Below, piece after piece: positions 1-28,260 of a stretch of 28,260 nucleotides of DNA (within the stretch, counting starts at the first letter, position 1; every line of letters begins with the position of its first letter). The notes beneath the pieces were generated by a model. That model ran no database searches. It worked only from the letters and a program-made list of their open reading frames with translations, and was not told where the DNA came from. Where the stretch lies: positions 1-28,260 of IMG/VR virus record IMGVR_UViG_3300050821_003433. One strand, given 5' to 3'. Origin of the DNA: a virus. The position numbers and the translations under genes are program-made.

Positions 1-483
1 CATGATGCCCGTTACGGAGGAGCAAACGGCGAAGATCACACTGACGGAATTGGCTATATCGACTCGGCATCTGCTCCGAACAATATAACTATCGACCATT
101 GCACTGTGACATCCTTCGGCCTTGAGGATGGCATCGCAATGCAGGGGAGCACAACGGGGTACACGAATTGGATAGTTAACAACTGTTATCTAACCGGGTT
201 TGATTACACATACTTTTTGTTTACCGCGCCAACATCTGGAGTTCAGATAACTAATAATGTCATAAGCGGAGACATCGCTTGGACATTCGTTCCTTCCTCA
301 GCGCAGAACGCTTGGTTCACGGGACGACCGAACGGCAACATATGGTCAAACAACACCCTAAGAATTAACCCCGGCGACACGGATGTCGCGTTCATCCAAG
401 GAAGCTATGTCCATTATACATCTAGCCAAAATGGCTACTACATTTATCCGGATGCCAGCTATCACGCGACGGACTTTACATGA
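1..483 (+). CDS. Beta-helix (pectin-lyase-fold) surface protein, C-terminal part
   Basis: The reading frame is open from the first base of the window, so the N-terminus lies outside it; 160 residues are visible. The segment has the short, polar, Asn/Thr/Gly-rich rungs of a right-handed parallel beta-helix (for example NNITIDHCTV and VQITNNVISG). It matches the C-terminal part of the protein encoded at 1412-2476: HTDGIGYI against HTDGPGYL, ITIDHCTV against ILCDHCTI, and the ends YPDASYHATDFT against WPDATLHSTDYTG. Beta-helix proteins in phages are commonly tailspikes or surface depolymerases, but no catalytic residues can be assigned here. The DNA is visibly richer in A and T than the tail genes downstream. 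The stop overlaps the next start (ATGA). That it is a gene is secure; a receptor or depolymerase role is inference. Confidence 0.8.
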   Translation, partial: HDARYGGANGEDHTDGIGYIDSASAPNNITIDHCTVTSFGLEDGIAMQGSTTGYTNWIVNNCYLTGFDYTYFLFTAPTSGVQITNNVISGDIAWTFVPSSAQNAWFTGRPNGNIWSNNTLRINPGDTDVAFIQGSYVHYTSSQNGYYIYPDASYHATDFT

Positions 484-701
484 GGGGCAATCTTGAACCT
501 GGATGGGTTTGTCCTGCCTGCGGCCTGACGCGGGGCGACGACCTCTGCGACCCTTGTTTGGGTCACTTACCCGGCGTGAAGGGTGCCTGTTGCCATCATG
601 GTGACGAAAATGCTTTAGGCTACATCAAGTTTGAGAATGGAACGCGGATCTACTTCAAACTGCATTCTGTTTTCCAATCCAGCACAGGAATGATTGTGTG
701 A
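480..701 (+). CDS. Small Cys-rich putative zinc-binding protein
   Basis: This 73-residue protein is not recognised as a named family. Its N-terminal half has paired cysteines and histidines that could bind zinc: CPAC (residues 11-14), CDPC (23-26) and CCHHG (37-41). The C-terminal half (GYIKFENGTRIYF) looks like a short beta-hairpin. The start overlaps the upstream stop by ATGA, and its own stop overlaps the next start by TGATG, so it is translationally coupled between two structural-type genes. Other tiny Cys-rich genes occur in the window at 7939-8034, 8031-8174 and 26508-26750. A regulatory or structural zinc role is possible but not shown. Confidence 0.7.
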   Translation: MRGNLEPGWVCPACGLTRGDDLCDPCLGHLPGVKGACCHHGDENALGYIKFENGTRIYFKLHSVFQSSTGMIV

Positions 702-1411
702 TGTGGGAAGTCGTACCTTTCTCTGCTGCCGTGACGCCACCACCTCCGCCGCCCGTCCCATGGACGTTTGGCGCCAAAACAGTTGGACCTCGGTCATCAG
801 CAGCGACTAGCGCGTCTATTCCGCTCCCGACCAACTCTGCCGGCGACCTCCTGTTTTTTGTATTCACCACATTGGATGTCTCTAACACTAATGACCCAGG
901 CAATCCCACGCTTCCGGGTGGTTGGACGACAATCGACAGCACAAACCTCCCCGGTAATTTCTCAGCGGATTGCCATGTTACGGTAGCCTACAAGGTTTCA
1001 AATGGCGCTGAAGGAGCGTCGATTAGTGTAAGTTGGTCGCTCTCGCAGCCGTTCGACTTTCTTATGCAGACGATCACTCCTCCTCCAGGCAAGTCGGCAG
1101 TGTTCGATACGTATGCCGCCAACTCTAGCCCAGGCCGGGAAATATCGCATGGGAGTCCAACCCTATCCGGTCTCGTTACTGCACAAGATTTGCTACTAGA
1201 TGTGTGGGTCGATGCGGGAGGTCAGAATCCGTACTCACTCGATCCGCTTATGACTCTTGTCTATCTGGAGAATCAGGGAGCAGGTAATACTGGAAACATA
1301 ACTGTCGGAACAATCAACGTTCTAAGCAGCACATCCGCTCTATCATATACAGAAACTGCAGGAGGTCTGGCCGTGTTCAGATCGCTCGCTGTTGCGTACA
1401 AGGCGGTCTAG
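701..1411 (+). CDS. Beta-sandwich phage surface protein
   Basis: This 236-residue protein begins at the ATG that overlaps the upstream TGA (TGATG); an in-frame GTG at 698 would add one residue. After a short poly-Pro stretch (PPPPPPVPW, about residues 16-24) comes a Ser/Thr-rich beta-sandwich. It has the pattern NSAGDLLFFVFTTLD, then PGGWTTIDS, then VAYKVSNGAEG, which is typical of small immunoglobulin/fibronectin-like domains attached to phage tail proteins. The first ~240 residues of the repeat protein at 2483 have the same overall design (NGDLILGGLCD, VVAEFSGG), so the two are probably distant paralogues. It sits between two beta-helix genes. A role in the virion as an adhesion or decoration protein is inferred. 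Confidence 0.75.
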   Translation: MWEVVPFSAAVTPPPPPPVPWTFGAKTVGPRSSAATSASIPLPTNSAGDLLFFVFTTLDVSNTNDPGNPTLPGGWTTIDSTNLPGNFSADCHVTVAYKVSNGAEGASISVSWSLSQPFDFLMQTITPPPGKSAVFDTYAANSSPGREISHGSPTLSGLVTAQDLLLDVWVDAGGQNPYSLDPLMTLVYLENQGAGNTGNITVGTINVLSSTSALSYTETAGGLAVFRSLAVAYKAV

Positions 1412-2476
1412 ATGTTTTTAACGAAACCATTAGCTCGGATATTTCCGCTACCTCCTCCTCTTGACAATTTTCCGGGCCGACCAACTAATCCAGTCGGATT
1501 TGCTGCTGCGCCCGGTTATCCAGGGAGCTTGACTCCATCTAGCGGTCCATTCACCAGTGGATCACCCGGTAACCCGACAATCGTTTCGTTCAAAGATTTC
1601 GATGCCGGCGTCAGCAGCACGAATATCAATGCAGACTGGATTACATTCGTTGGTTGCCGGTTCCAGAGTAACGCCATAAGCGCCAATAATGTGTCATCTG
1701 GCGGCACGGGCTGCCGCAACATCATATTCTCTTACTGCAGCTTTACTCCGCGAGCAGCATTATACACGGGTCCGCCTGGACTGGCGTGGCCATCGGCTGG
1801 CGCCGGTTTGCAAACTACGACGTTTGTCAATGACGTGAACTGTGTCAACGGAGTTTTAGGCTATCAGTACGGATTTGATTGTCACAATCTAACCGACGGA
1901 CCTATTACGTGGGACCATTGTGATTTATGGGGCTACGGTAACGCCATCAACTTTATCGGCCATACCGCACAGATGACGATGCAGGATTGCTGGATTCACG
2001 ACTGCGCGAACGCTGCTCCGCAGGGCTACCACACCGATGGTCCGGGATATCTGAATGGCGGAACTCCTCCACAGAACATCCTTTGCGATCACTGCACCAT
2101 AGCCTCGATTGGCAATACGAACGCGTGGGCCTTTCAAGCAGCAACGTCAGCCTATGTTAATATCAAAGTTCGCCGAAGCTTCTTCTCCGGGATGAATGTC
2201 TGCGTCGAGATGTGTCGCGACGTGTTATCTTCGACCGGACTGGAGTTCACCGACAACATCTTCGGCACCGATCTGCCATGGGTCAATGGACCAATAGGCG
2301 GCGCATCCATGTTTATATCGAACGGCTTTCCGGTCAACGTCTGGAGACGGAATACGTTAAGGGTACTTCCCGGCACGTCTACGATTGCAGGCCAACAATT
2401 CTCTTGGGTACCCACTGACGACGGAAAGTACGTGTGGCCGGACGCCACATTGCACTCGACTGACTATACGGGATGA
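1412..2476 (+). CDS. Beta-helix (pectin-lyase-fold) tailspike-like protein
   Basis: This 354-residue protein starts at the ATG immediately after the upstream TAG, with AAGG a short distance before it. After a Pro-rich N-terminus (residues 12-45) it runs as a series of parallel beta-helix rungs (WITFVGCRF, NIIFSYCSF, PITWDHCDLWG, MTMQDCWIHD, ILCDHCTIAS, LEFTDNIFG). It carries many cysteines in equivalent rung positions. The C-terminal ~160 residues are paralogous to the truncated gene at the window start. Proteins of this fold bind or cleave host surface polysaccharide in other phages; no catalytic centre is recognisable here. It may be a spike or a decoration on the capsid or neck, because it lies upstream of the neck and sheath genes rather than with the distal fibres. 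Confidence 0.8.
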   Translation: MFLTKPLARIFPLPPPLDNFPGRPTNPVGFAAAPGYPGSLTPSSGPFTSGSPGNPTIVSFKDFDAGVSSTNINADWITFVGCRFQSNAISANNVSSGGTGCRNIIFSYCSFTPRAALYTGPPGLAWPSAGAGLQTTTFVNDVNCVNGVLGYQYGFDCHNLTDGPITWDHCDLWGYGNAINFIGHTAQMTMQDCWIHDCANAAPQGYHTDGPGYLNGGTPPQNILCDHCTIASIGNTNAWAFQAATSAYVNIKVRRSFFSGMNVCVEMCRDVLSSTGLEFTDNIFGTDLPWVNGPIGGASMFISNGFPVNVWRRNTLRVLPGTSTIAGQQFSWVPTDDGKYVWPDATLHSTDYTG

Positions 2477-2482
2477 TGGGTT

Positions 2483-5400
2483 GTGGCCTGGGCACTCGTT
2501 CAAAATGCCGCGATGATCAACCAGACGGTCATTACTCCGACCGTTGCGGTGACGAACCCTATTGCCTCGGGCAATCTCTACTGCGGCGCGGTGATCTATA
2601 ACTCTACCGAAACCCTAAATTCTATCACGGATGACAAGTCCAACACATACAACATCAAGAACACCACCACGCAGACAACTGATCTAGTCAAAATCAGCAA
2701 TTTCGTTCTTGGTAATATTACGAATGGCCCTAAAACCATAACTTTCCATTTCAGCGCAGCAACCGACTCTGCTGCGGTTGTCGCTGAGTTCTCCGGGGGG
2801 CTGGCCGCCAGCGATCCGAGCGACGGATCGACCGGCCAACAGCAAACCAACGTTGCAGCCGGTGCGAATAATGTAACCACGGGTACTTTCGTCCCTACGA
2901 CCAATGGCGACCTCATTCTAGGCGGTTTGTGCGACCCTAACACTGTAACTGCCTGCACCGTTGGCACCAGCCCGAACGCTTTCACGAACGTCAATACCGC
3001 CAGCAACTCGACCAACCTCGCGGGTTTGCGGCTGGAATACTTTGTCCAGACGACCGCAGCCTCAATTGCGGCGACGGGCGGCATTGCGGCGAACGGCGAC
3101 GACGCCGTCAGCAACGTCGTCGCTTTCAAGCCTGCAACTGGTGCTGCGACGACGGTCGGCTGGGGCTTTGATCCTGGCCTTCCGACGGTCCTAAAACGAC
3201 CCACGCGTCGTGATGCCGCGCCATGGAATAGCATCTCGCGGGTTGAAGAGGAGACGCCTCCGAGCCCGTGGCTTAATGTGGGCTGGGAGATTCAGCCGCC
3301 GCAACCGCCACACCCGCGCCCAGAAAAGTTCGGGGCAACAATCGGAGGCGATCCAGGGACCGAATTCACGGAAATCCGGTGGCAAAACTCTGGCTGGGAA
3401 ATTCAATCGGTCCAGCCCGCAAACCCGGCCACGACGAATCTCTCGCGCAGCAATCGTCTAGCCGCGTCATCATTTGCGCGAGGTGATGACGGTACGGAAT
3501 TTCCACAGGTCCAATGGTTCAATGCCGGCGGAGAGATCCAGCCATTTCAGCCGCCGAATCCGGCGACGACGAATATATCTCGGAACAATCGCCGATGGGC
3601 GGCGCTGGTCAACGGCGACGACGCATCTGGCGATGAATCTGCGACTACCAATTGGAGAAACTTCGGTTTTGAAATCCAGTCGGTCCAACCGCCGAATCCG
3701 ACCACCACGAATATATCTCTCAACAATCGGCGCGCTGCCACATTGGCGCAGGGCGATGGCGGTTTCTATCAGCCGATAGTGCCTCAAGTTCAGGTGATAA
3801 ACTGGGGATTTGATGCGCAGCCGATCCAGCCTCCGCGATTCCGGTTGCAGCGCTGGGCATCCATCGTCGATGGAGATGACGCATCCGGCGATGAAACGGC
3901 GACTGTCAACTGGATAAATTCCGGGTGGGAGACTCAGTCGGTCCAACCGCCAAAATTGCGACTTCAAAGATGGGCGTCGTTCGTCAACGGAGACGATGCG
4001 TCTGGCGAAGACAGCCCGCTTGTCAACTGGTTCAATGTTGGGGGTGAGGTCCAACATCCTCAGCCGCCGCATCCTCGTCGAGAGAGATCGGGCGCGGTCG
4101 CTCCGCTGTCGAATGTCGAGTCGGTCTTTGTCCCGCCTGTCGTGACTGCGCCGAGCCTCTTTGACAGCGTCCTACCTACTCTCAAAATACGATGGGGAAA
4201 CAGAGCCGAAGCGGCTGGAGGTGATACGCAATTTGTCGCCTTTGACATGCAACCATGGCAGGAGCCGCAGAGCGTCCAACCGCCGCATCCGCGCAGGGAA
4301 CGCAGCGGGTCAATTCAGCGCGGCGATGATGGGATTGAAAACATCATCCCGCAGGTAGCGATTATCTACAACTGGGGCTTTGAGCCTGTCTTTCCGCCAT
4401 CAAAAGCACGGCCGACCTACTTCTCCGGGGCTGTAGCTAAGGGCGATGATGGGATTGAGCTGACACCTATCAACTGGCTCAATTCGGGGTCGGAAATTCA
4501 GAGCATCCAGCCGCCACATCGGCGACCGGAACGTTCAGGAGCGCTGGCTAAAGGTGATGAGGGAGTCGAGAATCCCTACGTTTTTGTTGCATCGACGGTC
4601 GTTCAGTGGGGTTTCGACGGGGTATGGCCTCAACCTCCGCACCCTCGGCCGGAACGTTCAGGAGCAATTCAACGCGGAGATGATGGCACTGAGAATCCGT
4701 TCATCTTCATCGCGCCGCCGGTTATATCGTGGGGGTTCGATGCACAAGCGGTCCAGCCGCCGCGCCTGCGATGGGAACGCCGCGGCTCTGGACTGGGAGG
4801 CAAGATCGGGTTCACGGTCCCTGCGCAGTGGTTCAATTATGGTTGGGAAATCCAACCGCCGCAGCCGCCGCATCCTAAGCCTGAACGCAATGGCGCGATC
4901 ATGCGCGGCGATGACGGGACGGAAAACCCTATTCCGGTCATCTTACCGCCGACGATCGTCAACTGGGGCTACGACGGGGTTTGGCCGCAGCCGCCGCGCG
5001 CACCCAAGATTAGGCAGCGGGGCTCCGGTGCTAGAGGCCAATCATCGTTTGGTATCCTCCCGAACTTCGTCACCTGGGGCGGCGAGGTGCAATGCTTCCA
5101 GCCGCCGCACCCCCGGCCCGAGAAATCGGGCTCAATCGCCAAGGGCGACGAGGGGATTGAGAACCGCTTCATCTTCGTTCCGATCCAAGTCATCAACTGG
5201 GGTTACGACGGAGTCTGGCCGCAGCCGCCTCACCCTCGACCGGAAAAGTCAGGATCGATCCAGAGAGGCGATGAGGGGATCGAATCTACCTACATCTTTG
5301 TACCACCGACAATTGTGCTGCGTGGATATGAGGGAGTTTGGCCGCAACCACCGCATCCACGGAGGGAAAAAGCGGGCGCAATCATGCCGATCGAGCCCGG

Positions 5401-5758
5401 CATTGAATCAACGTATGTTTTCGTCCCGCCGACGATCGTCAATTGGGGCTTTGATGGAGTCTATCCGCAGCCGCCACATCCCAGACCTGAAAGGGGAGAG
5501 GCAATCTGCGGCAGCGTCGATTTTGAATTTAGCGATAGCTTCCCTTGGCTCACCCTATTCCAGGAGCCGCCGCTCCGTCATCTCAGGTGGGAGAAGTCCG
5601 GTGGCATCATGCCGATCGAACCGGGAATTGAGGCGACCTACATCTTTGTGCAACGAAGAGGAGTCTTCTACGCTAAATCGACCATCACGTCGGCAACAGG
5701 CCAGACTGTGATAAGCAGGGCCAAGACGCAGACGATCGTAAAGGGCGAACCGGCATGA
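2483..5758 (+). CDS. Giant Trp/Pro repeat protein with N-terminal beta-sandwich
   Basis: This 1091-residue protein is of unknown function. The only upstream start in frame that keeps the N-terminal domain is GTG at 2483, preceded by GGG. Residues 1 to ~225 form a Ser/Thr/Asn-rich beta-sandwich similar in design to the protein at 701-1411. From about residue 227 to 1056 there are about 20 imperfect repeats of 37-47 residues built around NWGFDGVWPQPPHPRPERSG followed by an acidic turn such as RGDDGTEN. The C-terminal ~35 residues (from YAKSTITSATGQ) leave the repeat pattern. There is no signal peptide or membrane segment. It is coupled to the next gene by ATGA. An elongated virion fibre is the simplest idea, but this is inference only. 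Confidence 0.85.
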   Translation: MAWALVQNAAMINQTVITPTVAVTNPIASGNLYCGAVIYNSTETLNSITDDKSNTYNIKNTTTQTTDLVKISNFVLGNITNGPKTITFHFSAATDSAAVVAEFSGGLAASDPSDGSTGQQQTNVAAGANNVTTGTFVPTTNGDLILGGLCDPNTVTACTVGTSPNAFTNVNTASNSTNLAGLRLEYFVQTTAASIAATGGIAANGDDAVSNVVAFKPATGAATTVGWGFDPGLPTVLKRPTRRDAAPWNSISRVEEETPPSPWLNVGWEIQPPQPPHPRPEKFGATIGGDPGTEFTEIRWQNSGWEIQSVQPANPATTNLSRSNRLAASSFARGDDGTEFPQVQWFNAGGEIQPFQPPNPATTNISRNNRRWAALVNGDDASGDESATTNWRNFGFEIQSVQPPNPTTTNISLNNRRAATLAQGDGGFYQPIVPQVQVINWGFDAQPIQPPRFRLQRWASIVDGDDASGDETATVNWINSGWETQSVQPPKLRLQRWASFVNGDDASGEDSPLVNWFNVGGEVQHPQPPHPRRERSGAVAPLSNVESVFVPPVVTAPSLFDSVLPTLKIRWGNRAEAAGGDTQFVAFDMQPWQEPQSVQPPHPRRERSGSIQRGDDGIENIIPQVAIIYNWGFEPVFPPSKARPTYFSGAVAKGDDGIELTPINWLNSGSEIQSIQPPHRRPERSGALAKGDEGVENPYVFVASTVVQWGFDGVWPQPPHPRPERSGAIQRGDDGTENPFIFIAPPVISWGFDAQAVQPPRLRWERRGSGLGGKIGFTVPAQWFNYGWEIQPPQPPHPKPERNGAIMRGDDGTENPIPVILPPTIVNWGYDGVWPQPPRAPKIRQRGSGARGQSSFGILPNFVTWGGEVQCFQPPHPRPEKSGSIAKGDEGIENRFIFVPIQVINWGYDGVWPQPPHPRPEKSGSIQRGDEGIESTYIFVPPTIVLRGYEGVWPQPPHPRREKAGAIMPIEPGIESTYVFVPPTIVNWGFDGVYPQPPHPRPERGEAICGSVDFEFSDSFPWLTLFQEPPLRHLRWEKSGGIMPIEPGIEATYIFVQRRGVFYAKSTITSATGQTVISRAKTQTIVKGEPA
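3161..5650 (+). repeat. About 20 tandem 37-47-codon repeats inside the 1091-aa protein
   Basis: The repeat is seen in protein rather than as exact DNA copies. Each unit has W-G-[FYW]-[DE], then a QPP core (QPPHPRPERSG, QPPNPATTN or QPPRLRWER), then a Gly/Asp-rich turn (GDDG, GDEG, GDDASGDE or IEPGIE). QPP cores at codons starting 3302, 3413, 3548, 3686, 3827, 3944 and 4061 give spacings of 37, 45, 46, 47, 39 and 39 codons. Early units are of the PNPATTN type and later ones mostly PHPRPER. The distribution suggests local duplication followed by divergence. Confidence 0.85.
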
Positions 5759-6093
5759 GCCTACCGAGCAGCACGCAGGTCATTGTCAGGGGAGCAACTG
5801 TCCAGTTCGTGACGACGTTCTACGATGTGAATAACGTTGTCACGCAGCCCGACAATGCAAAAATCAATATCCAGCCGTCGCAGCCGACCGGGGCATCTCC
5901 GGTGACGATCGCAATGACGCCGCCCACTCTTCCGGCGGTGACGTGGACCGCACTCTGGGACACGCGAGGCATCACCGCCCCGCAAACCATCTATTGGTCG
6001 ATCCATACGGGTGTCACCGATCCGATCCCGGTGACGGCCGAGGATGGCTATTTCAACCTGTCGGCCAACCCGGCCAATCTGGTGACCTTCTGA
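5755..6093 (+). CDS. Small beta-sandwich structural protein
   Basis: This 112-residue protein starts at the ATG overlapping the stop of the repeat protein (ATGA). The pattern of alternating hydrophobic strands (VIVRGATVQFVTTFYD, then AKINIQPSQPTG, then VTWTALWDTRG, ending AEDGYFNLSAN) looks like one immunoglobulin-like fold. No catalytic motif or signal peptide is visible. It is coupled to the next gene by TGATG. Small Ig-like proteins of this size are frequent in phage structural regions; the exact place in the virion cannot be told. Confidence 0.75.
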   Translation: MSLPSSTQVIVRGATVQFVTTFYDVNNVVTQPDNAKINIQPSQPTGASPVTIAMTPPTLPAVTWTALWDTRGITAPQTIYWSIHTGVTDPIPVTAEDGYFNLSANPANLVTF

Positions 6094-6476
6094 TGAATCT
6101 CCATAGCATCGTCGGCCCGGCAATCAGCGCGGTGAACCCGAGCATCGTTGTCGCGATCCAGGTCAATCAGGGCTATACGACGGCCGCTGACGGGACGCGA
6201 ACTCCGACCCTGGCGCCAGCGGTCAATGCGGTGGTGCAACTCCAGCCGCTGACCTACCGCGACATCCAGCAGCTCGACGGGCTCAACCTGCAGGGCATCC
6301 GCAAGGCGATCTACATCAATGGCGAGATTGATGGGCTGGTGCGGGTGAGCAACAACGGCGGCGACGTCGTCACGTTCCCAGACGGCTCAGTGTGGCTTGT
6401 AGCCCTCATCCTTGAAGGATTCAGCTTAACTGCGGGTTGGTGCAAAGCGGCAATCCAACTTCAGAACGGAAATTGA
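6093..6476 (+). CDS. Conserved phage structural protein, possible head-tail joining role
   Basis: This 127-residue protein begins at the ATG overlapping the preceding TGA (TGATG); the frame is open further upstream, but that part is a shadow of the previous gene. The sequence MNLHSIVGPAISAVNP, then GYTTAADGTRTPTLAP, LTYRDIQQLDGLNLQG, IYINGEIDGLVR and FPDGSVWLVALI resembles a conserved small protein found next to neck and tail genes in proteobacterial myophages, from memory of the family rather than a search. It lies in the expected place ahead of the neck protein and sheath, interrupted by small accessory genes. Head completion or head-tail joining is inferred. Confidence 0.75.
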   Translation: MNLHSIVGPAISAVNPSIVVAIQVNQGYTTAADGTRTPTLAPAVNAVVQLQPLTYRDIQQLDGLNLQGIRKAIYINGEIDGLVRVSNNGGDVVTFPDGSVWLVALILEGFSLTAGWCKAAIQLQNGN

Positions 6477-6510
6477 CACCGAATCGCCTAAGATGCCCCA
6501 ATTCGTCTTT

Positions 6511-6517
6511 GAGGAGG
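6511..6517 (+). promoter_or_regulatory. Strong ribosome binding site deciding a GTG start
   Basis: GAGGAGG lies 7 bases before GTG at 6525 and supports that codon as the start of the small membrane protein. Confidence 0.75.
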
Positions 6518-6524
6518 CGGGGCG

Positions 6525-6716
6525 GTGATTTCGACGATGGTTACGTTTGCCTTGATGGGGGTGTTGCTTGAGGTCGTCGGTATTTTTCTGATTACTTCGT
6601 CGAAACGCGACACTTTTGGTGCGTGGGTAATGACTTTGGGCGGCGCGCTCGTGATCGTGGCCTGCGTCTTGCTTCTCATCATCGTGTACACCGACCCGGC
6701 ATCGAGCGTTGCATGA
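6525..6716 (+). CDS. Small two-helix membrane protein
   Basis: This 63-residue protein starts with GTG behind a strong GAGGAGG site. It has two predicted membrane helices, about residues 3-24 (TMVTFALMGVLLEVVGIFLI) and 34-57 (WVMTLGGALVIVACVLLLII), joined by a short polar turn SSKRDTFG. It is coupled to the next small gene by ATGA. Its position between structural genes, and the secreted protein two genes downstream, suggest a small membrane/secreted accessory group. A holin or superinfection role is possible, but nothing in the sequence picks one. Confidence 0.7.
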   Translation: MISTMVTFALMGVLLEVVGIFLITSSKRDTFGAWVMTLGGALVIVACVLLLIIVYTDPASSVA

Positions 6717-6901
6717 TCCCTGGCGATGTAGAACCGATTGGCCACATTTCGCCATTGCCACGGATCGAATTGCATTCCCGGCAGCAGCCCTATGACGGGC
6801 CGGCGCTTCCGGTGGAAGCTATGAGCATTTCCGAGAAACAGCGCATCTGGGCCGCCGTAGTCGCGACCGCAGAAGGCACCAATGTGGAGTCCGAATCGTG
6901 A
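6713..6901 (+). CDS. Small hypothetical protein
   Basis: This 62-residue protein starts at the ATG overlapping the upstream stop (ATGA); the frame is open further upstream, but that part is a shadow. The N-terminal half is Pro/His-rich (IPGDVEPIGHISPLPRIELH) and the C-terminal half is a short helix (MSISEKQRIWAAVVATAEG). No known domain or motif is recognised. The stop overlaps the GTG start of the next gene, so it is part of a coupled set. Confidence 0.5.
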   Translation: MIPGDVEPIGHISPLPRIELHSRQQPYDGPALPVEAMSISEKQRIWAAVVATAEGTNVESES

Positions 6902-7335
6902 GACACATTCTTTTTCTATGTGCCGCACTAATTCTACTCGTGATTTATGAGGTCGACGCTTTCTCCCACGTCCCCGGCGAAGAACACCACATCAGTGATC
7001 AGAGGCGAGCCGAACTCAACGAATGGTTCAACACTGTCAAATCGGGCCGAGGTCCGTGCTGCTCAAACGGTGACGGTGATGTCGTCTCCGACTCTGATTG
7101 GGTTTCGCAGGACAAGCCGGGCAGCCATTATCGCGTCAAACTGCCCTATGACGGCAATTCTCTGATATCGAATCGTTTCATGACCGAGGGAAAGAACTAC
7201 GACTGGAAGTGGGTGGACGTGCCCGACGACGCGGTTGTGACGCAGCCAAACCTCTATGGTAGGACCATGGTCTGGCCAGTCATGGGAGAAGGGTCGAAGA
7301 TGATCCGATGCTTCATGCCTGGGAGCATGACTTGA
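6898..7335 (+). CDS. Secreted/periplasmic hypothetical protein with GPCCSNGDGD motif
   Basis: This 145-residue protein starts with GTG overlapping the upstream stop (GTGA). Residues 1-21 look like a signal peptide (RHILFLCAALILLVIYEVDA), followed by a soluble domain beginning FSHVPGEEHHISDQRR. Within it are GRGPCCSNGDGD and DSDWVSQDKPG, then Trp/Asp-rich segments and a single later cysteine (MIRCFMPGS). The GPCC-x-x-GDG pattern is one I associate with small exported hypothetical proteins of Rhizobiales and their phages, without a known function. The Asp-rich turn could bind a metal. It is placed among structural genes and may be an accessory host-modifying gene. Confidence 0.7.
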   Translation: MRHILFLCAALILLVIYEVDAFSHVPGEEHHISDQRRAELNEWFNTVKSGRGPCCSNGDGDVVSDSDWVSQDKPGSHYRVKLPYDGNSLISNRFMTEGKNYDWKWVDVPDDAVVTQPNLYGRTMVWPVMGEGSKMIRCFMPGSMT

Positions 7336-7346
7336 GGTCTTACGAA

Positions 7347-7928
7347 ATGAAACTGTTCAAGAGCACGCTGCTATTGCTGGTCACGCTGGCGCTGTGTTTG
7401 GTCCTTCGTGGTGCCGACGCGCAGCAACCCGGTATCCCTGCGGCGGCGGTCGGCTACTGCCAGATCCCTGCGGCCTCGACCACCTCGGCGGTGGGCTTCT
7501 CGGCCTGTGTGGCGGCATCCTTCACCGGCACGTGCTCCGGATCGACCATCACAGCATCCGCAGTGACCGGCGACATCGGCGTGGGTTGGCCGCTGTCGGG
7601 CACGGGAATCACGGCCGGCACCTACGTCCTGGCGCTGGGGACGAGCACGGGCGGTGCGGGAACGCTTGTCGCTTCGCAGTCCTGCACCTCGTCCGGGGCA
7701 TCCTTGACGACTGTCGGCCCGCCGAACGGCGCGAACATGGTCTATCTGCAAGCCGAGGCGCAGAACGCTCGCTGGCGAGATGACGGGGCGAGCCCGACGA
7801 CCACGGTCGGCATGCTGCTTCTGACCACGCAGAATCCGACAGTCTACAACGGACCGATCCAGTTCTGGAAAGTCATCAACGCGACTGCCGGAACGATCAT
7901 CGACGCGTCGTTCTACCACTCGCCGTAA
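7347..7928 (+). CDS. Secreted phage surface protein with recurrent beta domain
   Basis: This 193-residue protein starts at ATG 7347 (TGAGG lies upstream), giving a clear signal peptide (residues 1-25, LLLLVTLALCLVLRGADAQ). Residues ~59-121 are a copy of the Gly/Thr-rich beta domain also seen in the neck, sheath and baseplate J proteins (GSTITASAVTGDIGVGWPLS, GTGITAGTY, LGTSTGGAGT), here with extra cysteines. The C-terminal ~65 residues (VYLQAEAQNARWRDDGASPT, then VYNGPIQFWKVI) match a small beta domain typical of phage virion proteins. A secreted protein made from virion domains is unusual; it could coat the virion after lysis or act on the host surface. Confidence 0.75.
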   Translation: MKLFKSTLLLLVTLALCLVLRGADAQQPGIPAAAVGYCQIPAASTTSAVGFSACVAASFTGTCSGSTITASAVTGDIGVGWPLSGTGITAGTYVLALGTSTGGAGTLVASQSCTSSGASLTTVGPPNGANMVYLQAEAQNARWRDDGASPTTTVGMLLLTTQNPTVYNGPIQFWKVINATAGTIIDASFYHSP

Positions 7929-7938
7929 AGACTACTTG

Positions 7939-8034
7939 ATGGCGCCCATTATACAGCAACCGACTAAGCCTTTATGCCCTGTCTGCCTAGCCGGCCCATG
8001 TAAGGGCGGTGGGACTGGATGTAGAAATCCATGA
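7939..8034 (+). CDS. Tiny Cys-rich peptide (31 aa)
   Basis: The sequence reads from ATG 7939 to a stop that overlaps the next ATG (ATGA). The peptide has the spacing CPVC, then CKGGGTGC, as in a minimal zinc knuckle. The ribosome binding site is weak (TAAAG). The overlap with a second Cys-rich peptide supports it, but it is short enough to be chance. Confidence 0.35.
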   Translation: MAPIIQQPTKPLCPVCLAGPCKGGGTGCRNP

Positions 8035-8174
8035 GCAAGCGTAAGCCAATCATCTGTTGCGATTGCGGAGAGCGACCGGCGAAACTCTATTGTCGTTGCT
8101 GGGAATGCTTGGAAAAATGGGCAAAAGGATTCCCTAGACCCACCGCTGTGTCATGCCCATCGTTACAACGATAG
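8031..8174 (+). CDS. Small zinc-ribbon-like peptide (47 aa)
   Basis: The frame begins at ATG 8031, overlapping the previous short frame, and ends 22 bases inside the neck gene. It encodes six clustered cysteines (ICCDCGERPAKLYCRCWEC) followed by a basic/aromatic tail (LEKWAKGFPRP). This spacing resembles a zinc ribbon or zinc knuckle. It lies in a 224-base stretch between two larger genes and otherwise leaves little room for other elements. It resembles the Cys-rich gene at 480-701 in style only, not in alignable sequence. Confidence 0.45.
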   Translation: MSKRKPIICCDCGERPAKLYCRCWECLEKWAKGFPRPTAVSCPSLQR

Positions 8175-8905
8175 GTCCAACGCAATCCGACGCGCAGGCC
8201 GCACTTCGCGCGTGGCTGCTGGACTCCTTTCCGGCCGTGTCCGTTGTGGCAGCGCAGGCGAATCGGATTGCTGAGCCGACAGCGACGACCTTCATCGTCA
8301 TGACTCCAATCCTCTATCGGCGGAACGACACCAACCTCGACACCTATGCCGATGCCGTGTTTACCGGGTCGGTTGCGGGAAGCCTGATGACGGTTTCCGC
8401 GATGCGGGCGGGGAGCCATTCCATCTTGCCGAACTCCTTCCTGTTCGGCGTCAACGTTCCGACGGGAGTCGTCATCACATCGCAGGCGTCAGGGACTCCG
8501 GGCGGGACCGGGACCTACAATCTCAGCCAGTCATTCTCGCAATCATCCGAGACGCTAGCGAGCGGATCGCAAAACCTGCAGCTCAACGCAGAACTAACAA
8601 TTCAACTTGATTTTCACAGCGCGGATACTTCGGCTGCGGAAATGGCCGAGACGACATCGACGCTATTCCGCGATGACGTCGCCTGCACGTACTTCGCCGC
8701 GCTGCCGTCGCCGCAAAACCGAATCTTTCCGCTGTACGCCGACAATCCCGCGCAGCGACCGTTCATCAACGATCAGCAGCAGTATGAATGGCGATGGGTG
8801 CTCGACGTGTGTATGCAGGTCAACCAGATCGTTGCTATACCGAGGCAGTTCGCCGACACCGTGTCGATTACGCGAATCGCGGTCGACGAGTTTTATGTCC
8901 CCTGA
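8153..8905 (+). CDS. Phage neck/tail terminator protein (LIC_12616-type)
   Basis: This 250-residue protein probably joins the tail tube end to the neck. The N-terminus (QSDAQAALRAWLLDSFP) and the C-terminal region (LTIQLDFHSADTSAAEMAE, then YEWRWVLDVCMQVNQIV) match the LIC_12616/neck terminator family found just ahead of DUF3383 sheath genes. Residues ~70-138 are an insertion of the recurrent Gly/Ser/Thr beta domain (FTGSVAGSLMTVSAMRAG onward), placed in the loop between LDTYADAV and LQLNAELTIQ. Family members without this insert are correspondingly shorter. The start overlaps the small Cys-rich gene. The family call comes from motif memory and position. Confidence 0.75.
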   Translation: MPIVTTIGPTQSDAQAALRAWLLDSFPAVSVVAAQANRIAEPTATTFIVMTPILYRRNDTNLDTYADAVFTGSVAGSLMTVSAMRAGSHSILPNSFLFGVNVPTGVVITSQASGTPGGTGTYNLSQSFSQSSETLASGSQNLQLNAELTIQLDFHSADTSAAEMAETTSTLFRDDVACTYFAALPSPQNRIFPLYADNPAQRPFINDQQQYEWRWVLDVCMQVNQIVAIPRQFADTVSITRIAVDEFYVP

Positions 8906-8947
8906 TTCCATGGTAAGCGAGGAATCGTAAGGATGATGGAGGACTAA

Positions 8948-10951
8948 GTGGCAACTATTCCCGCCCGCGATATTGTCCAAGTAAATCCCGGAGTCCTCCC
9001 GGCGGGCGGCAATGCGCTCGACATCATCGGACTGATGCTGACGAACTCCACGCGGCCACCGATCGGCTCAATCGTGACGTTCGCGAGTGCCGCTGATGCA
9101 TCAGCGTACTTCGGGCTGGCCTCGACCGAGTTCTCGCTTGCGACGGTCTACTTCAACGGCTTCGACAATTCCCACAAGAAGCCGGGATCAATGCTGTGCG
9201 CGCAATACAATCAGGGTGCGGTCGACGCATTCCTGCGCGGCGGGTCGGTGGCGAGCCTGACGGTCGCGCAGCTCGCAGCGATCAACGGAACGCTGATCAT
9301 CACTGTGGACGGCTACGCGCGCAACGCCTCGGCCCTCAATCTGTCTGCTGCGACGAGCTTCTCAAGTGCGGCCGGCATCATTCAGACTGCCCTCAATGCG
9401 GGTGGTGCCAATCCCACCGTCGTGACATCGCTCACGTCAACCATCGCGGCCGGAACCTTCACCGCAACCGGATCGATCGCTGGAAACCTGCTCTATGTCA
9501 CGGCGGTGGGGTCCGGCTCCGTTGTCGTCGGCGGCACCATCACCGGCACGGGCGTTACGGCCTCGACGATCATCACCGGCCAGCAATCGGGCACGGCGAA
9601 CGGCATCGGCGTCTATACCGTCAACAACAATCAGGTCGTTGCTTCGACGTCGCTATCGGGCACCTATGGCACCATGACTGTCACTGCGCCCTCTTCGGGC
9701 ACGTGGTCGGTCGGCCAGACCGTATCCGGCGGCACAACGACGGTTGGAACGCAGGTTACCGCATTGGGGACGGGAACCGGCGGGGTTGGCACGTATATCG
9801 TCAGCCCGACTCAGACCGTGGCGTCGGCAACCCTCACGGGGGCAGGATCGAACGTCACGGTCACTTTTGACTCGACCTCGGGCGGATTCCTGATCACATC
9901 CGGGGTGATCGCGGCCAATTCGACCACGTCGACCATTGCCTATGCGACCGGGACCACGGCAGATCCGCTTAACCTGCGCCAGGCCGACGGCGCGGTGATC
10001 TCGCAGGGGTCGGCCGGACTGACGCCTGCCGCCTTCATGGCCGGCATCGTCGCGGTCACCGGAAATTGGGCGACCTTCTTCACGGTCGTTGACCCGGACT
10101 CCGGTTTAACCAGCGGCATCAACACGCAGAAGCAGGCATTCGCGGCGTGGGTCAATTCGACCAGCAATCAGTATTGCTATGTCTGCTGGGACAACGACAC
10201 CACGGTATCGACCGTTCTGCCATCGTCGACCAGCCTCGGCGATATCCTCGCGGCGGCTAACTCCTCGGGTGTCGCGCTGATCTGGGCTCCGGATGCCACG
10301 CAGGGGCCGATCAAGGCCGCATTCATCTCGGGCGCCGCAGCCTCTATTGATTTCAGCCAACTCAATGGCCGCATCACCTTCGCATTCCGGTCCCAGACTG
10401 GGCTCGTAGCCGACGTCACCAACCAGACCGTTGCCCATAATCTCGGCGGCGATCCGCAGGCGATCGGTTCTCGCGGGAATTTCTATAACTTCTACGGCGT
10501 GTATGCGACGCGGTCTCAGAGCTTCGTTTTTTTCAATCGGGGCTTCGTGAGTGGGCCATTCTTGTGGTTGGACTCCTACATCGACCAGATTTGGCTTAAT
10601 AACGCGCTGCAGCAAGCGTTGATGGAGCTTTTGGTCAACGTCTACTCAATCCCCTACAACAACACTGGATATGCGCTGATTGAGGCGGCGTGCCTAGACT
10701 CGATCAACGCTGCCGTGAACTTCGGCGCTATCCGCCAAGGCATCACGCTGTCGAACGCGCAGATTGCCGAACTGAATTTCCAGGCCGGTATCGACATCTC
10801 GCAGCCGATTCAGACGCAGGGCTGGTACCTACAGGTGAAAGATCCGGGCGCCCAGGTCCGCGCCGCGCGGGCCTCGCCTAGCTGCACGCTTTGGTACACC
10901 GATGGCCAGAGCGTCCAAGCAATCATTCTCGCAAGCATCGAGATCCAGTAA
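8948..10951 (+). CDS. Contractile tail sheath protein (DUF3383)
   Basis: This 667-residue protein polymerises around the tail tube and contracts on infection. It starts with GTG, preceded by GGAGGA at 8938-8943. The N-terminus (DIVQVNPGVLPAGGNALDII), the segment VTFDSTSGGFLITSG, the segment NWATFFTVVDPDSG and the C-terminus (GWYLQVKDPGAQVRA) match the DUF3383 sheath family. Residues ~169-301 hold two consecutive copies of the recurrent Gly/Thr beta domain between the helix SAAGIIQTALNAGG and the strand VTFDSTSGG. This makes it longer than the ~500 residues usual for the family. The tube gene follows after 9 bases, as is normal for these phages. Confidence 0.9.
   Translation: MATIPARDIVQVNPGVLPAGGNALDIIGLMLTNSTRPPIGSIVTFASAADASAYFGLASTEFSLATVYFNGFDNSHKKPGSMLCAQYNQGAVDAFLRGGSVASLTVAQLAAINGTLIITVDGYARNASALNLSAATSFSSAAGIIQTALNAGGANPTVVTSLTSTIAAGTFTATGSIAGNLLYVTAVGSGSVVVGGTITGTGVTASTIITGQQSGTANGIGVYTVNNNQVVASTSLSGTYGTMTVTAPSSGTWSVGQTVSGGTTTVGTQVTALGTGTGGVGTYIVSPTQTVASATLTGAGSNVTVTFDSTSGGFLITSGVIAANSTTSTIAYATGTTADPLNLRQADGAVISQGSAGLTPAAFMAGIVAVTGNWATFFTVVDPDSGLTSGINTQKQAFAAWVNSTSNQYCYVCWDNDTTVSTVLPSSTSLGDILAAANSSGVALIWAPDATQGPIKAAFISGAAASIDFSQLNGRITFAFRSQTGLVADVTNQTVAHNLGGDPQAIGSRGNFYNFYGVYATRSQSFVFFNRGFVSGPFLWLDSYIDQIWLNNALQQALMELLVNVYSIPYNNTGYALIEAACLDSINAAVNFGAIRQGITLSNAQIAELNFQAGIDISQPIQTQGWYLQVKDPGAQVRAARASPSCTLWYTDGQSVQAIILASIEIQ
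9452..9850 (+). repeat. Two tandem copies of a recurrent beta domain inside the sheath gene
   Basis: Copy one (about 9452-9661) and copy two (about 9662-9850) share the pattern of a first strand pair, then VGGTITGTGVTAST or VGQTVSGGTTTVGT, then GVGTYIVS-type residues, then QTVASATLTG or QVVASTSLSG. Similar units occur at about 7521-7713, 8360-8568 and 17798-17983. They lie at loops of conserved structural proteins and appear as protein-level, not exact DNA-level, repeats. Confidence 0.8.
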
Positions 10952-10960
10952 GGGGCGAAT

Positions 10961-11395
10961 ATGGCTTCGATCACCTCTGCAAATACGATCATCATGATGT
11001 CGGTGGTCGGGGTCTTTAACTCGCCGGTTCAAATGCAGCAGTTCGCGGCCGATGACATCTTCGGGAACGACTCCATCCCAGGGTCAGAAGTTGCCATGGG
11101 TGTAGACGGGCACATGACAGCCGGTTTTGTGTTTGCCCCGATCCCTTGGTCAATCCACCTGATGGGCGACGCTACGCCATCAACTGATTTGTTCGATGGA
11201 TGGTATTTGGCAAACAAGAAACAGGTCGACGTTTTCTATGCCAACGCCACGATCCTGATGCCGAGTTTAAGCAAGAAGTACACGCTAACGCGCGGCGCGC
11301 TGACAAACTACAAGGTGATGCCGGACGCCGGGAAAACGATACGGACCCGCACCTATACCGTCACGTGGCAAAGCATCGCCCCGTCAAATCTGTAA
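10961..11395 (+). CDS. Tail tube protein (DUF3277-type)
   Basis: This 144-residue protein forms the inner tail tube. It lies directly downstream of the sheath gene, and the sequence (FNSPVQMQQFAADDIFGND, then MGVDGHMTAGFVFAPIPWSI, then RTRTYTVTWQSI) matches the small tube family DUF3277 that follows DUF3383 sheaths. The size fits the family. AGGGG precedes the ATG. The tail assembly chaperone and tape measure genes that follow are in the standard myophage order. It does not carry the beta-domain insert found in its neighbours, as expected for a protein that is buried under the sheath. Confidence 0.85.
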   Translation: MASITSANTIIMMSVVGVFNSPVQMQQFAADDIFGNDSIPGSEVAMGVDGHMTAGFVFAPIPWSIHLMGDATPSTDLFDGWYLANKKQVDVFYANATILMPSLSKKYTLTRGALTNYKVMPDAGKTIRTRTYTVTWQSIAPSNL

Positions 11396-11419
11396 CATAA
11401 ACAAGGGGTTGGTCTTTGT

Positions 11420-11833
11420 ATGAGAAAGACCGAGATCGTTACTATCGCGTTCGAGGGTCGCGATAAGGGAAAGCAATTTCTGCTTACAGAGAAGCCAGCT
11501 ATGCGGGCCGAGAAGTGGGCTCTGCGAGCTATTCTAGTTTTGTCGCACGCTGGTGCAGATCTTCCCGAAGGCGCGTCAAGCGGCGGCATGGCCGCATTCG
11601 CCCATGAAGGTCTTAAGGCGCTGAATAGGCTAAAATTCGATGAAGCAGAACCACTTCTAGATGAGATGTGGGAGTGTGTTCAGGTAATTCCGGACCCGAA
11701 AAACCCGCAAATTGTCCGCCCACTCATGTTACACGGAGTGGAGGGCGATGACATTGAAGAAGTAACGACGATACTTCTTCTTCGCGAACGTGTTTTTAAC
11801 CTGCACACTGCTTTTTTTTTCAAAGAAAGATAA
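11420..11833 (+). CDS. Tail assembly chaperone, short form (gpG-like)
   Basis: This 137-residue soluble, helical protein lies between the tube and the tape measure genes, the place of tail assembly chaperones in most tailed phages. AGGGG-type purines (about 11403-11407) lie upstream of the ATG. The N-terminus (KTEIVTIAFEGRDKGKQFLL, then EKPAMRAEKWALRAILVLS) resembles chaperones of this group, which bind the tape measure protein during tail assembly. The frame ends just after a run of nine T residues. A second frame then stays open to the tape measure gene and is reached by a -1 shift, so the short form is the product when no shift occurs. Confidence 0.8.
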   Translation: MRKTEIVTIAFEGRDKGKQFLLTEKPAMRAEKWALRAILVLSHAGADLPEGASSGGMAAFAHEGLKALNRLKFDEAEPLLDEMWECVQVIPDPKNPQIVRPLMLHGVEGDDIEEVTTILLLRERVFNLHTAFFFKER

Positions 11834-12069
11834 TCGAGGCCGAACTTCGAATCGCGCTGCTGATCGACGACATTCCGGGGATAGTAGAATACGGGAATGT
11901 CCCTCCAATAATCGGAGCAGTGATATCGGCCGACAAGGCTACTCTCCACGAGTGCGACACGGTCTATTCCGTGGAAGACGTATATCTTATGCTGGAAGTC
12001 ATCATCATCGACGCGCACAACAAGCGCGTCGCGGACGAGTGGCACCGCAAGCAGCAGCCGCAGAGGTAG
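11420..12069 (+). CDS. Tail assembly chaperone, -1 frameshift fusion (gpGT-like)
   Basis: Translation that slips back one base on the T-run at 11812-11820 continues in a second frame to TAG at 12067-12069. With slippage at TTT-TTT (11813-11818), the fusion has 216 residues: 133 in frame zero and 83 in the -1 frame. The added part reads FQRKIIEAELRIALLIDD, then YSVEDVYLMLEVIIIDAHNK, ending RKQQPQR. The -1 frame has no good start of its own and only opens after a TAA at 11797-11799, so it overlaps frame zero by 34 bases, right around the slip site. The tape measure ATG follows 3 bases after its stop. This is the classic G/GT arrangement. Confidence 0.8.
11812..11820 (+). other. Programmed -1 frameshift slippery site (T9)
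   Basis: A run of nine T, read in frame zero as GCT TTT TTT TTC, allows both ribosomal-site tRNAs to re-pair after a one-base slip (T TTT TTT heptamer at 11812-11818). The run is flanked by the only short overlap between the two frames. It could also cause transcriptional slippage. No obvious strong downstream hairpin was recognised by eye. Confidence 0.75.
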
Positions 12070-12072
12070 GAC

Positions 12073-13842
12073 ATGCCGAGCGTCATCGACTCTTTAGTCG
12101 TCACGCTGAAACTAGATGCTTCGCAGTTCACCGCGGAGCAGAAGAAGGCTGTCTCTAGCCTGAAGCAATTTGAGCAGGATGCTAACAAGCACGCCCAAAA
12201 TGCGACTAAGGGCATCGACGATATGGTCGGTGCGTTCAAGGATTTGCAGGGACGTCTACTAGCGATCGGCGCGCTTATCACGGCTGGGCTCGGCTTCAAC
12301 CGACTGATTCAGGACGTCACTAGGGCCAACACAGAGCTTGGGCAACTCTCCAAGACTCTCGACATCTCAGCCCAGAATCTAAGTGCGTGGGACCACGTCG
12401 GCAGAACTGTCGGCGCCGCAACCAACGAGATGTCCAAGGGCATCAAGAAGTTTGATGATGAGCTTGCTCGGTTCAGAGCAGGCATGGACAGCGACCTCCT
12501 CGCATGGATGGGGACGGTCGGAATCGATGTCCGTAATATGCGGACAGGCGAGGACGTCGCGAGGGGGCTGAATAGATATTACGAGCAACAAGCGGCAAAA
12601 GGCCCCATGCAAGGGAGAGACGCCGCCTTTCAGATACAGAATTTTTCCGGCGCGGGTCAGGGCCTACTAAGCGGCCTTATGCTTTCTCCGCAGGAGTTGG
12701 AGAAGCGTCTCGCATTCGGGAAAAAGTTCGCACCCACGCAATCGGATATCGACAAATTCACTAAGCTAAATCAGGCGTTCGGCGACCTCTTGACGGTCAT
12801 CGACAAGATTACGCGCGACGCGCTTATGCCGTTTATTGATGCCCTCACAAAGGTTCTAAAAAAGATTACGGACTGGCTCATCTGGTGGGCTGGAAGCGAC
12901 TCGAATGCCCCGGATGCCGCTGGAAAAGCATTGAGCCAAATGGGCTATTCTGAGTTGGCACCCAATTCGAGAAATCCGAGCCTGCTATCGCGTGGATGGA
13001 ACAAAGTGAAAGGATGGCTTGGCTATGGTGGCGGTGGTGGTGCCGCAAACGACAACACGCCAACTGAAGGCGGATCTGCATTCTTAAGCCAGCAGAGACA
13101 AGCGTTCACACAGCAGTTGAATGATCCCGGCGTGCGAGAACGCGTCAAAGGCATGGCTGTACTAGAGGGGACTCCAGTTCAGACAATAGAAAGTCTAGCG
13201 AACCGTTTCGGTTATGTGAACGAAGAAAGAGCAAAGCAAGGTCTCCCACCGCTTACAGTCGACCAAATGCTAAACAGTGGATTTTATGGTCCCATCAATC
13301 AAGGTAGACTTCCCGGAGCTATCTCACAACTGAGAAACAACAGCGAATTGTCGCAGCGGATGGATGCCGCAGTGAACAGAGTAACTGGCGGCAGCAATAC
13401 CATCAGCGGCTATACGGACCAAGGATTGCCGACCGATCCGAACGGATGGCGCCTGCCGCAGGTCCGCCAGGGCGGAAATGTGTTCAATGATTGGAATGGT
13501 GGTCCCGGCGGCAGCGCGGCGGCTGCGGCCTATCGTCAACGGTTGATGGAAGGCGTATCGAAACCTGCATGGTCTGGCCCACGTTTGCGCGTAACACCAG
13601 GGGCAGACGAAGCACCTACATTCAACGACCTGTGGAATAACCGCATCGGGATCGGTGCAAAGACATCGATGCTTCGCGGCGGCGATACCTCCAACACCAA
13701 TAACTCGAACACAACGACGAATATCGGTTCGATGAATGTCTCGGTGCCGCCCGGTGCGGACCCGAGCGCCTATGCCGACGGCATCTCGCGGCGGTTGGCT
13801 GATTACGACAACATCCAGAACGCAAACACGGGGCTCGTGTGA
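12073..13842 (+). CDS. Tail tape measure protein
   Basis: This 589-residue protein sets tail length and may help DNA passage. It begins with AGAGGTAGG just upstream of ATG. The N-terminal ~55 residues are coiled-coil-like (SLVVTLKLDASQFTAEQKKA), followed by a hydrophobic segment (~61-79, LLAIGALITAGLGF), long helical regions, a second hydrophobic stretch near residue 255-275 (LTKVLKKITDWLIWWAG) and a Gly-rich hinge (~317-322). The C-terminus (NIGSMNVSVPPGADPSAYAD) is of a type common in tape measure proteins. The region at residues ~360-500 (NRFGYVNEERAKQGLPPLTV onward) may be a separate domain that I cannot identify. It is short for the family, so the tail should be fairly short. Confidence 0.85.
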   Translation: MPSVIDSLVVTLKLDASQFTAEQKKAVSSLKQFEQDANKHAQNATKGIDDMVGAFKDLQGRLLAIGALITAGLGFNRLIQDVTRANTELGQLSKTLDISAQNLSAWDHVGRTVGAATNEMSKGIKKFDDELARFRAGMDSDLLAWMGTVGIDVRNMRTGEDVARGLNRYYEQQAAKGPMQGRDAAFQIQNFSGAGQGLLSGLMLSPQELEKRLAFGKKFAPTQSDIDKFTKLNQAFGDLLTVIDKITRDALMPFIDALTKVLKKITDWLIWWAGSDSNAPDAAGKALSQMGYSELAPNSRNPSLLSRGWNKVKGWLGYGGGGGAANDNTPTEGGSAFLSQQRQAFTQQLNDPGVRERVKGMAVLEGTPVQTIESLANRFGYVNEERAKQGLPPLTVDQMLNSGFYGPINQGRLPGAISQLRNNSELSQRMDAAVNRVTGGSNTISGYTDQGLPTDPNGWRLPQVRQGGNVFNDWNGGPGGSAAAAAYRQRLMEGVSKPAWSGPRLRVTPGADEAPTFNDLWNNRIGIGAKTSMLRGGDTSNTNNSNTTTNIGSMNVSVPPGADPSAYADGISRRLADYDNIQNANTGLV

Positions 13843-13843
13843 G

Positions 13844-14440
13844 ATGGCACTTCCGGCCGGTGTCCCTTCCCTTTTGTTTCCATCTGACGCGGCGTCGTTC
13901 CTGTCGTTTGTCGCTCTGACGGTTGATACATTCATTGGCTACGGTGCCGGACAGCCGCCGCAGTGGGGCGTCTTTCAGGATGGTGTCCCCGTTGTGATAG
14001 CCGACACCGTGACGGAGTTTGGCTATCAGCAGGACTGGTCTATTTCCGATTATCCGGTCGAACGGGGCGGATTTGAGAGTTACGACAAGGTCAACAGCCC
14101 TTTCAAAATCCGTATTCAGTTTGTATCGGGGGGCGACGAGTCCAACCGACAAACGCTTTTGGACTCGATCGCTGCGATAGGCGACACGACTGACGTCTAT
14201 GACGTGGTGACTCCGACGGCGTTCTATTCAAGCCTGAATGTCGAGCACTACGATTATAGGAGGACATCGCGCAACGGCCTTGGGCTCCTGATCGTCGATG
14301 TACATTTTATCGAAATCCGCGAGGACCAAGCAAACGGCTTCCAGAATCCGGTATCGCCGAGCGGGTTCGCGGCGCAGCCGACCGGCAATGTCCAGGCTAA
14401 AGATGTCCCTAGCAATACTCTCCAGACGAGTCCGCAGTGA
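13844..14440 (+). CDS. Baseplate protein, Dit-like
   Basis: This 198-residue protein starts at ATG 13844, one base after the tape measure stop; the frame is open further upstream, but that part is a shadow of the tape measure gene. The sequence (VPVVIADTVTEFGYQQDWSI, SDYPVERGGFESYDKV, DVYDVVTPTAFYSSLNVEHY, then GLGLLIVDVHFIEIRE) matches the distal-tail/Dit-like or LysM-less tail-tip group placed directly after tape measure genes in small myophages. Such proteins form the hub ring that links the tube to the baseplate. The last ~30 residues look disordered. Family naming is from motifs and position, not from a search. Confidence 0.75.
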   Translation: MALPAGVPSLLFPSDAASFLSFVALTVDTFIGYGAGQPPQWGVFQDGVPVVIADTVTEFGYQQDWSISDYPVERGGFESYDKVNSPFKIRIQFVSGGDESNRQTLLDSIAAIGDTTDVYDVVTPTAFYSSLNVEHYDYRRTSRNGLGLLIVDVHFIEIREDQANGFQNPVSPSGFAAQPTGNVQAKDVPSNTLQTSPQ

Positions 14441-14775
14441 TGGAACTTATTCCACTCCAAGCCATCCCAGCGCAGAACGTCGAGACCACGCTCGCCAATC
14501 AGTCGGTGATTCTGAGAGTTTATCAGCTCCGAACTGGGATGTTCATCGACGTCACGGTCACGGGAGTTTTGGAGATTGGTGCGGTAATCTGCAACAACAT
14601 GACCCTGATTATCCGCAATGCGTATCTGAACCGGAATGTTGGGTTCGAGGGCGATTTTGTATTTCAGGATACGCAGGGCAGTACGAACCCAGTCTTTCCG
14701 GGTCTCGGGACCCGCTACCAGCTTTTGTATCTATCGCCGGATGACCTGACGACGTTCGGAGTCGCCGACACATGA
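14440..14775 (+). CDS. Baseplate plug protein (Pam3 gp18-like)
   Basis: This 111-residue protein starts at the ATG overlapping the upstream TGA (TGATG); a GTG at 14437 would add one residue. It closely follows the plug family pattern: ELIPLQAIPAQNVETTLANQ, ILRVYQLRTGMFIDV, GAVICNNMTLIIRNAYL, GDFVFQDTQGSTNPVFPGLG, RYQLLYL. In structures of simple myophage baseplates this protein closes the central channel and contacts the hub. It is coupled to the hub gene by ATGA. Length and gene order fit the family. Confidence 0.85.
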   Translation: MELIPLQAIPAQNVETTLANQSVILRVYQLRTGMFIDVTVTGVLEIGAVICNNMTLIIRNAYLNRNVGFEGDFVFQDTQGSTNPVFPGLGTRYQLLYLSPDDLTTFGVADT

Positions 14776-15653
14776 CGTTTACGCGCCGATTCATTGATGT
14801 GACATTCTTCGGCGATCAGGTCGGAACGCTCACGTTCAACGCGCGTGACAAATATGCATTGCGGGTTCATGCGCGGATCATGAAGGCTGGCGGCGTCAAT
14901 CTGAGCAAGCTTCAACTTGAAATCAGAGGACTATCGCTCCAGCACATCAACCAGTTATCGACGTTCGGCGCGGTAATTCATCCAAACTACAATACCAAGA
15001 TCAAGGTCGATGCCGGTGACGACATCAACGGAATGTCGACCGTCTTCCTTGGTCGGATACAGCAGGCATGGGCGGATATGAAGGCGATGCCGGATTGTCC
15101 GTTTCATGTCATTGCGTCGATAGGTGGGGATGCTGGCACGATGCGGGCTGATCCGACCAGTTTCTCAGGTCCGACTGACGCCGCGACTATGATGAAGCAA
15201 ATTGCAGGAAAGGCCGGCTATGGATTCAGAAATTTTGGACTCAATCAGAAGATCGCCGATCCGTATTTCTGGGGCTCGCCATGGAAGCAGATCAGGGAGA
15301 TTGCCGATGCGTGCAATGCTGAATGCATTTTTGAGAATGATCAGCTTTTGGTCTGGCCCTACAGCGGATCATCCGAGCAAAACCTCATCATTTCGCCTGG
15401 GACGGGGCTACGTGACTATCCGTCCTGGACAAAGTACGGAGTTCAGGTGCGGTACGAGTTTCATAAGGAAATTCCCTATCGGTCACTGATGACCATCCAA
15501 GGCAGCCAGATCACGCAGGCCAACGCACAATGGATGATTATCCGCATCGACTATGATTTGCAGTCCAACACACCGCATGGGCAATGGTTCGCTATCCTCG
15601 ACGGATGGGACCCTAAGAATGCGCAAGGTGGTTTCTCTCCACCTCCAATTTAA
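14772..15653 (+). CDS. Baseplate hub protein
   Basis: This 293-residue protein is the central baseplate hub, related in role to T4 gp27 and Mu gp44. The start overlaps the plug gene stop (ATGA). It has the hub pattern of a first beta domain (LSKLQLEIRGLSLQHINQLS), then VFLGRIQQAWADMKAMPDCP, a second domain with TDAATMMKQIAGKAGYGF, and a conserved ending (ITQANAQWMIIRIDYDLQSN, then GQWFAILDG). The neighbours are the plug upstream and the Gp138-type spike downstream, which are its physical partners in such baseplates. Nothing looks broken. Confidence 0.85.
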   Translation: MTFTRRFIDVTFFGDQVGTLTFNARDKYALRVHARIMKAGGVNLSKLQLEIRGLSLQHINQLSTFGAVIHPNYNTKIKVDAGDDINGMSTVFLGRIQQAWADMKAMPDCPFHVIASIGGDAGTMRADPTSFSGPTDAATMMKQIAGKAGYGFRNFGLNQKIADPYFWGSPWKQIREIADACNAECIFENDQLLVWPYSGSSEQNLIISPGTGLRDYPSWTKYGVQVRYEFHKEIPYRSLMTIQGSQITQANAQWMIIRIDYDLQSNTPHGQWFAILDGWDPKNAQGGFSPPPI

Positions 15654-15663
15654 AGGGAACCAC

Positions 15664-16296
15664 ATGGGGACCAATGACACCTATGCACTGAACGGCCCGA
15701 CATCTCCAACGTCGCCGTTCAACAGTCTGAGTTTTGCGATTCAGATGGCGAAAAACGCGATGATGACGTGCACCATCGTCAAGGTTCAGAAGCTCGCCAA
15801 GGACGGCAACGGCGCGGTGGGTCCAGTCGGGCGGGTGGATGTTCAGCCGCTTGTTCAGATGATCGACGGAGTCCAACGCACTACGGACCATACCACGGTG
15901 CACAACCTGCCCTACTTCCGCGCGATCGGCGGCACCAATGCGGTGATCTGCGACCCCCAGGTAGGCGACATCGGTTTTGTCGTGGTGGCCGACCGAGATA
16001 TCTCGGCGGTCAAGAGCAAGCAGAACGTCGCACCTCCCGGATCTTCCCGCCGTTACAACATCGCCGACGGTATCTTTATCGGTGCCTGTCTTACGCAGGG
16101 CAAGCCGAAAAACTACGTCCGGTTTGTCGACAGCCAGACGCTTGAGCTATCGCCGGACGGCGGTGTGACCTCGATCTGGATCACGCCGAATCGCATCGAT
16201 CTCGGTATGAGGAATGCGCCGCACGCTGTGCAGACGGTGGACGGCCCATCGACCAAGGTCTTCGCGGTCATTTCCGAATCGGGATCGGCGGATTAA
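15664..16296 (+). CDS. Baseplate spike protein (Gp138/gp5 N-terminal-type)
   Basis: This 210-residue protein starts at ATG 15664 behind AAAGGGAA; the open frame upstream overlaps the hub gene and is a shadow. The OB-fold-like N-terminal half (MMTCTIVKVQKLAKDG, GRVDVQPLVQMIDG, HNLPYFRAIGGTNAVICDPQ, VGDIGFVVVADRDI) matches the Gp138 N-terminal domain of membrane-piercing spikes. The C-terminal part (FVDSQTLELSPDGGVTSIWI) is a short beta stretch with no repeat-rich needle. It attaches to the hub and opens the outer membrane during infection. It is not accompanied by a lysozyme domain, so cell-wall digestion at entry would need another protein. Confidence 0.85.
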   Translation: MGTNDTYALNGPTSPTSPFNSLSFAIQMAKNAMMTCTIVKVQKLAKDGNGAVGPVGRVDVQPLVQMIDGVQRTTDHTTVHNLPYFRAIGGTNAVICDPQVGDIGFVVVADRDISAVKSKQNVAPPGSSRRYNIADGIFIGACLTQGKPKNYVRFVDSQTLELSPDGGVTSIWITPNRIDLGMRNAPHAVQTVDGPSTKVFAVISESGSAD

Positions 16297-16305
16297 GGAG
16301 TCCGG

Positions 16306-16662
16306 ATGTCGCACGAGACTTTGCTGCTCAATCCCTCGACCTGGGATCTCGTCATTGATGCCAACCGCAATATCGCGGTGGCCGCCCCTCCCTATTCGCA
16401 GGCTCAGAGCGCAGCAAACGCGATTCGATTGTTCCAGGGTGAAGACTATTACGACACGACGCGCGGAGTCCCGTACTGGCCGAACATCCTCGGTCACTGG
16501 CCGCCGGTGTCTCTCATGAAATCGTACTTCAATGCCGCCGCACTAACCGTTCCGTTCGTGACCAGTTCGACGAGCTACATCGGGTCGATTGTGGACCGTC
16601 GCCCATCGGGTCAGGTACAAGTTACCATCGACACCGGAGCGATAGCAGCCGCGGAGTTCTGA
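16306..16662 (+). CDS. Baseplate wedge protein, gp25-like
   Basis: This 118-residue protein starts at ATG 16306 behind a strong AAGGAG. The core (ANAIRLFQGEDYYDTTRGVP, then YWPNILGHWPPVSLMKSYFN) has the gp25/Mu gp46 pattern, in which an acidic/aromatic motif contacts sheath subunits at the first ring. The length is typical. It is followed after 4 bases by the J-like wedge gene, its usual partner. Confidence 0.85.
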   Translation: MSHETLLLNPSTWDLVIDANRNIAVAAPPYSQAQSAANAIRLFQGEDYYDTTRGVPYWPNILGHWPPVSLMKSYFNAAALTVPFVTSSTSYIGSIVDRRPSGQVQVTIDTGAIAAAEF

Positions 16663-16666
16663 TCGA

Positions 16667-18070
16667 ATGGCTTGGCCTCAACCGTCCTTCGGCCCCACCG
16701 GGTTTGTGGCGCCTGCGGAGTCCGATATTCTGACGGAGGCGAAGGCCGAGATCAACGCGGCGTTTTCCAACGATCTCAACATGGCATCCGAGACGCCGCA
16801 GGGCCAGATCGCGGTCTCGATGGCGGCGGCGATCGGCAATGCGAACGATTCGTTCGTCTTTTTGAGCAATCAGTTCGATCCGGCCTTCAATTCCGGACGC
16901 TACCAAGACGCCATCGCCCGCATCTATTTCATCTCGCGGATTGCGGCGACTGCCACTGCGGTGAACGTCACCGTCACGGGTCTGGCTGGCGTGGTGATTC
17001 CGGCGAACTCCCTCGTGGTGGACGCGGCCGGCAATCTCTATGCCTCAGCTGGTTCGATCACCATCCCCGCGTCCGGAACTATCATTGCTGAATTTCTGTG
17101 CACGACGCTGGGGCCGATCGCCTGTCCTGCAGGAAGCATCTCCACGATCTACCAAGCCATTAACGGCTGGGACACGGCAACCAATGCCACCGACGGCGTC
17201 GTTGGGCTGTCCACGGAGACGCCACATCAGTTCGAGCAGCGCAGAGCCCTCTCGGTCGCCAACAACGCTCAGGGCTCGCTGCCGGCGGTGCTGGGCGCGA
17301 TCCTCGTCACCTCGGGCGTCACCGATGCCTTCGTGACGGAAAACGTCCAGCAGACCTCGCAGACCATCCGGGGCTTCTCGCTGAACCCGAACTCAATCTA
17401 TGCGGCGGTGGTGGGCGGGACGGACTCCGCTGTGGCGCAGGCGCTGTGGACAAAGAAGTCGCCCGGCTGCGGCTACAACGGCTCCACGACGGTGACCGTG
17501 TTCGACACCAATCCGGTCTACAGCCCGCCGTTCCCATCCTACCAAGTCAGCTTCGTTCGTCCGTCCTTTCAGACCGTGACCTTTCAGGTAACGATCCAGA
17601 ATAGCGCCCAGGTGCCCGCCAACGCGCTCACCTTGATCCAAAACGCCATCGTGTCAGCCTTCAATGGCGGCGACGGCGGACCGAGGGCACGGATCGGCTC
17701 GACCATCTTCGCCTCGCGATTTTATGGTCCAGTCTATGCGCTTGGCAGTTGGGCGCAGATCGTCAACATCAAGATCGGCTGTGACAACTCTCCGCAGGCG
17801 ACCTTCGTCGGGTCGATCTCGGGGTCGACACTGACGGTCACCTCAGTGACGAGCGGATTGATTGCAGTCGGACAGCAAGTCACCGGCAACGGTGTGGTGG
17901 CAGGCACCCAGATTCTAGCCGGCGGCGGCCTAAGCTGGACGGTTAGCAACACGCAGACCGTGGCCAGCGGGACCATGTTTGGCGTCGTCGAGACGCAAGA
18001 CGAAATCCTGATCGACATTGATCAGAGCCCGGTCACAGCGGCCGGAAATACTGAGTTGGTCCTGCTGTGA
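16667..18070 (+). CDS. Baseplate J-like wedge protein
   Basis: This 467-residue protein is the main wedge component, related to Mu gp47 and P2 gpJ. The family pattern is clear: ESDILTEAKAEINAAFSND, then ETPQGQIAVSMAAAIGNAND, AFNSGRYQDAIARIYFISR, the beta domain with PANSLVVDAAGNLYAS, then ETPHQFEQRRALSVANNAQG. Residues ~378-439 are an inserted copy of the recurrent beta domain (FVGSISGSTLTVTSVTSG to QTVASGTMFG), lying between VNIKIGCDNSPQ and DEILIDIDQSP, which would otherwise be joined by a short loop. The stop overlaps the next start (GTGA). Confidence 0.9.
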   Translation: MAWPQPSFGPTGFVAPAESDILTEAKAEINAAFSNDLNMASETPQGQIAVSMAAAIGNANDSFVFLSNQFDPAFNSGRYQDAIARIYFISRIAATATAVNVTVTGLAGVVIPANSLVVDAAGNLYASAGSITIPASGTIIAEFLCTTLGPIACPAGSISTIYQAINGWDTATNATDGVVGLSTETPHQFEQRRALSVANNAQGSLPAVLGAILVTSGVTDAFVTENVQQTSQTIRGFSLNPNSIYAAVVGGTDSAVAQALWTKKSPGCGYNGSTTVTVFDTNPVYSPPFPSYQVSFVRPSFQTVTFQVTIQNSAQVPANALTLIQNAIVSAFNGGDGGPRARIGSTIFASRFYGPVYALGSWAQIVNIKIGCDNSPQATFVGSISGSTLTVTSVTSGLIAVGQQVTGNGVVAGTQILAGGGLSWTVSNTQTVASGTMFGVVETQDEILIDIDQSPVTAAGNTELVLL

Positions 18071-18816
18071 CCGATACCGGACCTCCATATCCGGCGCCGG
18101 ACCCGACCTCGAATGAGATCGGCAAGTTCACCATTGCGGTGAGCCCGATCGGCACGATTTCGCCGTTTGATGTCTGGACCACGATTATCAGTCAGTTCGC
18201 GAACTCGCCGATCCTGACCCAGGTGATCACGGATTTTGCGACCGGAATCGACCAGACGGCGAACTTCGACAATTTCTACGACAACATCATGAACGTCGAT
18301 ACGGCCTATGGTTACGGCCTCGACGTGTGGGGACGGATCGTCGGCGTTAACCGAATCATCACGGTCTTCACGGCGCTGCCGTACTTCGGATTTGAAGAGT
18401 CGAATGAAGCAGTTGGGTTCAATCAAGCGCCGTTCTTCTCGGGGCAGACGGTCACCAACAACTTCATTCTGGACGACGTGGCTTATCGTCGGCTGATCAT
18501 CGCGAAAGCGTTTGCCAACATTACGCGATGCTCGACGCCGAACCTCAACGCCATGTTGATGATGATGTTTCCCGGACGAGGTGGGAACGCCTATGTCGTC
18601 GAGGGTGCGGTGTTCGGCCCCTATTTCGGCTTTGAGGAAGCAGGAGACGCTGTCGGGTTCAACCAAGCGCCCTTCTATTCCGGTGAGGCCATCTCCCGCA
18701 TGGTCATCACGTATACTTTTCAGTTTGCGCTGACTGATTTAGACCTTGCCATCGTTCAAAGCTCCGGAGTCCTCCCGAAACCTACTGGCGTGCTCGCCTA
18801 TGTGGCCGTCATCTGA
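18067..18816 (+). CDS. Baseplate/tail protein DUF2612 with internal duplication
   Basis: This 249-residue protein starts with GTG overlapping the J stop (GTGA). It matches DUF2612 (FANSPILTQVITDFATGIDQ, then VDTAYGYGLDVWGRIVGVNR, then VAYRRLIIAKAFANITRCST), a baseplate protein that in these phages takes the place of tail protein I and bridges to the fibres. A ~22-residue block is present twice, 80 codons apart: PYFGFEESNEAVGFNQAPFF and PYFGFEEAGDAVGFNQAPFY. In family members this type of block is often found once or twice and may be a fibre-docking element. The fibre genes start 11 bases downstream. Confidence 0.85.
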   Translation: MTDTGPPYPAPDPTSNEIGKFTIAVSPIGTISPFDVWTTIISQFANSPILTQVITDFATGIDQTANFDNFYDNIMNVDTAYGYGLDVWGRIVGVNRIITVFTALPYFGFEESNEAVGFNQAPFFSGQTVTNNFILDDVAYRRLIIAKAFANITRCSTPNLNAMLMMMFPGRGGNAYVVEGAVFGPYFGFEEAGDAVGFNQAPFYSGEAISRMVITYTFQFALTDLDLAIVQSSGVLPKPTGVLAYVAVI

Positions 18817-18827
18817 AAGGGTACGCC

Positions 18828-20009
18828 ATGCAACTCTCGCAAATTCCTTCCAAGTTCAACGTCGCCTTCGCATCGTCGGCGGCCGGCGGATTTATCCGCA
18901 CCGTGCCGCAGACTCCGACCGGCACACTCGGCCAAGCCTCGCTGCAACTCGGATTCCCTCCGGAAAACTTCAGCCCCGTCGCATCTGGCGGCGTCCCGCC
19001 ATTTGGCCAGGACTTCAATGGACTGCTCAACCAGGTCACGGCGTGGAATCGCTGGGCTAGTGCTGGTGGTGCATTCCCGCCCTACGACTCGACCTTTCAG
19101 ACGGCGATCGGAGGCTATCCTCAGACAGCGCTAGTATCGTCTCTGACGCAAGTCCCGCTGATTTATATGTCGATCGTCGACAACAACCTGACCAACCCCG
19201 ACGCGGGCGGCGCGGGATGGATCACCTTTTTCAACCAATTGACGGCAAATACGAATCTCTATGTCTCTACGACCGGAAACGACAGCAACAACGGTCTAAC
19301 TGTCGGTTCACCATTCCTGACGATTCAGCACGCGCTCAACGTCGCCTGGACATTTCCTCCGAATCCGTCGTTTTCCATCACAATCAACCTCGCCGATGGC
19401 ACGTATAGCGCGGGAGGCACGACTCCTTCGATTCCAGGGCCTCCGATCATTATCAACGGCAATAGTGGAACGCCCTCCAATGTCGTCATCTCGGTGAGCG
19501 GTGGCGTCAACAATCTGGCAGTCATCGGACCCAATACGATGACTGCGCAGAACTTGAAAGTTATAAATTCAAGTTCGAGCGCTGCGGGATTCTCGGCCGG
19601 GCAAGGCGCGACTATGAACACCAACCATACGGTGAGCGGTGCCGTGGCGGGATGGGTGTTTCTGGCGACCAACGGCGGCACGATGAATCCGGGGACGCAT
19701 TCATTCTCGGGAAACATGGGATACGGGTTTGCGGCCTACACCAACGGGAACACCAATCTGGTGGCAAGCGCAGTCTATACGCTGACTTTGGCAATGACCG
19801 ACACGGCATTCGCGATTGCGACATCGACCGGCTCGATCACGGTGCCGGGCACCAGTGCTCCCACATTCGTCAATCCCGGAAATCTCACCTCTGGGCTGCG
19901 CTACAACGCCACGTTCAACGGCGTGATTAACACACAGGGTGGGGGAGCGAACTATTTCCCAGGCGCGTCCGTCGGGACCACATCGACCGGCGGGCAATAC
20001 GGAGTGTGA
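18828..20009 (+). CDS. Tail fibre/tailspike with N-terminal attachment domain
   Basis: This 393-residue protein starts at ATG 18828 behind AAAGGGTA. Residues ~35-105 carry a fibre attachment pattern widespread in proteobacterial phages ([39 protein letters not shown], then [10 protein letters not shown]). From about residue 140 the sequence becomes a beta-helix ([50 protein letters not shown]). The N-terminal part should dock on the baseplate and the beta-helix should contact the host surface. It is coupled to the next fibre gene with a small gap. No active-site residues are assigned. Confidence 0.85.
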
Positions 20010-20011
20010 CG

Positions 20012-21610
20012 ATGAAATCTCTTGCAAGAGCGGCGGCGATCCTCGCGCTGTTCGCCGTTGGCCCAGCCTACGCTCAGTCATCGTGCATCGTGGCTGGTAC
20101 CGGCAACCCGATGCAGCAGGGGCAAGTTCTCACGGCTGCTCAATGGAACAATTGTTTCCAGCAGAAAAACGATGCATTGGCATTCACGCCGGTCAACAAA
20201 GCCGGCGACACAATGACCGGAAAACTCAATGCGGCGGCCCCAACAACGAACACCGCTGGGTTCTCGCTGCAGCAGGGCACGGCGCCGCTGGCACCTGTCA
20301 ACGGCGATATCTGGATTACGGCGACTGGTCTCTTCTTTCAGGTCAACGGAGCGACGACCGGGCCGATCTCGGGCGTTTCTCTGCCGTCCACGGTCCAAGG
20401 CGATATCCTCTACGCAACGGGCGTGAACACACTCACGACGCTAAACAAGAACACCACGGCGACGCGCTATCTGTCGAATACGGGCGGATCGAATAACCCG
20501 GTCTGGGCGCAGGTCAACCTTGCCAACGGTGTGACCGGCAATCTGCCGGTGACGAACTTGAACAGCGGGACCAGTGCCAGTTCGACGACGTTCTGGCGCG
20601 GGGACGGGACATGGTCGATCCCCTCCACCGGAGGTCGGCCGACAGGACGGCTGACATTGCAGGCCAACACGCCTGTCATGACGGCCTCCCAGACTTCGGC
20701 GACTACGCTGCGATATGACTGTTATATGGGGCAAACAGTCCCGTACTTCGATGGATCGCAGGACCAGAGCGACACGATCGCATCCTGTGAAGTTACCGAC
20801 GCCATGGTTGCCGCGGCGAGTGCCGGCCAGGTCGTCTCAGGTCAGGTCTATGACGTCTGGTGGGTCCACGGTGGGGCTAATCGGATCTGTATCGCGATGT
20901 CGGCCTCGGGCGGCGGCGGTGGTGGATGGGCGTCTGATACTGGCGGCTCAAATACCGCAAGGGGGACTGGGTACTCGCAACTCGATCTTACGTCGCGATC
21001 GTACCTCACGAACAAAAACTCAATCACGAACTGCTTCAACGCCGCAAATAACTACGGCCCCGTGTCGGCCAACCAGGGTACCTATCTTGGCACGGTCACG
21101 GCAAGCGGAAATGGCCAGATCAGCCACACCTTCGGCACGGCGGCCTCGGGCGGCGGTCAAGCCGTGTTCGGTCTCTGGAATATGTATAACCGGGCCATCT
21201 TGTCGACCACGGTCAGCGATAGCGCCGTGTCATGGTCCTATACCAGCGCCACCGTCCGATCGTCCGACAATTCGGCCAACAATCGCATCACGTTCGTATC
21301 CGGATCGGCCGAGGACTCTGTGAGTTCGTCATTCACCCAGAGGGTGAATACTGCGGCGGCCAGCGGCGCGATTGGAAACATGGGCATCGCGCTAGACGCC
21401 ACGAACGCCTTCACATGCCAATCGCTCGCGGTTTCGACCACGTCTGCGAGTGTGACGAATAGCGCCATCAATGCGCAATGCGACTTCCTCCCACAGATCG
21501 GATTGCATTTTATCCAAGCCGTGGAGGCCGGCGACGGCAGCAACGCGACGACGTTCGTAGGCGGTGCGACAGGTCGGCAGTATCAACTGAACGGCCAACT
21601 CAGGTATTGA
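20012..21610 (+). CDS. Tail fibre protein with signal peptide and distal receptor-type domain
   Basis: ATG 20012 is preferred because GGAG (20001-20004) lies 7 bases upstream; GTG 20006 would add two residues. The 532-residue protein begins with a convincing signal peptide ([20 protein letters not shown], cut near residue 22). Next comes a fibre pattern [18 protein letters not shown], then [15 protein letters not shown]. The C-terminal ~300 residues match a distal fibre domain found in many phages ([74 protein letters not shown], then [14 protein letters not shown]). A secretion signal on a virion fibre is odd and suggests export before assembly or a second role at the cell surface. Confidence 0.85.
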
Positions 21611-21611
21611 A

Positions 21612-22751
21612 ATGTTCAAATGGGTCGCATGCCTGCTCTGGTCATGTTCTGCGGTGGCTGCTCCCGTCTGCGACGGGGTGACCGACGACACGGCGGCGAT
21701 CCAGGCGATGGTCAATGCTGGAGGAGGTGTTCTCCCGACTGGAACGTGCCGCGTCACCTCGGACATCGTGAAATGGACTACGGCGGGCGTTCATCATTCA
21801 CCGGGGTTCAACCTGGGAGGCGCCGGAAAGCTATCGACCACGATCCTCGCGGACTACAATGGCAAAGCCTCGACCGGCGGCGTGATCCGAACCGACACCA
21901 CATCGACCTATGTCTTTATCGATGACGTTAATATCCACGATCTCAGCATTTCCCGCGCGGCAGGCCGAACCGGGCTGAATGGCATCTCACTCACGGCGGC
22001 TTGGTACGTTCACATCCGCGAGGTCTCGGTCTCTGGCATGTCGGGCGATGGCATTCGGGTGCCCTGGCGGCCGGATATCGCGCCTTTGATTTCCGACCCC
22101 TATCAAGACTTCGCAGTCGTGGTCGAGCGCAGCGACTTTCGCAGCAACACCGGATGGGGAATCAATTTCGGCGGCGGTCAGTCTCCCGGTATCTATCGCC
22201 TGTTCCAAAACACCATTTATGCCAACCTCGGCGGCGGCATCCGATCCACCACCGGACAATCCGAAATCATCGCGAACATCGTATTAGCCAACGGCACCGC
22301 AGGCACCGCATCGGGCGGCATTTTCTTCGACACCATCGAAGGCCCGTCGATGGTCGCCAAGGTCGAACTCAACGAGATCCAAGACAATTACAACTGGAAT
22401 ATGAATCTCGTCCGGTCCCGCGGAATCGCCGTGCGCAACAACCGCTTCCTGGCCGGCGTCTATTCCGGCGCCGTGCGGCCTTTGGTTCAGGTCAATCTCG
22501 GCGCGGGTGCGTCCGGCGAGGTCTGGTCCTGCATCTTCGATCAGAACTATTTTCGATCTGTCACCGGGCCGGGGCCGACGACCGCGCCAGTCTACGCATT
22601 CGACGGCTCGACTGGGTCGATGTCGGCAGGGCATCCCTGTCATTTCCGATACAACGACTTCGGGCCAATGCCGCCCGATGGCATCACGCAAAACTCAACG
22701 GGTTTGAGCAAGTTCGTCAATCTGACTGGGGCCGAGATCATCGATCCATAG
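21612..22751 (+). CDS. Pectate-lyase-fold tailspike-like protein with signal peptide
   Basis: This 379-residue protein starts at ATG 21612, one base after the previous stop. Residues 1-17 form a short signal peptide (FKWVACLLWSCSAVAA). Then comes the pectate-lyase-3 start CDGVTDDTAAIQAMVNAGGG with LPTGTCRVTSDI, followed by parallel beta-helix rungs (VFIDDVNIHDLSISRAAG, WYVHIREVSVSGMSGDGIRV, IVLANGTAG, AVRNNRFLAG). It probably binds or cleaves host polysaccharide. The signal peptide and the lack of an obvious baseplate attachment domain are unusual; it may be released as a free depolymerase. No catalytic residue is assigned. Confidence 0.8.
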   Translation: MFKWVACLLWSCSAVAAPVCDGVTDDTAAIQAMVNAGGGVLPTGTCRVTSDIVKWTTAGVHHSPGFNLGGAGKLSTTILADYNGKASTGGVIRTDTTSTYVFIDDVNIHDLSISRAAGRTGLNGISLTAAWYVHIREVSVSGMSGDGIRVPWRPDIAPLISDPYQDFAVVVERSDFRSNTGWGINFGGGQSPGIYRLFQNTIYANLGGGIRSTTGQSEIIANIVLANGTAGTASGGIFFDTIEGPSMVAKVELNEIQDNYNWNMNLVRSRGIAVRNNRFLAGVYSGAVRPLVQVNLGAGASGEVWSCIFDQNYFRSVTGPGPTTAPVYAFDGSTGSMSAGHPCHFRYNDFGPMPPDGITQNSTGLSKFVNLTGAEIIDP

Positions 22752-22759
22752 GGGGAAAC

Positions 22760-23272
22760 ATGGCTGCGGATAATTTCGACAATTGCCTGAAACTGATCTT
22801 GGAAGAGGAAGGGGGCAACGATGATGATCCGCTGGACCATGGTGGGCGCACATCACGGGGCATCACACAGCGCGAATACAACGCCTGGAGGTCCGAGCAC
22901 GGTGAAGGGCCGATTGACGTCTGGACAGCCCCGCAAGAGGACATAGTAGCCATCTACCATGAGGAATACTGGCAGCCGTGGTGCGATAGTCTTCCTGTCG
23001 GGGTCGATTACCTGTACTTCGATATGGCTGTTAACGCCGGCCCTCATGAGGCCGCAATCCTGCTTCAACGCGCCCTCGGCGTCACGGCGGACGGACGGAT
23101 TGGTCCGGTCACGCGCACGGCCATCGCCACAGCCGACCCCAAAATCCTGACGACCAACTACACCGCCCAGAAAGACGTTTTCTATCGGAATCTGCACCAG
23201 CCTCACAACCTTAGGGGATGGCTCAACCGCAACAAGTTTGTAGCGCAAAACGCGATCAAGATGCTTGCCTGA
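22760..23272 (+). CDS. Endolysin, GH108 N-acetylmuramidase with PG-binding domain
   Basis: This 170-residue protein starts at ATG 22760 behind GGGGG; the longer open frame upstream is a shadow of the tailspike. The N-terminal GH108 pattern is complete: LILEEEGG, then DDPLDHGGRTSRGITQREYN, with E17 of the EGG triplet as the likely catalytic glutamate. The middle part has VDYLYFDMAVNAGPHEAAIL. The C-terminal part has the PG_binding_3 pattern ALGVTADGRIGPVTRTAI and FYRNLHQPHNLRGWLNRNK. It cleaves the peptidoglycan glycan chain at lysis. There is no signal peptide, so it needs a holin; a holin-like gene lies at 24369. Confidence 0.9.
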   Translation: MAADNFDNCLKLILEEEGGNDDDPLDHGGRTSRGITQREYNAWRSEHGEGPIDVWTAPQEDIVAIYHEEYWQPWCDSLPVGVDYLYFDMAVNAGPHEAAILLQRALGVTADGRIGPVTRTAIATADPKILTTNYTAQKDVFYRNLHQPHNLRGWLNRNKFVAQNAIKMLA

Positions 23273-23293
23273 ATCAACAGCAAGGTGAAAACG

Positions 23294-23500
23294 ATGGACA
23301 AGATCAGAGTCACTCGTGGGAATGTCTGTTTCCGGCACCGCAAGCCGGATGTGAAGATACAAAAGCGCGGGCGTCGATTGATCTACAAACCAGGGGATTC
23401 AACCAACATCGTGACGTGGCTTCTTACTCCGAAGCCAACAGAGAATAGATATGATCCTGCTTTATTGCCTGCTTGGGGCGCTATTTTTCCCTCCGATTAG
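23294..23500 (+). CDS. Small basic hypothetical protein
   Basis: This 68-residue frame starts at ATG 23294, with AAGG 8 bases upstream; GTG 23285 is an alternative. The sequence is strongly basic at the N-terminus (RVTRGNVCFRHRKPDVKIQK, then RGRRLIYKPGDS) and has an aromatic C-terminus (LPAWGAIFPSD). No domain is recognised. It lies between the endolysin and the outer membrane protein, and its end overlaps a 30-codon membrane-peptide frame. It may be real but support is moderate. Confidence 0.45.
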   Translation: MDKIRVTRGNVCFRHRKPDVKIQKRGRRLIYKPGDSTNIVTWLLTPKPTENRYDPALLPAWGAIFPSD

Positions 23501-23543
23501 TTACTGGACGTTCTTTTTCACACAGCGAGTTCGGCGGAAGTAA
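23451..23543 (+). CDS. Possible 30-aa membrane peptide
   Basis: The frame runs from ATG 23451 to TAA with one hydrophobic segment (ILLYCLLGALFFPPISYWTF) followed by a basic tail (QRVRRK). A weak purine-rich stretch (AGAGAA) lies upstream. The topology and place next to the endolysin would fit a lysis accessory peptide, but the length is so short that chance is not excluded. Confidence 0.3.
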   Translation: MILLYCLLGALFFPPISYWTFFFTQRVRRK

Positions 23544-23612
23544 TTCGCCGCTGTTGCAAGAAAACCACGCATCTTTGCCTTATCGTCGCCCCGATTCTCA
23601 CAGGGGGCTTAT

Positions 23613-24296
23613 ATGCGGTCGAAGTTTGTAGTTGGTTTTTTCATTGTTCTGGCGCTGGCGCTGGTCTCTTTCGCGGTTTTTGCCGCACCAGCGCGCGCGG
23701 CGGATATGTCTACGAAGGCGCCGACCTATGGCCTGATCAATGCGCCCTGCACCATGTCGGGCTGTTCGGGCTTTTTCCTCGGGGCCGAGGTTTCGGGTGC
23801 GGGCAGCGGCGTCGGAGTATTAAATGCGGCCGACCTCAGCGCAACCAGCGCCTATATGGGCGCGACCGCCGGCTATCAGTTTTATAACGGTGTCTATTGG
23901 CTCGGCGTGAAGGGGAGTTTCGATTATGCCGTCAGTCAGCAGAATCCGAACATCGGCGGAAAGACGCTGACCTCAAGCAACAAGTTCTTCGCATTTGAGG
24001 GGATCGAGGTCGGCGGCCCGCTTGCCACGCTGCTCGGAATTGCGGCACTCGCTTTACCAGGTCCGATGGCGAGTGCTGTCCCGACCGTGCTGGTCGGCGC
24101 CTGCCAGAACGGCGCACTGAATGGCTATTGCGTCGGTGCGGGTGCTCACTTTTTCATCCCGCAATCCCGATTTACGATCGACGTCCAGTATCTCAATGCG
24201 CAGTACGGCACGACGAACGTCTCGGCCATTCCCGGCATTCCGGCCACCATCAGCACTGAAAATCGCGGATCATTCGGCTTCTCGTACCACTTCTAG
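23613..24296 (+). CDS. Outer-membrane beta-barrel-like protein (phage moron candidate)
   Basis: This 227-residue protein starts at ATG 23613 behind AGGGGG. A signal peptide (about residues 1-29, ending PARA) is followed by ADMSTKAP, an N-terminus seen in Bradyrhizobium/Omp25-type proteins. The mature part has alternating, amphipathic strands (SGFFLGAEVSGAGSG, TSAYMGATAGYQFYNG, YWLGVKGSFDYAVSQ, RFTIDVQYLNAQYG) and ends in aromatic phenylalanine (GSFGFSYHF), the usual signal for barrel insertion. It could be a host-derived gene that changes the lysogen surface, for example to block superinfection like Lom-type proteins. It is followed by a terminator, suggesting its own transcript end. Confidence 0.75.
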   Translation: MRSKFVVGFFIVLALALVSFAVFAAPARAADMSTKAPTYGLINAPCTMSGCSGFFLGAEVSGAGSGVGVLNAADLSATSAYMGATAGYQFYNGVYWLGVKGSFDYAVSQQNPNIGGKTLTSSNKFFAFEGIEVGGPLATLLGIAALALPGPMASAVPTVLVGACQNGALNGYCVGAGAHFFIPQSRFTIDVQYLNAQYGTTNVSAIPGIPATISTENRGSFGFSYHF

Positions 24297-24326
24297 AGTT
24301 TTGATGATTCGCCGTGTAAACCTTGG

Positions 24327-24354
24327 GCTGTCGGGTCGATCCCGGCAGCTTTTT
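24327..24354 (+). terminator. Rho-independent terminator
   Basis: A 9-bp stem, GCTGTCGGG with CCCGGCAGC (one G-U wobble), closes a TCGAT loop and is followed by TTTTT. It lies between the outer-membrane protein gene and the holin-like gene, 30 bases after the stop. Confidence 0.85.
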
Positions 24355-24368
24355 AGTAGGGGGCTGAA

Positions 24369-24563
24369 ATGATGAACAATCTGATCCTGTCCTTTGTCCT
24401 CAAACGCCTGCAGGAGCCTTCGACCTACAACGGGCTCGGCGGACTCCTTGCGTCGATGCATTTCACCGGAGTGACACCGGATCAGCTTCACGCTGTCTCT
24501 GCTGCACTGATGGCGATCTTTTTCGCACTCGGGACGTTTATGTCTGAGGCGAAGAAAGCCTAG
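24369..24563 (+). CDS. Small holin-like membrane protein
   Basis: This 64-residue protein starts at ATG 24369 (or ATG 24372) behind AGGGGG. It has an N-terminal amphipathic helix (NLILSFVLKRLQEPSTYNGL), a second weakly hydrophobic segment (GLLASMHFTG), a TPDQLHAVS turn, and a C-terminal membrane helix (AALMAIFFALGTFMSEAKKA). This shape is like small holins found near phage lysozymes, with the pattern KRLxEPSTYxGL. It probably makes the membrane pore that lets the GH108 endolysin out. The call is by pattern and neighbourhood. Confidence 0.6.
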   Translation: MMNNLILSFVLKRLQEPSTYNGLGGLLASMHFTGVTPDQLHAVSAALMAIFFALGTFMSEAKKA

Positions 24564-24572
24564 CGGACTCCG

Positions 24573-25040
24573 ATGTCGGCCGGGGCAGAAACGGGGATGA
24601 TGTCGACCGAGGCAATGGTTGTCGCGGGCCTCGGGATTCTCGGGTTTATCGGCAATGGATTCATGTTTGCGATCAAGATGACTCGGGCATTTGATGCCGA
24701 GAGACTGGATCGCGAAAAGGCCCTTAATCTAGCCGTAACTTCGCGTTCTGTTGAACTCGAAAAGCTTCAGAAAGAGTGGGACGACAGTCAGGAGTCCCAA
24801 AATCGGGTCCTCGGAGAAATGGGGCATGCACTTCGTGCCGCTATAGAAGGCATCGAGAAGCAAATGCACCGGAACGAACTCTGGAATAGAGACAACTACG
24901 TGCGAAAAGAAGAACTTGCTTCCATTCGCTCCGATATCAAGGATCTAGAGTTAGACGTCAGAAAACTATTCGAAGGACTCAAGACAGATTTCAAAACGTA
25001 CATCAACGACCTCAAAGAGGATCTGAAAGGCCGTCACTGA
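24573..25040 (+). CDS. Membrane-anchored coiled-coil protein
   Basis: This 155-residue protein starts at ATG 24573; ATG 24597 is an alternative. Residues ~13-36 form one membrane helix (AMVVAGLGILGFIGNGFMFA). The rest is highly charged and helical (DREKALNLAVTSRSVELEKL, RKEELASIRSDIKDLELDVR, then LFEGLKTDFKTYINDLKEDL), typical of a long coiled coil. Between a holin-like gene and another coiled-coil gene, an inner spanin-like or holin partner role is conceivable. No spanin lipobox or partner is seen in the window. Confidence 0.65.
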   Translation: MSAGAETGMMSTEAMVVAGLGILGFIGNGFMFAIKMTRAFDAERLDREKALNLAVTSRSVELEKLQKEWDDSQESQNRVLGEMGHALRAAIEGIEKQMHRNELWNRDNYVRKEELASIRSDIKDLELDVRKLFEGLKTDFKTYINDLKEDLKGRH

Positions 25041-25041
25041 T

Positions 25042-25464
25042 ATGGCTATCAACCTGTACCAGTTCTTCGGGACCCCAGCTTGGGTACAGGATCTGCAAAC
25101 CTCCATGGGGCTCGTTCTTTCAAAACTGGAGACAATGATGTCCGCTCTCGACGACGAACTCGCCACCATCAAGGCATCCATCGCCAGCGCCACCGCCTCG
25201 CTGGCGAGCGTGTCGACTGACGTCGCCACCGTGAAGACCGATGTCGAATCGCTCAAGGCCCAGATTGCCGCGTTCCCGGCTGCCGGCATCACGGCGGACC
25301 AGCAGACCGCGCTCGATGGGATTAAGGATTCGGCGGCTGCACTCGGCACCAGCGTTAGCGCGATCGACACCAGCCTCCAGGCTGTGCATGCGGAGGCATC
25401 CGCTGTGGCAGCACCAGTACAAGCACAGCAACCGACGCCCGCACCAGCCCCGACGACGCCCTAG
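25042..25464 (+). CDS. Helical coiled-coil protein with Pro/Ala tail
   Basis: This 140-residue protein starts 1 base after the upstream stop. Residues ~15-115 form Ala/Ser/Thr/Val heptads (SALDDELATIKASIASATAS, LASVSTDVATVKTDVESLKA, SAAALGTSVSAIDTSLQAVH). The C-terminus is a flexible Pro/Ala/Gln tail (QAQQPTPAPAPTTP). It has no signal peptide or membrane segment. Proteins of this form are frequent near the lysis genes in Rhizobiales phages, with no assigned function. Its TAG directly abuts the stop codon of the minus-strand gene. Confidence 0.65.
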   Translation: MAINLYQFFGTPAWVQDLQTSMGLVLSKLETMMSALDDELATIKASIASATASLASVSTDVATVKTDVESLKAQIAAFPAAGITADQQTALDGIKDSAAALGTSVSAIDTSLQAVHAEASAVAAPVQAQQPTPAPAPTTP

Positions 25465-26538
25465 TTATCGCTTCCCGACCAGGGCGGCGCCGATCGTCAG
25501 CATGAGGCCGGCGAGCCCTGGGACCGTGGCCAGCCAGCGCAGCCAATAGCTCGCCGCCTGTTCGGCGCTGACCCGGCCATTGCTGATTTGCACCACCTGA
25601 TCGGCCGCCGGATTCTTGGACGCAATGGCCTGCTTCGCGTCAAGTTGACGATGCAACTCCGTCAGCGTGGCATCGAGCTTGTCGCGTGCGTCGGCGTTCG
25701 TCCAAGCGTCTTTCAGCTTGTTGTAGGTATCGCAGTAGTACATACCGAGGTATGTCTTCTTCGCGCACCGCGGTTCAATGGTGAGTTCGGTGGCCACTCG
25801 ATTCTCCAGAACCTTGACGCTGCCCTCTTCCTTGATGGCGGCGCGCTGGGCTTCCACCCGCCTGATCTGGCTGGCCAAATCGCCGCGCTGTGCCGCGACG
25901 TCGTCCCTGCCCTGGAAATAGTCGCCAAGCCGGACCCCGGTATAATTGAGGGCGGCATAGGTCGACCCGCCGAGGAACGGAAACCACAGAATAAAGGCGA
26001 CCACGCAGAGCCAACTGCGCAGCCGAAGCAATTCGCCCGCCGCTACCATCATCAGCATTGCCCCGCCGTCGACAACGACCCCGATTAGGGCACCTGCCGG
26101 TCCTGCTGCCTCAAAGCCGAACTGCCAGTTGATCCAACCGCCAACACCGGCCCCGACGAGCCCGAGCACGATGAAGCAGCCGCCGACGACGCGCCCCACA
26201 TAAGTGGGCGCATATTTCGGGGCAGGTTTTGGTAACTCACCCGTATCTGGTTGCGTTTTCTGGTCTTTTTTCGTGTCTGGTTGCACATCGCCATTGTCAA
26301 CCGGCGTTCGCCTGCGCCGCGGGACTAGAATCGGGTTCTTGCAATGGGTCACGATCAGGCCGGCAATCTCTCGCTTGATCAGCGGATACCGCCGTCGGAG
26401 ATCGGCCTCGTCGCCATTGCCGGCCGCCATCTCGCGGATAGCATCTTTGCGCGATTTCGCGACTTCCGCCACCAATGTGTCGTCATCGGCCGCAGGCGGG
26501 ACTACCTTCAGGTCCGGTTTGCGATCCGCCGATTCCAT
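25465..26538 (-). CDS. Multi-pass membrane protein with coiled coil
   Basis: This 357-residue protein uses the first ATG (26538); the frame extends to a TTG at 26601. The N-terminal ~110 residues are charged and soluble (RKDAIREMAAGNGDEADLRR, PRRRRTPVDNGD). Three membrane helices follow (GGCFIVLGLVGAGVGGWI, GALIGVVVDGGAMLMMVAAG, LCVVAFILWFPFLGG), then a periplasmic or cytoplasmic coiled coil (AAQRGDLASQIRRVEAQRAA), a Cys pair (RCAKKTYLGMYYCDTYNKL) and a last helix (LRWLATVPGLAGLMLTIGAA). It recalls a membrane/coiled-coil family of unknown function in rhizobial prophages and plasmids. It is last in the minus-strand operon. Confidence 0.7.
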   Translation of the reverse strand: MESADRKPDLKVVPPAADDDTLVAEVAKSRKDAIREMAAGNGDEADLRRRYPLIKREIAGLIVTHCKNPILVPRRRRTPVDNGDVQPDTKKDQKTQPDTGELPKPAPKYAPTYVGRVVGGCFIVLGLVGAGVGGWINWQFGFEAAGPAGALIGVVVDGGAMLMMVAAGELLRLRSWLCVVAFILWFPFLGGSTYAALNYTGVRLGDYFQGRDDVAAQRGDLASQIRRVEAQRAAIKEEGSVKVLENRVATELTIEPRCAKKTYLGMYYCDTYNKLKDAWTNADARDKLDATLTELHRQLDAKQAIASKNPAADQVVQISNGRVSAEQAASYWLRWLATVPGLAGLMLTIGAALVGKR

Positions 26539-26750
26539 CGCCTCACCCAGTCGTATTGCTCCCAGGTTAAGTCCTGCACCGACCGGAGAATCCGGCCGCA
26601 ATGACAGTCATCAACTAGGATCATCCAGCGGCGACGTCGCGACGTCGGGCCGACTCGCTTTCGCATAGAGCAGTGTCTGCACGGATCGTCCTCGACGCCG
26701 TCCGGAGCCTGATAGAGGTACGGTGCCCAGGCGGCGTCGGGATGCGTCAT
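26508..26750 (-). CDS. Small Cys-containing hypothetical protein
   Basis: This 80-residue protein starts with the ATG at 26748-26750, overlapping the stop of the preceding minus-strand gene (ATGA). It has paired cysteines DPCRHC and DDCHCGR with basic residues between (RKRVGPTSRRRRW), which could form a small zinc site, and a C-terminal aromatic helix (TWEQYDWVRRWNRRI). The end overlaps the start of the membrane protein by 31 bases. It belongs to the minus-strand operon. No family is recognised. Confidence 0.55.
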   Translation of the reverse strand: MTHPDAAWAPYLYQAPDGVEDDPCRHCSMRKRVGPTSRRRRWMILVDDCHCGRILRSVQDLTWEQYDWVRRWNRRIANRT

Positions 26751-26947
26751 TGATTCCAGTCGATCATGTAGCCGTGGGCGTGGTTGAATTTTGCGGTGGA
26801 TAACTCAATCTCCCGCTGCAACTCGTTATCGCCGGGCTGCCCCGTGAACGGGCCGATCATGGCGTAGGTGCCCGGTTCAAGGTGGGGGTGAGGTGCGGTG
26901 CCGTAATAGAGTCGCTTCCTGATGGGGTGGTCGCTCAGGCGTCTCAT
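26747..26947 (-). CDS. Small hypothetical protein
   Basis: This 66-residue protein has an excellent ribosome binding site (AGGGAGGT, reverse strand, at about 26951-26958) just ahead of ATG at 26945-26947. It begins with a basic stretch (RRLSDHPIRKRLYYG), then EPGTYAMIGPFTGQPGDNEL and a helix (QREIELSTAKFNHAHGYM). It is the second gene of the minus-strand operon, 9 bases after the ribbon-helix-helix gene. No domain is recognised. Confidence 0.6.
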   Translation of the reverse strand: MRRLSDHPIRKRLYYGTAPHPHLEPGTYAMIGPFTGQPGDNELQREIELSTAKFNHAHGYMIDWNQ

Positions 26948-26956
26948 TTTACCTCC

Positions 26957-27283
26957 CTAAAATTTGGCTATCCTTTCCAGTGCAGCAAGAATCCTTTTGT
27001 GGATCTCTTTCGCCGGAATGCTTCGGTGCCAGACCGGCGGCAATGTTTTCAGTGCGGCCGTGAGATTGATCAATTCGTTGCGCACTTCCCTCAAATGTTC
27101 CCATGGCGGCATTTTGATCTGTGCTCCGGTTAGTGCCGCGCGCCTCACGTAGGCGGAAACCGACCGCGCCCCGGCCGCCTCCGCCCGGTTTTTAAGCTGG
27201 GCGTAATCCTCGGCATCAATCCGCACGAGCAATTGCTTGTCGCGCCTCCTCCCCGGCTTTGCGGCGTGTTGACCATTGCTCAT
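26957..27283 (-). CDS. Ribbon-helix-helix / MobC-like DNA-binding protein
   Basis: This 108-residue protein has a basic start (AKPGRRRDKQ) followed by a ribbon-helix-helix pattern (LLVRIDAEDYAQLKNRAEAA, then SVSAYVRRAALTG). The central and C-terminal part (LREVRNELINLTAALKTL) resembles the MobC relaxosome accessory family. In a phage it may act as a regulator of this operon. Its ATG at 27281-27283 has no visible ribosome binding site, and an AT-rich palindrome (27291-27304) is located 7 bases upstream, which suggests self-repression and perhaps a leaderless transcript. The DNA-binding fold is quite likely; the target is inferred. Confidence 0.7.
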   Translation of the reverse strand: MSNGQHAAKPGRRRDKQLLVRIDAEDYAQLKNRAEAAGARSVSAYVRRAALTGAQIKMPPWEHLREVRNELINLTAALKTLPPVWHRSIPAKEIHKRILAALERIAKF

Positions 27284-27405
27284 ATCAGAAAATGTATATA
27301 CATTCTACAGGGCTTGCTATCCATCTTAGCCCGCAAACCAAAACACGCAATCTTTCGGAAAAACCACCCAAAGCCCAAGCCAAAACAGCATCACAGAGAG
27401 GAAAA
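27284..27405. promoter_or_regulatory. Divergent control region with 14-bp perfect palindrome
   Basis: This 122-base stretch separates the minus-strand operon from the plus-strand small genes and has no gene of its own. It includes the perfect palindrome AATGTATATACATT (27291-27304), whose TATATA/TATACA core could serve as a -10 box on either strand. The remainder is A- and C-rich without a clear -35 box. A purine-rich site AGAGAGGAAAA lies at its end before ATG 27406. Operator use by the ribbon-helix-helix protein is inferred from place. Confidence 0.55.
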
Positions 27406-27597
27406 ATGAAACCCAGACGCAAACCAGGCCGCCTCACAATAAGAGACCCAGACCAATGGTACCGAGAGACGTATGAAGCCGACAGAGCAGATGCCCATCG
27501 CCTCATGACTGAACTCAACGCCAGCCCCACCAGCGCGCTAGTCCGCGAACTTGCGGACACTCTCTATTTCGAAAGATACCCCGAGAAACGGAACTAG
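27406..27597 (+). CDS. Small basic hypothetical protein
   Basis: This 63-residue protein starts at ATG 27406 with AGAGAGG upstream; longer upstream frames cross the control region and have no ribosome site. The N-terminus is basic (KPRRKPGRLTIRD), followed by helices (WYRETYEADRADAHRLMTEL, then SALVRELADTLYFERY). It is the first gene after the divergent region and is followed by a gene with a similar strong site 10 bases after its stop. A DNA-binding role is possible from charge alone. Confidence 0.65.
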   Translation: MKPRRKPGRLTIRDPDQWYRETYEADRADAHRLMTELNASPTSALVRELADTLYFERYPEKRN

Positions 27598-27607
27598 GGA
27601 GGGAAAA

Positions 27608-27976
27608 ATGGACGACGGCGCGCTGGCGATTCTCGTTCTAGGGGGGATCTGCCTTCTGGTGATTGGCATCGTCAGCAGCTTGGTTAAGGCGCTGTTTGGG
27701 AGGCCATGGACCTCCAGCGCAGCATACCCGCCGCCCGATAGTTGGGTCGTATATCACCGCTACCCACCGCCCGTGGTGATTGAGTACCACCCTCTCCCGC
27801 CCGCGCGCATTGTCCGCCGCTCGCAATGGGACGAAGTCGTCGGGAACAATCGGGTACGCCGCGAGGAGACGGTGGAGTGGGCCGCACCGCCGCAGGTGGA
27901 ATACGAGGATGCAGAGTGGCGGGAGGTGCCGCGCGCCGTCCCCAACTCTCGCAAACTGCTGCCGAGACCGGAGTGA
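27608..27976 (+). CDS. Single-pass membrane protein with Pro/Tyr-rich tail
   Basis: This 122-residue protein starts at ATG 27608 behind AGGGAGGGAAAA. Residues ~5-27 make one membrane helix (ALAILVLGGICLLVIGIVSS), then a Pro/Tyr-rich segment (AAYPPPDSWVVYHRYPPPVV), and a charged C-terminal region (WDEVVGNNRVRREETVEWAA). No named family is recognised. It is in the non-structural plus-strand gene set, 6 bases before the next gene. Confidence 0.65.
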   Translation: MDDGALAILVLGGICLLVIGIVSSLVKALFGRPWTSSAAYPPPDSWVVYHRYPPPVVIEYHPLPPARIVRRSQWDEVVGNNRVRREETVEWAAPPQVEYEDAEWREVPRAVPNSRKLLPRPE

Positions 27977-27982
27977 GCCGCG

Positions 27983-28228
27983 ATGAAGCACGCCAGGTCC
28001 GACTATGACCGCATTCAAGACCCTGCGGGGCTCATCCCAGAAAACGAGCCCGTGCTGTTGTTTAGAGCGCAGGACAAGCACTTCATCAAGGTAGCGAGGT
28101 TCTACCAGATGTTGGTCGAGGAAGACGACGACGGAGACATGCGTATTGTCACGGCCATTGACGATCACCTCGTCCGCGCCAGGAACTGGCCCGTCAGGAA
28201 AACTCCCGACATGCCGAGATCGGAGTAA
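27983..28228 (+). CDS. Conserved phage hypothetical protein (RIQDPAGLIPENEPV type)
   Basis: This 81-residue protein starts at ATG 27983, with CGGAG just upstream. The pattern DYDRIQDPAGLIPENEPVLL followed by FRAQDKHFIKVARFYQMLVE is one I know from many small phage proteins of unknown function. The C-terminal part (DGDMRIVTAIDDHLVRARNW) is also consistent with these. Its context is the early or accessory gene group. No active-site residues or metal motif can be seen. Confidence 0.7.
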   Translation: MKHARSDYDRIQDPAGLIPENEPVLLFRAQDKHFIKVARFYQMLVEEDDDGDMRIVTAIDDHLVRARNWPVRKTPDMPRSE

Positions 28229-28234
28229 TCCGCA

Positions 28235-28260
28235 ATGAGCGACAAACAAATATGCCCGAA
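28235..28260 (+). CDS. Start of a further gene, cut by the window end
   Basis: GGAG at 28221-28224 is followed by ATG 28235, with eight codons (MSDKQICP) visible. Spacing to the previous stop (6 bases) fits the gene packing here. Nothing else can be said. Confidence 0.4.

What the first reader, a model, noticed from the sequence alone, without database searches (positions are those of the whole stretch)
9452..9850. One recurrent beta domain inserted into loops of several different virion proteins
A ~60-70-residue Gly/Thr/Ser-rich unit (pattern TVTAVTSG, VGQTVSGTGV, GTGTGGVGTY, QTVAS) occurs twice in the sheath (9452-9850), once each in the neck protein (8360-8568) and baseplate J (17798-17983), and once in the secreted protein (7521-7713). 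In the three conserved tail proteins it separates sequence blocks that are adjacent in family members lacking it. This looks like a phage-specific decoration module spread between genes that share exposed surface, while the buried tube and plug lack it.
Basis: partly seen in the sequence, partly recalled or inferred. Interest (0 to 1): 0.8.

Follow-up and report, generated by a model that had tools for sequence, protein, structure and literature searches.

The report
Shared surface barrel across phage virion proteins
One small, uncatalogued protein barrel is inserted at fixed sites in the capsid-decoration, head-closure, neck, tail-sheath and baseplate proteins of a family of soil and freshwater contractile-tailed phages, as if much of the particle's outside wore the same coat, while the inner parts never carry it.

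Summary
A ~62-residue Thr/Gly-rich module occurs five times in the window (sheath twice; neck terminator, baseplate J and a small secreted-looking protein once each). A profile built only from sheath and capsid copies of other phages finds the window's neck, J and small-protein copies at E 1e-9 to 1e-10; 500 shuffles of each stay below 10 bits. In 114 related loci I found 486 copies in 300 proteins, all in known virion or tail-cluster families. New hosts are the XM1-gp53-type capsid decoration protein (2-3 copies) and a head-closure protein. Insertion sites are discrete, with clean empty-site relatives. Tube, tape measure, hub, spike and major capsid protein never carry it. Copies fall into site-specific lineages, so the insertions are old and inherited in place, not recently spread. 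They are under purifying selection (dN/dS about 0.2) and nearly uncharged. AlphaFold2 gives the same strand order in sheath and capsid contexts; the closest solved folds are EF-Tu domain-2 barrels and the cement protein of Arthrobacter phage Bridgette. No Pfam or NCBIfam model covers it. Best reading: an accessory surface domain that works like phage Ig-like domains but has a different fold. Its function is not shown.

The parts
7308..7928 (+). Small protein with signal-peptide-like N terminus; family conserved in the head-to-neck gene cluster; host of one module
   Evidence: Family in 29 ORFs of the related loci, 24 without and 5 with the module; one fixed insertion column in the 5
7521..7709 (+). 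Module copy in the small protein
   Evidence: Leave-family-out profile 35.8 bits, E 1.6e-9
8153..8905 (+). Tail terminator (neck) protein, PF23961, host of one module
   Evidence: Pfam E 2.6e-18; 70 of 106 homologues carry the module
8360..8560 (+). Module copy in the neck terminator
   Evidence: Leave-family-out profile 37.9 bits, E 3.6e-10; empty site in Pantoea phage PA-1
8948..10951 (+). Tail sheath protein (DUF3383, PF11863), host of two tandem modules
   Evidence: Pfam E 2.1e-114; 90 of 115 homologues carry 1-3 modules at one site; AF2 mean pLDDT 88.4
9464..9658 (+). Sheath module 1
   Evidence: Leave-family-out profile 49.9 bits, E 6.9e-14
9656..9838 (+). Sheath module 2
   Evidence: Leave-family-out profile 57.6 bits, E 2.9e-16
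10961..11395 (+). Tail tube protein, never a host (contrast)
   Evidence: 114 homologous ORFs, none with a module
16667..18070 (+). Baseplate J / wedge protein (PF04865), host of one module
   Evidence: Pfam E 1.9e-10; 61 of 85 homologues carry 1-3 modules
17804..17977 (+). Module copy in baseplate J, shortened in the GTGTGG loop
   Evidence: Leave-family-out profile 37.1 bits, E 6e-10; empty site in PA-1

Best explanation
The segment is an uncatalogued ~62-residue beta-barrel module. It was inserted long ago, singly or as a tandem pair, into loops of several virion proteins: capsid decoration protein, head-closure protein, tail terminator, sheath and baseplate J. Since then it has been inherited at those fixed sites. 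Assembled into particles with many sheath and decoration subunits, it would form a repetitive, nearly uncharged, Thr/Gly-rich outer layer over head, neck, tail and baseplate, while the inner parts stay free. The most likely role is a virion-wide accessory surface function like that proposed for phage Ig-like domains: weak, low-specificity attachment to cell-surface or matrix polysaccharide and/or shielding from non-specific sorption. It is not a variable receptor-binding determinant. Shown by computation: homology, insertion sites, co-occurrence, selection, composition, and the same predicted strand order in two contexts. Inferred: projection from the surface. Hypothesis: the biochemical role.
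For: 486 copies in 300 proteins of 114 loci; every ORF hit among 16,592 belongs to a virion or tail-cluster family. Discrete sites: sheath columns 166-178 of 529 (one exception at 202); neck 70/71 and 28/29; gp53 156-162; J mainly 384. Empty sites in PA-1. Inner proteins 0 of 91-114 each, major capsid 0 of 72. Presence correlated among gp53, neck, sheath and J: 31 of 54 loci all present, 9 none, Fisher p 5e-5 to 4e-8, not corrected for phylogeny. Nearest neighbour in distant genomes is the same site for gp53.1 37/38, gp53.2 36/38, sheath.2 71/77, sheath.1 63/78, J 34/40, neck 36/50. Sheath and gp53 pairs are alike in register in 25 of 32 genomes, p 5e-5. Module dN/dS 0.19-0.26. Charged residues 2-4% in modules versus 9-19% in cores; 110 of 481 modules have none. 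AF2 strand pattern repeated in sheath and gp53. Best solved folds: EF-Tu domain-2 barrels, Z up to 7.7, and Bridgette 8eci_1, Z 6.7, 32% identity over 66 residues; Bridgette is described as having dimeric capsid cement proteins (PMC13033339).
Against: No binding, shielding or cementing activity is shown. Z of 6-8 can reflect a common barrel arrangement, and no sequence search links the module to 8eci or EF-Tu. The co-occurrence is confounded by ancestry, since most module-free loci are Achromobacter, Bordetella, Burkholderia and Pandoraea prophages, and 14 of 54 loci are mixed. Some presumably exposed proteins (major capsid, small wedge) never carry it. Low charge may partly be lineage composition, since the sheath core itself has only 8.5% charged residues.
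Confidence: 0.5

Rival explanations
1. Cementing: the modules stabilise capsid, neck and sheath by contacting neighbouring subunits, like trimeric or dimeric capsid cement proteins.
For: One main host is a gp53-type decoration protein; the nearest phage fold is chain 1 of Bridgette, a phage described as having dimeric capsid cement proteins. Additional sheath domains have been proposed to stabilise the sheath (PMC9230969). Purifying selection.
Against: The same module sits in proteins with very different symmetry partners (trimeric decoration protein, hexameric terminator, helical sheath that rearranges, J), so one conserved interface is unlikely. It has few charged residues. Module-free orthologues exist for every main host family.
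Confidence: 0.25
2. Tolerated cargo: surface loops are permissive sites where a foldable barrel does no harm, so it persists without a virion-level function.
For: Insertion into permissive loops; similar sequences in unrelated proteins (tail fibres, a head-closure Hc3 family, giant-virus collagen-like proteins).
Against: dN/dS about 0.2 in modules, close to the sheath core. Persistence at the same site among sheaths whose cores are only 30-60% identical. Presence correlated across four genes.
Confidence: 0.15
3. A variable adhesin or host-range determinant, diversified by selection or repeat recombination.
For: Tandem copies, copy number 0-3, location partly on sheath and baseplate.
Against: Sheath modules diverge at about the rate of the sheath core; same-site copies are mostly 0.81-0.97 identical when cores are above 0.8 (lower, 0.65-0.70, for the neck and first gp53 copies at core 0.8-0.9). 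No excess of non-synonymous change. No homogenisation between sites within a genome.
Confidence: 0.05
4. Compositional artefact: unrelated Gly/Thr/Ser-rich linkers that look alike.
For: Strong compositional bias (about 60% G, S, T and A).
Against: Shuffles with the same composition stay below 10 bits versus 36-58 observed. Conserved pattern G18, G23, G28, T35, G43, G45, G48, Y50. pLDDT mostly above 85-90 in the modules in two contexts.
Confidence: 0.01

Closest known systems
Phage Ig-like domains (Big2, I-set, FN3 groups; Fraser et al. 2006 and 2007, as cited in PMC10276861 and PMC8718954) and added sheath domains (PMC9230969)
   Same: Accessory beta domains inserted into or appended to exposed phage structural proteins, shared between unrelated proteins, absent from many family members; weak carbohydrate binding has been proposed for them.
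   Different: Different predicted fold (barrel resembling EF-Tu domain 2); no Ig-like Pfam or NCBIfam match. Here one genome carries the same module in up to five different virion proteins, at fixed sites and with correlated presence.
Arthrobacter phage Bridgette, chain 1 of 8eci (124 residues; probably its dimeric capsid cement protein)
   Same: 66 residues superpose at 2.2 A, Z 6.7, 32% identity.
   Different: A separate chain rather than an insert in other virion proteins; no significant sequence match. That chain 1 is the cement protein is inferred.
Vibrio phage XM1 and Pseudomonas phages E217/Pa193 tail and capsid proteins
   Same: Homologous host proteins: sheath Z 32-35 to E217 and Pa193 and 31.7 to XM1; gp53-type decoration protein Z 13-15; J at sequence level. 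XM1's sheath has its own insertion domain.
   Different: Their sheaths (495-504 residues) have no room for this module at the site; XM1's insertion domain is reported to resemble FliD D3 (PMC10457771).
phrog_21413 (unknown function) and phrog_38233 (tail fiber protein)
   Same: Each contains the module internally; 30 and 29 of 34 module sequences match.
   Different: Neither family defines the module as a domain; they are whole-protein clusters.

Membership tests
This module family (profile A6 / modv3) | Conserved pattern G18, G23, G28, T35, G43, G45, G48, Y50 over 64 columns, significant against composition-matched shuffles | tested here: met
   the J copy lacks part of the 41-47 loop but still scores 37 bits
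This module family (profile A6 / modv3) | Same predicted fold in different host proteins | tested here: met
   Strand order repeated in sheath and gp53 AF2 models; J, neck and small-protein copies were not modelled
Phage Ig-like domains | Match to an Ig-like Pfam family (Big, I-set, FN3) | tested here: not met
   No Ig-like family at E <= 0.1 for any of 34 modules
Phage Ig-like domains | Ig beta-sandwich fold | tested here: inconclusive
   Matches to the module region are EF-Tu domain-2 barrels and 8eci_1; no Ig fold in the list, which does not exclude one
EF-Tu domain-2 type barrel | Fold superposition over most of the domain | tested here: inconclusive
   Z 6-7.7, rmsd 2.3-2.8 over about 69 residues; this Z range can be a common arrangement, and there is no sequence support
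Bridgette-type capsid cement protein | Sequence homology | tested here: inconclusive
   29-32% identity in structural alignments but no significant profile or phmmer hit
DUF3383 tail sheath (host) | Pfam PF11863 and contractile sheath fold | tested here: met
   E 2.1e-114; Z 35 to Pa193 sheath
Baseplate J (host) | Pfam PF04865 above cut-off | tested here: met
   40.9 bits versus cut-off 21.1
Tail terminator PF23961 (host) | Pfam model above cut-off | tested here: met
   66.6 bits versus cut-off 27
Carbohydrate-binding surface domain (functional class) | Measured binding to a glycan | not testable with these tools
   Needs experiment

The most novel reading that the evidence does not exclude
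A lineage of contractile-tailed phages carries a whole-virion coat: one undescribed barrel domain placed into each main exposed subunit type (capsid decoration, head closure, neck, sheath, baseplate) as a coordinated, nearly all-or-none character. It would give the particle a uniform, almost uncharged outer surface that sets how it sticks to, or avoids, soil and biofilm polymers.
Probability: 0.3. Interest if true: 0.8.

Novelty: new variant of a known kind. Interest (0 to 1): 0.6.

Why it matters
Why phages graft accessory domains onto virion surfaces is an open question: weak adhesion, stabilisation and passive tolerance have all been proposed. This family puts one and the same domain on several different virion proteins of one particle, with module-free sister genomes as natural controls. 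The role can therefore be tested particle-wide. The domain has no Pfam or NCBIfam entry, so defining it would also help annotate many environmental phage proteins.

Tried and rejected
Recent spreading or gene conversion between genes in one genome: rejected by identity by site versus by genome. Hypervariable adhesin: disfavoured. Composition artefact: rejected by shuffles. Finding the module in cultured phages: short tblastn queries gave nothing, probably because low-complexity masking removes the query, so this shows little; but none of 440 phage records with a sheath match covers 80% of the window's sheath and the best hits span only about 490 codons. PDB sequence searches with the module: no significant hit. 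NCBIfam and Pfam: only stray single-member matches. An early reading of the gp53 pair as a C-terminal tail was corrected: it lies about 28 residues before the C terminus. No Ig fold appeared among the 50 listed matches to the gp53 model; that is not proof of absence. A direct search of viral contigs with the alignment of the five copies failed for lack of conserved stretches. Literature searches for repeated inserted domains found only the Ig-like and sheath-domain papers.

Full report
WHAT IS THERE. The window is a 28.3 kb virus record carrying an XM1/E217-type contractile tail cluster: tail terminator (PF23961), sheath (DUF3383), tube, chaperone-like protein, tape measure, hub, spike, wedge, baseplate J and fibres (names of tube, hub, spike and wedge rest on gene order and on the annotated Pantoea phage PA-1). 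A segment of about 62 residues recurs five times: twice in tandem in the sheath (9464-9658, 9656-9838) and once each in the terminator (8360-8560), in J (17804-17977) and in a small protein with a signal-peptide-like start (7521-7709).

IS IT MORE THAN CHANCE. Because the segment is about 60% Gly, Ser, Thr and Ala, composition is the main worry. I built a profile from sheath and gp53 copies of other genomes, leaving out the window and its closest relatives L042 and L005. It scored the window's terminator, J and small-protein copies at 37.9, 37.1 and 35.8 bits (E 3.6e-10, 6e-10, 1.6e-9). A profile from the remaining families scored the two sheath copies at 49.9 and 57.6 bits. 500 full and 500 module-only shuffles of each protein never exceeded 9.9 bits.

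RELATED LOCI. Sheath searches returned 12 viral loci, then 25 loci in bacterial genomes and 80 in viral contigs; with the window this gave 114 distinct loci. Of their 16,592 ORFs, 300 carry 486 modules. Every ORF hit by the sheath/gp53 profile falls in a family grouped here, nearly all virion proteins. Carrier versus total homologous ORFs: sheath 90/115, terminator 70/106, J 61/85, capsid decoration protein of XM1-gp53 type (PF23982) 54/66, head-closure protein phrog_1912 8/85, small protein 5/29. Never carriers: tube 0/114, chaperone-like 0/111, tape measure 0/91, hub 0/91, spike 0/91, wedge 0/86, protein after J 0/75, major capsid 0/72, protease 0/67, portal 0/24. The viral set is biased towards carriers because the best 80 of 549 matches to a module-bearing query were kept.

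INSERTION SITES. With modules removed and cores aligned, the junctions are discrete: one sheath region (columns 166-178 of 529, one exception), terminator columns 70/71 and 28/29 of 180, gp53 columns 156-162 of 189, J mainly 384 of 413 with minor sites at 236, 342 and 143. Module-free Pantoea phage PA-1 shows the empty sites: 45% identity in sheath, 33% in terminator, 42% in J and 31% in gp53, with flanks adjacent or nearly so. In gp53 the pair sits about 28 residues before the C terminus.

HISTORY. In genomes with sheath cores less than 60% identical, a module's nearest neighbour is the copy at the same site in 37/38 (gp53 first), 36/38 (gp53 second), 71/77 (sheath second), 63/78 (sheath first), 34/40 (J) and 36/50 (terminator). 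Same-genome copies at different sites are no more alike than different-genome copies at those sites. So the insertions are old and inherited in place. The sheath and gp53 pairs are more alike in register than out of register in 25 of 32 genomes (Wilcoxon p 5e-5, genomes not independent), suggesting that a pair was once copied as a unit. Among 54 loci holding all four genes, 31 have the module in all four, 9 in none and 14 are mixed (Fisher p 5e-5 to 4e-8 per gene pair, not corrected for ancestry).

SELECTION AND CHEMISTRY. Median dN/dS is 0.19-0.26 in modules and 0.09-0.21 in cores. Sheath copies diverge at about the rate of the sheath core; the terminator copy diverges faster. Modules have 2.3-4.1% charged residues against 8.5-19% in cores, and 110 of 481 have none. 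The window's sheath and J copies have none.

STRUCTURE. AlphaFold2 gave confident models for the window sheath (mean pLDDT 88.4) and for gp53 of L013 (86.6), with the same strand order in each module. The sheath matches Pa193 (Z 35.0) and E217 (Z 33.5) sheaths; the gp53 core matches capsid decoration proteins including Pa193 (Z 15.0) and XM1 (Z 13.3). The module region matches EF-Tu-type domain-2 barrels (Z up to 7.7, rmsd about 2.5 over 69 residues) and chain 1 of Arthrobacter phage Bridgette (Z 6.7, 66 residues, 32% identity). Z in this range is suggestive only. Bridgette is reported to have dimeric capsid cement proteins (PMC13033339); that chain 1 is this protein is my inference. It is inferred from the XM1 and E217 papers and from the observation that added sheath domains lie away from the tube (PMC9230969).

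WIDER DISTRIBUTION. In most of these the modules sit in an adjacent gene pair: one family with one copy (phrog_12985) and one with two copies (phrog_578, head closure Hc3). Others are fibres, virion structural proteins and an E217-gp24-type cement protein. In bacterial genomes it is rare: 2 of 299 in a phylum sample and 3 of 347 in an order sample, each including the centre. Structure searches find similar stretches in Indivirus collagen-like proteins and in an HK97-type capsid protein of an uncultured phage.

MECHANISM. I favour an accessory surface domain acting through many copies: XM1 has 18 sheath rings of six subunits (PMC10457771) and E217 has 204 sheath copies (PMC10329688), so a two-module sheath alone would show hundreds of modules. 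Purifying selection and near-absence of charge fit a generic weak adhesive or shielding layer better than a variable receptor binder. Cementing is the main rival. None of these roles is demonstrated.

VERDICT. Works like: phage Ig-like accessory domains. Member of: none of the catalogued domain families tested. Novelty: new variant of a known kind, built from an uncatalogued domain.

Noticed in passing
window 2483-5755: A 1091-residue ORF made of many imperfect repeats around 'WGxxxQPxQPPHPRxERSG'; no Pfam or PHROG match, and among the fetched loci only L066 has a relative (about 35% identity), also upstream of the neck genes.
   Followed up: partly
window 1-6090: The left arm lacks recognisable portal, protease, major capsid and gp53 genes that precede the neck in relatives; it holds a weakly pectate-lyase-like protein and the long repeat protein instead.
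   Followed up: partly
L128-L207 (e.g. L130 1767-2963 and 2967-5102): In another phage group the same module sits in an adjacent gene pair: one copy in a phrog_12985 protein and two copies in a head-closure Hc3 (phrog_578) protein.
   Followed up: partly
BFVD hits: Indivirus ILV1 (giant virus) collagen-repeat proteins match the module region at 29-33% identity in structure search, suggesting the module or a look-alike exists outside phages.
   Followed up: no
BFVD hit A0A6J5SIT1: An HK97-type major capsid protein of an uncultured phage matches the module at 37-42% identity over 86-89 columns, although none of the 72 capsid proteins in the XM1-like loci carries it.
   Followed up: no
L199 5794-6543: A structural cement protein of E217 gp24/Pam3 gp6 type (PF22758) also carries one module.
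   Followed up: no
L040 5200-6321: A Herbaspirillum MAG prophage has three modules in gp53 but none in neck, sheath or J, a mixed state useful for ordering gains and losses.
   Followed up: no
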